Shown here piece after piece: positions 1 to 64,000 of a stretch of DNA of 64,000 nt. A model generated the notes under the pieces. It was not told where the DNA came from and ran no database searches. It saw only the letters and a program-made list of their open reading frames with translations. Numbering within the stretch: position 1 is the first letter of the stretch; each line of letters starts with the position of its first letter. A program made the translations under genes and the position numbers. This DNA comes from Methylacidimicrobium fagopyrum. Its GTDB lineage: Bacteria > Verrucomicrobiota > Verrucomicrobiia > Limisphaerales > UBA11358. The stretch lies in contig JAMFSJ010000008.1 of NCBI GenBank assembly GCA_026225255.1, forward strand, positions 1 through 64,000. Direction: 5' to 3'.

Positions 1-1
1 C

Positions 2-3000
2 GCCACGAACAAATTCGTGATTCCGGCGGGAACGGTCATCGGGCCGGCGGGCTTTGTTTCCTTTACCCAGATACAATCCGGTTTCCTGCTCAACGGCGCG
101 GGCGAGACGCTTTACTTCCTTAAGCCGGACGGCAGTCGGGTGCTCGATGCGGTGCAATTCGGGGCGCAAGCGAACGAAGTTTCCTATGGTCGCTGGCCGG
201 ATGGTGCGAATGACTTTTATCCGCTACAATCGCCGACGTCTGGAACCAACAATAGCGCCATCATGATTGGTAATATTGCCATCAACGAGTTGATGTATGA
301 CCCGATCAGCGGCAATGATGACGACCAGTATATTGAACTCTATAATCAAAGCGCCAATGCAGTAAGCCTGGCGAACTGGCAATTAGAGGGCGGAGTCACG
401 TTCACCTTTCCCGCCAACGCCAGCATCGGACCGAATGGTTATGTTGTCATCGGTCGGAACACGGGCGAGTTGATGACGCGTTATCCTAATTTAAGTTCAG
501 GAAATACTTACGGCAATTATTCCGGAAAGCTTTCACATAATGGCGAACGCTTGGCCCTGGTCATGCCTCAGTCTCTTAACACCACCAATATCATCAATGT
601 GGTGGAAGATGAAGTGACTTATGGTGTTGGCGGGCGGTGGGGACAGTGGTCTGGCGGCGGTGGCAGTAGCTTGGAATTGATTGACCCGCACAGCAATCAT
701 CGCTTGGCCGCCAATTGGGCGGATAGTGATGAGGCGCAAAAATCAACCTGGACCAACGTGGAAAATACCGGCGTGCTGGATAATGGAGCCAATTATGAAG
801 CTTCCATCCTGCATGCCCAAATCGGCCTGCTAGACGCAGGGGAATGTCTGGTAGATAACATCGAAGTCGATTATCAAGGCACTAATTACATTGCCAATCC
901 CACTTTTGAATCAGGACTGACCAACTGGTCGATGCAGGGCAGCCATGTTCGCTCCACTTTGGAGAACTCCGGTTACAGCAGCAGTTATTCCCTCCACATT
1001 CGGAGTAGTGATGGGCTATGGCCGGCGGAAAATTCCTGCCAGGCTAATTTGATCACCAATGGCATGGGCGCAGGTAACATCGTGACCTTGAGATATAAGG
1101 CGCGTTGGCTGCGTGGCAATGCCGAACCAGACTTGCGCTTGAACGGAAACTGGCTGGAAGCCACGACGGTTCTACCTATTCCATCCAACCTTGGCACGCC
1201 CGGCGCGCCGAACAGCACTTATATCACCAATGCCGGCCCGGCCGTGTATGCCGTAACGCACACGCCGCCAGTCCCGGCGGCAAATCAGCCGGTGGTGGTG
1301 ACCACCCGGGTTCAAGACCCGGACGGTGTGCAAACCTTACGGTTATATTACCGGCTTGATCCCGCAACGACTTATACCAGTGTAACGATGAAAGATGACG
1401 GCACCGGCGGTGATGCTGTTGCCCACGATGGCACTTATAGCGCAACCATTCCCGGGCAAGTCACAAATCAAATTGTCGCCTTTTATATTTCCGCGGTGGA
1501 TAACCAGGGCGTCGCCACGCGCTTTCCCGCGCTGTTCGCCGATCAATCTCCGCCCCGTGAATGTGTGGTGATGTTTGGTGATAGCAATCTGGGCGGCAGC
1601 TTTGGCACATATCACGCATGGCTTACACAAACCAACATCAACCGCTGGGCCAACCTGGCGGACTTGAGTAATGAAGGTAATGATTTTACTTTCGTAAACG
1701 GTAACAACCGCGTCATTTATAATGCTCAAGGGCATTATGCCGGCAGTCCCTTTCATCAAGAATTCGACTCGCCGGTGGGTAATCTTTGTGCTTATAACTG
1801 GGGCTTTCCGGATGATGATAAATTTCTCGGCGCCACCAGTTTTAATAAAATCCATCAGCCCGGTAATTCCCCCGGGGATGATTTGAGCCTGCAACGGGAA
1901 CAGACGACGTGGTCGTTCATGCGTGCCCTCGGCGTGCCGTGGGGCAACCGGCGATATGTCGCTGTCTATGTCAACGGCAACCGGCGCGGACTTTTGATGG
2001 AAGATGCCCAGGTGCCTGGCGGCGACATGGTCAAAGAATATTTCCCCAATGACAGCGATGGTTACCTTTATAAAATGCAACCATGGTTTGAGTTCGCACC
2101 GTTTCCTTCGGGCTATACCATTGGCACGGCGGCAGAATCTTATTGTTATTTCTTGCCATATCTGACGGCCGGAGGTGTTAAAAAAGTTCAACGCTACCGT
2201 TATAACTTTGAGATCCGTCGCACCCCGGATAATAACAGTAGTTACACCAATTTATTTTCTTTGATCGATGCCGCCAGTTCGTATGCCAGTCCCAATTATG
2301 TGGCGAACATGGAGAATATGGCCGACATGGAAGAGTGGATGCACGTTTTTGCGGCAAACCATGCGGCGGGCAACATTGATTCGGTCGGCACCCAGATCAG
2401 CCAGAATATGTATGGCTACATTGGCACGCTGGGAACGCGATATACTCTGATGCCGTGGGATTTAAATATTGATCTGGGGGGTGCCCAGTCGCTCGCCCCG
2501 GGGCAAAACTTATTGGTCTACGACACGGGGGATGCCAACCTCGGCATGATTTATAAAACGCCCGCTTTTCTGCGGATGTATTGGCGCGCCCAACAGATGT
2601 TGATCAATAGCGCCTTAAATATTTCCCTGACTACCGGCCCGTTGATGAATGCGAAATATAACGCGTTCGTAGCCAATGGCCTGAACGTGGAGAATCCTAA
2701 TGCCGCCATCTTGCCATGGATTTCCTCGGCCCAGGCCAGCATCGCCGCGCAATTAGCGGCGGTGAATGCGCCGGCGTTTGCCACCAATCCCGCCGTGGCT
2801 GTCACCAATAATACCGCCTATGTCACTGGTATTGCGCCGGTGAATGTTGTTACCATACAGATCAATGGATTCAACTATCCAGTCACTTGGACGACCTTGA
2901 CTAATTGGATGGTGACGGTTCCTTTACAGTTCGGAACCAACCATCTCAATGTCGTCGGCTTAGATCTTAACAGTCAGCCGATCGGCGGTGATTCTAATGT

Positions 3001-4954
3001 TGTCAATGTCGTCTATAACTCAACTAATATCTTGCCGGCTGGGAAAATTGTTTTCAATGAAATCATGTATGCGCCAGCGGTCAATAATGCGGGGTATCTC
3101 GAATTGTATAATAACTCGACTAATATTGCCTTTGACTTATCCGGGTGGCAGATATCAGATCTGGGCTACACTTTTCCGAACGGCGCGACGATGGCGCCGA
3201 CTAACTTTCTCGTATTGGCGCAAAATACCGCTGCTTTCGCCGGGGCTTACGGCGCCACGAATCTCGTATTTGATACGTTCGGCGGCACATTGCAGCCGGG
3301 CCAGACGCTTTCGCTGGTTCAACCCAATGGCAGCGGCACAAATAATGTGACGGTGGCGCAAGTGAGATATGACCGCGTCCTGCCCTGGCCGACGAATGCC
3401 AATGGCAGCGGCGCGTCGTTGCAACTGATAGATCCGCGCCAAGATAACTGGCGGGTCGGTAATTGGTCATCCGCGTCATTCGCCGCTACTCCAGATGCAT
3501 TGAATAGTGTGGCGACGTTATTGACGCCGTTCCCATCGCTCTGGATCAATGAAGTGCAAGCCAATAACTTGACTGGTGTTACCAATAGTGCCGGCCAACA
3601 CACGGCGTGGTTGGAGCTTTATAATCCCGGCACCAACGCGATTTCACTGACCGGCCTTTATCTGGCGAATAATTACACCAACTTGTTGCAGTGGGCTTTT
3701 CCGGGGAGCACCGTCATCAACGCCGGCCAGTTCAAAGTTATTTTTGCCGATGGTCAAACCAGCCTTTCTACCACTGGCGAATTACACACCAGTTTTAGTT
3801 TGCCGAGCGGCACGGGTTCACTGGCTTTAACCCGGCTGGTCGGTAGCCAGCAACAAGTGCTCGACTATATTGATTATCAAAATATTGGTCCGAACGATTC
3901 CTATGGTTCATTCCCGGATGGACAAAGTTTTCTCCGTCAGGAATTTTTTCAAGCCACTCCCGGCGCACCTAACAATGGCACCGACACACCGCCGCCATCT
4001 TTCATTGACTATCTCGTCGCCGGTTCCACTTATACGCAGAACTTCGATTCGTTGCCCAATCCAGGTGCAGCTTCAGTTAATGCGGATAATCCGGTGATCA
4101 TCAATGGCGTTACTTATTCACTCGCCAATCCTTATGACTTCGCCTTTCCGTCCGCCGCCAGCGGCAAGAGTGGCGGTTTGGCGGATGCCGCGATGGCCGG
4201 CTGGTATGGGTTCGGAGTTTCGGCCGGGCAATTTGGTGCAACTGATGGTGACCAGACGACGGGCGGTGCGATCAGTTTTGGTTTGCCGAACAGTGCGAAT
4301 CGCGCTTTGGGATTGCTCGCGACCAGTTCCACGAAAGGCACGGCTTTTGGCGTTCGCTTCATCAATGGGACGGCCACCACGTTGACCCGGATGAATCTGC
4401 AATTCACCGGCGAAGTTTGGCGGCAGTCGAATGTGCCGAAGACCTTGCAATTTTATTATTTCGTTGATCCGACCGGCAATAGCAATTTTCCCAGCAGCGC
4501 AACGGCTTTCATTCCGGCGTTGAACGTGAACTTTCCGGCCACCGGCCTCAACGGCGGCGGCGCAGTGAGTGGCACAGCAACCTTGAACCAAACGAACTTG
4601 AGCGTGTTGAACCAAACCATAACGAATTGGCCGCCCGGCGCGGGGTTATGGCTTGTTTGGCAAATGACGGATTCGACCGGCAAGGCGCAAGGTTTAGGAA
4701 TTGATAACTTGAGTTTTTCTGCAAATGTTGTCGTTGCGCCCACACTGAACATTGTTGTCTCCGGCAATAATTTGATTCTCGGCTGGCCAACCGCCGCTGG
4801 TCAAACTTATCAAATCCAATATAAAAATAATTTGACCGACCCCACCTGGACTCCGCTAAGCGGCTCGGTCACGGGAACCGGCGGAACGCTGACCCTTACC
4901 AATAGCTCCAGCCTTGCCGCGCAACGGTTTTTCCGCGTGCAATTGATGAACTAG
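2..4954 (+). CDS. CotH-kinase / lamin-tail-domain surface protein, 5'-truncated
   Basis: The reading frame is open from the first bases of the window, so the N-terminus lies outside it; at least 1650 residues are visible. Counting from the first in-frame GTG at 17, lamin-tail-like segments (pattern NEhMY...YIELYN...W) start near residues 88, 1010 and 1175. A CotH-kinase-like region lies at about 520-860. The last 60 residues form the short beta domain (GWPTAAGQTYQIQYK...RFFRV) often found at the C-terminus of verrucomicrobial extracellular proteins. Lamin-tail domains are usual in secreted proteins, and CotH proteins can phosphorylate other proteins. It is probably an exported or cell-surface protein; substrate and role are unknown. 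High Asn/Thr/Gly content fits an extracellular beta-rich protein. Confidence 0.8.
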   Translation, partial: ATNKFVIPAGTVIGPAGFVSFTQIQSGFLLNGAGETLYFLKPDGSRVLDAVQFGAQANEVSYGRWPDGANDFYPLQSPTSGTNNSAIMIGNIAINELMYDPISGNDDDQYIELYNQSANAVSLANWQLEGGVTFTFPANASIGPNGYVVIGRNTGELMTRYPNLSSGNTYGNYSGKLSHNGERLALVMPQSLNTTNIINVVEDEVTYGVGGRWGQWSGGGGSSLELIDPHSNHRLAANWADSDEAQKSTWTNVENTGVLDNGANYEASILHAQIGLLDAGECLVDNIEVDYQGTNYIANPTFESGLTNWSMQGSHVRSTLENSGYSSSYSLHIRSSDGLWPAENSCQANLITNGMGAGNIVTLRYKARWLRGNAEPDLRLNGNWLEATTVLPIPSNLGTPGAPNSTYITNAGPAVYAVTHTPPVPAANQPVVVTTRVQDPDGVQTLRLYYRLDPATTYTSVTMKDDGTGGDAVAHDGTYSATIPGQVTNQIVAFYISAVDNQGVATRFPALFADQSPPRECVVMFGDSNLGGSFGTYHAWLTQTNINRWANLADLSNEGNDFTFVNGNNRVIYNAQGHYAGSPFHQEFDSPVGNLCAYNWGFPDDDKFLGATSFNKIHQPGNSPGDDLSLQREQTTWSFMRALGVPWGNRRYVAVYVNGNRRGLLMEDAQVPGGDMVKEYFPNDSDGYLYKMQPWFEFAPFPSGYTIGTAAESYCYFLPYLTAGGVKKVQRYRYNFEIRRTPDNNSSYTNLFSLIDAASSYASPNYVANMENMADMEEWMHVFAANHAAGNIDSVGTQISQNMYGYIGTLGTRYTLMPWDLNIDLGGAQSLAPGQNLLVYDTGDANLGMIYKTPAFLRMYWRAQQMLINSALNISLTTGPLMNAKYNAFVANGLNVENPNAAILPWISSAQASIAAQLAAVNAPAFATNPAVAVTNNTAYVTGIAPVNVVTIQINGFNYPVTWTTLTNWMVTVPLQFGTNHLNVVGLDLNSQPIGGDSNVVNVVYNSTNILPAGKIVFNEIMYAPAVNNAGYLELYNNSTNIAFDLSGWQISDLGYTFPNGATMAPTNFLVLAQNTAAFAGAYGATNLVFDTFGGTLQPGQTLSLVQPNGSGTNNVTVAQVRYDRVLPWPTNANGSGASLQLIDPRQDNWRVGNWSSASFAATPDALNSVATLLTPFPSLWINEVQANNLTGVTNSAGQHTAWLELYNPGTNAISLTGLYLANNYTNLLQWAFPGSTVINAGQFKVIFADGQTSLSTTGELHTSFSLPSGTGSLALTRLVGSQQQVLDYIDYQNIGPNDSYGSFPDGQSFLRQEFFQATPGAPNNGTDTPPPSFIDYLVAGSTYTQNFDSLPNPGAASVNADNPVIINGVTYSLANPYDFAFPSAASGKSGGLADAAMAGWYGFGVSAGQFGATDGDQTTGGAISFGLPNSANRALGLLATSSTKGTAFGVRFINGTATTLTRMNLQFTGEVWRQSNVPKTLQFYYFVDPTGNSNFPSSATAFIPALNVNFPATGLNGGGAVSGTATLNQTNLSVLNQTITNWPPGAGLWLVWQMTDSTGKAQGLGIDNLSFSANVVVAPTLNIVVSGNNLILGWPTAAGQTYQIQYKNNLTDPTWTPLSGSVTGTGGTLTLTNSSSLAAQRFFRVQLMN

Positions 4955-5018
4955 AAATCGATGCTTTGAAGTCTCATTGAGCACACCCCAAAAATGGCTT
5001 ATGGCTGAAAATCATGAA

Positions 5019-5056
5019 TGGAACTGCGGATGATTTGACTACGTTGTCCGCAGTTC
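5019..5056. repeat. Short perfect inverted repeat
   Basis: A 10-bp perfect stem (GAACTGCGGA with TCCGCAGTTC) encloses a loop of about 16 bases, 65 bp past the stop of the CotH gene. No T-run follows, so it is a weak terminator candidate. Confidence 0.4.
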
Positions 5057-5159
5057 AATAAGTCGGGGCATAAAAGCCCGCGACCCCCTAGATACCTATA
5101 ATTGCTTGATGACTTTGTATTACAGACACATATCCAAACTGAATAGGGCCGAGATTTAA

Positions 5160-5312
5160 AAACGGATCACGTTCGTCGCGAATAAATGCAAAATTGCCGA
5201 AAGCCTCGTTGAAAAGGCCGTCATTGGCGAAGGCGAAATCGACATAACCTTCGCATATTTGCCTAGTTCTGAAAAAGCGTGTAAACCCAACACGGGATTA
5301 AGGTTCGGATGA
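5160..5312 (+). pseudogene. Possible C-terminal remnant of a serine recombinase
   Basis: The spacer after the CotH gene has an open frame with no start codon, running from just after a TAA at 5157 to a TGA at 5310. Its translation contains ESLVEKAVIGEGEID followed by ITFAYLPSSE, then a lysine- and asparagine-containing tail. This resembles the extreme C-terminus of large serine recombinases, where an EIxI(x)YLPSSE-like stretch is common. I read it as the tail of a decayed mobile-element gene. The match is from memory and only about 50 residues long, so a chance resemblance is possible. The rest of 4955-5335 holds only the short hairpin. Confidence 0.33.
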
Positions 5313-5335
5313 GCGCGGACGATCGCCAATTCAGT

Positions 5336-7147
5336 TCAAAACTTCTTCAATTCCGTGCTGGCGAGTTGGATCAATGGCTTGATGGTCGCGGCACCGAATT
5401 GGAATTTGCAGCCGGCGGCGGAAAATAATTCCGGCAATGGACGCGAACCGCCGAGTGTCAGGGATTTTTTGTAATCGTTCAACGCCTTTGCTTTGTCGCG
5501 CTTGGAATTCGCCCAGACTTGCAACGCGCCGAGTTGCGCGATGCCGTATTCCACGTAGTAAAACGGATAGAGAAAAATGTGGAGCTGGCGATGCCACGAA
5601 TGCGCGCGCGCTTCCTCGAAGCCCGTCCAATCAATGTCGCCGCCGAACCGGTCCATGAGTTGCAGATACGCCGCTTTGCGTTCGGCGCGCGTGTGATCGG
5701 CATGCGTGTAAATCCAGTGCTGAAACGCATCCACCACCGCCATCCACGGAAAAAATCCGATGATGCCTTCGAGGTGCGTCTTGCGGGCGCGATTCGCCTC
5801 AGCTGAAGGCAGTGGGACAGGCGTCTTGCCGGTCGCCTTGAGATCTTTATTCGCAGTCGAATCTGACAGGCTAGAAGCCTGTCCTACTACGGGATAAAAC
5901 TCCTCGAGAAATTCATTACCGAGCAGTTCCATCGCCATGGACGCCACTTCGCAAAACTCAATCGGCGCATTGCGATACGGATACAAATCTTCACCGCGCG
6001 TCGCTTGGGCGTGAAACGCATGACCAGCCTCGTGCAAGATCGTTTCCACATCGCGTTGCAAGCCGACGGCATTCATGAAGATGAACGGCACGCGCGCCTC
6101 GGACAACGTGGATTGATAACCGCCCGGCGCTTTGCCTTTGCGATTATCCAGGTCGAGCAACTTCAAATCCTGCATCTGCTGAAAACCCGCCGCGAGTTCG
6201 CCGTCGAGTTTATTGAAGATATTCTGCGTGCGACTCACCATCTCGCCCACTTCGGCAAACGGCTTTAATGGCGCGCGATTCTGCGGGTCCACCGCGCTAT
6301 CCCACGGACGGAGTTTTTCCAACTTCAACTGACGTTTGCGATCGTTCTGAATTTCGCGGACGGTGGGAACGATCTCGTGGGCGATCGCATCGTGGAATTG
6401 TTCGCAATCAGGCGGCGTATAATCGAACCGTCCCTTCAGGCGAAAGATGTAATCACGATAATTCTTGAAGCCGGAATTCTTCGCGATCTGCGTCCGCAAC
6501 TGGACGAGTTGATCAAAAATCTCTTCGCACTTCTCCACGTCCTGCATCCGGCGTTTCGCGACCCTCTCCCAGGCTTCCTGGCGCAACGCGCGGTCCGGTT
6601 CCTCAAGGTAACGGCCCATCTGCACGAGCGTTTTTTCTTCACCACGAAAATTCACGGTCTGCGCGCCGATCAACTTTTGATACTGCTGGCCGAGCTTGGC
6701 CTCTTCGGTTTCCAACGCGACGTTTTCCGGGCGGAACAGTTCGACGTGGTTCTGCACTTCACGGTCGAAAACTTCGTAACGCGGTTTCGGCAAATTTGCC
6801 CGTTGCGGATGCGCGACGTAAAGTTTCTCCAATTCGAACTGGCGCGGCTTAAGATGCGGCTCGATGTGCTCGACGAAATAGAGATAGGCTTTTTCCGCCT
6901 CGAGATTATCCGTGTGACATGTCATCGCGATGTTGCGGCGTGAAGATTCTTCGTCCAACGCGGCGGAAAGTTCGCTCCAATCAAGCAACCACTGTTCGAG
7001 GGCGGCCACCGATTGGGCGGACGCGGCGCGTGTTTCCAATTGATCGAACAACGGCGCGATCAACGGCCAATCGCCGAGGTCAATGTCTGACGGCACAAAC
7101 GTGCGCGGTTTCGCAGCGGCCAATTTTCCGAACGGCAATAAATTCAT
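5336..7147 (-). CDS. M3 family oligoendopeptidase (PepF-like)
   Basis: A 603-residue zinc metallopeptidase of the M3 (thimet/oligoendopeptidase) family, which cleaves short peptides in the cytoplasm. The zinc motif HEAGH lies near residue 372, and the downstream FCEVASMAMELL supplies the third ligand Glu, as in PepF-type enzymes. No signal peptide is seen. Between about residues 419 and 445 the protein carries a low-complexity stretch (VVGQASSLSDS...GKTPVPLPS) encoded by an 80-bp palindromic repeat (5811-5890). The stretch lies after the zinc site, and the frame stays open on both sides. Family assignment is firm; the substrate is not known. Confidence 0.9.
   Translation of the reverse strand: MNLLPFGKLAAAKPRTFVPSDIDLGDWPLIAPLFDQLETRAASAQSVAALEQWLLDWSELSAALDEESSRRNIAMTCHTDNLEAEKAYLYFVEHIEPHLKPRQFELEKLYVAHPQRANLPKPRYEVFDREVQNHVELFRPENVALETEEAKLGQQYQKLIGAQTVNFRGEEKTLVQMGRYLEEPDRALRQEAWERVAKRRMQDVEKCEEIFDQLVQLRTQIAKNSGFKNYRDYIFRLKGRFDYTPPDCEQFHDAIAHEIVPTVREIQNDRKRQLKLEKLRPWDSAVDPQNRAPLKPFAEVGEMVSRTQNIFNKLDGELAAGFQQMQDLKLLDLDNRKGKAPGGYQSTLSEARVPFIFMNAVGLQRDVETILHEAGHAFHAQATRGEDLYPYRNAPIEFCEVASMAMELLGNEFLEEFYPVVGQASSLSDSTANKDLKATGKTPVPLPSAEANRARKTHLEGIIGFFPWMAVVDAFQHWIYTHADHTRAERKAAYLQLMDRFGGDIDWTGFEEARAHSWHRQLHIFLYPFYYVEYGIAQLGALQVWANSKRDKAKALNDYKKSLTLGGSRPLPELFSAAGCKFQFGAATIKPLIQLASTELKKF
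5811..5890. repeat. 80-bp palindromic element inside the M3 peptidase gene
   Basis: The element begins AGTGGGACAGGCGTCTTGCC and ends GGCTAGAAGCCTGTCCTACT. The two outer arms are near reverse complements and each contains its own small hairpin. It is the same family as the elements at 16568-16726 and 59781-59860 (outer GTGGGAC, inner AGGC...GCCTGTC). It is read through in frame by the peptidase gene on the minus strand. Confidence 0.8.
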
Positions 7148-7292
7148 ACGCGGAGTTTAACGAAAGTTGGCGCGGTGAAAATAAATTTCACGTTCACACT
7201 TTTGTAACTGGAGCGAAGTTGACAGGACGGTTCATTGCTTTCTAACATCGGCCTCGCAGTAAATCATCCACTACTCAATCAGAAGAAACATT

Positions 7293-7451
7293 ATGGTAAA
7301 AATAATTATCGGCTTGGTTATGATCATCGGCGGTTTATCTGGCAAACTCGTCCTCATCGGCACGGACAGCGGCATCGCCCTCGCCGGCTTGGGCGTAGTG
7401 TTAGTCGCTTGGGGCATTTTCAATCTCGTCAAAGTGCGGCAGCCCAAATAA
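7293..7451 (+). CDS. Small two-helix membrane protein
   Basis: An ATG at 7293 preceded by AGAAGAAAC opens a 52-residue frame ending at TAA 7449-7451. The product has two hydrophobic stretches (IIIGLVMIIGGLSG and ALAGLGVVLVAWGIF) joined by a short polar turn, and a basic C-terminus (KVRQPK). It looks like a tiny inner-membrane hairpin protein of unknown function. It lies alone between the divergent M3 peptidase and the convergent zinc-ribbon protein. The rest of 7148-7553 shows no further gene. Confidence 0.5.
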   Translation: MVKIIIGLVMIIGGLSGKLVLIGTDSGIALAGLGVVLVAWGIFNLVKVRQPK

Positions 7452-7553
7452 TTGATTCAGCGACAACGCAACTCTATCCGCCCACAGCTGATCTGGGCTC
7501 CAACATTTATCACTCTGCGCCTGGGCGTTTAATTTTTTACCTGCGAAAGAAAT

Positions 7554-8201
7554 TTAATCCGCAGACACCCGATACGACACGGCGATACAGACCACGATCG
7601 AAAGAATGCAGGTGAAGGCGAATTCGCCATACATCAAGACAAATGTTCCCGTGACCAGACCGCCCGCGATGACGGCGGTGATAATTCCCAACGTCTTATC
7701 CGTTCCCCGCGCCAGCCAACGCGCCATGTAACCCGAAGCCGCGCCCACGGCGATACCCATGAACGGAAACCGGAATTGCGCCCACACCGCAAACGCGAAC
7801 ATCAATCCGCAACCGACTACCGCGCCAATGACGGCTCCAATAATACCGCGAACCAAACTAAAATCTTGCGTCCGCACCTTCGGCGCCGTCGCTGGTTTCA
7901 AACCACTGATGGGTGGCGGCGTAAACGTGGCGGTAACGGCTGGCGGAGCTGTCGCCGCTTCCGGCGCCGAACGATTGATCCGCAGTCCGCTGGCGACGGG
8001 CGCGATCGGTGGCGGCGGTGAAATTTCAGCAACTGTGGCGGGTGGCGCGGATGTGATTTGTTCAGCGATCAACGCATTCGCTGCCGCTGTGGCATCCTCA
8101 TTACACGCGGGACAATTCAGTGTGAACGGCATTTTTCCGTCCACCGGTTCCACGTCAAATTTGAACTTCTGACCGCAGTCGCACAATACTTTGAGTTCCA
8201 T
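7554..8201 (-). CDS. Zinc-ribbon membrane protein of unknown function
   Basis: A 215-residue protein. I take the ATG at 8201 (MELKVLCDCGQ), preceded by AAGGA, rather than upstream in-frame codons that fall in a palindromic spacer. The N-terminus has a ribbon-like Cys set (CDCGQKFKF...CPACNE). A Pro/Ala-rich linker (about 45-100) follows, then four hydrophobic segments (about 108-212) rich in small residues. The layout resembles other verrucomicrobial and planctomycete proteins that pair a cytoplasmic zinc ribbon with a small membrane domain. The function cannot be inferred from sequence or neighbours. Confidence 0.6.
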   Translation of the reverse strand: MELKVLCDCGQKFKFDVEPVDGKMPFTLNCPACNEDATAAANALIAEQITSAPPATVAEISPPPPIAPVASGLRINRSAPEAATAPPAVTATFTPPPISGLKPATAPKVRTQDFSLVRGIIGAVIGAVVGCGLMFAFAVWAQFRFPFMGIAVGAASGYMARWLARGTDKTLGIITAVIAGGLVTGTFVLMYGEFAFTCILSIVVCIAVSYRVSAD

Positions 8202-8300
8202 AGCTGATTCCTTCTGAGTTCCGGCAAGTCGCCGGGTGGGTTGCACGAACTTTAATTTTTTGGGCAAAAAATGTCTATCGTTTTTGCGGATACTGAATTC

Positions 8301-8426
8301 CTGAGGTGTCACGCGAAGAACGCGAAGGCAGCGAAGGGAATTGGTGGTTAATATAAAAAATTCATATCCTGCCAAAAAAACGGTCTGGCTTTCCTTCGCC
8401 GCCTTCGCGTTCTTCGCGCGACCTCA
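8301..8426. repeat. Intergenic long inverted repeat, GCGAAGAACGCGAAGG family
   Basis: The left arm at 8301-8340 (contains ACGCGAAGAACGCGAAGGCA) and right arm at 8391-8426 (contains GCCTTCGCGTTCTTCGCG) are near-perfect reverse complements. They are separated by about 50 AT-rich bases, in the spacer before cysS. Each arm is a stutter of a GCGAAG word. Confidence 0.8.
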
Positions 8427-8478
8427 TTAAATTTCCCCTTTTGCTTTCGCGCGTTGCCCTTTAACTTTTGCACCGACA

Positions 8479-9906
8479 ATGGCACTCAAACTGTTCAACA
8501 CGCTGTCCCGCTCGGTCCAGGAATTTACGCCGCTCGATCCGGCTGGCAAATCCGTCGGCATGTATTGCTGCGGCCCAACCGTTTATGACTACGCGCATAT
8601 CGGCAACTGGCGCACGTTCGTCTTCGCCGATCTCGTCCGCCGCACGCTGGAATTTTCCGGCTACGGCGTGAAGCACGTCATGAACATCACCGACGTCGAG
8701 GACAAGATCATCAAGCGCGTCCGCGAAAATAAAACCACGTTGCGCGAATTCACCGGCAAGTTTGAAGCCGCTTTTCTCGACGACCTGAAAATGCTCGGCT
8801 GCCGCGAACCGCACGAAAAACCGCGCGCCACGGAACACATCCCCGAGATCATAGAGCTCATTGAAAAACTGGTCGCCCGCGGCGTCGCCTACAAAGCCGC
8901 TGACGGTTCGGTTTATTTCAGCATTGATAAATATCGCGGCTGCGGCTGCAACTACGGCCAGTTGCTCAAATTGAATCTGGACGAAATGCGCGCCGGCGAA
9001 CGCGTTGCCTCTGACGAATACGAAAAGGAATCCGTCGCCGATTTCGCGCTCTGGAAAGCGCGCGTGCCGGACGATGGCGATGTTTTCTGGCCGAGTCCGT
9101 TCGGGGAAGGCCGGCCCGGCTGGCACATCGAATGTTCCGCCATGAGCATCAAGGCGCTCGGCGAAACGTTCGACCTGCATCTTGGCGGCGAAGATTTGAA
9201 ATTTCCGCATCACGAAGATGAAATCGCGCAGAGCGAAGGCGCGACCGGCAAAACCTTCGTCAAATATTGGCTGCACGGCGCGCATCTTTTGGTTGAAGGC
9301 AAAAAGATGAGCAAATCACTCGGCAATTATTTTACTTTGCGCGATCTGCAAGCCAAAGGTTTCACCGGCCGCGAAGTGCGTTATCTGCTTTTAAGCGCAC
9401 ATTATCGTGAAACTTTTAATTTCACACTAGACGGTTTGAATGGAGCGCGTTCGGCACTGGCACGAATCGACGAGTGTATTAAAAAACTGCGCGAGGTTGC
9501 TGCTCAATTAAATCCAGAGTCAGAAACACAAATCAATAATGGCGAAGTGCCTTTTCTAAAAGAAAGAGTTTTAGTGGCATTACAAAACGACCTCAATATT
9601 TCCGAAGTTTGGGCTCGTGTGTTTGAATGGGTGCGTTACGTCAATCGCCTTTTAGTCACAAATCAAATTCGACCCGAAAATGCTCTTTATGCTTTGAGAG
9701 ATTGGGACGAAACAGATTTTGTTCTCGGCATCGGTGTAAAAAGTGAAAACGAAATTCCCGCCGAGATCCAAACCTTGGCCGAAGCGCGCACCGCCGCGAA
9801 ACAGGCTCGTGATTTTAAAAAATCCGACGCCATCCGCGATGAATTAAAAGCCAAAGGCTGGGTCATCGAAGACACGCCCAAAGGCATCAAGCTGAAGAAA
9901 ATCTAG
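8479..9906 (+). CDS. cysS: Cysteinyl-tRNA synthetase
   Basis: A 475-residue class I aminoacyl-tRNA synthetase that charges tRNA-Cys. The N-terminal CCGPTVYDYAHIGN holds the HIGH-type motif and the first zinc-binding Cys. HIECSAMS and HHEDE supply further metal ligands, and KMSKSLGN is the KMSKS loop near residue 276. Full length for the family (E. coli about 461). The 3' third (about 9465-9760) uses noticeably more A/T-ending codons than the rest of the gene. A long palindromic repeat starts at the stop codon and separates it from tmk on the same strand. Confidence 0.97.
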   Translation: MALKLFNTLSRSVQEFTPLDPAGKSVGMYCCGPTVYDYAHIGNWRTFVFADLVRRTLEFSGYGVKHVMNITDVEDKIIKRVRENKTTLREFTGKFEAAFLDDLKMLGCREPHEKPRATEHIPEIIELIEKLVARGVAYKAADGSVYFSIDKYRGCGCNYGQLLKLNLDEMRAGERVASDEYEKESVADFALWKARVPDDGDVFWPSPFGEGRPGWHIECSAMSIKALGETFDLHLGGEDLKFPHHEDEIAQSEGATGKTFVKYWLHGAHLLVEGKKMSKSLGNYFTLRDLQAKGFTGREVRYLLLSAHYRETFNFTLDGLNGARSALARIDECIKKLREVAAQLNPESETQINNGEVPFLKERVLVALQNDLNISEVWARVFEWVRYVNRLLVTNQIRPENALYALRDWDETDFVLGIGVKSENEIPAEIQTLAEARTAAKQARDFKKSDAIRDELKAKGWVIEDTPKGIKLKKI

Positions 9907-10052
9907 CCACGGATTGAACACGGATGAAACACGGATTTCACAGAAGTTATTTTTACCGCAGAGACGCAGAGATACAGAACTCTGTTTCAGATTTCTCCGC
10001 GTCTCCGCGGTTCAATTTCTTATCCGTGTTTCATCCGTGTTCAATCCGTGGC
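9906..10052. repeat. Nested intergenic palindrome between cysS and tmk
   Basis: The outer arms are a perfect 31-bp inverted repeat (9906-9936 and 10022-10052) built from the stuttered word CACGGATgAAA. Inside is a second inverted repeat (9955-9973 with 9994-10011, ACCGCAGAGACGCAGAG type). The outer arm recurs at 14260-14349. An in-frame extension of tmk through this repeat exists but is an artefact of the repeat being open. Confidence 0.9.
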
Positions 10053-10078
10053 CAAAAAACGGAAACAGTAAGTCATCC

Positions 10079-10735
10079 ATGAGCAAAGGTTTTTTCATCA
10101 CGTTCGAAGGCACGGAAGGTTGCGGCAAATCCACCCAGATCGCTGCGCTCGCCGAACGCATCCACGCGCTTGGCCATCGCGTTCGCACCTTGCGCGAACC
10201 CGGCGGCACGCCCATCGGCGAAGAGATCCGCCACACGCTCAAACACAGCAAAGATAATCACGCGATGACGGCGGAAGCGGAATTGCTCCTGATGAACGCC
10301 AGCCGCGCCCAGCTCGTCCGCGAAATCATACGCCCTGCCCTCGCGAACGGCGAAATCGTTTTGTGCGACCGCTTCTACGATTCCACCACGGCCTATCAAG
10401 GCTACGGTCGCCAATTGGATTTGGCCAAAGTGAAGTCCGTCATCGAATTTGCCGTCGGCGAAACGAAGCCAAATCTGACATTGTTCCTGCACGTCCCCGC
10501 CGAAGTCAGTGCGGAACGCGTGCGTTCGCGCCAGACCAATCTGCCATTCGTCCGCGACCGTATTGAAGAAGCCGACCAGCAATTTTTCGCGCGCGTCGCC
10601 GAAGGTTTTCGCGCCATTGTCGCCACGGAAACCCAACGCGTTAAAGCCATCAACGCCGCGCGCCCGATTGAAGACGTCTGCGCCGCGATCTGGGAAATCG
10701 TGCAGCCGATGTTGCCAAAAGTTGGGCGGTGGTAA
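10079..10735 (+). CDS. tmk: Thymidylate kinase
   Basis: A 218-residue dTMP kinase making dTDP for DNA synthesis. It has the P-loop EGTEGCGKST at the N-terminus, the DRFYDST motif (DRY/DRH equivalent) near residue 99, and a LID region with basic residues (AERVRSRQ). The ATG at 10079 is chosen because homologues begin right before the P-loop strand (MSKGFFITFEG) and everything upstream is the palindromic repeat. Length is typical (about 210). It may be cotranscribed with cysS if the intervening palindrome does not terminate. Confidence 0.95.
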   Translation: MSKGFFITFEGTEGCGKSTQIAALAERIHALGHRVRTLREPGGTPIGEEIRHTLKHSKDNHAMTAEAELLLMNASRAQLVREIIRPALANGEIVLCDRFYDSTTAYQGYGRQLDLAKVKSVIEFAVGETKPNLTLFLHVPAEVSAERVRSRQTNLPFVRDRIEEADQQFFARVAEGFRAIVATETQRVKAINAARPIEDVCAAIWEIVQPMLPKVGRW

Positions 10736-10790
10736 CGGAGCGCCGAGCATTGCTCGGCATCGCCAACAACGTGCGATCAACCAGCAACCT

Positions 10791-10907
10791 CATGGAGTGC
10801 GGCGGGAAGCGCAGCGCCACGCCGCTTTTGCACCTTATCATTTTGTTTGGTCGCCACCGTCTAAAAGCGGTTTCGCCCCTTCGCTTTGCCACCGCAGTCC
10901 ATTACGC
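10791..10907. repeat. Orphan REPIN-like repeat (copy A)
   Basis: Two REP-like hairpins in inverted orientation. The left begins CATGGAGTGCGGCGGGAAGC, with stem GCGGCG...CGCCGC. The right is GCGGTTTCGCC...ACCGCAGTCCATTACG. It is the same family as the copies flanking the RAYT gene at 51 kb, where the left stem is GCGGTG...CACCGC, a compensatory change on both sides. The right arm is the most diverged of the three copies. Confidence 0.8.
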
Positions 10908-10988
10908 GTTCGTTTTGCTAATGGCTGTTTGAACTTTTACCGCGCCTAAATTTCTTGGCCGAAAACCCACGACGGAGTAAGTTGAAGC

Positions 10989-11321
10989 ATGATCGAAAAA
11001 ACCATCAGCGAGATTGAAGCGAAAGTTCGCGGTGCCGAAACCGTGGCCGACGCGCATAAGGCAGAATTACTTGCTCTGCTCGGCAAATTGAAATCTGAAG
11101 TCAGCACGTTCGCACAAACGCATAGCGAACAAGCCGCGACGATTACCGATTCGCTGCAAACATCCACGCAGGAAGCCACGCGTGAAAATCAAAATCCGGA
11201 ATCGTTGAAAAGTTCAGTCGCCGGTTTACGTTCGTCAGTGGAAGGCTTTGAGCAATCGCATCCGCAGCTCGTCCAAGCGGTCAATAGCTTGAGCAATACG
11301 CTGGCAAATCTGGGAATTTAA
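10989..11321 (+). CDS. DUF4404-like coiled-coil protein
   Basis: A 110-residue soluble, charged, mostly helical protein with heptad-like Leu spacing. The C-terminal motif FEQSHPQLVQAVNSLSNTLA, with a terminal NLGI, matches the DUF4404 pattern (SHP...VN.LSNxLAxLGI). No catalytic motif or membrane segment is seen. The function of the family is unknown. It stands alone, facing plsC tail to tail across a palindrome. Confidence 0.65.
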   Translation: MIEKTISEIEAKVRGAETVADAHKAELLALLGKLKSEVSTFAQTHSEQAATITDSLQTSTQEATRENQNPESLKSSVAGLRSSVEGFEQSHPQLVQAVNSLSNTLANLGI

Positions 11322-11327
11322 AAGGCA

Positions 11328-11393
11328 TTATCCGCAGATTACACAGATTTCCGCAGAAAAAAATCTGCGTTAATCTGAGAAATCTGCGGATAA
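11328..11393. repeat. Intergenic inverted repeat, CCGCAGATTACACAGATT family
   Basis: The left arm at 11328-11357 (TTATCCGCAGATTACACAGA) and right arm at 11364-11393 (ending AATCTGCGGATAA) pair across a short loop, between the convergent DUF4404-like gene and plsC. The plsC stop codon lies a few bases away. A related word occurs at 40946-41016. Confidence 0.8.
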
Positions 11394-11399
11394 AGGTTT

Positions 11400-12038
11400 T
11401 TAGTCTTTCTTCGGTTCCAGCTTGGCAATCTCCGCCATGATTTCGTTCGCAACTTCCTGATAGATTTCTTTTAAGCGCGGCTTGGTGCAGGTTTTGGCCT
11501 CGGCGCGCAATTTTTCAAAACGCATTGGCTCACCGTATTTCACCGAAAGCTGTTTCGGCATATGAAACTTCCATTTCCGGTTGTAGCACTCAAACGTTCC
11601 AAACGTCCGCACGGGAATCACAACGGCGTTCGACTTGATCACGGTCAGGCCGATGCCCGAACGCGCTGGCTGCAGTTTACCGTCCTTCGTGCGCGTGCCT
11701 TCAGGAAATAAAATAATCGCGCCGCCAGCCAGCAGCCGGTCAAGAATCGCCTTCAAACCAGTCGCGCCGCCGCCATCGCGCTCAACAGGCACGGAATTCC
11801 ATTTTCGCAATAGCCAGCCGATGCCGGGATAACGAAACAAACTTGCGCGCGCGAGATAGTTCATGGGCCGATGCAGCCCCGAACCGATGATGGGTGGATC
11901 CAGAAAACTCGCATGATTCGAGGCGATGATCACGCCGCCCTTCAAGGGCACATGCTCGGGATTGTAAACGCGCCAATGAAAATACGTCGCATACATCACG
12001 CGAAACAAAAACCAACCAATGAAATAAACAGGGTTCAT
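11400..12038 (-). CDS. plsC: 1-acyl-sn-glycerol-3-phosphate acyltransferase (PlsC-like)
   Basis: A 212-residue acyltransferase that would convert lysophosphatidic acid to phosphatidic acid at the inner membrane. It has the catalytic motif NHASFLD (NHx4D) near residue 41 and the glycerophosphate-binding motif FPEGTRT near 114. An N-terminal hydrophobic stretch (VYFIGWFLFRVMYATYF) would anchor it. It is the last gene of the tyrA-aroA-cmk-plsC run; cmk followed by plsC is a common bacterial arrangement. The exact acyl acceptor cannot be read from sequence. Confidence 0.9.
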   Translation of the reverse strand: MNPVYFIGWFLFRVMYATYFHWRVYNPEHVPLKGGVIIASNHASFLDPPIIGSGLHRPMNYLARASLFRYPGIGWLLRKWNSVPVERDGGGATGLKAILDRLLAGGAIILFPEGTRTKDGKLQPARSGIGLTVIKSNAVVIPVRTFGTFECYNRKWKFHMPKQLSVKYGEPMRFEKLRAEAKTCTKPRLKEIYQEVANEIMAEIAKLEPKKD

Positions 12039-12042
12039 CTTT

Positions 12043-12117
12043 TAACCACCAAGACACCAAGACACCAAGGTTTTGAAAAATAGATTCCGGCTCCGAGACT
12101 TGGGGTCGTGGTAGTTC
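12043..12117. repeat. Imperfect inverted repeat, ACCAAGACACCAAG word
   Basis: The left arm at 12043-12069 is a stutter of CACCAAGA. The right arm at about 12099-12117 (CTTGGGGTCGTGGTAGTT) is a degraded complement. It lies between plsC and cmk and seems to be a decayed member of the stuttered-palindrome class. Confidence 0.5.
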
Positions 12118-12787
12118 ATTTATTCGCCGTAAAAAGCTTTTGGATTTCGGCGATCAACAACCCGCTCGTTTCGGCGGACGTCATCTTCGAGTTATCAATC
12201 ACCTTCGCCCCGAGTGCGATCATCAACGGCGCGGCGGCGCGTTGACTGTCGCGTTGATCGCGGGCGGCGAGATTTTCATTCACGCCATCGGCAGCGCGGC
12301 GCGCGGAACGTTCTTCCAATTTCGCGTCGAGATAAAATTTATAATCTGTTTCGGGAAAAACATTCGTGCCGATATCGCGGCCTTCCATCACGAGATTGCC
12401 AAACTGGATGCAATCGCGCTGCGTCTTTTTCATCCAGTCGCGCACCTTCGGCACGGCGGCGATGAGTGACGTGGCGGCGCTGGCTTCGGCGGTGCGGATT
12501 TCCTTTTCCGGGAAATAGCCTTCCACCAACAGATGCACGACGCGCAGATGATTTTTCTCCACGCATTCGAGCGACGTTTTCCATTTGCGACATGCGGCGG
12601 CCACGGCTTTGTCATCGTGGATATCCACATGTTTTTGCACGCAATACCAGGCGAAGGTGCGATACATCGCGCCGGTATCCACGTAAACGTAGCCGAGTGC
12701 CTTCGCCACGAGTTTTGAGTTCGTGCTTTTCCCGCTCGCGCTGGTGCCATCAATCGCTATGACAATCGGATGTTTTTTCAAATTCAA
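12116..12787 (-). CDS. cmk: Cytidylate kinase
   Basis: A CMP/dCMP kinase of about 223 residues. The P-loop DGTSASGKST, the following DTGAMYR and the GRDIG motif (MEGRDIGTNVFP) are diagnostic. The start is uncertain because no ATG lies near the P-loop. I place it at a TTG at 12787 (protein NLKKHPIVIAIDG...), preceded by AAAGAAAAT. Another in-frame TTG at 12814 lies inside the palindromic repeat and would add nine residues. It sits in the aroA-cmk order seen in many bacteria. Confidence 0.92.
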   Translation of the reverse strand: MNLKKHPIVIAIDGTSASGKSTNSKLVAKALGYVYVDTGAMYRTFAWYCVQKHVDIHDDKAVAAACRKWKTSLECVEKNHLRVVHLLVEGYFPEKEIRTAEASAATSLIAAVPKVRDWMKKTQRDCIQFGNLVMEGRDIGTNVFPETDYKFYLDAKLEERSARRAADGVNENLAARDQRDSQRAAAPLMIALGAKVIDNSKMTSAETSGLLIAEIQKLFTANK

Positions 12788-12796
12788 AATATTTTC

Positions 12797-12886
12797 TTTA
12801 GACAGAATTAACAAAATTTTCAGAATTAAAAACTTTGCAGTGAATGGTTTTCATAATTCGGTAAATTCTGTTAATTCTGTCTAAAA
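12797..12886. repeat. AT-rich intergenic palindrome between aroA and cmk
   Basis: The arms (12797-12827 and 12855-12886) are near reverse complements built on TTTAGACAGAATTAACA and its complement. The right arm ends 1-2 bases from the aroA stop codon, and the left arm reaches the cmk start region. So the element fills the whole spacer and may supply the cmk translation start context. Confidence 0.8.
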
Positions 12887-12887
12887 A

Positions 12888-14252
12888 TCAGTCCGCAAAT
12901 AAATCTTCGCCTTCTAATCGGCGGATGCGTTTGCCGTTTTTGTTCACTTCCCAAATCTCCACGCCCAAGCCATGCGGCGGTGCAGCGGACAATTTTTGGA
13001 AAAAATTCGGGAACGTCTTCTTCACGCAGGCAGGATTTTTAATTTTTATCCCGGGAACTTTCAATCCTAGAATCGCAAAACACATCGCCATGCGATGATC
13101 GTTGTAGGTCTCGATTTCCGCGCCATGCAGTTCTTCCGGCTTGGACGGATAAACCGTCAGCGTGTCACCTTCTTCAATCACCTTCGCGCCGCACTTGGTC
13201 AACTCCGTCCGCAAGGCGACAACGCGCTCGCATTCTTGGACGCGCAGGCGACCGAGGTCGGTGAATTTAATTTCCTTTGCAGCAAAAGGAATCATGACGA
13301 TTGCAGTCATAATGCTATCGCCAAGCTCATTTAATCGTGAGATCGCATCAACTTTTGACTGTTTTGTTTTATCGTCATACCAACCAATGTGATTTGCCCA
13401 TCGAAAATAATTCAAAAACATTTTATCTATCTGCACCCAGCCAAAAGGATTTTCTGCTTTTACGCGAATAACATCTCTAGCGTCAGTAAGAGCAGGAGCC
13501 AATAACCAACCAGCAGCTTGAAAATAACTCGCGCTGGAAGCATCAGGTTCTATTTCGAAAATGGACAATTTGACTTGATTGAATACACCCAACAGATTTT
13601 GAGTCAGCCAAACATAAGGCGATTCATCCGCGTTCTCACCGACGATTTCAATTTCCCAATTTCCAATCTTCGCACTCAACAATAGTGCCGACGCGAACTG
13701 CGAACTTTCTTCAATGCTGACGCGGCATTTCCCTTTCTTCGGTCCTTCGCCGTAAATCCGTGCGGGCAATTTATCGTTCGCAAATTCAGACTCGACGCGA
13801 TAGCCCAATTCGCGCAACGCTGAAAAAAGCGCGGCCTGCGGGCGTTCGTGCATCCGTGACACGCCGTGCAGCCGATAAACGCCGCTGCCTAAACACAAAA
13901 ATGGTGCGAGAAAACGCGCCGCCGTTCCCGCGTTGCCCACGAATAATTCCAACGGTTCACGCTCCGTGCCGCCGGGCGGAATCAAACCCGCCTCGCCGAT
14001 CACCATGATGGTGCGATTGCACGGCTCTTGCGGATCGGGCGAAACGTTCACCACGAAACCAAGTTCCTTCAGACACTCGACCATGATCTGTGTGTCTTCG
14101 CTCCACAACGCGCCATTGAGCGTCACTTCGCCATCCGCCAACGCGGCGAGAATCAACGCGCGATTCGTGATGCTCTTGGAACCGGGCACGGTGATTTCCG
14201 CACGCACTGGTTGCGCGAGCGGAATTATTTCGATGAGTTCAGGGAGTGCCAT
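12888..14252 (-). CDS. aroA: 3-phosphoshikimate 1-carboxyvinyltransferase (EPSP synthase)
   Basis: A 454-residue shikimate-pathway enzyme joining shikimate-3-phosphate and PEP. Motifs in order: PGSKSITNR, LFVGNAGTAARFL, MHERP, SSQFASALL, GDSIMT (catalytic Asp), RVQECER, YNDHRMAM and KKTFP. The ATG at 14252 is used because upstream codons belong to a palindromic repeat. One oddity is that the motif usually read RxKE[ST]DR here has Gln in place of the conserved Lys. The middle (about 13310-13690) is much richer in A/T codons than the ends. It follows tyrA on the same strand. Confidence 0.95.
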   Translation of the reverse strand: MALPELIEIIPLAQPVRAEITVPGSKSITNRALILAALADGEVTLNGALWSEDTQIMVECLKELGFVVNVSPDPQEPCNRTIMVIGEAGLIPPGGTEREPLELFVGNAGTAARFLAPFLCLGSGVYRLHGVSRMHERPQAALFSALRELGYRVESEFANDKLPARIYGEGPKKGKCRVSIEESSQFASALLLSAKIGNWEIEIVGENADESPYVWLTQNLLGVFNQVKLSIFEIEPDASSASYFQAAGWLLAPALTDARDVIRVKAENPFGWVQIDKMFLNYFRWANHIGWYDDKTKQSKVDAISRLNELGDSIMTAIVMIPFAAKEIKFTDLGRLRVQECERVVALRTELTKCGAKVIEEGDTLTVYPSKPEELHGAEIETYNDHRMAMCFAILGLKVPGIKIKNPACVKKTFPNFFQKLSAAPPHGLGVEIWEVNKNGKRIRRLEGEDLFAD

Positions 14253-14259
14253 TTTATTT

Positions 14260-14349
14260 AGCCACGGATGAAACACGGATGGAACACGGAAAAAACACCG
14301 GATTTGCTTGAGTCAAAATCCGTGTTTCATCCGTGTTTAATCCGTGGCT
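14260..14349. repeat. Intergenic palindrome, CACGGATGAAACACGGAT family
   Basis: The 31-bp arms at 14260-14290 and 14319-14349 are near-perfect reverse complements (AGCCACGGATGAAACACGGA type). They fill the spacer between tyrA and aroA. Same arm family as 9906-10052. Confidence 0.85.
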
Positions 14350-14354
14350 GAAGT

Positions 14355-15239
14355 TCATTCGGATAAAGTTGAAGTGGTTTTCACCGTCCAATTATCGCGA
14401 CGCATCTTCGCGGTGGCAAAGAATTTTTCGATCGCCTTCGCATCACTAGCTTTCAACGCGGTTTGAAATTTCTTTAAATCCGCCACAAAGGCATCCACTG
14501 ACTGGGAAATGTGTTTGCGATTGGCCAGTGCGATGTCGCGCCACATTTCCGGCGAACCGGACGCGATGCGTGTCGTATCGCGAAAACCCGTGGCGCACAG
14601 TGCGGCCTGTTGTTTCGGCTGTTTGGGATCTAAAACCAAACCTGCGAGCGTTGCGGCCACGACGTGCGGTAGATGACTGGAACGGCTCACAAGCAAATCG
14701 TGTTGGGCGGCGTCCAATTTCAAAACGCGCGCGCCGATGGATTTCCAAAATTGCTCTAACTTGCGGACGATACGCGGACTGGCTGTTTTCGTCGGGGTCA
14801 CGACGCAAACGGCGTTCGCAAACAGATTGGCCCGCGCCGCGGCCACGCCCGTTTTCTCCGCCCCGGCCATCGGATGACTGCCGATAAAATGCGCCCCGGA
14901 TTTTTTAACGAGCGGTTCCAATTCGCGCACGACATCCGCCTTCACACTGCCGACATCGGTGACGATCGCGCCGCGTTTGAGCGCCGGCAAAAATTGTTCC
15001 ACCAGCGAACGCATCTGCGCCAGCGGCGTGCACAAAATGATCAGATCAGAATTGGAAACGGCGGCGAGCAAATCGGTCGTGGCGTAATCGGTCGCGGCAA
15101 ATTTTTCGCAGTCCGCCACGGACTTATCGCTGCGGACAAAGCCGGCAATTTCACCCGCGACACGGTGCTGCCGCACGGCCAGCCCAAGCGAGCCGCCAAG
15201 CAAACCGACGCCAACGATGGTAATTTTCTGAAACTGCAC
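14355..15239 (-). CDS. tyrA: Prephenate/arogenate dehydrogenase
   Basis: A 294-residue NAD(P)-dependent dehydrogenase of tyrosine synthesis. The N-terminal Rossmann fold has VGVGLLGGSLG (GxGxxG). The TyrA signature GSHPMAGAEKTG lies near residue 120, and the SHLPHVVAA helix near 185. Length fits single-domain TyrA proteins without a fused chorismate mutase. It is the first gene of the minus-strand run tyrA-aroA-cmk-plsC, joining aromatic synthesis to nucleotide and lipid genes as in many bacteria. Whether prephenate or arogenate is preferred is not visible. Confidence 0.92.
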   Translation of the reverse strand: MQFQKITIVGVGLLGGSLGLAVRQHRVAGEIAGFVRSDKSVADCEKFAATDYATTDLLAAVSNSDLIILCTPLAQMRSLVEQFLPALKRGAIVTDVGSVKADVVRELEPLVKKSGAHFIGSHPMAGAEKTGVAAARANLFANAVCVVTPTKTASPRIVRKLEQFWKSIGARVLKLDAAQHDLLVSRSSHLPHVVAATLAGLVLDPKQPKQQAALCATGFRDTTRIASGSPEMWRDIALANRKHISQSVDAFVADLKKFQTALKASDAKAIEKFFATAKMRRDNWTVKTTSTLSE

Positions 15240-15299
15240 GCGCGGAGAATAACGAGAAGTGGTGAGGCGTTAAAGCGATAAAATATCAAAGTGCGCGTG

Positions 15300-15464
15300 G
15301 CTGGATACTCGATGCTCGTTGCTGGATGCTGGCAAAGACTTATTCGCGTTAGCGTTGGGTTACATTTCGTGTATTTCGCGATAAAAAGGAAAATGAAAGC
15401 GTGAAATAAGCTCCAATGCCAAAGCGAGTCAGTTTTGCCAGCATCAAGCAACGAGCCTCCAGCA
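15300..15464. repeat. Intergenic palindrome, CTCGTTGCTGGATGCTGGC family
   Basis: The left arm at 15300-15339 (GATGCTCGTTGCTGGATGCT) and right arm at 15427-15464 (AGCATCAAGCAACGAGCCTC) are imperfect reverse complements about 90 bases apart, between tyrA and the Gfo/Idh/MocA gene. Both arms repeat a TGGATGCT/TGCT word. Confidence 0.7.
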
Positions 15465-15477
15465 CCGCGCCTCAAAA

Positions 15478-16557
15478 TTAACCAATCTTCACCAGTGCAT
15501 TTGTCCGCGCAGCCTCGAAGCACGCGTCCAAAACAAGCTGCGTTTTCGTGGACCACATCGGCCAGTCGGCGTTTAGTTTGCCGGTGGCGATTTGCTCGGC
15601 GAAATGTCGCCACATCCGCGCGTCGTGCGCGTGCGCGTGACCTTGAATTGTAGCATCAACGCCGGGCGGACATTTTACGTCGCTCTCGGTAACGATTGTT
15701 TTGCGATTCACCTCAAAAGCCGGTTCGTAGCTGTTGAACGGATGCACAAAATCAGGCACGAGCAGCCAGCCTTTTTGGCCGCTGACGTGAACCCATTGCT
15801 GGCTGGCGGTGAGAAATGAACTGTAAAATGAAAACGAAACACCGCCGTCAAAAAATAATTCAGCGGAAAAATCCGTCGGCGCGGACGGACGATCCGGCAA
15901 CGCTTCGGACTGCGCCAAAATTTTCGCCGTGACCGTGTGCGGCATTTGCCAGTTCAACGTCCACAGCGCAAAACGGATCGAATACCAGCCGAGATCGCCG
16001 AGGCAACCGGCCGGTTCCAGCGCGCCGTTCGCACGGATGTTGTTCTTAAAAAACTCTTCGCCGGGATAAAAACTGAACGCGGACGAAATGCGCCGCAGCG
16101 CGCCGACACTTTTATCATCGTCCAAAACTTCGCGGATTTTCGCGAGCCGCGGGCTGTGCATGAACATCACGCCGTCCATGAATTGCACGCCGTTTTTTTG
16201 ACAGGCAACGATCATTTCGGCGAGTTCGGACGCATCGTTCGCGCAAGGTTTTTCGCAGAGGACGTGCTTGCGATTTTCGGCGGCGCGCAGAACGAATTCT
16301 TTACGCAGCGCGGTCGGCAATGGAATGTAAACGGCGTCCACCGCAGCGGACGCGAGCAATTCTTCGTAACTGCCAAAAGCGAGCGGCTTTTCGTCGAAGG
16401 TAAAATCGCGCTGACAATCGTCAATGAATTTGAGGCTTTTCTCAACGTCGCGACTGGCGACGGCGGAAACCACGGCGTTCCCGGAATGAAATATTGCCTT
16501 CCAGTTTTTCTTGCCGATGCCGGCAGTGCTCAGAAATCCGATTCGTAATTTTTTCAT
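15478..16557 (-). CDS. Gfo/Idh/MocA family oxidoreductase
   Basis: A 359-residue NAD(P)-dependent oxidoreductase. The N-terminal Rossmann strand is RIGFLSTAGIGKKN, and the EKP motif (LCEKPCANDASE) lies near residue 97, as in glucose-fructose oxidoreductase and inositol dehydrogenase relatives. The C-terminal alpha/beta domain carries the sugar-binding region. Such enzymes oxidise or epimerise sugars and cyclitols; the substrate is not predictable here. The N-terminus has no signal peptide, so it is probably cytoplasmic. It is separated from the chelatase gene upstream by a repeat element. Confidence 0.88.
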   Translation of the reverse strand: MKKLRIGFLSTAGIGKKNWKAIFHSGNAVVSAVASRDVEKSLKFIDDCQRDFTFDEKPLAFGSYEELLASAAVDAVYIPLPTALRKEFVLRAAENRKHVLCEKPCANDASELAEMIVACQKNGVQFMDGVMFMHSPRLAKIREVLDDDKSVGALRRISSAFSFYPGEEFFKNNIRANGALEPAGCLGDLGWYSIRFALWTLNWQMPHTVTAKILAQSEALPDRPSAPTDFSAELFFDGGVSFSFYSSFLTASQQWVHVSGQKGWLLVPDFVHPFNSYEPAFEVNRKTIVTESDVKCPPGVDATIQGHAHAHDARMWRHFAEQIATGKLNADWPMWSTKTQLVLDACFEAARTNALVKIG

Positions 16558-16567
16558 AAAATTTAAT

Positions 16568-16726
16568 TGGTGGCACGGGCGTCTCGCCCGTCAAATTCGG
16601 CGTCCCGCCGGATTTCGATTTTGATTTCCATCGTTTGTTGACCTGCGCAAATCAAAACCCATCCACGCTTGTAAACAGTTTTGGGCGAGACGCCCGAAAC
16701 AACAGGCCAGAGGCCTGTGCCACCCA
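16568..16726. repeat. Palindromic element, GTGGCACGGGCGTCTCGCC family
   Basis: The left side (GGTGGCACGGGCGTCTCGCC, from 16569) and right side (CAGGCCAGAGGCCTGTGCCA, ending near 16725) form the ends. Internal copies (GGGCGAGACGCCCG near 16683) make further hairpins. It is a longer, compound member of the family found in coding frames at 5811-5890 and 59781-59860. Here it lies in the spacer between two minus-strand genes. Confidence 0.75.
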
Positions 16727-16728
16727 GA

Positions 16729-17559
16729 TTATTTTGCCGCTTCCCGCACGCGTTCCAAAATCACATCGGCCATCAACGGTTCGCTGCCGACGGCGGGCGA
16801 ATACCAAACGAGTTTATCATTCTTTTCCATCGGATTACGCCATGTTGGCTGGCCCGCGGTCAGGCGCTGTTTGACAATGCGCTCAGCTTCACCGAGCAAC
16901 ACCGGAATATCTTCCTGCGTGTGCAAGCCGTCACTGATAAAAAACGGCACGACGACCAGATTCTTCGTTTGCGCCAAGGCGTAGCACTCCGGAATACGCG
17001 GTGATTCATCCAGAAAAATTGCGTAAACGTCAGCGTAGACATTCTGCGCGCGAATCAATTCGACCTGTCGCTCGATGGCGTGGCGTGAATTTTTATTCTT
17101 CTCTGTGCCGTGACCGGCGATGAACAGCGTGGTGCTGGCTGCTTTGGGCAGACGCGGAAACGGAAATTGTTTCATCACTTCCGCCGCACGCGACAAAATG
17201 ACTTTCGTCATATTGTCGTGCGAACCGACGGGACGGCAGTAGAATAATTCTGAGTTTTTAGTTTTTAATTTTAAGTTATCGGGAAAGCTAAACCCAAGCT
17301 CCTTTGGGATCACTTCGCTGGCGAAATAGCCTTCGCTGATGAACAGCGGCGCAATGAAAATGCGCGGCGCGGAAATTTCGGCGAGGACGGTTTTGATGTG
17401 CGGTTCTTGTTTCCAAAAGGCAGCGCGGACTTCGCGAAAGAGATTGCGCCGACGCAATTCCGTCACGTGCTGATAAACGGTCGCGGCGGATTGATCGTTC
17501 AACGTCGTGCCGTGCCCCATCACGACGAGCACGGCATCGGAGAAAATTTCGCTACTCAC
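16729..17559 (-). CDS. CbiX/SirB-family chelatase-like protein
   Basis: A 276-residue protein with two CbiX-like halves. Each begins with a metal-binding-type strand ending in GHGT (VVMGHGTT near residue 14, IAGHGTEK near 144) and has a PLF/PFF-ISxG motif (APLFISEGYFASE, VPFFISDGLHTQED). CbiX and SirB insert Co or Fe into sirohydrochlorin for cobalamin or siroheme. No other tetrapyrrole gene is in the window, so the metal and pathway are open. It may also be one of the CbiX-like proteins of unknown role common in this phylum. Confidence 0.8.
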   Translation of the reverse strand: MSSEIFSDAVLVVMGHGTTLNDQSAATVYQHVTELRRRNLFREVRAAFWKQEPHIKTVLAEISAPRIFIAPLFISEGYFASEVIPKELGFSFPDNLKLKTKNSELFYCRPVGSHDNMTKVILSRAAEVMKQFPFPRLPKAASTTLFIAGHGTEKNKNSRHAIERQVELIRAQNVYADVYAIFLDESPRIPECYALAQTKNLVVVPFFISDGLHTQEDIPVLLGEAERIVKQRLTAGQPTWRNPMEKNDKLVWYSPAVGSEPLMADVILERVREAAK

Positions 17560-17682
17560 GCGCCTATGTTAGCCCAAGGTAAGGCGGCTCGCGCAAAGGA
17601 TTTTCATTGAAATTTTACTTGAAACTTTCCGGCGGTTCAGGCGTCTTATTTAGCAGTTCAATTCAACTAAAACTATTTCACC

Positions 17683-18111
17683 ATGAAAACCACACTCAAA
17701 CTGACGGTCGCCACCCTCGCGGCGACGCTCGCGCTAACCTTCGCGGCATCCGCCGAAGATACGAATGCCGCCGCTGGCGCTGCGGCATTGCCGCCCGCCT
17801 CAACCAAAACCGGCCTGACGTTCGACAAAGACATCAAACCGATTTTTGATGTGGCGTGCCTCAAATGTCACGACGGGACAAAACCGAAACAGGCGGCCAA
17901 GCTGGCGCTCGACACGCTCGCGGGTGTGCTCAAGGGCGATCGCGATGGCAAAGTCGTCATCGTCGGCAACAGCGCGAAGAGCGATCTCGTTTTGAGCGTC
18001 GCGCACATTGGCGAGGACGATACGTTCATGCCGAAAGGCAAAGGCGCCAAGAAGCTCACGGATGAACAGATCGGTTTGATCCGCGCGTGGATTGATCAAG
18101 GCGCGAAATAA
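17683..18111 (+). CDS. Exported monoheme c-type cytochrome
   Basis: A 142-residue protein with a clear signal peptide (hydrophobic core about 7-21, cleavage after ASA). One heme-binding motif, CLKCH, lies near residue 59. A distal Met candidate is in TFMPKGKGA, and the C-terminus (LTDEQIGLIRAWIDQGAK) is typical of planctomycete/verrucomicrobial PSC-type cytochromes. It would carry electrons in the periplasm. Unlike most of this family it is not fused to PSD1/PSCyt2 domains. A strong terminator follows directly. Confidence 0.88.
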   Translation: MKTTLKLTVATLAATLALTFAASAEDTNAAAGAAALPPASTKTGLTFDKDIKPIFDVACLKCHDGTKPKQAAKLALDTLAGVLKGDRDGKVVIVGNSAKSDLVLSVAHIGEDDTFMPKGKGAKKLTDEQIGLIRAWIDQGAK

Positions 18112-18130
18112 TTCGCCATTTAATTTTTCA

Positions 18131-18161
18131 AGGGACGCCATAACGGCGTCCCTTTTTGTTT
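18131..18161 (+). terminator. Rho-independent terminator after the cytochrome gene
   Basis: A 9-bp stem AGGGACGCC / GGCGTCCCT with a short loop, followed by TTTTGTTT, about 20 bp after the cytochrome stop codon. Confidence 0.85.
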
Positions 18162-18165
18162 GCGG

Positions 18166-18231
18166 ATGGCGGAGCGTCGATCTCCCGATCGGCTCGACAA
18201 TATTTTTCTCAACAGGAGATCGGCGCTCCAT
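18166..18231. repeat. Palindromic element, GGAGCGTCGATCTCCCGATCGG family
   Basis: GGAGCGTCGATCTCC near the left end pairs with GGAGATCGGCGCTCC at the right end, with an inner CCGATCGG palindrome. The right edge (CCATCA) overlaps the dnaG stop codon read on the minus strand. Relatives are at 46507-46577 and 53137-53219. Confidence 0.8.
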
Positions 18232-20078
18232 CACAGCGGCGCGAGCGGGGTGCGCTTTTGTTCTTTTAATTTTTGCTGTTCGCGCAATAGGCTGAGCTTT
18301 TCCACGTCGTCGGTTTGCGGCTGGCTGATTTTTTGCGTGAGCGCGGTGATCTGGCGGTCGAGAAATTGATTGCGCAATTTCAAAATCAAATCGGCGAGTT
18401 GCAATTCGGGATTCGGAATTTTCCGTTCTTCCGCGACGGCTTCGGTGATAAGATTGCGGGCTTCGGGCGATTCGCAATCGTCCAAAAATGCACCGATACT
18501 TTGCCACGTTTCGTTGGCCTGCGCGGCGAAGCGTTGGGAAATGATTTGTTGCGCGAGCGAATTTTGAATCCAATTCAAATCCAGATGCAATGCAGTGAAC
18601 CCGGTCAACTCCTCGTTCAACAGCAATAATTTTAACAGATGAAATTCGTGCGCGGACGGACGCGGGATTTCGATGTCCGCGACATTTTCAAACGATTCCT
18701 CTTCATTCACCCTCGGCATTTTTTGCGGCAATGGATTTTTTTGAAACTCCTTGCGAACGGATTCCGGTAAAACGCCCAGTCGCAGCGCGGTTTTTTGCGC
18801 GTAGGTATCCATCAAAACGCTGTTGCCGGTTTTATGCACGGCTTCGGCCATGCTTTTCAAAACCACGAGCCGACCTTTATCGGAAGCGATGTCGTTCGTC
18901 GCGCAAAGGCGGTTCAAATAATAATCGAAAAAGCCTTCAGCGTTTTTAACAAGTTCGCGGAATTTTTCACCGCCGAACTGCTTCACAAAACTGTCGGGAT
19001 CGTGCGGCGCGGGCACGACGGCGACGCGCACGGCGAGGCCGGAAGCGAGCAGATGATCGAGCGAACGCACGATGGCGTTTTGACCGGCATTATCGGAATC
19101 GAAACAGAGCACGACTTCTTTCGCATAATTTTTGATGATGCGCGCGTGCTGTTCCGTGAACGCCGTGCCTTGCGGCGCGACAATATTTTGCACGCCGTTC
19201 GTAAAACAGGCGATCAAATCCAATTGGCCTTCGCAAATAATCGCAGAATCTGCGTCAAGGATCGCGCGCTTGGATTTATCCAGGCCGAAGAAAATTTTAC
19301 TCTTGGTGAAAATCGGCGTCTCCGGCGAATTGACATACTTCGCCGTTTTTTCATCGCCGGTTAAAATGCGGCCACTGAAACCGACCACGCGGCCTTGTTC
19401 ATCGCAGATCGGAAACATCAGGCGGCCACGGAAACGATCGTAGTGGCGGACCATTGCCGGTTGGAGATTTTGTTCGCCAGCCGCGCCGGGTGTTTGCTCG
19501 ATTTCTTTGCGGATGATCAGGCCAGCCTGCTCGACGATGGCGAGGTCGTAATTCTTACTGCGCGCCCAATTGACAGTATCGTCCCACGATTCAGGCGCAG
19601 CCCCGATACGGAATAATTTGATCGCGTCTTCCGAGACGCCGCGCTTGGCCAGATAATCGCGCGCGAGCTGACCGGCGGCTTCGTTCGCCAAAACATTTTG
19701 CCAGCGTTGCGCGATCTTGTCATGGATCTCCAGCAATTGATCTTTGAGATGACGCGATTGTTGTTCGCCAGGCGCGTTATCAAATTCGAGCGGAATCTTG
19801 GCGCGTTCCGCCAAGCGACGAATGGCGTCCATGAAGCCAATGTTTTCGTAATCTTTGACGAAGGTAAAAACGTCGCCGCCTTTATGACAACCGAAGCAGT
19901 GAAAAATTTGCTTGTGCGGATTGACGTTGAAGCTCGGTGATTTTTCTTTATGAAATGGACAGAGCGCGGTGAAGTTCGCCCCGTTCTTTTTCAGCGGCAG
20001 GTAGCCGCCGATGACGTCCACAATGTCGCTCGCCGCGCGAATGCGTTCGCGCGTTGCAGGTGAAAGAAATCCGGCCAT
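18231..20078 (-). CDS. dnaG: DNA primase
   Basis: A 615-residue DnaG that makes RNA primers at the replication fork. The N-terminal CHC2 zinc finger is CPFHKEKSPSF...HCFGCHKGGD (about 39-66). The TOPRIM core includes IICEGQLD and VVLCFDSDNAG (acidic metal-binding residues near 310). The C-terminal 120 residues form the helicase-interaction-like helical region. The ATG at 20078 (MAGFLSP) is preferred over one seven codons upstream because the family starts just before this point. It lies 30 bp downstream of cvpA, and the stop codon falls at the edge of a palindromic element. Confidence 0.95.
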   Translation of the reverse strand: MAGFLSPATRERIRAASDIVDVIGGYLPLKKNGANFTALCPFHKEKSPSFNVNPHKQIFHCFGCHKGGDVFTFVKDYENIGFMDAIRRLAERAKIPLEFDNAPGEQQSRHLKDQLLEIHDKIAQRWQNVLANEAAGQLARDYLAKRGVSEDAIKLFRIGAAPESWDDTVNWARSKNYDLAIVEQAGLIIRKEIEQTPGAAGEQNLQPAMVRHYDRFRGRLMFPICDEQGRVVGFSGRILTGDEKTAKYVNSPETPIFTKSKIFFGLDKSKRAILDADSAIICEGQLDLIACFTNGVQNIVAPQGTAFTEQHARIIKNYAKEVVLCFDSDNAGQNAIVRSLDHLLASGLAVRVAVVPAPHDPDSFVKQFGGEKFRELVKNAEGFFDYYLNRLCATNDIASDKGRLVVLKSMAEAVHKTGNSVLMDTYAQKTALRLGVLPESVRKEFQKNPLPQKMPRVNEEESFENVADIEIPRPSAHEFHLLKLLLLNEELTGFTALHLDLNWIQNSLAQQIISQRFAAQANETWQSIGAFLDDCESPEARNLITEAVAEERKIPNPELQLADLILKLRNQFLDRQITALTQKISQPQTDDVEKLSLLREQQKLKEQKRTPLAPL

Positions 20079-20108
20079 GTTGCGCCATTGGTGGCGCACT
20101 GGCGCCGG

Positions 20109-20807
20109 TTAATGACCCATGTGGATCGCCGGCGGCTTTTGCGCGGCGGCGTGACTTTTGGCCACACCACTGGGATTGATCAACAGCACGCTCAGATTAT
20201 TTTTAATTGCCCGACCAAGCAAAGAGTTTTTGAAAATTCCGTCCTGCACTTCATTCAACGACGGAATGAAATCGCCGCTGTAACCCTGCAAGCCGCCGCC
20301 ATACGTGCGGTTATTATATTCCTGCTGCGCCGCCAGATCGGCCGCGGTATAAACCGGCGCGTTCAGCAAAGCCAAAACAAACACGCTCATGCACGCGTAA
20401 CGGACCGTGCCCGCGATCATGCCCAGATAATATTCACTGCTGCCGAACGCGTTGCTGCCGGAAACTTTTTCTTTAAACGACTTTTGGATGAATGAAAAAA
20501 CGAGGAACACAACCAGCGCAATGAGCAGATAACTCAGGACAAACGCCGCCGTTTGTTCGCGGAACATCGTGCCAAAAATATTGTTGATGACGTGGTTTTG
20601 CAGCAGCAAACCGGCCAGCAAAGGGCAACCGAAAGTGCAAGCCGCTATCAAAACGACCCATTTTGAGACGGGCAACGCCTCCTTAACCATGCCGTTTTTG
20701 CGCCCGCGCCAGAAGCCAAACGCCAGCACCCCGGTCAGAACAAAGTCAAACCAGCCTAAGCCATAGTTGCCCAGCACGGACGTATTTAGAGATGCGGCGA
20801 CGATCAT
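20109..20807 (-). CDS. CvpA family membrane protein
   Basis: A 232-residue inner-membrane protein with about four hydrophobic segments (about 18-34, 47-68, 87-107, 129-150). A WFDFVLTGVLAFGFWRGRKNG start matches the CvpA (colicin V production) pattern D...lG...G...G. The soluble tail (about 150-232) includes a poorly conserved Pro/His-rich end. CvpA proteins affect envelope maintenance. It lies directly upstream of dnaG on the same strand, probably cotranscribed. Confidence 0.75.
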   Translation of the reverse strand: MIVAASLNTSVLGNYGLGWFDFVLTGVLAFGFWRGRKNGMVKEALPVSKWVVLIAACTFGCPLLAGLLLQNHVINNIFGTMFREQTAAFVLSYLLIALVVFLVFSFIQKSFKEKVSGSNAFGSSEYYLGMIAGTVRYACMSVFVLALLNAPVYTAADLAAQQEYNNRTYGGGLQGYSGDFIPSLNEVQDGIFKNSLLGRAIKNNLSVLLINPSGVAKSHAAAQKPPAIHMGH

Positions 20808-21030
20808 AATTCAAGTTTTCTTAGTTTCCAACGGTTCAACGTCAGCGAAATCCATGCCAATTTTATGAAAAGCGGAAGTCGGGAAAGCGAGAAAGCGGAA
20901 ACTTCCCGCGTTCACATCTTTGATTTTTCGTTTTAATATCGCGGGCAAAGACGAGAACGAGAACGCGGAGGATTATTGCTCAACGACAAACGAGCTTGAC
21001 GCGCAGGGCATTTTCGGTTGCTCTAGTTTC

Positions 21031-21429
21031 ATGATGAAGAAAGCTATTTTTGCAGTTCTTGGCGGCGCGGCTATGGTTTTGACGGGTTGCGTCAGCACCG
21101 TCAGCGATACCCACTCCTTGGCGACCAGTTGGAATCGTGATTCCATTTCCGGCCGTTATGCGCGCACACCCGATCAGGTTTATGCCGCCGCCGTTGCCGT
21201 CGTCCAACATAACGGCGTGTTGATCAACGAATACATTCCGCACGACACCACCAACACCGTCAAAGCTCTCGAAGGCCGGGTCAGCAATGAAAAAGTCTGG
21301 ATCCGCGTCGAATCCGTGGACGCAAAATCCACGCAAGTGGATGTGCAAGCGCGCACCTCTTGGGGCATGACCGATGCCGAACTCGTCCACGAATTGGAAA
21401 AAGAAATCGCGCTACAGCTTGCGCGGTGA
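21031..21429 (+). CDS. DUF3568-like lipoprotein
   Basis: A 132-residue lipoprotein. The ATG at 21031 (MMKKAIFAVLGGAAMVLTGC) gives a signal sequence with lipobox LTGC at residue 20. The mature part (TPDQVYAAAVAVVQHNG...VWIRVESVDAKSTQVDVQAR) matches the DUF3568 layout of a small alpha/beta periplasmic domain. The function is unknown. Its last 18 bases overlap tail to tail with the TPR membrane gene on the other strand. Confidence 0.75.
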   Translation: MMKKAIFAVLGGAAMVLTGCVSTVSDTHSLATSWNRDSISGRYARTPDQVYAAAVAVVQHNGVLINEYIPHDTTNTVKALEGRVSNEKVWIRVESVDAKSTQVDVQARTSWGMTDAELVHELEKEIALQLAR

Positions 21430-22614
21430 GCCATATTTCAAACCGATATTTTGTTCATAAACGCCGAGCTTCACGCCCGGCGTTTCTACTTTGCCCTTGA
21501 ACTCGGAATTGATCCGCGCCAACCGCCGCCGCGTGATTTCTGCCACCGGCAAATCCGGGTAAAGTTCCACGATTTTTTCCAGCGTCCCGCAAACCGTCGC
21601 CACATCCGCGCCCAGTTCGATCTGCAAACTCGCCAGCAAATTGAGCCAGCCCGTGATCTGTTTCGGCGTATGACGCGGCTCATTGATCAACTGCGCCAAC
21701 TCCATCGTCGCCATGTCCAGCCGCTTAAAATCTTTTCCGTAAATCAACGCCAATTTCTCGCGCACGTCTGAATCGTGCGGATGCGTTGTCAGATGTTTGA
21801 CATATTGCGCGGCGACTTGACCCGGCTCTTCTTCCTTCGGTTTCAAAAATTCCGACGAATCCAGCAGGCCGACATTTTTCACGCCTTCGGGCAAAACAAC
21901 GCGCACACGATTGTGCTTCGCCATCAAAAGTTTTTCCGTGCCGCCCAGATGCGCCAGACGCTGTTCCGCTTGCAACGCTATTTCCGTGCCGGGAAAATGA
22001 TCGGCAACTTTTTGTAATAATGCCCGCGCCGAGTCCACATCCACGCCAATTTGCATATGCCAATCCGCCAACGTCGTCCACGCCGCTGCGACCTGTCTCG
22101 GCGGCGCTTTCGGCGACGCGCAAAAATGGTTCAACGTGATTTCTGCACTTTGCAAATCCTTCATGTTTTCCGCCTGCACGCTCGCGAGCAACATGATGCC
22201 TTCGAAGTCGTTGGGAAATTTTTCGAGTTGCAGGCGGACGGCCGCAATCGATTCATCATAAGAACCGCGCATCCGCTTCGCCTTGGCGATGGAATAAAAC
22301 GGCTTTTTTTCCGGCGGTTCATTGCCACCGTCAAACAAGCTAGTGATCGGATTCATCACAAACCCCGCAATATGCGGCGTCCACATGATTGATAAAACGA
22401 CCCCCATGAAAACAATGAGAAACGGACCGAACGGACCCATTTTTAATCCCAGCCAGATACAAGAGATGACGAGCAGAAGAGTGAACCCACATTTGACCAA
22501 CATCCGCCCAGGCTCTTCGCTGCGCCTGATCATGTAGAAAAAAAGCCAGCCCACCAGTCCGATGGCGACAACCAAGACGGTGGTTCCCAGCACAATATCA
22601 AAGGTCTTACTCAT
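21412..22614 (-). CDS. Membrane-anchored TPR-like protein
   Basis: A 400-residue protein; I take the ATG at 22614 (MSKTFDIVLG). Three hydrophobic segments at the N-terminus (about 8-28, 38-56, 61-82) are followed by a helical repeat region (SYDESIAAVRLQLEKFPND, DLQSAEITLNHF, DSARALLQKVADHFPG) typical of TPR solenoids. It is probably an inner-membrane scaffold, with the repeats most likely in the cytoplasm. No enzymatic motif is visible. It is common in Verrucomicrobia without a known role. Confidence 0.7.
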   Translation of the reverse strand: MSKTFDIVLGTTVLVVAIGLVGWLFFYMIRRSEEPGRMLVKCGFTLLLVISCIWLGLKMGPFGPFLIVFMGVVLSIMWTPHIAGFVMNPITSLFDGGNEPPEKKPFYSIAKAKRMRGSYDESIAAVRLQLEKFPNDFEGIMLLASVQAENMKDLQSAEITLNHFCASPKAPPRQVAAAWTTLADWHMQIGVDVDSARALLQKVADHFPGTEIALQAEQRLAHLGGTEKLLMAKHNRVRVVLPEGVKNVGLLDSSEFLKPKEEEPGQVAAQYVKHLTTHPHDSDVREKLALIYGKDFKRLDMATMELAQLINEPRHTPKQITGWLNLLASLQIELGADVATVCGTLEKIVELYPDLPVAEITRRRLARINSEFKGKVETPGVKLGVYEQNIGLKYGSPRKL

Positions 22615-22743
22615 GGCAGTGAAATCAAATTCTGCCCGTTCACGCGCCGACGCAAGCAAAATTCAGCGGTGAAGAATTTAACGCGAACAGATTAGCCGCC
22701 GCGAACGAGGGAAGTTTCCGTTTCTAAGCTTTCTGCTTTTCCT

Positions 22744-23172
22744 TTACGCATAACGATACGGTTTGCTCAATGAAAACGTGTTCGGCAAATGACGGATTTC
22801 ACGCACCTCACCCTTGGCCAACAAAACTTCCACGATGTCGAAACGAAATTTGACCGGCGGATTTTTCAGTAACTTCAAATAATCCAACGCCGTCTGCGAC
22901 AGCAATCTTTTCTTCCGCGCATCCACGGCATCGGCTGGACGAGACCAATCTTCAGACGAACGCGTTTTCACTTCCACGAAAACCAGGCAATCACCGGCGC
23001 GAAAAACCAGATCAATCTCGCCGCGGGCGGAACGGAAATTGGCCGTGAGAAATTTTAAGCCTGCGTGTTGCAAAAACTTTTTCGCCGCGCGCTCGCCCAA
23101 TTCCCCGCGCCGCAAATGCTCTGGCTGGACTTGGCCAACAAACAGGGATTTTAATTTCTCAAAAAAGCGCAT
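22744..23172 (-). CDS. UPF0102 family protein (YraN-like)
   Basis: A 142-residue protein with the UPF0102/YraN endonuclease-like fold. GELGERAAKKFLQHAG is followed by ANFRSARGEIDLV and LVFVEVKTRSS, carrying the D...ExK residues of the PD-(D/E)XK core. The family is widespread and often lies near rnhB or rsmI; here it lies upstream of the TPR gene on the same strand. Its role is not settled. It is full length, with start ATG at 23172. Confidence 0.85.
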   Translation of the reverse strand: MRFFEKLKSLFVGQVQPEHLRRGELGERAAKKFLQHAGLKFLTANFRSARGEIDLVFRAGDCLVFVEVKTRSSEDWSRPADAVDARKKRLLSQTALDYLKLLKNPPVKFRFDIVEVLLAKGEVREIRHLPNTFSLSKPYRYA

Positions 23173-23204
23173 GCGAAATTTTAATCACGGCGGAACCCAA
23201 TAAA

Positions 23205-23290
23205 CACAGTTGATCGCTAATCGACCCGCGTGATTCGCGTCGATATCTTTGCTTTTTTATCCGCGTCCATCGGCAGTTCTCTGCGATTCA
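23205..23290. repeat. Degraded CTAATCGAC-type repeat
   Basis: GATCGCTAATCGACCCGCGT followed by TCGCGTCGAT and AGTTCTCTGCGATTC resembles the arms of the palindrome at 37481-37568, but pairing is poor. It lies in the spacer between rnr and yraN. Confidence 0.4.
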
Positions 23291-23333
23291 AAATTGAGAC
23301 GGAGCAACCGCTGGGCCCGACCTTGCGTGAAAA

Positions 23334-25814
23334 TTATTTCCGGCGACGCTGGTTGCTGCCGATGGGACGCACGGAGGTTTTGAACATCGGTTTGTTCGCG
23401 CTGCCGAATTGCGGACGCGCGGCGGATGAACTGAATTTGGCCGGACGCGCTTCCGTCGGTCGTGAATCCGATTTGCGCGCATCGGGTTTACGCGAATCCG
23501 TTCGACGTGAAGGTTCTGGCCGCGAATTTTCTGAACGCGCCGACGCTGGACGTTTGGCTTCGGGACGCGGCTTCGGGCGCGACGGTTGCGGACGATTATC
23601 AAATGGACGATGCGCCGTGGCGCGAAGCGGCGGCGGACGCGACGGCGTGGCCGGTTTTTGCGGCGTGGGCTTTTGGGCGACGGGTTTTTGTAGTGCTGGT
23701 TTTTGCCCAGCGAGTTTGCGGTCTTCAGCGGCGAGGCCAAAGTCCACCTGTTTCTTGGCCGTGTCCACGCGCGCGACTTGCACGGTGACATTATCGCCGA
23801 GGCGAATCGTTTTGCGCGTGCGACGCCCGACCAGATTGCGACGTGATTCGTCGAACACAAAGAAGTCGTCTTTGATCAATGATAACGGCACCAGGCCGCT
23901 CATCGCGAGGCCGGGAACATCCACAAAGAAACCGAAATTACGCACGTCGGTCACCAGCGCGGGATATTTTATAGGCGCGCCGGATTCAATTTGGGCGCGC
24001 AAAAAGGCGAAGAGTTTTACATCTTTGCTGTCGCGTTCGGCATCGGCGGAATTGCGTTCAGTCACGGAAATATGTTCCGCGACTTCTTTGAGCGCGCCGC
24101 CGGACGCAGGATTTTTATCAAACAGGGCACGGTGCACTACGAGATCGGCGTAGCGGCGGATGGGCGACGTGAAATGCGTATATTTTTTCTTGGCCAAACC
24201 GTAATGACCGAGCGGTTCAATGGCGTAACGGGCGCGCATGAGCGACTTAAGAAAACCGATTTTCAGCGCCGCGCCGATGGGCAAGGTGCCGAGTTTTTGC
24301 AACAGCTTTTGCACCTCCTGCGAGTTATTCAAATTACCGCACGCGACGTGATGGCTCAAAACTTCCTGCCGATATTCGGCCAACCGTTTTGCATCCGGCT
24401 CTTCGTGGATGCGATAAATTGCGGGCGTTTGCAAGGCCATCAGGCGCGTCGCGACCGCTTCGTTCGCGAGCAACATGTATTCCTCGATCAACTGATGCGA
24501 CACATCGTTCTCGTTTTTTTCGATGCGCAGAATCTTTCCCTGGTCGTCCAAGCGGATTTTGGTTTCGGGAAAATCCAGTTCGAGCGAACCATTTTTGAAA
24601 CGCAATTTTCGGATTTTTTGCGCGAGTTCGTGCGCTTGATGCAACATGCGTTCGATCGGATCGTCGGTCGGGGCGCGTTGCAAAATCGCCAGCACTTGCG
24701 CGTAGGCAAAACGTTTTTGCGAATGGATGATGGCGGAATAAAATTTCGTGCTGACCACGCGACCGTCGTTCGACACGATAAATTCCACGCATTTCGTCAA
24801 GCGATCCACGTTCGGCTTGAGCGAGCACAGTTCGTTGCTCAACGCCTCGGGCAGCATCGGAATGACGCGGTCTACGAGGTAAGTGGAATTACCACGGGAC
24901 TTCGCTTCGGTGTCGAGCGCGGTGCCGGGTTTCACATAATTTGAAACGTCGGCGATGTGCACCCAGAGCCGCCATTGCTCGGCGGAAATGCGTTCAAGGC
25001 AAATCGCATCGTCAAAATCTTTCGCGTCGTCAGGATCAATCGTGACGACTTTGTGACTGCGACAATCGACGCGTCCGGCGATATCGCGCGGGTCAACGGT
25101 CGAGCCAATGGCGTTCGCTTCGTCTAAAACATTCGTCGGAAAATGCAGCGGCAAATCGTATTGGCGCAGCACGGAAAGCATGTCCACACCTTCCGCGTCG
25201 GGCGCGCCGAGCACTTCCACGACGATGCCGTCGGGATTGGCGTTGCGCGATTCCCATTCGTTTAATTCAACGACAACTTTGTCGCCGATGCGCGCGGGAC
25301 GACCGACATCGCGCGGTTCCGGCACCAAAATATCGTGCGGAATGCGCGGGTCGTCGGGCGTGACAAATAGAAATTGGCGGCCGCGCTGCAACGTGCCGAC
25401 GATGCGGGCGCGTTGACGTTTGAGCACGCGGATGACGGTGCCGGTGTCGGTATCGCCTTCGCGAAAATTGCGGCGACGCGCATCGCGGCGCACGAGCACG
25501 CGATCTTCGTGCAGCGCGGTGCCGGTGGCGTTTTCGGGAATGGCGATCTCGGGCAGCGCGGAATCGTCGGGCTGCAAAAAGCCTTTGCCGGCACGATTCA
25601 TGCGGATGCGGCCGGGCACGAGATCGGCCTCGCGCGGACTGACGTAGCGATTGCCTTTGATCCGCGCGATGTCGCCGCTTTGTTCGAGCTCGCGCAAAAC
25701 GGCTTGTAAATCTTGTTGCAGATTCGGCGTGAGGTTCAGCAACGCCAGCAGTTCCGGCACATTCGCCGGGACGTAATTTTTTTGTCCCAAGAGACGAATG
25801 ATTTGTTCTTTCAT
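23334..25814 (-). CDS. rnr: Ribonuclease R
   Basis: An 826-residue 3'-to-5' exoribonuclease of the RNase II/R family, degrading structured RNA. Order: an N-terminal winged-helix/cold-shock region (about 1-240), the catalytic RNB domain starting with TIDPDDAKDFDDAI (metal-binding Asp cluster near 262), then an S1 domain (about 620-705, DVRNFGFFVDVPGLAMSGLV). A long C-terminal tail (about 715-826) rich in Arg, Pro, Ser and Lys probably binds RNA; such tails occur in many RNase R proteins, but this one is unusually long and low-complexity. The ATG at 25814 is well placed. Confidence 0.93.
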   Translation of the reverse strand: MKEQIIRLLGQKNYVPANVPELLALLNLTPNLQQDLQAVLRELEQSGDIARIKGNRYVSPREADLVPGRIRMNRAGKGFLQPDDSALPEIAIPENATGTALHEDRVLVRRDARRRNFREGDTDTGTVIRVLKRQRARIVGTLQRGRQFLFVTPDDPRIPHDILVPEPRDVGRPARIGDKVVVELNEWESRNANPDGIVVEVLGAPDAEGVDMLSVLRQYDLPLHFPTNVLDEANAIGSTVDPRDIAGRVDCRSHKVVTIDPDDAKDFDDAICLERISAEQWRLWVHIADVSNYVKPGTALDTEAKSRGNSTYLVDRVIPMLPEALSNELCSLKPNVDRLTKCVEFIVSNDGRVVSTKFYSAIIHSQKRFAYAQVLAILQRAPTDDPIERMLHQAHELAQKIRKLRFKNGSLELDFPETKIRLDDQGKILRIEKNENDVSHQLIEEYMLLANEAVATRLMALQTPAIYRIHEEPDAKRLAEYRQEVLSHHVACGNLNNSQEVQKLLQKLGTLPIGAALKIGFLKSLMRARYAIEPLGHYGLAKKKYTHFTSPIRRYADLVVHRALFDKNPASGGALKEVAEHISVTERNSADAERDSKDVKLFAFLRAQIESGAPIKYPALVTDVRNFGFFVDVPGLAMSGLVPLSLIKDDFFVFDESRRNLVGRRTRKTIRLGDNVTVQVARVDTAKKQVDFGLAAEDRKLAGQKPALQKPVAQKPTPQKPATPSRPPPLRATAHRPFDNRPQPSRPKPRPEAKRPASARSENSRPEPSRRTDSRKPDARKSDSRPTEARPAKFSSSAARPQFGSANKPMFKTSVRPIGSNQRRRK

Positions 25815-26057
25815 GGTTTGGATAAGCTCCGTTTTGACGGTGGGAAGGAAACTGATTTTGTGGATTTATGCAATGGGGAAATTTGGACCCGCCGAGCGAC
25901 AAGGGTTTATTTAACCGCGAAAGACGCTGAATACGCGAAAGAAAACCAATTCATTGGGCTGGCCGCCGATTTACGCAGCTAAGATTCCGAATGAGATTCA
26001 CGGGCAAGATACTAGGCCATTTCCGGGCGCAAAACGCGGCAAACATGTCTATGTCTA
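25815..26057. other. Non-coding spacer upstream of the sensor kinase
   Basis: No gene is visible between the divergent rnr and kinase starts. It holds a solitary arm-like stutter (AACCGCGAAAGACGCTGAAT near 25917) without a matching partner, then the promoter candidate listed next. Confidence 0.5.
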
Positions 26058-26088
26058 TTGACAAATCCCCATTAAGAGTAGTTTATCT
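26058..26088 (+). promoter_or_regulatory. Sigma70-type promoter candidate for the sensor kinase
   Basis: TTGACA at 26058-26063 and TTTATC at about 26082-26087 with an 18-bp spacer, about 37 bp before the kinase ATG. The match to consensus is good at -35 and moderate at -10. Confidence 0.45.
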
Positions 26089-26124
26089 TCGCACCTAGAG
26101 TTCAGGTTGTTATTTATACGAAAA

Positions 26125-29100
26125 ATGAACATCTCCGGCCTAATGTTGTATCTGGCCCGCCGCCCGTTTGCATTGAATCGAAAAGGGATTTCCCTGTTCT
26201 GGATTTTTGTGCTGGGCCTGGGTGGATTGAAAGCGGGTTCGGCCAACGGAGATTTTCCGGCTTCAGAATTGATTGATACCAATGCTCCTGAGTTTACCGT
26301 CCGCACCTGGACGACCCAACAGGGATTACCGGGAGATACCGTGACGGACTTTTGCCAGACGCGGGATGGTTATATTTGGGTGGGCACGATGGATGGGTTG
26401 GCGCGCTTTGACGGGGTGAAGTTTGCCTGTTATGGCGTGTCTAGTGGATTGCCGCACGCGGGCATCACCACTTTCTTGGAAGATGAACAAGGCGCGCTCT
26501 GGATCGGCACCGAACGTGGATTGGCGATCAACGAACAGCGGTTTCATTCGGTTCCGCAGTTTGATTTGAAATTGACCAATACGTGGATCACCGCCTTGGC
26601 CAAGGATCAGTCGGGGCAAATCTGGATTGGCAGCAAATGGGGAATGTATCGGTGTGCCGACGGGCAAATGATACAGGCGGATAAATTGCTCGGCCTGCCG
26701 CATCAAGCGATTGATTTTCTTTACACCGACCATTCCGGGGTCATCTGGGCTTGGGGGAATACCTCCAAATTATTCCGGATCAAAAATGACCGGGCCGTGG
26801 CGTTGCCAGCGGGTTATCCTTTGCCTAAAAACGCATACATCCGTGCGATCTCGGAGGATCAGGCTAACCGGCTTTGGCTCTTGGCCGACACCAATGTTTT
26901 GTTCTATTGTAAAAACGGTCTTTGGGAAAATATCCCCGCGACCCCCGCCGCCCCACTGCATCGTTTGCACGGCATCGCTGAAACTGCCGACGGCACGCTC
27001 TGGCTCGGCTCGCATGGAAACGGATTGTTTTATTTGCGGGGCAACCACTTTCTTAAGTCCAACAACGAAAACATTCCGCCCAAGACCATGTTCAAAGCAT
27101 TGTGGTCAGATCACGAAGGAAATCTTTGGGGTAGCCTGCTTTCCGGCGGTTTGATCTCGCTGCACCCGGCACTTTTGACGGTCTTGGCTGGCAGCTTGGG
27201 CCTGACAAATGAAGCCGTCCATGCCATCACCGAAACGGTGGCGGGCAAACTGATTGTGGGCACGGAAGACGGTGTTTATCACGAGACAGATGGACATTTT
27301 GAAAAAATGGATGTGTCGACAAACGACCTGATCCACTGGACGCGATCGGTGTTGGTAACGCATGCGAACGAACTTTGGTGGGGCGCCGATACTTATTTAT
27401 TGGATTTAGGTAATGCCAACCGCCCCGGTTTACCGGCGAAACATTTCATTTCACTTCCAGAGGACAATAACGTCTTAAGCTTGTGCGAAGATCGTCAGAC
27501 GAATCTTTGGGTGGGCACGATGCACGGGCTGATGCGGCTGCAAGCGGGTCAACTGGTAGCGGTGGGGGACTTGGACGCTTCAAACCAAATTCAAACACTG
27601 GCCTTGGCGCCCGACGGTTCGATCTGCGTGGGGGATGCCAAGTATGGCGTCTTCCTGCTGCGTCCGGGGCAGCCGGAGCATTACACGATGAGTGATGGAT
27701 TGAAGAGCGATTCGATCCGCACCCTTTATTTTGATGCGTTCGGCGCGTTATGGATTGGCACGCGGGCAGGCGGGCTGAGCCGGTTGAAGGATGGTAAAAT
27801 TTTCACCTACACCACCCGGAATGGATTGGTCAGCGACACGATCTCACAAATCTTTGACGATGAGGACGGAAATTTGTGGCTGGGCAGCAACCGGGGAATT
27901 TCCCGCGTCAGGCAACAGGATTTGAATGATTTAGCCGCCGGTAAAATCACGCGGCTGCGATGCCTGAATCTGGGAAAAAATGACGGCATGCTGGCCGAGG
28001 AATGCAGTGGCGGCAGCAATCCCGCTGCGTTAAAAGCCAAATCCGGCCTGCTTTTTTTTTCCACTTTCAAGGGCATCGTGGTGGTAAATCCAAAAAAAAT
28101 CCCGCACGACCAGCCGCCACCCTCAGCCGTGATCGAAGAAATCCACGCCAATGATAACATCCCCCTCGCCACCCACACCCGTCACCAAATTAAGTCCAGC
28201 GATTTGACGAATGGGCAGCCAACGGAAATCACTTTGCAACCGGGCGAGAACAATCTTGAAATCCGTTACACCGGTCTGCACTCAGTCAACCCTGAGGCCA
28301 TTATTTTTCGCTATCAACTGATCGGCTATGATGAAGACTGGAAAAACGCGGGTAACCGCCGGTATGCGAATTACACGCAGATAACGCCGGGGCATTATAC
28401 GTTTTGCGTGGAAGCCGCCAATCTGGATGGCCATTGGAATCCAACCGCCACGACTTTGCGGATTTATCTGCGGCCCAAATTTTACCAGACGTGGACATTC
28501 AAGATCGCGGCGGTCGTGGCTTGCGCGCTCGGCCTGATCTGTTCGATCTACTACAAAATCAAACGCCAAGTATATCGTCGCCTCCGCTTGCTGGAAATGC
28601 AACACACTCTGGAAAATGAACGGCAACGCATCGCCCACGATTTGCATGACGAGCTGGGCGCGCGTCTCACGAGCATCGCCCAGCTCGGCGAATTGGCCGT
28701 CCGCAGCCAACAGTCGCCCACCGCTTTGAAACAACAGGTTGATACCATCACCGTCCGCATCCAGCAACTGATGGACACCATGAACGAAGTAATTTGGGCC
28801 ATCAATCCCAAGAATGATTCGTTACCTAACATCGTCGCTTTCTTAAACGATTACACCGAACGTTTTCTAGCCTTGGGCGGTGTCTCCTGGCGGCTGGAGA
28901 TCGATGCTAATTTTCCGGAGCGAGTCGTGTCCGCCCAAGCCCGGCACAATTTTCTGCTCGCCGCCAAGGAAACGCTCAATAACGCCGTGCGTCATGCCAA
29001 CGCCACCTTGATCCAATTGGATATCCATGTGAAAAATGACGCGTTAGAAGTGACGATCACCGATAACGGTCGCGGGTTTGCCTTGGACAAAATCCGGGCG

Positions 29101-29268
29101 AACAGCAACGGCCTCAGCAACATCCAAAGCCGATTAGCATCCATCCAAGGCCGCGCGGAAATCAAAAGCCAGCCGGGTCACGGCACGACCGTGACATTGT
29201 TCATGCCCCTCACGAAGTCAGCCACTCAAAATCAACCAAACTCTAAGCCCATTAAAAATACGGCTTAG
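26125..29268 (+). CDS. Beta-propeller sensor histidine kinase (two-component)
   Basis: A 1047-residue membrane kinase. The ATG at 26125 (MNISGLML) gives an N-terminal hydrophobic signal/anchor. About 60-700 is a periplasmic two-bladed-propeller sensor with many W[IV]G[TS]..GL repeats (two-component-regulator propeller). A Y_Y_Y domain follows (YTGLHSVNPE..., about 710-790), then one TM segment near 790-815 and a HisKA_3/NarX-type dimerisation helix with phospho-acceptor His in HDLHDELGARL (about 837). An HATPase ends it (TLNNAVRHA, DNGRGF, HGTTVTLF). It sits directly upstream of a response regulator and probably senses a polymer- or sugar-related signal, as in hybrid propeller systems, though no ligand is evident. 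Confidence 0.92.
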   Translation: MNISGLMLYLARRPFALNRKGISLFWIFVLGLGGLKAGSANGDFPASELIDTNAPEFTVRTWTTQQGLPGDTVTDFCQTRDGYIWVGTMDGLARFDGVKFACYGVSSGLPHAGITTFLEDEQGALWIGTERGLAINEQRFHSVPQFDLKLTNTWITALAKDQSGQIWIGSKWGMYRCADGQMIQADKLLGLPHQAIDFLYTDHSGVIWAWGNTSKLFRIKNDRAVALPAGYPLPKNAYIRAISEDQANRLWLLADTNVLFYCKNGLWENIPATPAAPLHRLHGIAETADGTLWLGSHGNGLFYLRGNHFLKSNNENIPPKTMFKALWSDHEGNLWGSLLSGGLISLHPALLTVLAGSLGLTNEAVHAITETVAGKLIVGTEDGVYHETDGHFEKMDVSTNDLIHWTRSVLVTHANELWWGADTYLLDLGNANRPGLPAKHFISLPEDNNVLSLCEDRQTNLWVGTMHGLMRLQAGQLVAVGDLDASNQIQTLALAPDGSICVGDAKYGVFLLRPGQPEHYTMSDGLKSDSIRTLYFDAFGALWIGTRAGGLSRLKDGKIFTYTTRNGLVSDTISQIFDDEDGNLWLGSNRGISRVRQQDLNDLAAGKITRLRCLNLGKNDGMLAEECSGGSNPAALKAKSGLLFFSTFKGIVVVNPKKIPHDQPPPSAVIEEIHANDNIPLATHTRHQIKSSDLTNGQPTEITLQPGENNLEIRYTGLHSVNPEAIIFRYQLIGYDEDWKNAGNRRYANYTQITPGHYTFCVEAANLDGHWNPTATTLRIYLRPKFYQTWTFKIAAVVACALGLICSIYYKIKRQVYRRLRLLEMQHTLENERQRIAHDLHDELGARLTSIAQLGELAVRSQQSPTALKQQVDTITVRIQQLMDTMNEVIWAINPKNDSLPNIVAFLNDYTERFLALGGVSWRLEIDANFPERVVSAQARHNFLLAAKETLNNAVRHANATLIQLDIHVKNDALEVTITDNGRGFALDKIRANSNGLSNIQSRLASIQGRAEIKSQPGHGTTVTLFMPLTKSATQNQPNSKPIKNTA

Positions 29269-29295
29269 CCCTTAAATCAAACTCCAAATATTCAA

Positions 29296-29931
29296 ATGAA
29301 AACACAGGTCAACATTGTGGAAGACAACCAGGAGGTCCGGCAAAATTTAACCGAACTATTAAATCTCCAGCCGCATCTCGAATGCCTGGCGACCTATGAT
29401 TCCGGTGAAGCGGCGCTGATCGGATTTCAAACTCACTGCCCCGATGTGGTGCTAATGGACATCGGCCTGCCGGGCATGTCCGGCATCGAATGCACCGCGC
29501 GACTCAAAGAGCTTCATCCAAAAACTCGCGTGATCATGCTGACATCGTCCGCCGACAACGAAGTCATCATCGAATCTTTCAAGGCCGGCGCCAACGGTTA
29601 TTTGCTAAAGAACACTCCGGTCGCCAAATTGATTAAGGCCATCACCGATGTCAGCGGCGGCGGCTTGCCCATGACCGGACAAATTGCCCGGCGGGTCATC
29701 GAAACGTTCCGGCAAACGCCCTTTCAGGCCAGCGAAGCCCCCGAGTTGACGGCTTGCGAAAATGAAATGCTGCAACTCCTCGCCAAAGGTTACGCCCACC
29801 AGGAAATCATCACTCAATTAAATCTCAGCGCCGATTTATCCTTCCATCACTTCGGTCAAATCCACGAAAAAATCTACGCCCGCCACCGCAGCGAAACCGC
29901 AGCAAAATATTTCAACGAACGCGGCAAATAA
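29296..29931 (+). CDS. NarL/FixJ-type response regulator with degenerate HTH
   Basis: A 211-residue response regulator 27 bp after the kinase. The receiver domain is intact, with acidic pocket EDN, phospho-acceptor Asp55 (VVLMDIGLPG), and conserved Thr/Ser and Lys (YLLKN). The C-terminal LuxR-type HTH is odd. Where the paralogue at 30704 reads LTPREKE...ISLGTARIHVGHIYEKM, this protein reads LTACENE...LSADLSFHHFGQIHEKI. The recognition helix and turn residues are replaced although the flanking helices survive. DNA binding may be lost or altered. It is clearly a paralogue of the second regulator. Confidence 0.85.
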   Translation: MKTQVNIVEDNQEVRQNLTELLNLQPHLECLATYDSGEAALIGFQTHCPDVVLMDIGLPGMSGIECTARLKELHPKTRVIMLTSSADNEVIIESFKAGANGYLLKNTPVAKLIKAITDVSGGGLPMTGQIARRVIETFRQTPFQASEAPELTACENEMLQLLAKGYAHQEIITQLNLSADLSFHHFGQIHEKIYARHRSETAAKYFNERGK

Positions 29932-30330
29932 AATCCGACCATCCATCTGATCAGCGATAAGGAATAGACTAAGTCTAAAATTAAAACTGACGCCATCACC
30001 TGAAAAATATAATCACTTCCTACTCATTATAAACGGATTACAGACAATCTCCTTCAAGAGATACAACCTGCTTGAATGACTTATCTAAACTCAAGCCACT
30101 TACTCATTACGTTACCTACTTATTTCAAGATAGTTACACCCTTTAAAACGATCAAACCATTGTTAAATAAGCATAAAATTACAATTCACAACCAACCCAT
30201 TTCCAAACCAAATCCGACGCCGAATCACTTAGAGACTCCTAGCCGGCTAAGTCGTAAAAAATAAAAAACTGGATTTTTCAGATAACACTCACTTGTTACT
30301 TTCGTAGAAAGCGAATACTTTGGAAAAGAC
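29932..30330. other. AT-rich spacer without a supported gene
   Basis: About 400 bases with low G on the plus strand and base composition unlike the flanks. A 62-codon frame at 30076-30264 has no recognisable protein features. I see no RNA gene or clear repeat. It lies between the duplicated regulator and the decayed kinase and is probably decayed DNA. Confidence 0.5.
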
Positions 30331-30663
30331 ATGAGTATTTCCGGCCATTCACATCCTACGGCCTGTCGTATTTTTACTCTAAGTAGAAAACCTTCCCCCA
30401 GCGTTGTCGCCTTGACAGTCAATTTTCTTTTATGCGGCCTTGTTTTTTTTGGTTGGAATTCAACCCACCTAAGAGCGTCGACCGAATTGACCAACATCAC
30501 TTCGCCTGAATTTGCCGCGAGCAGGTGGACAACCGCGCAAGGGCTTTTGAAAAATACGGTGACCGCTCTGCGCCAGACGGATGACGGTTATTTGTGGGCG
30601 GAAACGACGGATGGTTTCCCCAACGCCGTCGCTTCCCCGAAGCGATTACGTCTAAAAAATTAA
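30331..30663 (+). pseudogene. N-terminal remnant of a second propeller sensor kinase
   Basis: A 110-codon frame that parallels the start of the kinase at 26125. The opening codons are alike (ATGAGTATTTCCGGCC against ATGAACATCTCCGGCC). A hydrophobic anchor follows, then PEFAASRWTTAQGLLKNTVT and QTDDGYLWAETTDGF, matching PEFTVRTWTTQQGLPGDTVT and QTRDGYIWVGTMDGL. After this first propeller motif the similarity stops, and the frame ends 40 bp before the second response regulator. So nearly the whole kinase (sensor, membrane segment, kinase core) is missing. It is the leftover of a duplicated kinase-regulator pair. Confidence 0.75.
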
Positions 30664-30703
30664 CGCGCGCTAAATAGCACTCAAACCCCAGCTAGGAATT
30701 AAA

Positions 30704-31348
30704 ATGAAAATTAATGTTGGCATTGTCGAAGATGATCAGAGCGTCCGGGAAAACCTCACCAAACTCTTGCAGCTTGACCCGCAGATCCGGCCCATCGCCG
30801 CTTACAAATCAAGTGAAGAAGCTTTGAAAGGGTTTCAAGATCAGCCCGCCGACGTGGTGCTCATGGACATCCGCTTGCCCGGCATGTCCGGTATCCAATG
30901 CACCGCCCGACTCAAGGCGCGCCAGCCCAAAACCCACATCCTCATGCTGACCGCCTATACCGACAGCGAAACTATTTTTGAAGCCCTCAAAGTCGGCGCC
31001 AGCGGTTACTTGTTGAAGAACATCACCTCGGCGGAACTGATTCAGTCCATCATGGCCGTCGTCGAAGGCGGCGCGCCGATGACCGGCCAAATTGCCCGGC
31101 AAGTCATCGAAACCTTTCGCCAGCCGACGGTAAGCACCTTGGACGGAGCCAACCTCACGCCGCGCGAGAAGGAAATTCTCCAACTCCTCGCCAAAGGTTA
31201 TGCCAACAAAGAAATCGCCAGCCAATTAGGCATTTCCCTCGGCACCGCGCGGATCCATGTCGGCCACATCTACGAAAAAATGCACGTGCGTTGTCGGACG
31301 GAAGCCGCGGCAAAATATTTGGGTCGAAGTGAGTGGACGGGTTACTGA
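30704..31348 (+). CDS. NarL/FixJ-type response regulator
   Basis: A 214-residue response regulator. Receiver domain with EDD, phospho-acceptor Asp55 (VVLMDIRLPG), Thr (MLTAY) and Lys (YLLKN). A complete LuxR-type HTH is at about 147-205 (LTPREKEILQLLAKGYANKE, then a canonical turn and recognition helix, RTEAAAKYLG). Its own upstream kinase is reduced to a remnant, so it may now be served by the intact kinase at 26125-29268, which shares the ancestral partner. Targets unknown. Confidence 0.9.
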   Translation: MKINVGIVEDDQSVRENLTKLLQLDPQIRPIAAYKSSEEALKGFQDQPADVVLMDIRLPGMSGIQCTARLKARQPKTHILMLTAYTDSETIFEALKVGASGYLLKNITSAELIQSIMAVVEGGAPMTGQIARQVIETFRQPTVSTLDGANLTPREKEILQLLAKGYANKEIASQLGISLGTARIHVGHIYEKMHVRCRTEAAAKYLGRSEWTGY

Positions 31349-31418
31349 CACCGCTGGCGACAACCACGGCGCACAGCTTTTATTTCTGCGACGCCCACCG
31401 TGACCATATAGAATTGAT

Positions 31419-31489
31419 CTAATCCGCCAGCGATTCCATCACGCGTTCTTTGCCGATGCCTATACAAGCACCGGTGATCAGAACAGTTT
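31419..31489 (-). pseudogene. Tiny remnant of a short-chain dehydrogenase N-terminus
   Basis: On the minus strand, between the argA stop and a TAG at 31419-31421, the frame reads ETVLITGACIGIGKERVMES then LAD. This is the beta1-turn-alpha start (TGxxxGIG) of an SDR enzyme. There is no start codon or further Rossmann sequence, so it is a broken fragment, if the resemblance is real. It is only about 23 codons long. Confidence 0.35.
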
Positions 31490-31491
31490 CC

Positions 31492-32778
31492 TCAGGTCTT
31501 CACCAAGCGCTTCACCAGCACCTTGGAATTGCGTCCGCTCAAATCATACTTCTCGCGGCGCGCGGGCGGCAAATCGTCCGGCGTGCCTTCGGCGAAACCG
31601 CCCTTGGATTGAAAATAGGTGAATGCCTGCGTCGAAAGGGTCAGCAGTTCGCTCAAGCCGATTTCGCGCGCCTTGCTCTCGACGAACTGGATGAGCTTGC
31701 GCCCGATGCCTTGATTTTCATGCGCCGAACTGACGAAGAGACACGCCAGCTCGCCCTTTTTATGTTCGGGATAAAGATGCAGCGCCACACACGCCACGGG
31801 ATTTTTATCAATCTCGAACAGATAATAATCTGCGAGATTTTTTTCAATCATCGCCCGTGTGCGCTTCACCAATTCGTCCGATTCCACGCCGGTTTTCGTC
31901 AACGCCTGGATCGCGCGAATATCTTTTTTCTTCGCGAGCCGGATCTGTTGATATTCGTTCGCGTAAATCAACGTGCCAATGCCGTCGTTGGAAAAAACTT
32001 CCGCGAGCAAACCTTCATCCACACGACCGTTGATGACATGGACGCGCGGCACACCCACGCGGCACGCCGTGACCGCGTGTTGCGCTTTCGATAAAATTTC
32101 CGGCGTGAAACCCGCGCTGTTCGTTTGTAACAGATGTTGCAATTCCGATACCAGCATCTGGCGAATGAGTTGACCGTTACGAATCAAGCCATCGCTCGAC
32201 GTGATGAAAATTAATTTAATCGCCTTCAACGCCTCGGCGACCGCAATCGCAACGCCGTCGGAATTGACGCGATACGTTTTGCCATCGCCATCGAAACCGA
32301 GCGGCGGAATGACCGGCACAACGCCTTGCGTGAGCAGCGTCTGCAGCAGCTCGGTGTCCACGCGTTCGACCTTGCCGGTGAATTGATGATCCACGCCGCC
32401 GATGATGCCCATCGGATGCGCAATGATGACGTTCGTGCTGGCCGCGCGCAGATCGTTCGCCGAAAGGCCTTCGAGAATTTCGTGCGTGAGCCGGTTCGCC
32501 GCCGTGAGCGCCAGCTTGAGCGTGTTCGCATCCGTGATGCCCGCGCCGTCAATGTCGGACGGCCGCACATTTTGTTCGACGCCGAGCGATTTGATCTGCG
32601 CCGAAGCGCCGTGAACCAGCACCACGCGGATGTTCAGCGAGCGCAGCACTGCGACGTCGAGCAACAACGTGGCGAAATTTTCGTCGGTGACAATCGCGCC
32701 GTCAATCGCAAGGATGAACGTCTTTTCGCGGAATTGCGGAATATATTGCAGGATGCCCCGTAGGTCGGTCAGTTTCAC
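31492..32778 (-). CDS. argA: Amino-acid N-acetyltransferase (N-acetylglutamate synthase, ArgA type)
   Basis: A 428-residue two-domain protein. The N-terminal amino-acid-kinase domain (about 1-280) has ILAIDGAIV, VVLVHGASAQI and FITSSDGL. The C-terminal GNAT acetyltransferase domain (about 285-428) has ACLFVSSAHENQGIGRKLI (acetyl-CoA loop QGIGRK). This architecture is the ArgA-type N-acetylglutamate synthase that starts arginine synthesis. No other arg gene is in the window. Like other ArgA proteins it lacks several kinase catalytic residues, in keeping with a regulatory kinase-like domain. Confidence 0.93.
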   Translation of the reverse strand: MKLTDLRGILQYIPQFREKTFILAIDGAIVTDENFATLLLDVAVLRSLNIRVVLVHGASAQIKSLGVEQNVRPSDIDGAGITDANTLKLALTAANRLTHEILEGLSANDLRAASTNVIIAHPMGIIGGVDHQFTGKVERVDTELLQTLLTQGVVPVIPPLGFDGDGKTYRVNSDGVAIAVAEALKAIKLIFITSSDGLIRNGQLIRQMLVSELQHLLQTNSAGFTPEILSKAQHAVTACRVGVPRVHVINGRVDEGLLAEVFSNDGIGTLIYANEYQQIRLAKKKDIRAIQALTKTGVESDELVKRTRAMIEKNLADYYLFEIDKNPVACVALHLYPEHKKGELACLFVSSAHENQGIGRKLIQFVESKAREIGLSELLTLSTQAFTYFQSKGGFAEGTPDDLPPARREKYDLSGRNSKVLVKRLVKT

Positions 32779-33085
32779 TTTGGCTGGTCAATTGTTTTCA
32801 ACGCAGAATTAGTAATCGGTTTGGCGCAGGATTCAATCAATAAATTTGTGGCCCTAACATTTTTCAACCGCAATCAGCGCCAACCTTTTGTTAATCGAAT
32901 CAGGTGCGGCTGATAAAACGTGGCTCGCTGGCAAATTTTATTCGCTGCGAAGAGCACCGCTCCTCCAACTGCGCGGGCGGAGCGGAGTTCAACGGAATAT
33001 TTAATTCTATTTTATGATTCGGCTTCACGGTCGCGCACTTCAACCTTGTCTCCGGGCAACGGTTTCAGGCAGCTTGGCGCGGCAC
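32779..33085. other. Spacer without a gene
   Basis: About 300 bases between divergent argA and a lipoprotein gene. A partial inverted repeat (CACCGCTCCTCC... with GGCGGAGCGG near 32955-33000) is the only structure seen. Confidence 0.4.
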
Positions 33086-33646
33086 ATGAAAAGCTCAGGT
33101 TTAAAATTCCTTGCCGTCGTGACGATTGGGTGCGCCGTCGCGCTGCTGGCCGGTTGCGCGTCCGAAGCCACCGCCCTTTCAACCACCGCCAAGCCAACCC
33201 AAAAATCAGCGATCCTGTATGGCCGTTTCTTTATCGGCCACCAGTATGCCATCGAAGATCAGCTCGTGTTGTGGGTGCAAAATCTGGAGACGCATAAACA
33301 AATTTATATTTATTTTGATCCCGACCAACGCGTTTACGGCATCAACGTGCAGCCCGGACGTTATCAGGTGACCGGTTTTCTCGGCGTGAACCGCACGCAC
33401 GCGATTGAAGGTCGCCGCACTTTTGAACCCAGCCGCTTTACTCAGAAATTCACGGCCGCGCCAGGCTCGGAAATTTATCTCGGCGATTTTTACGGTGCGA
33501 CCACCTACGACGGCATGCTGGCGGAATGGCGGCTGGATTCGATCACGAATAATTTTGTGGGCACGACCGAAGAGCTGCATCAAAAATTTCCCAATCTGAT
33601 CCGCGTGCCCACCACGACATGGCTGCAAAGTGCGGCCGCAAACTAA
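33086..33646 (+). CDS. Lipoprotein of unknown function
   Basis: A 186-residue lipoprotein; the ATG at 33086 (MKSSGLKFLAVVTIG) gives a signal sequence with lipobox LAGC. The mature domain (about 30-186) begins SAILYGRFFIGHQYAIEDQL and continues with beta-rich, aromatic strands (IYIYFDPDQRVYGINVQPG, EIYLGDFYGATTYDG), suggesting a small beta-sandwich. No known family is recognised. It is upstream of, and in the same direction as, the zinc-ribbon coiled-coil gene. Confidence 0.6.
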   Translation: MKSSGLKFLAVVTIGCAVALLAGCASEATALSTTAKPTQKSAILYGRFFIGHQYAIEDQLVLWVQNLETHKQIYIYFDPDQRVYGINVQPGRYQVTGFLGVNRTHAIEGRRTFEPSRFTQKFTAAPGSEIYLGDFYGATTYDGMLAEWRLDSITNNFVGTTEELHQKFPNLIRVPTTTWLQSAAAN

Positions 33647-33747
33647 CGGTCCGCGCAATCCTCCCCGTTCGCGAATTTTTCCGTCGCGACGGTTAAAATT
33701 TTCTCCGCATTGACTTGGATTTCTTTCACCGTTAATTTCTACCGCAC

Positions 33748-34479
33748 ATGCAGGAAATCATCGAGAAGCTCCTTGTTTTGCAGGATCGCAACCGGAAAAT
33801 CCTCCGCGTTTCACAAGAACTTGCGCATATCAGCCCCGAACGCGACCTGTTGCACACCCGCGCCGCCGCCACGCAAAGCCAAATGGAAGCGGCCAAATTG
33901 CGCGTGAAACAGATCGAAGCCGAGCGCAAACGGCTCGACCTCGAGATTGAAGCGAAAAAAACGCAGATCGAAAAATACGCGAACCAACAATTGCAGACGC
34001 GCAAGAATGAAGAATACAAAGCGCTCGCCCACGAAATCGAAATGGCCAAAGAAGCGATCTTCAAGATCGAAGACGCGGAAATCGTTTTGATGGAACAAAC
34101 CGAGGCCGGCCAAAAAGACGTTGCCCGCGCCACGACCGAAGCCGCGGCCGCAAAAAAATTGGTCGATGACCAGATCGGCTTGTTGAATTCGCGTGAAGAA
34201 AATTTAAAGAAGGAACTCGCCGAGTTGCAAAATGGTCGCGTTGCCATCGCCGCCGCCGTGGATGAATCAACGCTCAATCGCTACGAACGTTTGTTCAAGA
34301 GCAAAGGTGAAAACGTGGTCGTCGGCGTGGAACACAGCGTCTGCGGCGGTTGCCACATGAAATTGCCCGCGCAAGTCGTCTCCAGTTGCCGCGGCGAAGC
34401 GGCCGAACTCGTCACCTGCCCGAACTGCGGCCGGATTTTGTATTACACGCGCGATATGGTTTTGACCGGTGGAGATTAA
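33748..34479 (+). CDS. Coiled-coil protein with C-terminal zinc ribbon (C4-type)
   Basis: A 243-residue protein with a long charged coiled coil (about 5-180) and a C-terminal four-Cys zinc ribbon (CGGCHMKLPAQ...CPNCGRILYY). This is the layout of the widespread C4-type zinc ribbon family (CT398/DUF164-like). Members are thought to act in RNA- or flagella/secretion-linked assemblies, but the function is not settled. Start ATG at 33748, with a short untranslated stretch after the lipoprotein gene. It faces the Nudix gene tail to tail. Confidence 0.85.
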   Translation: MQEIIEKLLVLQDRNRKILRVSQELAHISPERDLLHTRAAATQSQMEAAKLRVKQIEAERKRLDLEIEAKKTQIEKYANQQLQTRKNEEYKALAHEIEMAKEAIFKIEDAEIVLMEQTEAGQKDVARATTEAAAAKKLVDDQIGLLNSREENLKKELAELQNGRVAIAAAVDESTLNRYERLFKSKGENVVVGVEHSVCGGCHMKLPAQVVSSCRGEAAELVTCPNCGRILYYTRDMVLTGGD

Positions 34480-34499
34480 GTCGGCGGCGCGGTTTCAAA

Positions 34500-35057
34500 T
34501 CAATTTTTTTTGAGCCCGCGCGACCACAAATCAAAGTGGTAAAGCGCGACCACAACCAACGAATGGCTGATTTTTCCATCCGCAATCAGTTGGGGAATTT
34601 CCGCAATCGGCACCAACCGCGTGACCAGATCTTCGCCGCTGTCGAATTCCAGGGCGTGTTTCAATTCGCAATTCTCGATCAACACCGTGTAAGTCGTGTT
34701 GCTCATGATCGCCGGGTTTGACCAAACTTTCCCCAGTTCGCGCGCTCGCTCGCCCGCGTAGCCGGTTTCTTCCCGCAATTCCCGGATACCGGTCGCGATC
34801 GGATCACGTTCGTCCGCGTCCATCACGCCCCCCGGCACTTCCAATTCCACCGTGTTCGAACCATGCCGATATTGCTCCACCATCACCAGTTTTTGATCGG
34901 ACGTGACCGCAATGACGTTCACCCAATTCACGCTGTCGAGGACGAAGAAATCATGTTCCTTGCCCGTGCGCGGGGAGATTTTAAAATCGGAACGTAATTT
35001 GAAAATGCGGAAGTCGCCGAGAAACTGCGACCGGATTTTTTTCCACGGTTGAATCAT
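34500..35057 (-). CDS. Nudix hydrolase (ADP-ribose pyrophosphatase-like)
   Basis: A 185-residue Nudix enzyme. The ATG at 35057 (MIQPWKKIRS) is used because longer in-frame codons fall in the spacer. The Nudix box GGVMDADERDPIATGIRELREETGY matches Gx5Ex7REUxEExGU near residues 78-102. The surrounding order (VEQYRHG, VPGG) resembles ADP-ribose pyrophosphatases. It would hydrolyse nucleoside diphosphate derivatives; the substrate is not certain. It lies downstream of pyk on the same strand. Confidence 0.85.
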   Translation of the reverse strand: MIQPWKKIRSQFLGDFRIFKLRSDFKISPRTGKEHDFFVLDSVNWVNVIAVTSDQKLVMVEQYRHGSNTVELEVPGGVMDADERDPIATGIRELREETGYAGERARELGKVWSNPAIMSNTTYTVLIENCELKHALEFDSGEDLVTRLVPIAEIPQLIADGKISHSLVVVALYHFDLWSRGLKKN

Positions 35058-35127
35058 ATGCCGAGCATAAAGCACCCGGCCCCAACATCCAAGCTCCAGC
35101 GCAGCTTGGATGTTTTCTTCGCGCCGC

Positions 35128-36546
35128 TCAAACCGTGCGCATCTGCACGGCATCCACGATCTCCGTGCCGACGGAAATGGCGCCGATAATGACAATCGTC
35201 TCGCCGGTTTTCAAACGGCCTTGTTCCCTCAAACTTTTGATCGCGTTCGCAATCGTGTTTTGCGGTTCGATGAAATCAAATTCCGTCACGAAGGACGTGA
35301 CGCCCCAGCTCAAGGTTAGTTCGTTGGCCGATTTTTGATTATCGCAAATCGCATAGACCGGCGAATATTTCGGGCGCATCCACGCCGCGTAACGCGCCAT
35401 GTGGCCGTGCCGCGTGAAAGCCAGAATCGCCGCCGCCTTCAATTCATTCGCCATGACGACCGCGCTTTTGACCAGCTTTTGCCGCGGGTTTGTGAGTTCC
35501 GCCAAATCGTGGAATTGCGCGCTACCGCTGCGTTCGATCCGCGTGGCGATCTTATTGAACACTTCGATGCACTTCACCGGATATTTGCCGACGGTCGTTT
35601 CGCCGCTCAACATGATCGCGTCCGCTTCTTCGAAAACGGCGTTCGCCACGTCGGTGACTTCTGCGCGCGTCGGCATCGGCGAATCAATCATGCTCTCCAG
35701 CATGTGCGTCGCGACAATGACCGGACGGCCCACGCGCAAACACGTTTTCACGATCCGGCGTTGGACGATGGGCAATTCTTCGTAAGGAATTTCAATGCCC
35801 AAATCGCCGCGCGCCACCATGATCGCGTCGGCTTCCGCCACGATGGATTCCAGATTGATGATCGCTTGTTGATCTTCGATTTTCGCGACGACGAGCGGAT
35901 GCGGTTTGTCTTCGGGAAACAATTCGCGCAGTTGCAATAAGTCGCGGGCTTCGCGCACGAACGAGAGCGCGATAAAATCCACGCCCAGTTCGAGGCCGAG
36001 TTTCACGTCCTTAATATCTTTGGCCGTGAGCGCGGGGAGACTGACGCGGACGCCGGGGAGATTGATGTGGCGACGGCTGCCAAGTTTGCCTTCGGTCAAA
36101 ACTTCGCATTCCACCTTGTTGCCGTTTTTGGCGAGCACTTTCATTTCGATCGCGCCGTTGTCGATCAACACCACGTCGCCGACACTGATGTCGTTGATGA
36201 AATTTTCGTAATTCACGTCCACGGAATGTTGTTCCAAGTCGCGTTCGCCGCGCACCGTGAGCGTGAATTTTTGGCCGGGTTGCAAATCCAACGGCACGCT
36301 GAGATCACCGGTGCGGATGGCCGGGCCTTGCGTATCCATGAGAATGCCGATGTGTTGCGCGCGCTGGGCGGATTCCACACGGATGGCCGTATAGACGCGG
36401 CGCACCCAATCATGTGGCGCGTGGGACATGTTGAGCCGGAAAATATTAACACCAGCGTCAATGAGTTTACCGATCATTTCCGGCGAATCCGTGGCCGGGC
36501 CGAGGGTTGAAACGATTTTAGTCCGCCGCACATTGGCCTTTTGCAT
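35128..36546 (-). CDS. pyk: Pyruvate kinase
   Basis: A 472-residue glycolytic enzyme converting PEP and ADP to pyruvate and ATP. It has the signature MVARGDLGIEIP near residue 246, the TKIVSTLGPA start and FRLNMSHAPHDWV. The ATG at 36546 (MQKANVRRTKIV) is chosen over one five codons upstream. Length fits the family and the C-terminal domain is complete. No enzymes of neighbouring glycolytic steps are in the window. Confidence 0.95.
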   Translation of the reverse strand: MQKANVRRTKIVSTLGPATDSPEMIGKLIDAGVNIFRLNMSHAPHDWVRRVYTAIRVESAQRAQHIGILMDTQGPAIRTGDLSVPLDLQPGQKFTLTVRGERDLEQHSVDVNYENFINDISVGDVVLIDNGAIEMKVLAKNGNKVECEVLTEGKLGSRRHINLPGVRVSLPALTAKDIKDVKLGLELGVDFIALSFVREARDLLQLRELFPEDKPHPLVVAKIEDQQAIINLESIVAEADAIMVARGDLGIEIPYEELPIVQRRIVKTCLRVGRPVIVATHMLESMIDSPMPTRAEVTDVANAVFEEADAIMLSGETTVGKYPVKCIEVFNKIATRIERSGSAQFHDLAELTNPRQKLVKSAVVMANELKAAAILAFTRHGHMARYAAWMRPKYSPVYAICDNQKSANELTLSWGVTSFVTEFDFIEPQNTIANAIKSLREQGRLKTGETIVIIGAISVGTEIVDAVQMRTV

Positions 36547-36598
36547 GAGCAAAACATACAAATGCCGGGCGCGATTGAAAGTTTTTTAATCAGCCTTT

Positions 36599-37432
36599 TT
36601 ATTGGCGACGAAGCGACGCGTAAAAATGTTCAAACTCAGGTTCGGGCGCAGCGGTGAATTGGCGAGTTTCGCCGCGCCAATCGAACTGTAATTTTCCCGC
36701 GTGCAAAGCGTGGTTGGGCAAGATGAGGCGGGCCCGTTGTTCGTCGGTGAGCCGGTTTTCGACGAGGGCAAGATAAAGGTCTTCATCGTCGCCGTAGATT
36801 TTATCCCCCACGATCGCATGGCCGAGATGCGCGAGATGGATGCGGATTTGATGTTTGCGGCCCGTCCGCGGATGCAGGCGGACGAGGGTAAAACGAGTCG
36901 AGCGCGGAGTCTCAATTCGTCCTCGTTCTGCGTTCTCGCCCGCAATTTTGGTTTCAGGATTTCTCGCAGACGAAGGATGAATAAATCTTTTCTCCACCCA
37001 AAATTCGGTTTGCGCGGACGCCCCATCCGCGCGGACGCAGTCTTTGATGGCGACGCGGCTGGCTTCGTCACGTCCAAGCGGGGCGTCAATAATCCCCTGC
37101 TCCGCTACGACATGGCCGTGGACGATCGCGAGATATTCTTTGGTGACGGCGCGGGATTCCCAGATTTTGCCGAGCTCGCGCGCGGCCTCAGAATTTTTGG
37201 CGAGCAAAACAATTCCGCTGGTTTCGCGGTCGAGACGGTGGATGAGATGGGGCGCGACTGGCGGCAGGCTGCTGGCGGCAGAATTTGACCGGGCGCGCTC
37301 CAGGTGAATCCGAGCGCGGCTGATGAGGCTGGAATATTCGTCGCCCTTCGTCGGATGGCAGACGAGACCGGCGGGTTTGTGAACCACCAGCAAATCGTCG
37401 TCTTCGTGAATGATGTCGAATAATTTTTCCAA
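36599..37432 (-). CDS. RluA-family RNA pseudouridine synthase
   Basis: A 277-residue pseudouridine synthase. The catalytic Asp motif HRLDRETSGIVLLAKN lies near residue 66, and the second signature is HPRTGRKHQIRIHLAHLGHAIVGDKIYG. There is no S4 RNA-binding domain, so it is a minimal RluA type. Target RNA site is unknown. It lies upstream of pyk on the same strand. A palindrome separates it from the divergent glycosyltransferase gene. Confidence 0.9.
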   Translation of the reverse strand: MEKLFDIIHEDDDLLVVHKPAGLVCHPTKGDEYSSLISRARIHLERARSNSAASSLPPVAPHLIHRLDRETSGIVLLAKNSEAARELGKIWESRAVTKEYLAIVHGHVVAEQGIIDAPLGRDEASRVAIKDCVRADGASAQTEFWVEKRFIHPSSARNPETKIAGENAERGRIETPRSTRFTLVRLHPRTGRKHQIRIHLAHLGHAIVGDKIYGDDEDLYLALVENRLTDEQRARLILPNHALHAGKLQFDWRGETRQFTAAPEPEFEHFYASLRRQ

Positions 37433-37480
37433 GCGGCGAAAAGTTTGAAGGATGCCGGATGAATTATGAAGGATGAAATG

Positions 37481-37568
37481 AACCGCTAATCGACGCTGAT
37501 TCGCACTAATTAACCCAGATGGGAACTGGCCGTTCTTGATCAGCGAAAATTAGCGTCGATTAGCGGTT
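37481..37568. repeat. Intergenic palindrome, CTAATCGACGCTGAT family
   Basis: The left arm at 37481-37511 (AACCGCTAATCGACGCTGAT) and right arm at 37539-37568 (GAAAATTAGCGTCGATTAGC) are near reverse complements, in the divergent spacer between the RluA-like gene and the glycosyltransferase gene. Confidence 0.8.
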
Positions 37569-37618
37569 AAAAAATTGTTTTACCTTGACGGTATCAAGTT
37601 GCGCCGCCTGCGCTTCCC

Positions 37619-40105
37619 ATGCAAGATTCTAGCGCAATGCAGCGTTCGCACTTCCGCCACCAGCTGATCATCGCAGCCATTCTCGCGGCGATTCTGGCCA
37701 TCGCCAGCAGCGGCTGGTGGTTATGCCAAAGTAGCGAAGTCCTCGCGTTTCTGCCCGACCGGACGGGCGCGCAATGGATCATTGACCCCGTGCCGCCGGA
37801 AATCACCGAGCACTTGAATGCGCCCATTAAAAATGCTTTTCAACAACGCTTCATTCTTTCCACCCTGCCGACCAATGTCACGCTGACCGTCTGCGCCTAT
37901 AAAAACGCCGACGTTTTTATCAACGGCCACAAAGTTTCCGGCCTGCAAAATGATGCGAAAAACTGGAAACGTCCGGCGACCACAGTGGTTACCGATTTTC
38001 TCCGCGCCGGCACCAACGAGGTTATTGCTTGGGTAACCAATGATTCCGGGCCGCCGACGCTGTGGTTAAAAATGCAGTCGGAAAATTTCTCTTTGAGCAG
38101 CGATGACGCATGGCAAGTTTCATTGACGGGCAAATTCTGGATCCCTTCCTTGCTCGCCACGCAGCCGCTTCCTATTCCGCGCTGGAGCCCGATTTTTGAT
38201 GACGTTTCCACCTGGGATGCCCTTAAAAAAATCTGGCTGACCCTCGCCGTATTTATTGCCATCGCTTTAATGGCAGTCTTGATCGCGAATCGTTGGTCGG
38301 CGGCGAATCCGGTTTTCAAAATTAAATTCTCCCCGATTTATATTTTGCTCGTCGTCATTCTCATCGGCCGCGCGGCGTTGATCAGCAATGATGCGGCCAA
38401 AGTGCCAGATTGGATGGGCTTTGATGAAGCGGACCACTTCGCCTATATCACTTTCATCCAAGAGCACGGCGCGTTGCCGCCGCCCGACAGCGGTGCCGAA
38501 ATGCACCAACCGCCGCTTTACTACGCGATTTCCGCCGCTGCGATGCACCTGTGCGGATTGCCCGCCGGACATGCCCGCACCCTGATCGCCCTGCGTTTCG
38601 TGAACGGCTTTTTTGGTTTGATCCAGTGCTGGCTCACGCTGCTCTGCCTGCGACTTTTATTTCCAAAAAATCTGTCCGCGCAAGCCGGGGGCTTGCTGCT
38701 CGCGTCGCTGTTGCCGTCTTACTTATATCTTTCGGTCGGCATCACCAACGACCTATTGACCGGGCTGATGATGACGGCCGCGTTTTATTTTTTCCTGCGC
38801 GCGGTTCAATCGGAAAAAGAAACTCTCTGGCCTTACGTTGGCGTCGGGCTGGCGCTCGGCGCGGCGTTGCTCACCAAATTATCCGCGTTGCCCGCCCTGC
38901 CGGTTTTCTTTATCGCGTTAAGTTTTTATTTCATTCAACCGGGAAAAAAATCCATCCGCCTCTGGCTCCAAAGCACGGGCACCGTCGCCTTATTGTGCGT
39001 GCTCGTTTGCGGCTGGCATTATTTCAGAATCTGGGCCCACACCGGCATGCTCGCCATTCCACGCAGCGCCGGCGGTTCCTGGTGGCAAACTCCGGGCTTT
39101 CGCACCACCAGCTTTTATTTCCATTTTGGACACGTTCTCAGTTCGCCGCTATTTGCCGGACTGCACAGTTTTGCCGATGGCATTTACGCCACTTTTTGGG
39201 GCGATGGCATGATCAGCGGCGCGTCCGATTTCAAATCCCGTCCGCCTTGGAATTACGATTTGATGAAGGCCAGCTATCTGTTGGCGTTGCCGTTAACCAT
39301 GCTGGCCATCATCGGCGGCCTCATTTCCGTCCGTTCATTACGGCGCGAGCCTAAACCGGAATGGCTTTTCATCGTCGGCGTAATTTTCATTTATCTGCTG
39401 GCACTGATTTGCGTGACGTTGCTCGGCCCGTGGCAATCTCAAGTCAAAGCGTTTTACGCCCTCCCCGCATTCCTCGCGATCTGCGCCCTCATCGTCGTCG
39501 GCTGGGATTGGCTGGCAAAAAAAGGTCAGGCCTGGCGCGCCGGCCTTTGGGTGTTGATTTTGGTCTGGTCACTAACCACCTTCGCCACCTACTGGATCAA
39601 CGGTCGCAGCGCAGAATTTTGGCGCAGCCGGGCGACGTTTGAGCTGCTCAACCAACATTTGCCCGCATCCATCAACGACGCCAATGAAGTGTTGAAATTA
39701 AACCCGAATGATTTTGAAGCGCACTGCCAGTTGGCTACCGCGTTCAATGCCCAAAACAATTCTCCGGCTGCCATCCAGCAATATCTGGCCGCCTTGAACC
39801 TTCAGCCTGATTCCCCGAAAATACTGGATCTGTTCGCGCAAATCCTGCTGAGCGGTGAAAAAGATGCCGTCGAACAATCCGTGAAGCTGGCCGGACGCGC
39901 CTGTCAATTGACCGACTATCGCGATGCTTATTTACTCACTACTCTGGCCCACGCCCAAGCCAACGCCGACCAGACTCAAGCCGCCATTGCCACCGCCGAA
40001 TACGCCTGCGAACTAGTCCGACAAAACGGCGACACGAATGTGCTGAAACAGAATCAAGAAGTGATCGAACGCTGTCGCGCAGCGAAGGCAGCGATAAAGA
40101 ATTGA
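37619..40105 (+). CDS. Membrane glycosyltransferase-like protein with C-terminal TPR
   Basis: An 828-residue protein. After an N-terminal hydrophobic anchor (about 17-38) comes an extracytoplasmic beta domain (about 45-160, ADVFINGHKVSGL...RAGTNEVIAW, like a sugar-binding sandwich). About ten hydrophobic segments follow, with GFDEADHFAYITFIQEHG and EMHQPPLYYAISA early in the membrane region, as in GT39/ArnT-like and DUF2142-type transferases. The C-terminus (about 680-828) carries TPR-like repeats (LNPNDFEAHCQLATAFNAQN). It is probably a lipid-linked-sugar transferase, a guess from fold. An alternative start lies at 37637. Confidence 0.7.
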   Translation: MQDSSAMQRSHFRHQLIIAAILAAILAIASSGWWLCQSSEVLAFLPDRTGAQWIIDPVPPEITEHLNAPIKNAFQQRFILSTLPTNVTLTVCAYKNADVFINGHKVSGLQNDAKNWKRPATTVVTDFLRAGTNEVIAWVTNDSGPPTLWLKMQSENFSLSSDDAWQVSLTGKFWIPSLLATQPLPIPRWSPIFDDVSTWDALKKIWLTLAVFIAIALMAVLIANRWSAANPVFKIKFSPIYILLVVILIGRAALISNDAAKVPDWMGFDEADHFAYITFIQEHGALPPPDSGAEMHQPPLYYAISAAAMHLCGLPAGHARTLIALRFVNGFFGLIQCWLTLLCLRLLFPKNLSAQAGGLLLASLLPSYLYLSVGITNDLLTGLMMTAAFYFFLRAVQSEKETLWPYVGVGLALGAALLTKLSALPALPVFFIALSFYFIQPGKKSIRLWLQSTGTVALLCVLVCGWHYFRIWAHTGMLAIPRSAGGSWWQTPGFRTTSFYFHFGHVLSSPLFAGLHSFADGIYATFWGDGMISGASDFKSRPPWNYDLMKASYLLALPLTMLAIIGGLISVRSLRREPKPEWLFIVGVIFIYLLALICVTLLGPWQSQVKAFYALPAFLAICALIVVGWDWLAKKGQAWRAGLWVLILVWSLTTFATYWINGRSAEFWRSRATFELLNQHLPASINDANEVLKLNPNDFEAHCQLATAFNAQNNSPAAIQQYLAALNLQPDSPKILDLFAQILLSGEKDAVEQSVKLAGRACQLTDYRDAYLLTTLAHAQANADQTQAAIATAEYACELVRQNGDTNVLKQNQEVIERCRAAKAAIKN

Positions 40106-40110
40106 TTTTT

Positions 40111-40174
40111 GCTACACAGAGACACAGAGCGCACAGAGTAAAAAATCCTCTGTGCGCTCTGTGTCTCTGTGGCA
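40111..40174. repeat. Hairpin between convergent genes, CACAGAGACACAGAG family
   Basis: The left arm at 40111-40138 (GCTACACAGAGACACAGAGC) and right arm at 40148-40174 (CTCTGTGCGCTCTGTGTCTC) are near-perfect reverse complements across a 9-base loop. The spacer lies between the convergent glycosyltransferase and uppS genes. A relative is at 43961-44036. Confidence 0.85.
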
Positions 40175-40201
40175 GATTTTTTATCCTACCAATTCGAATC
40201 T

Positions 40202-40939
40202 TTAAACTCCGCCGAACCGCCGATGACGCTTGGCGTATTCTTCCAGTGCGGCGAAGAATTGTGGCTTGCGGAAATCCGGCCAGAACGTCGGCGTGATGAC
40301 GAGTTCGGCGTAGCTGATCTGCCAGAGCAGAAAATTACTCACGCGCATCTCGCCACTCGTGCGGATGAGCAGATCGGGATCCGGCACATTGCGCGTCCAG
40401 AGATGATCAGAAATCACTTTTTCCGTAATGTCACCGGGCTCGAGTTTTCCCGCTTTCACCTTCTCGGCGATCTGGCGCGCGGCGTCCACGATCTCAATCC
40501 GGCTACCGTAGCTCAACGCCATGATTAGCGTGAGACCGTTGTTTTTGGAAAGCGTCGCGATTGATTTGCGCAAATGTTCCTGCACATTTTCCGGCAAGCG
40601 CCAGATTTGGCCGATGACTTCGAGCCGCACGTTGCTTTTGTTCAACTCACCAGTCTCGGTCTTGAGATAGTGAACGAGATATTTCATCAACGCGTCCACT
40701 TCGTCTTTCGGGCGATTCCAATTCTCAGCGGAAAAGGCGTAGAGCGTAAGATACTTAATCCCAACTTCGCCCGCCGTGCGGATAATTTCACGCGCCGAAT
40801 CCGCCCCGCGCCGGTGACCCTCGATGCGCGGCAAATGATGCGACTTCGCCCAACGCCCATTGCCGTCCATGATCACCGCCACGTGACGCGGCAAGTTGCT
40901 CTTGGCTTCGGCACTCAAGTTGGTAGCGGTGGTGCTCAT
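40202..40939 (-). CDS. uppS: Isoprenyl transferase (undecaprenyl diphosphate synthase)
   Basis: A 245-residue cis-prenyltransferase making the C55 lipid carrier for cell-wall synthesis. HVAVIMDGNGRWAKSHHLPR near residue 20 holds the catalytic Asp and phosphate-binding residues. LTLYAFSAENWNRP and the C-terminal DLLIRTSGEMRVSNFLLWQ, with YAELVITPTFWPDF, complete the family signature. Length is normal. It lies downstream of purA on the same strand across a palindrome. No other lipid-carrier gene is near. Confidence 0.95.
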   Translation of the reverse strand: MSTTATNLSAEAKSNLPRHVAVIMDGNGRWAKSHHLPRIEGHRRGADSAREIIRTAGEVGIKYLTLYAFSAENWNRPKDEVDALMKYLVHYLKTETGELNKSNVRLEVIGQIWRLPENVQEHLRKSIATLSKNNGLTLIMALSYGSRIEIVDAARQIAEKVKAGKLEPGDITEKVISDHLWTRNVPDPDLLIRTSGEMRVSNFLLWQISYAELVITPTFWPDFRKPQFFAALEEYAKRHRRFGGV

Positions 40940-40945
40940 GGTTTT

Positions 40946-41016
40946 AACCGCAGATTACGCCAATGGACGCAGATTCTGAGAAAAATTTATCTGCGAAAAT
41001 CTGCGAAATCTGCGGA
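40946..41016. repeat. Degraded palindrome, CCGCAGATTACGC family
   Basis: The left arm at 40946-40975 (AACCGCAGATTACGCCAATG) and right arm at 40989-41016 (ATCTGCGAAATCTGCGGA at its end) are imperfect complements in the spacer between purA and uppS. Related to 11328-11393. Confidence 0.6.
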
Positions 41017-41019
41017 TGT

Positions 41020-42886
<1,867 letters not shown>

Positions 42887-43957
42887 ATGAATAATGCCTC
42901 ATTGAATTTCCTGAAAACGCTCGTCAACACGCCCAGCCCCGTGGGCCATGAAACGCGCGGACAACGCGTGTGGCTGGATTACGCCGGACAGTTCGCCGAC
43001 GAAACCTTTTCCGACACTTACGGCAATTGCGTCGCCGTGCTGAATAAAGGCGCGAAGACGCGCATCATGCTCGCCGCGCACGCGGATGAAATCGGCATGG
43101 TGGTGAATTACATTGATGACAACGGTTTTATTTACGTCCGCAAAATTGGCGGCATTGACGCGGCGATCACCAAGGCCCAACGCATCGTCATCCACACGCG
43201 CGACGGCGCGGTCAAAGGCGTCGTCGGCAACGTTGCGCCGCACTTGATGCGGCTCGAAGGCGAACCCAAGCCCCCAAAGATCCACGAAATCTTCATCGAC
43301 ATCGGCGTGGGCAGCCGCGCGGAGGCGCAGAAGATTGTCCGCATCGGCGACCCGATCACGCTCACGGACGAATTCGATTTTCTGCGCGGCGACCTCGTCG
43401 TGGCGCGCGCGTTTGATAATCGCATCGGCACCTTTGCCGTCGCGGAAACCTTGCGTTTGCTGAAGGAATCGAAAGTGAAACTAAACGTCGAAGTCTGTGC
43501 CGTCTCGAACGTGCAGGAAGAAGTCGGCTTGCTCGGCGCGCGGCAGATCGCGTATTCGCTCAAGCCAGACATCGCGTTGGTGGTGGACGTGGCGCACGCG
43601 ACGGATTATCCGACCGTGAACAAGGCGCAACACGGCGACATCAAAATCGGCCACGGCCCGACCGTCACCCATGGCGGTTGCAATCATCCTGAGGTGGTTG
43701 CGCGCATCGAAGAAGTGGCCGCAAAGAAAAAAATTCCGTTGCAACATGAAGCCATGTCCGCCACGAGCGGCACGGACACGGACGTGATTTTCTGGACGCG
43801 CGGCGGCATCGCCAGCGGACTGATCAGTTTGCCCAATCGCTACATGCACTCGCCGGTCGAAGTCGTCAGCCTGAAAGATTTGGAAATGATTCCGCAACTA
43901 ATGGCTGCGTTCGTGCAATCGCTCAAACCGGGCGAACAGTTCAAGGTGAAGATTTGA
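42887..43957 (+). CDS. M42 family metallopeptidase (glutamyl aminopeptidase-like)
   Basis: A 356-residue cytoplasmic aminopeptidase of the M42 (FrvX/PepA-like tetrahedral) family. The metal-binding AAHADEIGMVV lies near residue 67. The middle RAFDNRIGTFAV supplies another ligand, and catalytic Glu is in SNVQEEVGLLG (near 212). The late region LVVDVAHATDYP and ALQHEAMSATSGTD-type sequence supply further ligands. These enzymes trim N-terminal residues from peptides. Start ATG at 42887. Confidence 0.9.
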   Translation: MNNASLNFLKTLVNTPSPVGHETRGQRVWLDYAGQFADETFSDTYGNCVAVLNKGAKTRIMLAAHADEIGMVVNYIDDNGFIYVRKIGGIDAAITKAQRIVIHTRDGAVKGVVGNVAPHLMRLEGEPKPPKIHEIFIDIGVGSRAEAQKIVRIGDPITLTDEFDFLRGDLVVARAFDNRIGTFAVAETLRLLKESKVKLNVEVCAVSNVQEEVGLLGARQIAYSLKPDIALVVDVAHATDYPTVNKAQHGDIKIGHGPTVTHGGCNHPEVVARIEEVAAKKKIPLQHEAMSATSGTDTDVIFWTRGGIASGLISLPNRYMHSPVEVVSLKDLEMIPQLMAAFVQSLKPGEQFKVKI

Positions 43958-43960
43958 TTT

Positions 43961-44036
43961 TTTGCCACCGAGACACAGAGAACACAGAGAAAACTCCTTT
44001 TAAAAATCTCTGTGCGCTCTCTGTCTCTGTGGCAAT
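43961..44036. repeat. Hairpin between convergent genes, CACAGAGAACACAGAGA family
   Basis: The left arm at 43961-43990 (TTTGCCACCGAGACACAGAG) and right arm at 44007-44036 (CTCTCTGTCTCTGTGGCAAT at its end) are close reverse complements, in the convergent spacer between the M42 gene and the beta-galactosidase gene. Same word family as 40111-40174. Confidence 0.85.
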
Positions 44037-44053
44037 TTTATCCAGGCATCTGA

Positions 44054-46291
44054 CTACTGGGATTGCCGGATAATTTCCGCCGACTCAAACGTGCTCAAAC
44101 TTTCGTTGGTGCCGAAATCCGGGCGCGCTTTGGGTTCAAGAAAAAGCGGCGCATCTTTACGTAACGGCAAAATTTCCAGGCGCAAATCGCCCTTTAAAAT
44201 TTCCGGCACATAACGTTTCAAGCCGAGATCAAAGGTGCGGCCGCTGTAAAAATTATCATCCAATAGTTTTCCATTGAGCGTCAGCCGCGCGACATCACCG
44301 ACGTAATGGATCCGTAGCAATGGATTCACCCGCGCGTCCAACTTCTTCGGCAAATGGATTTGCCAAATCGCCGCGTTCGTGAAATCCGCATCGGTCGGCG
44401 CGATGGCCAGATGATCTTTAGCGCTGAAGTGAATTTCGCACAGTGGCCCGGCGGATTGGAGCAATTTGGTTTCAACGGTCGCACTCGAAGTTTTTTGTTT
44501 CGCTTCAAAAATGACTTTGCCATCAGCAGTTTTCTGCAACGCCAACGAATCCACTTCGTTCAGCAAAACGATGCGCAGCTCGCTGCCGGATTTGGTTTTG
44601 AGTTTGATCGCGGCCTCGCGACTGGGCGTCACGTCGTTGAAAACAGATTGCGAAGAATCCCGCACCGACAAAGTTTGCGGATCAAAATCAAACTCCGCTG
44701 GCACACCCGTCGTTTCGGAAAAATAAACGGTGCAAACCTTGCCGTCGTCCGTCTGGCAGATGGGTTGCGCGGTGGCGTAAATCAATTTCGCACCGGAGAG
44801 TTCAAGGTTGAATGGCCAGAAGAAAAAGGTGTCCGCCGGAATCGTCACGGGTTGCGCGGGAAAAATTAATTCGCCGCCGCGCAGGTTTAATTTGAATTGC
44901 ACGTCAGACTTCGGCGGTAGCGGTTGAAGCCGCTGATAATTATTCACGAAGACATAACCGCTTTTGCCATCGGAACGAGCGGCCCAACGGAGTGTGGAAA
45001 AATCGTCACTGCCGGTGGGCTTAATAACCGGCAAGGTCACGGGCATCGGTGCGAGCGCGGCCCCAAAGTCGTGGAGAAATAAATGCAGGCGGCGCAGCCA
45101 ATAATATTGCGGATTGATCTGGCCAAATTCACCGAGCGGCGCGTTAAAGTCATAACTTTTTACCGGCAGATCGTTGGCGTAGCCGGTCGCGTGCGATTCC
45201 TGAAGCGTGGACAGTTTACCCTCGGGATTTTGGCCGCCATGATACATGTAATAACCGAGTAAACTGCTGCCACCGCCGAGTTGCGTGAGCACATTCGCTT
45301 CGACATCGCGCGGATCGTAATTGATGCGGCGATGATAGGAGGCCGGCATGCCGCCGCCGACTTCGCAGGTGAGATACGGATATTTTTCCGTGCCCGCCGT
45401 GTCGCCGACTTGATCCGCTTTTAAGGTATCGTTGCCGATACCCGTGTCGGTGCGCTGGATGCGAAAGGTGAAATTTCTCCAATTGTCACCGTCCATCGGC
45501 TTGATGCCGCGACTCCAAAATCCATCGGGATACGCGCCGAAGAGCGGCAATAATTCACCCAGCGGCACGGGCTTGTGCATCGGCGGCCAACCAGTTTTCA
45601 CGTAAAGCGGCACATCAATGCCCGCCGCGATGGCCATTTTTTTCAACGCCATCAAATAATCCGGCGAGCCGCCGTATTCGTTGTCCACTTGAATGCCGAT
45701 GACCGGGCCGCCGTCTTTCCACAGTTCGCCGGATAACTGTTTCGCGATCTCACCGTAAAGAATTTTTGTAGCGGCGAGAAAATCAGCATCTGTGGAGCGC
45801 AGTTTCCAATCTTTATGCACCTGCACCCAATCGGGCAAACCGCCGTTGCGCACTTCGCCGTGGCACCACGGGCCGCAACGAACGACGACTTTCAGCCCCA
45901 CGTCGTTACACGTTTGGAGGAATTTTTTCAGATCGCGCTGGCCGCTCCAATCCCATTGCCCTTTGATCTCTTCGTGATGAATCCAAAAAACATACGTTGC
46001 CACGATGTCCACGCCACCCGCTTTCATCTTGAGCAATTCCTCGCGCCATTCGGCTTGCGGATAGCGCGAATAATGAAATTCGCCCATCACCGCGAACACT
46101 GGCTGGCCATCGAATAGCAGACTGCGACTGTTCACGGAAATCTCGTGACCGGCGGGATTTTTGGTCGAGCCAAGTTTGAAATAACCCGTCTCGGCGGAGG
46201 GCGGCGTTGGGATGGTCGCGGTGACTTCAGTCGCGCCGAGAGGCACTACGTTAAACAGGGCGGTGGCAGCTAGAAAACAAATCAGCTTCAT
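44054..46291 (-). CDS. Beta-galactosidase, GH35 family
   Basis: A 745-residue glycoside hydrolase. The ATG at 46291 (MKLICFLAAT) gives a signal peptide ending after LGA, so it is exported. The GH35 fold begins with VFAVMGEFHYSRYPQAEWRE. The acid/base Glu is in QVDNEYGG (near 225), and a nucleophile candidate is in LTCEVGGG (near 325). Beta domains follow. It would release terminal beta-galactose from plant or microbial glycans. No polysaccharide-utilisation genes are adjacent, so its natural substrate is open. Confidence 0.88.
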   Translation of the reverse strand: MKLICFLAATALFNVVPLGATEVTATIPTPPSAETGYFKLGSTKNPAGHEISVNSRSLLFDGQPVFAVMGEFHYSRYPQAEWREELLKMKAGGVDIVATYVFWIHHEEIKGQWDWSGQRDLKKFLQTCNDVGLKVVVRCGPWCHGEVRNGGLPDWVQVHKDWKLRSTDADFLAATKILYGEIAKQLSGELWKDGGPVIGIQVDNEYGGSPDYLMALKKMAIAAGIDVPLYVKTGWPPMHKPVPLGELLPLFGAYPDGFWSRGIKPMDGDNWRNFTFRIQRTDTGIGNDTLKADQVGDTAGTEKYPYLTCEVGGGMPASYHRRINYDPRDVEANVLTQLGGGSSLLGYYMYHGGQNPEGKLSTLQESHATGYANDLPVKSYDFNAPLGEFGQINPQYYWLRRLHLFLHDFGAALAPMPVTLPVIKPTGSDDFSTLRWAARSDGKSGYVFVNNYQRLQPLPPKSDVQFKLNLRGGELIFPAQPVTIPADTFFFWPFNLELSGAKLIYATAQPICQTDDGKVCTVYFSETTGVPAEFDFDPQTLSVRDSSQSVFNDVTPSREAAIKLKTKSGSELRIVLLNEVDSLALQKTADGKVIFEAKQKTSSATVETKLLQSAGPLCEIHFSAKDHLAIAPTDADFTNAAIWQIHLPKKLDARVNPLLRIHYVGDVARLTLNGKLLDDNFYSGRTFDLGLKRYVPEILKGDLRLEILPLRKDAPLFLEPKARPDFGTNESLSTFESAEIIRQSQ

Positions 46292-46506
46292 AAAATTTTG
46301 CGGAAGTGAAACATATCGCAAGCGGTGAAACAATTATAGCAATTTGCAAATTTATACATCACTTTTTCCTAACCTTTCAAATTCGCCGCCCGCGCCAAGG
46401 ATTTATCCAATCCAAGGACCTCTGCGGCTGGCAAAACACGAATGAAAAATGATTGGCTGCATTTCGTGCCAGACAATACCGAAAGCGTCGGCGTTGGAAA
46501 TCAGAA

Positions 46507-46577
46507 GCGGAGCGCCGATCTCCCGATCGGCTCGCTGATATCCCCCGCGACCCTCCAATCAAGATATCCGCGCTCCC
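46507..46577. repeat. Palindromic element, GGAGCGCCGATCTCCCGATCGG family
   Basis: GCGGAGCGCCGATCTCCCGA at the left and ATATCCGCGCTCC at the right form the ends. It is a diverged copy of the elements at 18166-18231 and 53137-53219. It lies in the non-coding spacer 46292-46791. Confidence 0.7.
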
Positions 46578-46637
46578 AACAAAATCCCCATCTGTGCTCA
46601 TCTGTGGCCAAATTCCTCATGAATATTCCCGGCTCCA

Positions 46638-46782
46638 GCACCGTAGGTGCGACATCTTTGTAGAAACCGTCGCTAATCACCTCAAGCTCCGTAGGAGCGA
46701 CATCTTCCGCGATATGCCGCTCCTACGGAACTGATGATTTTTTCAAATCGCGTGCTACAAAGATGACGCACCTACGGTGCTG
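46638..46782. repeat. Nested palindrome, CACCGTAGGTGCGACATCTT family
   Basis: The outer arms GCACCGTAGGTGCGACATCT (46638) and AAAGATGACGCACCTACGGT (about 46761-46780) enclose a second pair (AGCTCCGTAGGAGCGACATC at 46685 with GCCGCTCCTACGGAAC at 46716). Inner and outer arms are the same word family with different bases. It ends a few bases from the stop of the downstream gene. Confidence 0.8.
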
Positions 46783-46791
46783 CCGTTTACC

Positions 46792-47469
46792 TTACGCTGC
46801 CGGTGGCGGCGTCGGCTGGGCACGCGGCACGGGCGTGTGTCTTTCCACGTGACTGGCGGTCGCCCATTCGGCGAGGCGGGCGGGATTATTTTTGTAGGCG
46901 TTCTTCACGACGGTTTTCAAAGCATGCAAGGCGGTGGCGGCGTGGCGCACGGTATCATCCAATCCACCTGTGGCGTTGACTTGGACGCCCAGCGCATTGC
47001 CCTTGTCCGTGATGAAATTCTCAAAGGTGATGATGTCCGCATTGAGCTGGGTGATAAATGTCGCGGGCAGGCCGACGCTGATGAACGCGCCGGAAAACGC
47101 ACCCGCATCGGCGGCAAAGGCGCGCGCGGCATTGAGTAAAGGTTGATCACCGTTGCTGTGCGGCATTTGAAATTTGCCGCCGATGGTCGTGTTCCCCAGC
47201 AGCACGAGCGAGTGCGCCGCGTTGGTGATGGTGATCATGTCATCGCGCAAATGCAGACGACAGGCATTTTTACCCAGGACGGCGCTGTGCGCTTGCTCGG
47301 TGCCGGAAACTTGATCGGCTCCCAGGTTGGCCGTGAGGGCCACGGCGGTGTGAATGAGGGCGAATTGTTGCCCGCCCAGACTGGCGACCGGAAAATCCGC
47401 CGCGTATTTGAACCCAAAGGCATCCGTAGTTTTGAAGGTAGCGATGAGACTGCTGATCTTCTGGTTCAT
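46792..47469 (-). CDS. Hypothetical protein
   Basis: A 225-residue protein with no recognised family. It starts MNQKISSLIATFKTTDAF and is mostly hydrophobic-to-neutral with Ala-rich helices and no signal peptide or membrane segment. The C-terminus holds EWATASHVER and a Pro-rich tail (RAQPTPPPAA). I know no function. It is flanked by a nested palindrome at its 3' end and the 21-bp repeat block on the far side of its start. Confidence 0.45.
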   Translation of the reverse strand: MNQKISSLIATFKTTDAFGFKYAADFPVASLGGQQFALIHTAVALTANLGADQVSGTEQAHSAVLGKNACRLHLRDDMITITNAAHSLVLLGNTTIGGKFQMPHSNGDQPLLNAARAFAADAGAFSGAFISVGLPATFITQLNADIITFENFITDKGNALGVQVNATGGLDDTVRHAATALHALKTVVKNAYKNNPARLAEWATASHVERHTPVPRAQPTPPPAA

Positions 47470-47979
47470 ATTTTGAATAAGTTTGGTTGGGGGTGATTCC
47501 GGGTGGAGGTGATAGGGCGATTATTCACAGATCGTCGTCCGGTTCAACCTATTTCAACGAGATAACATGAAAATGTTGAACCACGGATAAAGGCCTATGA
47601 ACATTGGTTAAAATATCTTTCGGGTGGAACGCTTTGACGGACTACTCTAACTCGTTGCCCGAATGAATGTTACGTCGCCGCAAGTCGTCTGATCGTGGCC
47701 GCAAGTCGTCAAACAGCCGCCGCAACTGGGAAAACGTCCCCGCAAGTCGTCGGATGGCTCCCGCAGATCGTCGGACAGGCGTCGCAAGTCGTCAGATCGT
47801 CTCCGCAAGTGGCAAGATGGCCTCCGCAAATGGAAAAACTGTCCCGCAAACCGTCGGCACATGGTCGCGGATCGTCAGCACGCATTCACGGATCGACGGC
47901 GTCTCGCTCCACCGAGGATGAATGCGTCTCGAACATTTGTCCGCTTGACGGCCTGCGTTTTTCCAGCGCAAATAGACGT
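47470..47979. other. Spacer with a 21-bp tandem-repeat block
   Basis: No confident gene is visible in about 500 bases. The last part (47678-47906) is the 21-bp repeat array listed next. In-frame codons extend upstream from the cupin gene into it, but the cupin start is taken at 47980. Confidence 0.6.
47678..47906. repeat. 21-bp imperfect tandem repeat, about 11 units
   Basis: Units of about 21 bp share a core CCGCAAGTCGTC followed by a variable half (for example units from 47678, 47699, 47740 and 47803). The reverse frame can be read as heptads of the form DDLRRLS/DDLREPS, and the forward frame as PQVVxxx heptads. Units diverge towards the right end. It could be a decayed minisatellite or a repeat-encoding gene; the sequence does not decide. 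Confidence 0.75.
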
Positions 47980-48423
47980 ATGATCACTCGTCGAGATTTA
48001 ATGGTGGCGGCAATTTCCGTTTCGCTCGCCGTCGCGGGCATTGCGTTTGCGGAATCCAACGGCAAACCGGTGATGCACTCGTGCGTCTTCAATTGGGCCG
48101 ATCTCAAACCTAAACCAACTAAGGTCGGTGAGTCGCGGGCGGTATTCGATGCCCCGACGCCGGCGCTCGCCGAGTTCGAGTGTCATATCACCACGCTCAA
48201 TCCGGGCGAAGCACCGCATCCCCCGCACCAACACGCGGCGGAGGAATTAATGATCATCAAGGAGGGCACGCTTGAGGCCTTGCAGGGTGACAAAACAAAC
48301 ATCGTCACGTCGGGCGGCATCATCTTTGAAGCGTCGAATGAATTGCACGGCCTGCGAAACATCGGCACGAATCCAGCGACGTATTATGTCTTCAAAATTG
48401 CGCCGCACGATTTGGGGAAATAA
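47980..48423 (+). CDS. Exported cupin-domain protein
   Basis: A 147-residue protein; the ATG at 47980 gives MITRRDLMVAAISVSLAVAG, a Tat-like signal (RRDLM) ending near FAES. The cupin core has GEAPHPPHQHAAEELMII (two or three metal-binding His and a Glu) and a later LHGLRNIG His. Such single-domain cupins are metal-binding and often of unknown role. The twin-arginine signal suggests it is folded with its metal before export. It is upstream of cydA but separated by 160 bp. Confidence 0.75.
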   Translation: MITRRDLMVAAISVSLAVAGIAFAESNGKPVMHSCVFNWADLKPKPTKVGESRAVFDAPTPALAEFECHITTLNPGEAPHPPHQHAAEELMIIKEGTLEALQGDKTNIVTSGGIIFEASNELHGLRNIGTNPATYYVFKIAPHDLGK

Positions 48424-48584
48424 TTCAGGTTGAATAATGAACTAGCCAGTTCAAACGAAAAGCTCCCACGCCTGAACCATTCGCCGCTTATTTTGAATCA
48501 GATTTACTTAACAATCACGCAGTCAATATTATATCTTCTTTCGACCGGTTGACAGTTTTCTAAAAAAAGCGCACAGTTGTGGCC

Positions 48585-49970
48585 ATGGATGTCCTCTTTC
48601 TATCGCGACTTCAGTTCGGTTTGACGATCGGCTTCCACTATATTTATCCGCCGTTGAGCATCGGTCTCGGCCTCATGCTCGTGCTCATGGAAGGCGCGTG
48701 GCTCAAAACGAAAAACCCCGTGTATCACCAGATGGCGCGGTTTTGGACGAAGGTCTTTGCGCTCACGTTCGCGCTCGGCGTGGCGACGGGCATCGTGATG
48801 GAGTTCGAGTTTGGCACGAACTGGGCGACATATTCGCGTTTCGTCGGCGACGTATTCGGGAGCGCGCTCGCGGCGGAAGGCATCTTCGCTTTCTTCCTAG
48901 AATCCGGCTTTCTCGCCGTGCTGTTGTTCGGCTGGGATAAGGTGGGACGCAAAACGCATTTCTTCGCCACGTGCATGGTCTGCTTGGGCGCGCATTTCAG
49001 CGCGGTATGGATTGTGGTCGCCAATTCGTGGATGCAAACGCCCGCCGGTTATCACATCGTCGGCGAAGGGTTGCACGCGCGGGCCGAGGTCACCGATTTT
49101 TGGGCAATGGTCTTCAATCCGTCTTTCACCGAACGTTTATTTCACACGATTTGCGGTGCGTGGTCGGCGGGCGCCTTTCTCGTGGTGAGCGTGAGCGCGT
49201 GGTATTTATTGAAGAAAAAGCACGTCGATTTCGCTCGCCTGTCATTAAAGATCAGCCTCGTCGTGGCGTTGATCGCTTCGTTGCTGCAAGGTCTGAGCGG
49301 CCACATCAGCGCGCAAGGCGTGGCGAAAAATCAACCGGTGAAACTGGCCGCCTTCGAGGGGCTTTATGAAACGACCTCCAACGCGCCGCTCATGGTCATC
49401 GGTTGGGTGGATGAGAAAAATAGTAAAACGCACGGGATTGAGATTCCCTACCTATTGAGCTTTCTGGCGGATAATAACTTTCATTCGACCGTCGCGGGGT
49501 TGAATCAATTTCCGCCGCAAGATCGTCCGCCAGTGGCGTCGTCGTTCTTTTTCTTTCACGGCATGGTCGGCATCGGTTGCGCATTGATTGGCGTCTCGCT
49601 GCTCGGCTGTTTCTATGCCTGGAAAAAGAAATTGGTTGAGAAGCGTTGGCTGCTCTGGCTGCTCGTGTTCTCAGTGCTCGGCCCGGAACTGGCGAATCAA
49701 CTCGGCTGGTTCGCCGCTGAAGTTGGCCGGCAGCCGTGGATCGTCTGGCATGAACTGCGCACGCCCCAAGGACTGTCCGCCGTGGTCAAAGCGAACGCCG
49801 TGCTCGCCTCGTTGATCCTGTTCACATTCATTTATTTCCTGTTGTTCGCCGTTTTCATCTATTTGTTGAACGATAAAATCCAGCACGGCCCGCACGAAGA
49901 CGATTTGATTCCCTCAGGAAAACTGGCGTTGCCGGATGAACTCACGGAGCACAAAAACCATGACCTTTGA
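48585..49970 (+). CDS. cydA: Cytochrome bd ubiquinol oxidase subunit I
   Basis: A 461-residue subunit of the bd-type quinol oxidase reducing O2 to water. The ATG at 48585 ([15 protein letters not shown]) is used, with a GTG two codons upstream as the alternative. Heme-ligand His is in FHYIYPPL (near 18). The quinol-binding [12 protein letters not shown] (GWxxxE type) is near 380. At about 460 residues it is of the short Q-loop (CIO-like) kind rather than the long E. coli form of about 520. It overlaps cydB by 11 bp. Confidence 0.93.
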
Positions 49971-50982
49971 CCTCAACACCATCTGGTTCATTCTCGTCGG
50001 CGTGCTGTTCACCGGCTACGCGATGCTCGACGGCTTCGATCTCGGCATCGGCGCGCTGCATCTGTTCACGAAGAAGGATGAGGAGCGTCGCGTCCTGCTC
50101 AACTCCATCGGCCCCGTGTGGGACGGCAACGAAGTATGGCTCGTCACCGCCGGCGGCGCGCTCTTCGCGGCGTTTCCGAATGTGTATGCGACCGTGTTCT
50201 CCGGCTTTTACCTCGCGTTTTATCTCTTGCTCGCGTCGCTGATCTTCCGCGCGGTGGCCATTGAGTTTCGCAGCAAGCAACCGATGTTCTGGTGGCGGCA
50301 AATGTGGGACATCGGTTTCGCCGGCGGCAGTATTTTATCAAGTCTGCTGCTGGGCGTAGCGCTCGGCAACATCGCGCAAGGCGTGCCGGTGGACGAACGC
50401 GGTGAATTTGCGGGAACATTTTTAGGTTTATTGCAACCGTATCCCCTGCTCGTCGGTATTACTACGGTCGCGTTGTTCATGATGCACGGGGCGATTTATG
50501 GCGTGATGAAAACCGAAGGTGAATTGCACGACAAAATACGTCGCTGGGCGATGAACGCGATCATCTTCTTCGTGATCTGCGCCGCCACCACGACAATGGC
50601 GACGTTGCTTTACATTCCCCACATCGCCGCGCGCGTGCGTGATAATCCGTGGCTGTTCAGTATCGTGCTGGCGAACATGTTGGCGATCGCAAACATCCCG
50701 CGCGAATTTCATCGCGGCAAAGATTGGCTGGCGTTCCTCTCCTCCTGCGCCACGATCATTACCTTGATGCTGCTATTCGGCCTGAACCAATATCCCTACA
50801 TGGTTTACAGCCTGCCGAATCCGGAAAACAGTCTGACGATCCATAACGCCGCTTCCTCGTCGCGAACGTTGGAGACCATGCTCATCATCGCGGGCATCGG
50901 CGTGCCGATTGTCATCGCCTATACCGTGTGCATCTACTGGATTTTCCGCGGGAAAGTGAAGATCGACCGGATGAGCTATTGA
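49960..50982 (+). CDS. cydB: Cytochrome bd ubiquinol oxidase subunit II
   Basis: A 340-residue membrane subunit paired with CydA. The ATG at 49960 ([14 protein letters not shown]) lies inside the cydA stop region, so translational coupling is likely. WDGNEVWLVTAGGALF is the family signature near residue 57. About eight hydrophobic segments. No small third subunit (cydX-like) is visible after the stop. The two genes form a simple cydAB operon, probably supporting respiration at low oxygen. Confidence 0.92.
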   Translation: MTFDLNTIWFILVGVLFTGYAMLDGFDLGIGALHLFTKKDEERRVLLNSIGPVWDGNEVWLVTAGGALFAAFPNVYATVFSGFYLAFYLLLASLIFRAVAIEFRSKQPMFWWRQMWDIGFAGGSILSSLLLGVALGNIAQGVPVDERGEFAGTFLGLLQPYPLLVGITTVALFMMHGAIYGVMKTEGELHDKIRRWAMNAIIFFVICAATTTMATLLYIPHIAARVRDNPWLFSIVLANMLAIANIPREFHRGKDWLAFLSSCATIITLMLLFGLNQYPYMVYSLPNPENSLTIHNAASSSRTLETMLIIAGIGVPIVIAYTVCIYWIFRGKVKIDRMSY

Positions 50983-51045
50983 ATAGATTGGAGTGGAAGA
51001 CAATATAAGCTTCCGCGCAATTTTGAGGCGCGGTTAGATTTACGA

Positions 51046-51172
51046 CGTCATGGAGTGCGGTGGGAAGCGCAGCGCCACACCGCTTTCGCGCAACTTATGA
51101 TGTCTTTATTCGTTTGACCGTCTTACGTCCGAAAGCGGTGTCGTCGCTTTGCTTTGCCACCGCACTCCATGA
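51046..51172. repeat. REPIN-like repeat upstream of the RAYT gene (copy B)
   Basis: Two REP-like hairpins in inverted arrangement: GTCATGGAGTGCGGTGGGAA with stem GCGGTG...CACCGC on the left, and a second (GCGGTGTCGTC...CACCGCACTCCATGAC) on the right. It is close to the reverse complement of copy C at 51839, so the two copies face each other across the transposase gene. Confidence 0.85.
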
Positions 51173-51268
51173 CGCTTTCGGTTTATCATCAACCACGGTG
51201 TTCCTTGTGTGTCTTTTGAAATTCAATAGGGTCTTGTCATTCTCGCTTGAACCCGTCAGTTTTAGTTT

Positions 51269-51837
51269 ATGCCTGCAGACAAAATCCCGTGGCCGCACGC
51301 ACCGGAACATCATCTGGCAATGCACGGGACTTATTTTGTCACCGCCAGCAGCTACCTCCATCAGCATCATTTCAAAAGCAAAGAGCGGCTGGCTGTTTTG
51401 CATCGCGGATTATTAAAAGTGGCGGCAGATTTTGGCTGGCAACTTGAAGCTTGGCAGTCTTTTCTAATCATTATCATTTTATCGGCCATTCGCCAATTGA
51501 CGCCGATACGGCGGAAAGTTTGTCGCGCATGATCGGCGTTCTGCACGAGAAAACTGCCAAATGGATCAATCGGATTGAGGCCGCGCCGAAGCGTAAAATT
51601 TGGCATAACTACCGCGAGACCAGACTTACTTACGAAAAATCTTATTTGGCGCGATTAAATTATGTCCATCAAAACCCGGTGAAACACGGTCTTGTGCTGG
51701 TAGCGAATCAGTATCCTTGGGGTTCCGCTCGTTGGTTTGAAAGAACCGCCACACCGGCTCAAATCAAAACCATTTACCGCTTTAAGACCGGACAACTAAA
51801 CGTGCCAGATGAGTTTGAGGTATCGCCAGAATGGTGA
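51269..51837 (+). pseudogene. REP-associated tyrosine transposase (RAYT, Y1_Tnp type), frameshifted
   Basis: Two overlapping frames make one protein of about 190 residues. The first, from ATG 51269, has HGTYFVTASSYLHQHHF and ends in EAW. The second continues AVFSNHYHFIGH (HUH metal motif, HYH), HEKTAKW, then YLARLNYVHQNPVKHGLV with the likely catalytic Tyr, and QYPWGSARWFE. They join if one G is restored near 51453, so a single-base deletion has broken the gene. RAYT proteins move short REP palindromes. Matching repeats lie on both sides, the right one starting 1 bp after the stop codon. Confidence 0.88.
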
Positions 51838-51838
51838 C

Positions 51839-51965
51839 GTCATGGCGTGCGGTGGCAAAGCAAAGCGACGACACCGCTTTCGGACGTAAGAGGGTCAAAC
51901 GAATAAGAACATCACAGGTTACGCGAAAGCGGCGTGGCGCTGCGCTTCCCGCCGCACTCCATGAC
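51839..51965. repeat. REPIN-like repeat downstream of the RAYT gene (copy C)
   Basis: Near reverse complement of copy B, with arms GTCATGGCGTGCGGTGGCAA and a right hairpin GCGGCG...CGCCGC ending in CTCCATGAC. Both B and C are followed by GCTTTCGG. Where B has the stem pair GCGGTG/CACCGC, C and A show GCGGCG/CGCCGC, a compensatory difference that supports the hairpin. Confidence 0.85.
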
Positions 51966-52038
51966 GCTTTCGGATTATAGTTTGCCTCAAACTTGTTCGG
52001 TAGCGTCTTGCTGCGCGTTGCCGCTCTACCCCAAAATA

Positions 52039-53091
52039 TTATTCCACTCGCGCTTCGCCCTTGCCCTTGACGACTTCGCCGATGATCCACGCTTTGTGTT
52101 TCTGCGTTTTGATGAATTTCAGAACGTCATTCGCCTTATCAGCGGACACAACGCTTACCATGCCGATGCCCATGTTGAAGACCTGATACAATTCGTCGTC
52201 CGGCACGCCGCTCTTCGTTTCGATGATTTTGAAGATCGGCAACATGTCCCAAGAACCTTTTTTGATGACGACGTCGAGCGCCTTCGGCAATACGCGCGGA
52301 ATGTTGTCCACAAAACCGCCGCCGGTGATGTGGGCAAACGCACGCACCAGATCCGATTTTCCATTAAATTTCTTCAACAGCTTTTGCACCAACGGACCGT
52401 AGCTGACGTGTTCTTTCAGTAATTCCTGGCCGATCGACTGCTTCAATCCGGGCACGCGGCTGGAAGGTTTATAGCCGAGTTGTTCGAAGAAAATTTTGCG
52501 TCCGAGCGAATAACCATTCGTATGCAGGCCGCTGGATTCGATGCCGATCACCACGTCGCCGCGCTTGATGGTCTTCTGACCGTTGAGCATCTTGGATTTT
52601 TCCACCACGCCGACGATCGTGCCGCTCACGTCATATTCGCCCGGCTGATAAAAACCCGGCATCTGCGCCGTTTCGCCGCCGATGAGGGCGCAATTATTCT
52701 CCGAACATGCGCGGGCAAAACCTTTGATGATGTCGGTGAAAACATGCGGCTCCAATTTGCCGGTGCCAAGATAATCGAGGAAAAACAACGGTTCCGCGCC
52801 AAGCACCGCGATGTCGTTCACACAATGATTTACGAGATCCGCACCGATGGTATCGTGCTGGTCCAGCGTGAAAGCAATTTTGAGTTTGGTGCCAACGCCG
52901 TCAACGGACGACACGAGGATCGGCTCGCTATATTTTTTGACATCGAGCGCGAACAAGCCGCCGAAGCCGCCGACCTTGCCGAGGACTTCGCGGCGATGTG
53001 TGGCGGCGAGCAATTGCGGCAGCGTGGCTTTGACTTTATTTCCGAGATCAATATCAACGCCGGCGGCGGCGTAAGCTTTTTGCTTTTTCAT
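52039..53091 (-). CDS. purM: Phosphoribosylformylglycinamidine cyclo-ligase (AIR synthase)
   Basis: A 350-residue enzyme closing the imidazole ring in purine synthesis using ATP. The ATG at 53091 (MKKQKAYAAAGVD) is used because upstream in-frame codons run into the spacer. AYAAAGVDIDLGNK is the usual N-terminal motif, and VSSVDGVGTKLKIAF and GGETAQMPGFY are ATP-binding/catalytic signatures. FAHITGGGFVDNIPRVL near residue 235 is also typical. Length is normal for the family. A repeat element lies directly upstream. Confidence 0.95.
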   Translation of the reverse strand: MKKQKAYAAAGVDIDLGNKVKATLPQLLAATHRREVLGKVGGFGGLFALDVKKYSEPILVSSVDGVGTKLKIAFTLDQHDTIGADLVNHCVNDIAVLGAEPLFFLDYLGTGKLEPHVFTDIIKGFARACSENNCALIGGETAQMPGFYQPGEYDVSGTIVGVVEKSKMLNGQKTIKRGDVVIGIESSGLHTNGYSLGRKIFFEQLGYKPSSRVPGLKQSIGQELLKEHVSYGPLVQKLLKKFNGKSDLVRAFAHITGGGFVDNIPRVLPKALDVVIKKGSWDMLPIFKIIETKSGVPDDELYQVFNMGIGMVSVVSADKANDVLKFIKTQKHKAWIIGEVVKGKGEARVE

Positions 53092-53136
53092 GTGCCGGAG
53101 ATTAAACCTGTAAACGGCAGAACGGGCGAGAAAATT

Positions 53137-53219
53137 TCGCAAGCCGACGGAACGTCGATCTCTCGATCAGCAAGCCATTGAAAAATGATCTTCGAGCCGA
53201 TCAGAAGATCCGTGCTCTA
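53137..53219. repeat. Palindromic element upstream of purM, GGAACGTCGATCTC family
   Basis: The left arm GACGGAACGTCGATCTCTCG and a right arm near GATCAGAAGATCCGTGCTCT (ending about 53217) form a diverged copy of the elements at 18166 and 46507. It lies in the divergent spacer before the first FTR1 gene. Confidence 0.65.
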
Positions 53220-53413
53220 ACTTCTTTCCTTGGTTCCTTCGTTATAAAAACCCGCCCCGGCCCCCCGCCGCAAGTTCAGGCCAATGTTTAGCAACCCACC
53301 GACAGTGGACATCGGTAAAAACCGTTATCCTCCCTTTCCTATCGTTGCGAATTGAAGCTTTTTTATTTTTTACGATTGAGGCATTTTATTTGTTTCGAGC
53401 GACGGCTTTTACT

Positions 53414-54406
53414 ATGAACAAGTTTTTCATTTGGGGCGGACGGATTTTATTAGTGCTAGCGGCGGCGGCGATTGTCGCTTTGCTCGTGTGGCAGGGCGTC
53501 ACCGCGCAAGGTTCGCCCGATCCGACGGTGCCAAATACCAGTCGCTCGGTGGCGATCATGGACATTGCCGTGCTCGTGTTCCGCGAAGGTTTGGAGTGCA
53601 TCCTCGTGCTCACGGCGATCACGGCGAGCATGACGGGCACGAACCAAACGCATCGCCGCCCCATCGCGGTCGGCGCGGGCGTCGCGTTCATCGCCACGTT
53701 GATCACGTGGTTCATCGCGGCGGGCATCACGAAAAGTTTATTGGATAGCAACAGCGTTTCGGCCCTGAATCTGCAGGCGGCAACCGGCTTGCTCGCGGTG
53801 ATCGTTTTGTTGATCGTGATGAACTGGTTCTTCCACAAAATTTATTGGGGCGGCTGGATGTCCATGCACAATCGCAAACGGAAGGCGCTTTTGACGGGCG
53901 CGACGGCGACGGAAATTTCCCACGCAAAATTATTGTGGGGACTCGGTCTGCTCGGTTTCGCGTCGCTCTACCGCGAAGGCTTTGAAGTCGTGCTGTTCCT
54001 GCAAACGTATTATCTGAAAATGGGCGGCGAAATTGTTTTGGCGGGCGCGGCGTTGGGTTTGTTCTTCTCGAGCATCGTCGCGGTGCTGACTTTTATCGCG
54101 CATCAAAAATTACCTTACCGCAAAATGTTGGTGCTGACCGGTATTTTGCTCGGCGTCGTGCTCTTGGTGATGGTGGGCGAACAGGCGCAGGAAATGCAAC
54201 TCGCGCACTGGATTTCCACGACGCCGATCCATCGTTTGGAAAACGTGATTCCAGCGTGGGCTGGCTTATGGTTCTCGGTTTTCCCGACGGTGGAAACGTT
54301 GCTCGCGCAATTGATCGCGGCGGTGATCGTCATCGGATCCTATTACGCGACGCACTTTTTTAAATCATCGGGGAATGCCAAAGCGGAGCCGGATCTGACG
54401 GCGTAA
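53414..54406 (+). CDS. FTR1 family iron permease
   Basis: A 330-residue membrane protein with seven hydrophobic segments. It carries two REGLE-type motifs (FREGLECILVL near 55 and YREGFEVVLFL near 195), the acidic-Arg sites that in FTR1/EfeU permeases carry iron across the inner membrane. ATG at 53414 (MNKFFIWGG). It lies alone between divergent purM and convergent purD. The larger FTR1 gene is 6 kb away. The transported form (ferric with an oxidase, or ferrous) cannot be read from sequence; no multicopper oxidase is near. Confidence 0.85.
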   Translation: MNKFFIWGGRILLVLAAAAIVALLVWQGVTAQGSPDPTVPNTSRSVAIMDIAVLVFREGLECILVLTAITASMTGTNQTHRRPIAVGAGVAFIATLITWFIAAGITKSLLDSNSVSALNLQAATGLLAVIVLLIVMNWFFHKIYWGGWMSMHNRKRKALLTGATATEISHAKLLWGLGLLGFASLYREGFEVVLFLQTYYLKMGGEIVLAGAALGLFFSSIVAVLTFIAHQKLPYRKMLVLTGILLGVVLLVMVGEQAQEMQLAHWISTTPIHRLENVIPAWAGLWFSVFPTVETLLAQLIAAVIVIGSYYATHFFKSSGNAKAEPDLTA

Positions 54407-54447
54407 GCGGCGTCAGAACAATGCCCCTGCGCGCGTCTCGTGGTTGA

Positions 54448-55737
54448 TCAAAACGCCTTCGTCGCGATGTCGCGCCGGAATTGCGCGCCTTCGAAATGAA
54501 TTTTTTCCACCGCGGCATAAGCGGCGGCTTGCGCGATCTTCAAATCTTTACCCAAAGCCGTCACGCCCAAAACGCGTCCGCCATTGGTAACGATTTCACC
54601 GCCGCTGAGCGCCGTGCCCGCGTGAAAAACTTTGACGTCCGGCAATTTTGCGGCGTCGGTCAAACCGTGGATCGGTTTACCTTTCGCGTAATTTCCCGGA
54701 TAACCGCCGCTGGCCATCACGACGCACACGCTCGCCGCCGGTTTCCATTTTAGTTCGATTTTGTCCAATGTGCCGCTGACGCTAGCGTCGAGCAATTCGA
54801 CCAGATCATTTTCCAAACGCGTCAGATAAACCTGCGTCTCCGGATCGCCAAAACGCGCGTTGAATTCGATCACTTTTGGGCCGGTTTTTGTGAGCATGAT
54901 ACCGGGATACAACAGGCCTCGATAATCAATGCCTTCCGCCGCGCAACCGCGCATGAACGGTTCGAGTATTTTTTGCGCCGCCGCCGCGAGTTCTGCGTCC
55001 GTCAAAAACGGCGTGGGCGAATATGTGCCCATCCCGCCGGTGTTCAAACCGAGATCCCCATCAAATGCGCGTTTGTGATCTTGCGAAGTCGGAAATATTT
55101 TTGCGGTTTTGCCATCGCACAAGGCGTGCATGGAAACTTCAACGCCTTCGAGCAATTCCTGGATAACGACGCTCGCGCCAGCCGCGCCAAACGCTTTGCC
55201 GACCATGATTTCATCCACCGCGCGTTCGGCTTCGGCCAAATTAGTGCAAATCAAAACACCTTTGCCGAGCGCGAGGCCATCGGCTTTCACCACACATTTG
55301 CCGCCGAGCGTGACGGTGAATTTTTTGGCGGCGGGCGCGGCGGAAAACGTTTCGCCGGCAGCGGTCGGGATGCCGTATTTCTCCATGAATTTTTGCGAGA
55401 AAACTTTGGACGCTTCGAACTGCGCGGCCTTTTGGTTCACGCCCCAAATGCGCAAACCGTTTTGCTGAAATAAATCCACGATTCCAAGCGCGAGCGGATT
55501 GTCCGGGCCGACGACGGTGAGGTCAACTTTCTGCGCCTGCGCAAACGCCAGCAGTTTCGGCAAATCTTCCGCGCCGATGGGCACGCATTCGACCAACGTC
55601 GAATTTTTCGCGAGACGTTCCTGCGCGATGCCCGCGTTGCCGGGCGCGCACCACATTTGCGTGGCGTGCGGCGATTGCGCGAGTTTCCAAACGAGGGCGT
55701 GTTCACGTCCGCCCGAACCGATGACTAAAATTTTCAT
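54448..55737 (-). CDS. purD: Phosphoribosylamine-glycine ligase
   Basis: A 429-residue ATP-grasp enzyme making GAR in purine synthesis. The N-terminal MKILVIGSGGREHALVWKL, the ATP-grasp EASKVFSQKFM and VVIQELLEGVEVSMHALCDG, and GGMGTYSP are family signatures. LYPGIMLTKTGPKVIEFNAR near residue 275 holds metal ligands. Length and order are as expected. It is not in an operon with purM or purA but is close to both. Downstream faces the FTR1 gene tail to tail. Confidence 0.95.
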   Translation of the reverse strand: MKILVIGSGGREHALVWKLAQSPHATQMWCAPGNAGIAQERLAKNSTLVECVPIGAEDLPKLLAFAQAQKVDLTVVGPDNPLALGIVDLFQQNGLRIWGVNQKAAQFEASKVFSQKFMEKYGIPTAAGETFSAAPAAKKFTVTLGGKCVVKADGLALGKGVLICTNLAEAERAVDEIMVGKAFGAAGASVVIQELLEGVEVSMHALCDGKTAKIFPTSQDHKRAFDGDLGLNTGGMGTYSPTPFLTDAELAAAAQKILEPFMRGCAAEGIDYRGLLYPGIMLTKTGPKVIEFNARFGDPETQVYLTRLENDLVELLDASVSGTLDKIELKWKPAASVCVVMASGGYPGNYAKGKPIHGLTDAAKLPDVKVFHAGTALSGGEIVTNGGRVLGVTALGKDLKIAQAAAYAAVEKIHFEGAQFRRDIATKAF

Positions 55738-55826
55738 GAATACGCCCGCAGATTACGCGGATTGAAAATTAAAAAAAGATTTTTAACCACGGATACTCGG
55801 GGACGTTGAACGCCGGGAGCTTGCCT

Positions 55827-56183
55827 TCAACTTCCGCGATACGTCGAATAGCTCCACGGCGAACAGAGCAACGGAACGTGATAACTCGCGCCCGCATCGG
55901 CGATGCCAAACCGCACGGGCACTTGATCGAGGAAACGAATTTTCGGCAACGTCGGCCATTTCGCGGCAAAATAATCGCCGACGAAAAAAATGATTTCGTA
56001 GTGGCCCGACTTCATTTCATCCACCGAAAGCAACGGCGTTTCCGTGCGGCCATCGGCATTGGTTTTAACGGTGATAACGAGCGCGCGGTCTTCGCCGTCG
56101 AGCGACCACAGTTCAATTTTCATTCCGTGCGCCGGGCAACCGTGCGCCGTATCCAAAACGTGCGTGCTCAATTTAGCGGGCAT
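55827..56183 (-). CDS. hiuH: 5-hydroxyisourate hydrolase
   Basis: A 118-residue transthyretin-related enzyme that hydrolyses 5-hydroxyisourate to OHCU in urate breakdown. It has the N-terminal LSTHVLDTAHGCPA (catalytic His), HYEIIFFVGDYF in the middle, and the C-terminal YHVPLLCSPWSYSTYRGS (family end YRGS). The gene starts 2 bp after the uraD stop, so the two are surely cotranscribed. No signal peptide, so cytoplasmic. Family is certain from the C-terminal signature. Confidence 0.93.
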   Translation of the reverse strand: MPAKLSTHVLDTAHGCPAHGMKIELWSLDGEDRALVITVKTNADGRTETPLLSVDEMKSGHYEIIFFVGDYFAAKWPTLPKIRFLDQVPVRFGIADAGASYHVPLLCSPWSYSTYRGS

Positions 56184-56185
56184 AA

Positions 56186-56704
56186 TCAGGTGGACAGTAA
56201 ATCGCGCAGGCGCAGTTCCGCAATCTTGAAAATTTCCACCAACGCCGTCACGATCTCTGATTCACGTGAGTTTTTCAGGCGCAACTCGAAACCTTTCAGA
56301 ATCGCTTCCTTCTTATTCAACCGCGCGCAGATGACGAAGGGGAAACCAAACTTCTCTTGGTAGGCCGCGTTTTGAGTTTGGAACAATTGGATTTCTTCCG
56401 ATGAAAGCTGGCTCAAGCCGGCACTTGCCTGTTCGTTCGTGGAAGCGGATGTGAGCGTTCCAGCCAACGCCGCCCGGCCGACTAAATCGGGATGCGCCCG
56501 GATTAACGCAAGTTGTTTGGCTTCGCCGGAAGCGTTCACCGTTTCACACAGTGCGCGGTAAAGATTTTCGAAATCAACGAATGGTTTTTGCGACCACGTC
56601 ATTTCTGCGATCCACGGGGAATGTTCGAACACCGGGCCGATGAGCTGGACAAAGCCGGTTTGATCCCGTCCGTTCAACACTGCGAGGGTGATTTTTTCGG
56701 CCAT
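56186..56704 (-). CDS. uraD: OHCU decarboxylase
   Basis: A 172-residue 2-oxo-4-hydroxy-4-carboxy-5-ureidoimidazoline decarboxylase, the third step from urate to (S)-allantoin. FEHSPWIAEMTW near residue 26 and IRAHPDLVGRAALAG (catalytic His, near 68) are typical, with FGFPFVICARL further on. It is first in a two-gene operon with hiuH and divergent from the uricase gene across 64 bp, so a shared regulatory region is plausible. Confidence 0.9.
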   Translation of the reverse strand: MAEKITLAVLNGRDQTGFVQLIGPVFEHSPWIAEMTWSQKPFVDFENLYRALCETVNASGEAKQLALIRAHPDLVGRAALAGTLTSASTNEQASAGLSQLSSEEIQLFQTQNAAYQEKFGFPFVICARLNKKEAILKGFELRLKNSRESEIVTALVEIFKIAELRLRDLLST

Positions 56705-56768
56705 GCGTTTTTTAGCGTGTCATCCTTATTTGAGTCTTTAAGATAGGCTTTCAAAAGAGGAAAGCGAC

Positions 56769-57605
56769 ATGAAACTGATCCAGCATCAATACGGCAAGGC
56801 GCACATTCGCGTCCTGAAAGTCACCCGCAATGGCGCGCAACATTCACTGAAGGAACTCGACGTTTCCGTTGCGCTGCAAGGCAATTTTGATGCGTCCTAT
56901 ACGAAGTCCGACAACCAACTCGTCGTCGCGACGGACTCGATGAAAAACACCGTCAACATTTTCGCCAAGAAAAAGTTGGGCACGGAAAACGAAGAGTTCG
57001 GCCTCGCACTCGGGCAACATTTTCTCAAAACCTATCCGCACATCAGCCGCGTGGAAATCGGTTTGAGCGAACATTGTTGGGAACGGATTTCCGTCGGCGG
57101 CAAACCGCATGCGCATTCGTTTGCGGAAAAAAGCGCGGCCAAACCGTTTGCGAAAATCACCTGCACGCGCACGGAAAATGTCGTTGAATCCGGCATCGAA
57201 GATTTATTGATCTTAAAATCCACCGGTTCGAGCTTTGAAAAGTTTTTGCGCGATGAGTTCACAACCTTGCCGGAAATGGGCGACCGGATTTTTGCCACCA
57301 AGTTGAAAGCGACTTGGACGTTTACGAAAAAGCCGAAAAGTTATTCCGCGACCAACGCGAAAATTTTGGCGGCGATGTTGTCTACCTTCGCGAAAAACTT
57401 CAGTCCATCCGTGCAAGTGACCTTGTTTCAAATGGGTGAGGCGGCATTGAAAGCCGCGCCGGAGACTTCAAAAATTCAGCTGGAGATGCCGAACAAGCAT
57501 TGTTTATTGATCAACCTCGCGCCGTTCGGTTTGGAAAATAAGAACGAACTCTTCGTGCCAACGGACGAGCCGCACGGCCAAATCGAAGGCACCGTGGCAC
57601 GCTGA
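56769..57605 (+). CDS. Urate oxidase (uricase)
   Basis: A 278-residue cofactorless oxidase converting urate to 5-hydroxyisourate, usually in the cytoplasm or peroxisome-like setting. The T-fold motifs VATDSMKNTVN (active-site Thr near residue 57), HISRVEIGLSEHCWERI and IFATKLKATW are visible. It is divergent from uraD-hiuH, which supply the next two steps. Together the three genes take urate to allantoin, but no allantoinase or xanthine dehydrogenase is seen nearby. Confidence 0.93.
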   Translation: MKLIQHQYGKAHIRVLKVTRNGAQHSLKELDVSVALQGNFDASYTKSDNQLVVATDSMKNTVNIFAKKKLGTENEEFGLALGQHFLKTYPHISRVEIGLSEHCWERISVGGKPHAHSFAEKSAAKPFAKITCTRTENVVESGIEDLLILKSTGSSFEKFLRDEFTTLPEMGDRIFATKLKATWTFTKKPKSYSATNAKILAAMLSTFAKNFSPSVQVTLFQMGEAALKAAPETSKIQLEMPNKHCLLINLAPFGLENKNELFVPTDEPHGQIEGTVAR

Positions 57606-57685
57606 GCCATCAAATAGCAACATACCGTTAACAAAGAGCAAGTGACCAGAAGCGGATAAAACTTCTTTTCGCCAGACTCCCGGGC

Positions 57686-58507
57686 ATGAAAAGAAACGGG
57701 AAATCCGGGTTCACTTTAATCGAATTATTGGTCGTCATCGCCATCATCGCCATTTTGGCGGCGATGCTTTTGCCCGCGCTGGGCAAGGCCAAGCAAAAAG
57801 CTTACGGCGCGGCCTGCATCAGTAATCTACGGCAATGGGGTCTGGCCATGACCTTGTATCTGGACGATGATCGGAATATTTTTCCGCTGCCGAAAATTGC
57901 CACGGCCACCCCGGGTTCAGCGGGTTACAATGAAAACACGCCGGGCTGGAGCAATTTCAATGATTTTCACAATGCGGGTCAGGGCGACAGCGCATGGTTT
58001 AACGCATTACCACCGTATATCGGGGCGAAGCCACTGTGGCAGATCGCGAACGATACGACGAGCGCGAATTTTGTGAGCGGCAAAAAGATTTTTGATTGCC
58101 CGGCGGTGACCCAAGCCTCCGAAACCAGCGATCCGAACCGGGTTGTTTTTAATTACGGCATGAATCCCAAGGGCAACACCGGCCTCCCCGCAAATATCGG
58201 TTATGGCACCAATTTCACCTCGGTGATGGTGCGAAATCCGTCCGCCTTTGTTTTCATGGGTGACGGCCGGGCACGCACAACCGATCTGCCCTATTACGGT
58301 AGCGATCCGACCAAGGAAGTCGGCGTCCAACATTGCTGGTGCCAGCAATTTTCCGCGCGACATAATACCGGCGGCGACCTCACTTTTTCCGATGGCCATG
58401 CCGCTCACGTTAAATACAGTTACGTCTGCGCCAACAGCGGAACCAAACCCGTAGATCCGGGCGTTTCTGACATCAATTGGGCCTACAACGGCGCGAAGAT
58501 CCAATAA
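57686..58507 (+). CDS. Prepilin-like protein with type IV N-terminus (GFTLIELL)
   Basis: A 273-residue protein starting [20 protein letters not shown], a type II/IV prepilin signal, followed by a hydrophobic helix and a helical linker ([19 protein letters not shown]). The bulk resembles the large verrucomicrobial/planctomycete prepilin-like families (DUF1559-like). [19 protein letters not shown] near the C-terminus matches their recurrent H-x9-DG motif. Function of these many-copy proteins is unknown; they may be pseudopilins or surface proteins. It is alone between the uricase and imelysin-like genes. Confidence 0.85.
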
Positions 58508-58593
58508 CGTCCGAAAACCCTACCGCAAGTCACCGCTAATGAATAGCAATTCACCGGAAGCGGTGTTTTTGCGGCTTATTTATCTTTATCAAA

Positions 58594-59730
58594 ATGAAAC
58601 GCATTCTTTTTGCCGGTTGTATCTTGGCCACAGCGCTTTTTTCCGCCCATGCGGACGCGCCGGCAGATAATTCCCAATCGCTGCTCGTCGTTAAAAAATA
58701 TCTCACGGATAACCTCCAGAAAATGGACGCCGCCACGCACGACTTCGTCACGAATGCCGCGGCTTATCAGGCGATTATTGATGATGCCAAAGGTGATTAC
58801 GATCTCGCCGCCAGCGAACACGGCGTGGAACTCGGCGAACTTGTGAAAAAAATGCAGGGCGATTTCGGCCGGTATCATAACCACGGTTACGAAACGATCG
58901 AAGGCATTGTCGCTGGCACGAAGAAAATGGTTTGGTTCGACAATTATCTCGACGGCGGCGTGCCGGCGAACGAAGCCTCGACGGATTCACCGGAATCACC
59001 GCTCGTGCTCAAAGCGCGCGACGGCACGATGATCAGCAATCACAACGGCAATCTTTTTCATTACGTCGTCGAGCCGACGTTGTGGGGCACGCGCACGGCG
59101 TTCTTGAAAAAATTAAGCCCCGACGCGCAGGCGAAATTGAAGGCGCAATACGAAGCCATGTTGAAAACCAAATTGAACGCCGGTCCAGTTGCCCTGCCCC
59201 GCGCCGACATTTTGGCCGCCGCCGCGATTGATTGCGCCGCAAAAATGGATTTGCTCGTGCAAGTCGCCAACGAGTGGCAACCGACGACGGGCGAAGTCAT
59301 CGGCGCGCTCGTCTGGATGACGCCGACGCTCAACGGTTATTTTGATGACTGGCGCGATTCGCGTTACAATCCCGTTGCGACCGGCCATTACGTGGCCGAA
59401 AGCCGTGTGCTCGATATGCGCGGCATCATGTATAGTTTGAAAATCGCCAACGACGCGATCGTCCCGCAGCTGCAATCGAAAAACCCCGGCCTCGCCGAAC
59501 AGTTGACCTACGAATATAACAACATCATTTCCTTCATTGACCGCGTGGAACAACGCGATGCGAAGAGCGGCTACAAGATGAGCATTCCCGCGATCGAAGA
59601 ATTGGCCGAACAAGCCAAGACGATGACGGATCAATTGCAGCCGCAGCTGCGTCAGATGGCGGCGATTTTGGGCGCGGAAATTCCGGAAAAACCCACCCTC
59701 GGAAGCATTGAAGTGCCGGTGCAGAAATAA
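58594..59730 (+). CDS. Imelysin-like exported iron-binding protein (candidate)
   Basis: A 378-residue protein with a signal peptide (MKRILFAGCILATALFSAHA). Around residue 90 it has YHNHGYETIEGIVAG, a motif reminiscent of the GxHxxE metal site of imelysin/EfeO proteins. The mature part is mainly helical. It sits 19 bp upstream of a large FTR1 permease gene, which matches the EfeO-FTR1 partnership, so a periplasmic metal-delivery role is likely. The match to imelysin is from motif and context only, and no copper-type domain is visible. Confidence 0.6.
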   Translation: MKRILFAGCILATALFSAHADAPADNSQSLLVVKKYLTDNLQKMDAATHDFVTNAAAYQAIIDDAKGDYDLAASEHGVELGELVKKMQGDFGRYHNHGYETIEGIVAGTKKMVWFDNYLDGGVPANEASTDSPESPLVLKARDGTMISNHNGNLFHYVVEPTLWGTRTAFLKKLSPDAQAKLKAQYEAMLKTKLNAGPVALPRADILAAAAIDCAAKMDLLVQVANEWQPTTGEVIGALVWMTPTLNGYFDDWRDSRYNPVATGHYVAESRVLDMRGIMYSLKIANDAIVPQLQSKNPGLAEQLTYEYNNIISFIDRVEQRDAKSGYKMSIPAIEELAEQAKTMTDQLQPQLRQMAAILGAEIPEKPTLGSIEVPVQK

Positions 59731-59749
59731 TTTTTCCCGACGCATCCAG

Positions 59750-62122
59750 ATGAAATTCGGTTTCTCAAAATATTCTTCAAGTAGTGGGACCGGCCTCCAG
59801 CCGGTTTTACTTCCTGAAAAGTCGATCGCATTCGGACAGGCAGGATGCCTGTCCCACTACTTTACTCGAATTTCAAAAAATATTATTTGCTCCGCATTGC
59901 TGGCGGCGACATTCGCGTTGCCGACCATTTCCCGCGCGACCTTGAGCGATGATTTTCACGGCGTTCAAACGAAGTTGAACGATGCGTTGCTCGATGTGTA
60001 TTCGGGTGATACGACAACCAATTTACCCGCGCAAATTTCCGCGAGCTTCGCCACGCTAAAACCTTACATCGAAGGTTACGCGGTCGCGGACGCCGACCAA
60101 ATTCTCAACGCGCCGATACCGGCGGAACTTTCCGCCGCAGGCCAGATCGGCGTTGCGCGCGGACGCTTGCAGCACGTCGCGGCGCTGGCGATGTTGCAAT
60201 GCCAGAAGTCGGGGAATTTTTCCGGCGCGCAACAATGGCGCGCCCTGATCACGCTGCCGCAATTCGCCAACGGCGTAGACAGCGCGATGTTGTTGCAGAA
60301 TCCCGAAGTCGCCCGCAAGCCGGAAGTCGGCGCGACGCTCGCCAAGGAATACCTGGAATGGGAAACGATGCGCGTCCGGCAGTTGCTCGATTTTTTACAA
60401 CAGCAAGTTGCCATCAAAGCCGAGGATCAAAATGTCATCAACGCGAACGAAAATGAAATTCGCACGCTCGCCACGTTCCCGAACGAATTGGTGCAAAGCG
60501 CCGGTTTAACGAATCATTTGACGACGGTGACTTCGACGGTGGCGTGGAATGATGCCGCTGATCAAACCAATAAAATCGCAGCGGTCACCGCGTGGCGCGA
60601 CCAGGTGGAAGCCGGTTTGCCCAATCTTTTGACCGCGGCGGATATTGGCCGGATGCAACGCCTGCTCGCGCGCTGTGTGAAATTGATCCCCCGCGAATAT
60701 TCGCACGGCGTCGCCAACGGTAAATTACTTATCGCGCTGGAATATCGCGAGGCCATGCAGTTCACCGAGCAATCGCAAACGCTCGTCAACCAGCTGGCGC
60801 CGGTTTGGAAACAGGAACAACCGGAAATTTATGCGCAGTATCGTCCGCCCTTGACCGAGAAACTTTCCGGCCTGCAAAACCTGCTCGTCAATTTTGCGGC
60901 GCAGGATGATTTGGATAATCAAAGCAAAGAAATTTCCGCGATCCTCGAGGATAAATTCAAGATCACTGCGCGCCGCGCCGGCGACAGCGGCGACGTGATT
61001 GACGAAACCGTTTTGGAAGTGCGCGCCGCGCTCGGCGGTTCGCTGGCCGCCGCGCAAAACGATCAATGGGAATCCGCCGAATCTCAACGCATGGACGCTT
61101 ATACGGCGTTCGACACGGAAATTGAAGCGCGCGTTTTGCCCCGCGATCCTGATTTGGCGATGAAGGCCGAACGCAGTTTTCTGGCCGGTGACGGTTCGGA
61201 ACTCGGCATCAAAGCGTTGCTCGACCGGCATGCGCCGATGGATCAACTCGAAGCCGCTTACGCCCGCACCTTGGGGCTGCTCACGCAAAGCACGGAGCTG
61301 TTGAAAGTCGCCGTTGAGCCGACCACGATTGGTTTCACTGCGTTCACGATTGTGGCGCGCGAAGGCTTGGAAGCGATCATCATTCTCGCCGCGCTCATGG
61401 CCGGTTTGCGCGGCGCAGAATATGCGTCCACCCGCAAAGGCATCGCCGGCGGCGCGTGGATGGGATTGGTCGTCACGGCCATCACCTTCTGGCTTTCGCG
61501 CACGATCATTCATTCCCTCACGCGCTTTGGCGAAAAACTAGAAGCCGTCGTTTCCGTGCTCGCCGTGATTATTTTATTCATCGTCACGAACTGGGTTTTT
61601 CATCGGGTGTATTGGGTCGGCTGGAATTCCAAATTGCGTTCGCTTTCAAAATCCGCGCAGGACGTTTCCTCGACGCGCTGGGAATGGCTGGCACTTTTGG
61701 GCGTCGGTTTTCTCACCGTCTATCGCGAAGGTTTTGAAATGGCGCTGTTCCTGCAATCGCTCTTGCTCGAAGGCAGCAAATCCGCCGTGTTCCTCGGCAG
61801 CGGCGTCGCGGTTTTATTTTTGATCGCCATCGGCATGTTGACGTTCCGTTACGGCGTGAAACTGCCCTATCGTAAGCTCATGGTGCTGACCGGACTGCTA
61901 GTCGTTTCCATCATGGTCACGTTCATGGGCTCGACGGTGCGCCTGTTCCAAACCGTCAATTGGATGCCGATTCATCCGGTCTATTCGTTGCATCTGCCGA
62001 ACTGGACGGGACTCTGGCTCGGCCTTTATCCGAGTTGGGAAGGACTTCTGATTCCACCGCTCGCGCTGGTTTATGTCGGCGGCATGTGGTTGTTCAATAA
62101 ATTGCGTTCGCGCAGGGTATAA
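59750..62122 (+). CDS. Large FTR1 family iron permease with exported N-terminal domain
   Basis: A 790-residue protein. The start at 59750 (MKFGFSKYSSS) precedes a signal peptide (ISKNIICSALLAATFALP, cleaved after SRA). Between the two lies an 80-bp palindromic element (59781-59860) read in frame, giving GTGLQPVLLPEKS...GQAGCLSHY. The exported helical domain (about 80-540) is followed by seven membrane segments with two motifs, AREGLEAIIIL near 548 and YREGFEMALFL near 665. It is the second gene after the imelysin-like protein and ahead of an OprB porin, forming an iron-uptake operon. Confidence 0.82.
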   Translation: MKFGFSKYSSSSGTGLQPVLLPEKSIAFGQAGCLSHYFTRISKNIICSALLAATFALPTISRATLSDDFHGVQTKLNDALLDVYSGDTTTNLPAQISASFATLKPYIEGYAVADADQILNAPIPAELSAAGQIGVARGRLQHVAALAMLQCQKSGNFSGAQQWRALITLPQFANGVDSAMLLQNPEVARKPEVGATLAKEYLEWETMRVRQLLDFLQQQVAIKAEDQNVINANENEIRTLATFPNELVQSAGLTNHLTTVTSTVAWNDAADQTNKIAAVTAWRDQVEAGLPNLLTAADIGRMQRLLARCVKLIPREYSHGVANGKLLIALEYREAMQFTEQSQTLVNQLAPVWKQEQPEIYAQYRPPLTEKLSGLQNLLVNFAAQDDLDNQSKEISAILEDKFKITARRAGDSGDVIDETVLEVRAALGGSLAAAQNDQWESAESQRMDAYTAFDTEIEARVLPRDPDLAMKAERSFLAGDGSELGIKALLDRHAPMDQLEAAYARTLGLLTQSTELLKVAVEPTTIGFTAFTIVAREGLEAIIILAALMAGLRGAEYASTRKGIAGGAWMGLVVTAITFWLSRTIIHSLTRFGEKLEAVVSVLAVIILFIVTNWVFHRVYWVGWNSKLRSLSKSAQDVSSTRWEWLALLGVGFLTVYREGFEMALFLQSLLLEGSKSAVFLGSGVAVLFLIAIGMLTFRYGVKLPYRKLMVLTGLLVVSIMVTFMGSTVRLFQTVNWMPIHPVYSLHLPNWTGLWLGLYPSWEGLLIPPLALVYVGGMWLFNKLRSRRV
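59781..59860. repeat. 80-bp palindromic element inside the large FTR1 gene
   Basis: Left end GTAGTGGGACCGGCCTCCAG, right end GACAGGCAGGATGCCTGTCC followed by CACTAC. The ends are reverse complements and each holds its own small hairpin. It matches the element at 5811-5890 in length and arm sequence. It is read in frame, adding about 27 codons before the signal peptide. Confidence 0.82.
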
Positions 62123-62209
62123 AAAGAAGCTCCCGCGACGAATCCAGCAATTTCACAGGCTTAAACTCAATTATTTCGGGATCAGAAAAAATTTATTTAC
62201 GCACGTTTT

Positions 62210-63652
62210 ATGCTCAAAAAAAGAAACCTGTTCGCGGCCATTTTTGTCAATCTAGTGTTGGCGAAAACCGCCACCGCTGCCACCGCGCCGACTTACGTTC
62301 CCGGTCCGTCGTCAGGAAAAATTTCCGGCGCGCCCGGTCAGACATTCGTCGCGCCTACGCCCATCCTCAGTGATTCTTCCACGAACGCAACGGGGCAAGA
62401 TTACAATCCGGCCAACGACAATCCCGGACTTTACACCGGTTTGCCGACGCAGATGCCGGAAGGTTTGATGCAAGCGCCGGAAAGTTTTTGGAAGCGCGAT
62501 ACCATGTTCGGCGACGTGTTTGGTTGGCGCAATCAAGTCAGCAATTACGGCCTCGAATTTAATCCCGTTTACACCGGCGAAGTTTTCGGCAACACCAGCG
62601 GCGGTTTCAAGCAAGGCACCGTTTATGACCACAGCTTGAATCTGCCGGTCACGATCTACACGGATAAGATCGCGAACTGGTGGGAAGGCGGCACGATCCA
62701 CGCGAACGCACTTTGGATAGCCGGACGTTCGCTTTCGACAGACAAAGTCGGTGACATCAGCGGGATCAGCAATATCTCGGGTTACGATACGATCCGCTTG
62801 CAGGAGTTCTGGTATCAACAAACATTTTGGTCCATGCGCGCGTCGTTGAAGGTTGGCCTCATCGCGGCCGATTCGGAATTTTTCACGTCCGACACCGCCT
62901 CGCTGTTCATCAACGGCACGTTTGGAGCCTTCACGCTCGTCGTCGCCAATTTGCCGGATCCACCGGTTTACCCGATGGCCGCGCCGGCCGCCCGTTTTTT
63001 GATCCAGCCGATTCCGCAATTTTATTTTCAATCCGGCATTTACGCCGGCTCAACCGGCGATCAGGATGTGAATCGCAGTGGCGTCAATTTCCATCTCAAC
63101 GGCAGCGACGGCGCCCTCATTTTTTCCGAAATCGGCTGGCTCGTGAACCAAGCCGCGGGCGATCGCGGCCTCGTCGGCACTTACAAACTCGGCTCGTTCG
63201 TGCACACCGCTGATTTTTCCAATTTCACCACGGGCGCAAACGAAGGCTCGGACTACGGTATTTACGCCGTGGCCGACCAGGAAATTTACAAACGCGGCGG
63301 CAAAGTCATTTCGTTTTTCACCCGCGGTGGTTATGCCCCGGCGAACGTGAATACGATTAATTGGTATCTCGATGCGGGCGTAAATTTCTCCGGCTTCATT
63401 CCCGGACGCTTGCTCGATACCGCCGGCCTCGCCATTGCGCGCTCATCGTTCAGCCACGATTTCAGCGACGCGCAAGTCGCGAGCGGCTCGAATCCGTTCG
63501 ACGCCGAAACCGTCATCGAAGCGACTTACAAAATCCAAGTCTCGCCGTGGTGGACGATCCAGCCGGATTTCCAATACATCTTTAATCCGAGCGGCGAAAA
63601 AGGTTCGCACGACGCGACCATTCTCGGGGTGCGCACCTCGGTTGCGTTTTGA
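62210..63652 (+). CDS. OprB-type carbohydrate-selective porin
   Basis: A 480-residue outer-membrane protein. The signal region (MLKKRNLFAAIFVNLVLA) is followed by a low-complexity linker (about 25-85) and a beta-barrel region with many alternating aromatic strands, ending in Phe (RTSVAF), the usual C-terminal signature for barrel insertion. The pattern (FGWRNQVSNYGLEFNPVYTG, LNLPVTIYTDKIANW) matches the OprB family. It is last in the operon with the FTR1 permease, so it may admit a metal complex or sugar. A bidirectional terminator follows. Confidence 0.82.
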   Translation: MLKKRNLFAAIFVNLVLAKTATAATAPTYVPGPSSGKISGAPGQTFVAPTPILSDSSTNATGQDYNPANDNPGLYTGLPTQMPEGLMQAPESFWKRDTMFGDVFGWRNQVSNYGLEFNPVYTGEVFGNTSGGFKQGTVYDHSLNLPVTIYTDKIANWWEGGTIHANALWIAGRSLSTDKVGDISGISNISGYDTIRLQEFWYQQTFWSMRASLKVGLIAADSEFFTSDTASLFINGTFGAFTLVVANLPDPPVYPMAAPAARFLIQPIPQFYFQSGIYAGSTGDQDVNRSGVNFHLNGSDGALIFSEIGWLVNQAAGDRGLVGTYKLGSFVHTADFSNFTTGANEGSDYGIYAVADQEIYKRGGKVISFFTRGGYAPANVNTINWYLDAGVNFSGFIPGRLLDTAGLAIARSSFSHDFSDAQVASGSNPFDAETVIEATYKIQVSPWWTIQPDFQYIFNPSGEKGSHDATILGVRTSVAF

Positions 63653-63662
63653 GGTAAAAATA

Positions 63663-63692
63663 AAACCCCGCAGAAATAAATCTGCGGGGTTT
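63663..63692. terminator. Bidirectional rho-independent terminator
   Basis: A perfect 12-bp stem AAACCCCGCAGA / TCTGCGGGGTTT around a 6-base loop, ending each side in a short T-run on one strand. It lies between the convergent oprB-like and ferredoxin genes and probably serves both. Confidence 0.85.
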
Positions 63693-63712
63693 GACAAAAG
63701 TTCAACCAGAAA

Positions 63713-63943
63713 TCAGGCGTTATCGCCAATCGCTTCAACCGGGCAGCCTTCTTTGGCTTCTTTGCAACGCGCTTCTTCATCGGGCGTTGTGGGTTGCTTA
63801 TAAACGAGGGAGTAACCGCCATCGTCATTGCGCTTAAAATTGTCCGGCGCGGTTTCGCGGCACAAATCGCAGTCAATGCACTGGTTGTCCACGTAGTATT
63901 TGCCGACAATGTTTTCGGGATATTTGTTTGCTACATCAGCCAT
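63713..63943 (-). CDS. Ferredoxin (single 4Fe-4S)
   Basis: A 76-residue protein with CIDCDLC near residue 22 and a later CPVEAIG, giving the Cys set of a single [4Fe-4S] cluster. The remaining residues match small bacterial ferredoxins such as those reading CIDCDLCRETAP. It would pass electrons in the cytoplasm; the partner enzyme is not in the window. The window ends 57 bp upstream of the start. Confidence 0.88.
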   Translation of the reverse strand: MADVANKYPENIVGKYYVDNQCIDCDLCRETAPDNFKRNDDGGYSLVYKQPTTPDEEARCKEAKEGCPVEAIGDNA

Positions 63944-64000
63944 AAAATTAATTAAATTGGATGGCGAATATGCCTCCCGTCACCAAAGATGGCAAGTCCG

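Follow-up and report, generated by a model that had tools for sequence, protein, structure and literature searches.

The question raised by this locus is whether a palindromic DNA element can be read as part of a conserved metallopeptidase, and what kind of element that would be. The window, i.e., the complete stretch of 64,000 nucleotides analyzed, carries an M3 peptidase gene whose product is closest, by sequence and fold, to the solved structures of Pz peptidase A and oligoendopeptidase F; a structure search with the model confirmed the M3 fold and yielded nothing beyond it. The gene has one match in the M. fagopyrum genome (G000), and the protein is present in 53 of the 59 genomes searched. 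A sequence-only reading had described an 80-bp palindrome at 5811–5890 of this gene that adds about 27 residues past the zinc site and leaves the frame intact. We found the palindrome at this place and in frame, with bounds that lie slightly further out and give 82 bp instead of 80 (Table 1). It encodes VVGQASSLSDSTANKDLKATGKTPVPL, following the HEAGH motif, in which H372, E373 and H376 are invariant in the M3 alignment and which we take to have the zinc role.

The element consists of two inverted hairpin units, GTAGTAGGACAGGCTTCTAGCCTGTC in the reading direction of the gene and GCAGTGGGACAGGCGTCTTGCCGGTC opposite to it, with a 30-bp spacer between them. Its feet are GTAG at one end and GCAG, i.e., not GTRG, at the other. 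As single-stranded DNA, positions 5808–5894 fold with −17.3 kcal/mol (z −3.76), and 0 of 200 shuffled sequences were as stable. The GTAG-type foot, the two opposed hairpin units and many dispersed copies are the marks of GTAG-tagged REP dimers, and the M3 element shows all three.

Table 1. Features of the M3 locus, other palindromes of the window and host proteins with an embedded RAYT. Positions refer to the window unless genome and contig are given.
Feature	Position	Strand	Remarks
M3 (oligoendopeptidase F-type) metallopeptidase gene	5336..7147	-	603 aa, stop included; Peptidase_M3 match (PF01432), E 1.9e-46; PDB 3ahm, 2h1j
HEAGH, residues 372-376	6020..6034	-	from translation; N-terminal to the insert in the protein
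Family-A REPIN-like element	5809..5890	-	82 bp; in frame, encodes residues 420-446; missing from most relatives
First REP	5865..5890	-	1 mismatch to family-A pattern
Second REP, inverted	5809..5834	+	1 mismatch to family-A pattern
Second family-A element of the window	59781..59860	+	80 bp; in frame near N terminus of 804-aa ORF 59708-62122
Family-B element	16570..16723	+	GTGGCAC heads, 154 bp; between ORFs 15478-16557 and 16729-17559, both minus strand
PriA with in-frame RAYT (L234, L317)	G000:C57:45305-48112		
AlaRS with RAYT (L301, L302, L304-L308)			
ThrRS with RAYT (L303)			
ClpB with RAYT (L311-L313)			
DnaE with RAYT (L314, L316)			
DinG-like with RAYT (L296)			
HsdR-like with RAYT (L315)			

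We compared the site in relatives by aligning 29 M3 loci and then 119 loci plus the M. fagopyrum protein (120 rows, several assemblies being represented twice). As proposed in the sequence-only reading, the stretch was missing from most relatives and its flanks aligned directly: 113 of the 120 rows have three residues where the M. fagopyrum protein has 31 (419–449), with two rows among the 113 (L028, L143) stopping just past the site and two others (L146, L147) stopping short of it. The nearest row on the M3 tree, L012, is 87% identical and has no insert, so the stretch is not common to all relatives; among the rows compared it occurs in its own species only. The insertion most likely took place after the split from this nearest sampled relative. 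Relative to empty sites the gene gained 28 codons, i.e., 84 nt or 82 + 2. The gain is thus not exactly the length of the element, and host bases beside the element also differ in the PutA, IspG and ValRS genes; no clean target duplication was seen.

An AlphaFold model of the M3 protein (36 sequences, pTM 0.86) shows residues 421–445 as coil with pLDDT below 50, flanked by helices 396–417 and 448–481, which makes the insert a disordered interhelical loop; in the solved structure 2h1j, this place is taken by two residues. We consider an in-frame insertion into a conserved peptidase to be supported, because the stretch is missing in nearly all relatives, the flanks align and a flexible loop is modeled. 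Tolerance of the element would rest on its stop-free frame and on the flexibility of the loop it adds, which joins the zinc-site helix to the following one.

The same M3 loop holds other inserts in three species (L010, fold z −4.2; L016, z −2.6; L011, PLTPTLSPSGGEG, z −1.1), and L036 has four extra residues there. In several species, other sequences lengthen a second loop near residue 120, and many of these look palindromic on inspection. A quick tree of 39 rows requires a minimum of 4 changes for the first loop and 8 for the second, in a count that does not distinguish gain from loss, scores inserts of up to 7 residues as empty and does the same for L146 and L147 at the first loop, although they end earlier. 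Occupation of the loops is therefore recurrent.

Genome-wide, an initial pattern covering half-sites of either kind matched 119 times in M. fagopyrum versus 4 times for the reversed control (1 mismatch allowed). Two repeat families were found, i.e., family A with a GTRGTGGGAC foot and commonly 79–80 bp, and family B with a GTGGCAC foot and mostly 153–154 bp. The family-A half-site pattern GTRGTGGGACMGGCN5GCCKGTC, again with 1 mismatch allowed, gave 17+19 = 36 half-sites in M. fagopyrum and 0 matches for the reversed pattern. Relatives had 24 (G035), 13 (G009), 13 (G020) and 9 (G019) matches; the pattern was present in 18 of the 49 genus genomes, and the reversed control matched once overall, in G032. 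The window holds two A elements and one B element. One family had been assumed for all three palindromes, which is correct for the M3 element and 59781–59860; for 16568–16726 it was ruled out by the GTGGCAC heads and the length of 154 bp. A REP match at C61:14092 was also rejected, being a GGTGKTP stretch, presumably the conserved motif of LpxK, and not a repeat.

Placement of the repeats was scored on stretches around the matches listed in M. fagopyrum, with half-sites paired and coding called from 180-nt flanks by a dicodon model, for which these stretches also served as training set, at cut-offs set by the analyst. Among these matches, 12 of 17 family-A pairs, the M3 pair included, are flanked by coding sequence in one open frame, versus 3 of 32 non-A pairs, which are mostly family B with a few atypical ones assigned by default (Fisher p 2e-5); the pairs at 59781 and C48:90612 (2/17) were judged by hand. 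Three listed pairs (59781, C27:27604, C53:74274) lie near the N terminus of a long ORF. The remaining listed A pairs are C48:90612, with 13 open codons upstream and 282 downstream, and C10:37165, which is not continuous with a long ORF. None of the 47 pairs scored among the matches listed had coding sequence on both sides in different frames. Single half-sites stand outside these pair counts: among the matches listed, six belong to family A, none with coding on both sides and two at contig ends, and two of nine others lie in genes, one of them the false match on C61. The literature searched contained no account of a family that is mostly intragenic to this degree.

Hosts of the 12 in-gene pairs according to Pfam and NCBIfam are M3, MutS, PurL, valyl-tRNA synthetase (ValRS), IspG, a PutA-like protein, an EssC/FtsK-like ATPase, a GSDH-domain protein (two copies), a short-chain dehydrogenase (SDR) and a DUF5107-TPR protein, which has two copies plus an N-terminal one outside the 12. 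Two family-A copies, 59781–59860 in the 804-aa ORF and C53:74271–74350 in a GH127-domain protein, were seen in frame just ahead of an apparent signal peptide. A single family-A half-site (C49:63441–63462, L085) lies in frame in a Pro/Ala-rich stretch of the DNA polymerase III gamma/tau gene.

To compare loops of other hosts, we searched eight relatives with a concatenated query and aligned the matched regions; insert ends for fold tests in relatives were cut by eye. In MutS, 7 of 8 relatives have an insert of different sequence in the same loop, all seven with fold z ≤ −2.6. The eighth, G004 (L121), has about 120 extra, domain-like residues there. The PurL loop has an insert in 6 of 7 relatives, four with z ≤ −2.2 and two weaker (L126, −0.8; L127, −1.9), and the SDR loop has one of z ≤ −3.0 in 6 of 8, the exceptions being L134 and the incomplete L136. 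The palindrome fold test thus failed for the inserts of PurL L126 and L127, SDR L136 and L134 and M3 L011. The ValRS loop is filled in 1 of 3 relatives (G013), and the IspG and PutA loops were empty in both relatives aligned for each. The SDR insert of G009 (L129) is family A itself, which favors descent over renewed entry; it may be an older shared insertion. Several features suggest that some inserts are mosaics: the MutS inserts of G009 and G001 have one pair ahead of a right-hand remnant, GACGCTCGYCCCACC, whose family is whole in G003, G034 and G026. The G003 MutS insert matches 55 times in G003, 64 in G017, 7 in G034 and 6 in M. fagopyrum, and is therefore a genome-wide repeat in some species. 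We conclude that in MutS, PurL, SDR and M3 the inserts occupying the same loop differ from species to species and are mostly palindromes, a pattern of which the literature searched gave no account.

Repeated occupation of the same loops might also be expected if the M3 loop were a selected functional insert, with a regulatory, binding or RNA-hairpin role, that is merely repeat-derived. The uneven use of reading frames points the same way. One frame of family A is closed by the TAG of GTAG, and among the matches listed 11 of the 12 in-gene pairs read VGQASS or a near variant and one reads SGTGFQPV (binomial p 0.006 versus equal use of the two frames that TAG leaves open). However, this bias comes partly from stops, as frame 2 is closed in 14 of 34 strand readings and frame 0 in 11 of 34. 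Moreover, the same peptide appears in unrelated hosts, one and the same loop holds different inserts across species, and the M3 segment is predicted to be disordered and confined to its own species among the rows compared. A selected function is hence unlikely.

An 82-bp mobile insertion close to the active site would often inactivate its gene, in which case the M3 gene would be decaying and its open frame due to luck or youth. However, Nei–Gojobori dN/dS versus L012 was 0.087/1.06 upstream and 0.065/0.82 downstream of the insert, i.e., about 0.08 on each side with dS near saturation, and it was similarly low versus L024 and L010. Both halves of the gene are under purifying selection, there is no further frame break, and HEAGH is retained. 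Given the low dN/dS on either side of the insert, the gene looks functional, with a tolerated loop; a very recent loss without a frame break would be compatible with these values, and we judge inactivation to be very unlikely. An assembly or binning artefact, to which the fragmented assembly (79 contigs, 86% complete, contamination estimate 2%) might point, is hardly credible, with in-frame family-A pairs at 12 places of this genome among the matches listed, and with relatives, each assembled on its own, that carry inserts of other families in frame.

The M3 stretch is hence very probably a miniature non-autonomous mobile element, a REPIN-like GTAG-REP dimer, inserted in this lineage, tolerated by its host protein and dependent on a RAYT for its spread. 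We infer translation of the insert, tolerated function and RAYT-driven mobility. Spread would most likely proceed via a RAYT, i.e., an HUH tyrosine transposase, acting on the REP hairpins. The incomplete M. fagopyrum assembly has five Y1_Tnp matches, and family-A REPs were found within the 1.5-kb flanks of none of these genes (0/5). A RAYT flanked by family-A REPs was found in the congener G035, inside DnaE, with the REPs at C361:449–474 and 1206–1231. The family of the M3 element is therefore linked to a transposase, in another species.

One of the five Y1_Tnp matches lies in a 1082-aa frame, which is PriA. Here, the RAYT directly precedes the FLLHGVTGSGKTE helicase motif and has a 97-bp repeat, 80% identical, on each side; a second priA-type copy was not found in this genome. 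A search with the RAYT core gave matches in 40 of 49 genus genomes. The host count covers the 21 matching ORFs whose open frame reaches 690 aa or more. All 21, from 16 of the 49 genomes, read as a host protein plus a RAYT: PriA (6), AlaRS (7, in two loops), ClpB (3), DnaE (2), ThrRS (1), DinG-like (1) and HsdR-like (1), with hosts named by Pfam for 8 of the 21 and by likeness to those for the remainder. Some frames run past the end of the stretch or contig, and the HsdR-like frame, which ends just past the RAYT, may be a truncated gene. Y1_Tnp was matched by Pfam in 5 of the 8 proteins scanned (E up to 1e-5). HUH-type and tyrosine motifs are kept in 21 of 21 embedded RAYTs, that of L308 reading HAH, and repeats matching across the RAYT accompany all 21. 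No splicing domain was noticed in the Pfam lists of the 8 proteins, and tblastn did not find a RAYT in the PriA of G068 (949-aa frame).

Across the order (116 genomes), none of the Y1_Tnp matches listed lies in a frame longer than 333 aa, in a list ranked by score in which embedded RAYTs score low; embedding is therefore not the rule. One order member, G048, has at least 30 Y1_Tnp matches in its single genome. RAYTs inside host proteins were not reported in the literature searched, most subscription papers and preprints being outside its scope, and they are a stronger novelty than the M3 element.

The embedded RAYTs differ in their history. In AlaRS, RAYT cores from different loops and species are up to 93% identical. 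Three AlaRS pairs have a RAYT dN of 0.04–0.06 at dS 1.6–1.8, with dS 0.29–0.88 for the N-terminal host parts; the amino acids have therefore been kept, and the history of these RAYTs differs from that of their hosts. Between G021 and G024, the PriA RAYTs have dS 0.23 versus 0.8–1.3 for their hosts, and the rise in identity starts close to the insert, a pattern that is homing-like in one pair over 127 codons. In contrast, the ClpB pair (RAYT dS 0.97; host 0.82 and 0.73) and the PriA pair G031/G035 (RAYT 1.38; host 1.46 and 1.38) fit plain shared descent, against homing. The other two RAYT pairs have dS above, not below, that of the host. RAYTs of G000 and G030 in the same PriA loop are 31–36% identical to those of G021, G024, G031 and G035, and this loop was therefore probably entered by RAYTs at least twice. 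Where PriA has no RAYT, the loop is 14–87 residues long among the parsed rows (of 36 rows, 7 were unparsed, and some are duplicates). The G062 PriA (L284) has a solo repeat in the same loop, resembling those around the RAYT in G035 PriA; it could be what a lost cassette left behind, or have been inserted separately.

We therefore put forward, as a tentative proposal with somewhat less than an even chance of being right, that REP/RAYT elements of this Limisphaerales-like genus have adapted to life in proteins. Complete RAYT cassettes with REP-like repeats on either side would add in-frame domains to loops of proteins that are essential (PriA, AlaRS, ClpB, DnaE, ThrRS), repeatedly entering the same loops, sometimes in a homing-like manner, and would be kept since their frame-breaking loss would be lethal; the 27-residue M3 insert would be the non-autonomous form. 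Inteins and other homing elements likewise sit in frame at recurring sites of conserved, essential proteins, and inteins splice themselves out. The RAYT segments, in contrast, would stay in the protein. This would be a possible splicing-free route by which conserved proteins acquire whole loops, and even a transposase domain, from mobile DNA. Between species, palindromes are exchanged in MutS and PurL loops and RAYTs in PriA and AlaRS, which provides natural replicates for studying tolerance to insertion, and for asking whether RAYTs re-target occupied sites.

Intragenic REPs as such are known. GTAG REP dimers share the GTAG-type foot and intragenic copies with family A, and in the accessible part of their description (Di Nocera et al. 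2013, PMC3733652) intragenic ones are most frequent in Opitutus terrae, with repair and tRNA synthetase genes among the hosts. The same part reports different REPs at about the same site in recB of X. campestris and X. oryzae, and describes no in-frame RAYT genes inside host genes. The GTAG REPs treated there are mostly intergenic, whereas family A is mostly intragenic (12/17 pairs among the matches listed). REPINs share two inverted REPs with a spacer, a single-stranded DNA hairpin, dispersal and the link to RAYTs, but are extragenic as far as available from Bertels and Rainey (2011, PMC3116915): of the 1,067 occurrences of the most abundant REP 16-mers in P. fluorescens SBW25, just 14 overlap genes. 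Family A, with its listed pairs mostly in frame in genes, does not share this placement, and we therefore call the M3 element REPIN-like. The likeness to Rickettsia palindromic elements suggested in the sequence-only reading stands as an analogy, i.e., a palindrome in frame in a protein gene, and not as a family assignment, the M3 element being a GTRG-tagged REP dimer. In the sections of PMC3733652 at hand, which cite the Rickettsia elements, intragenic repeats of R. conorii are counted under the CGTC superfamily; they come from another phylum and differ from the M3 element in foot type.

RAYT/TnpAREP proteins and REPtrons have HUH and tyrosine motifs and flanking repeats in common with the embedded copies. 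Known RAYTs are short, however, with subclass medians of 148–325 aa in the part of a TnpAY1 survey that we could draw on (PMC6006769), whereas here they lie in frame inside host proteins. Proteins of unexpected length were discarded in that survey, in the same part, as fused genes or faulty annotations. Long RAYT proteins dropped on such grounds may be real.

The window also contains a 129-nt inverted repeat (51046–51174 and 51838–51966) with arms that are 93% complementary and 663 nt apart; by its appearance, this repeat belongs neither to family A nor to family B. A related partial copy lies at 10787–10916.
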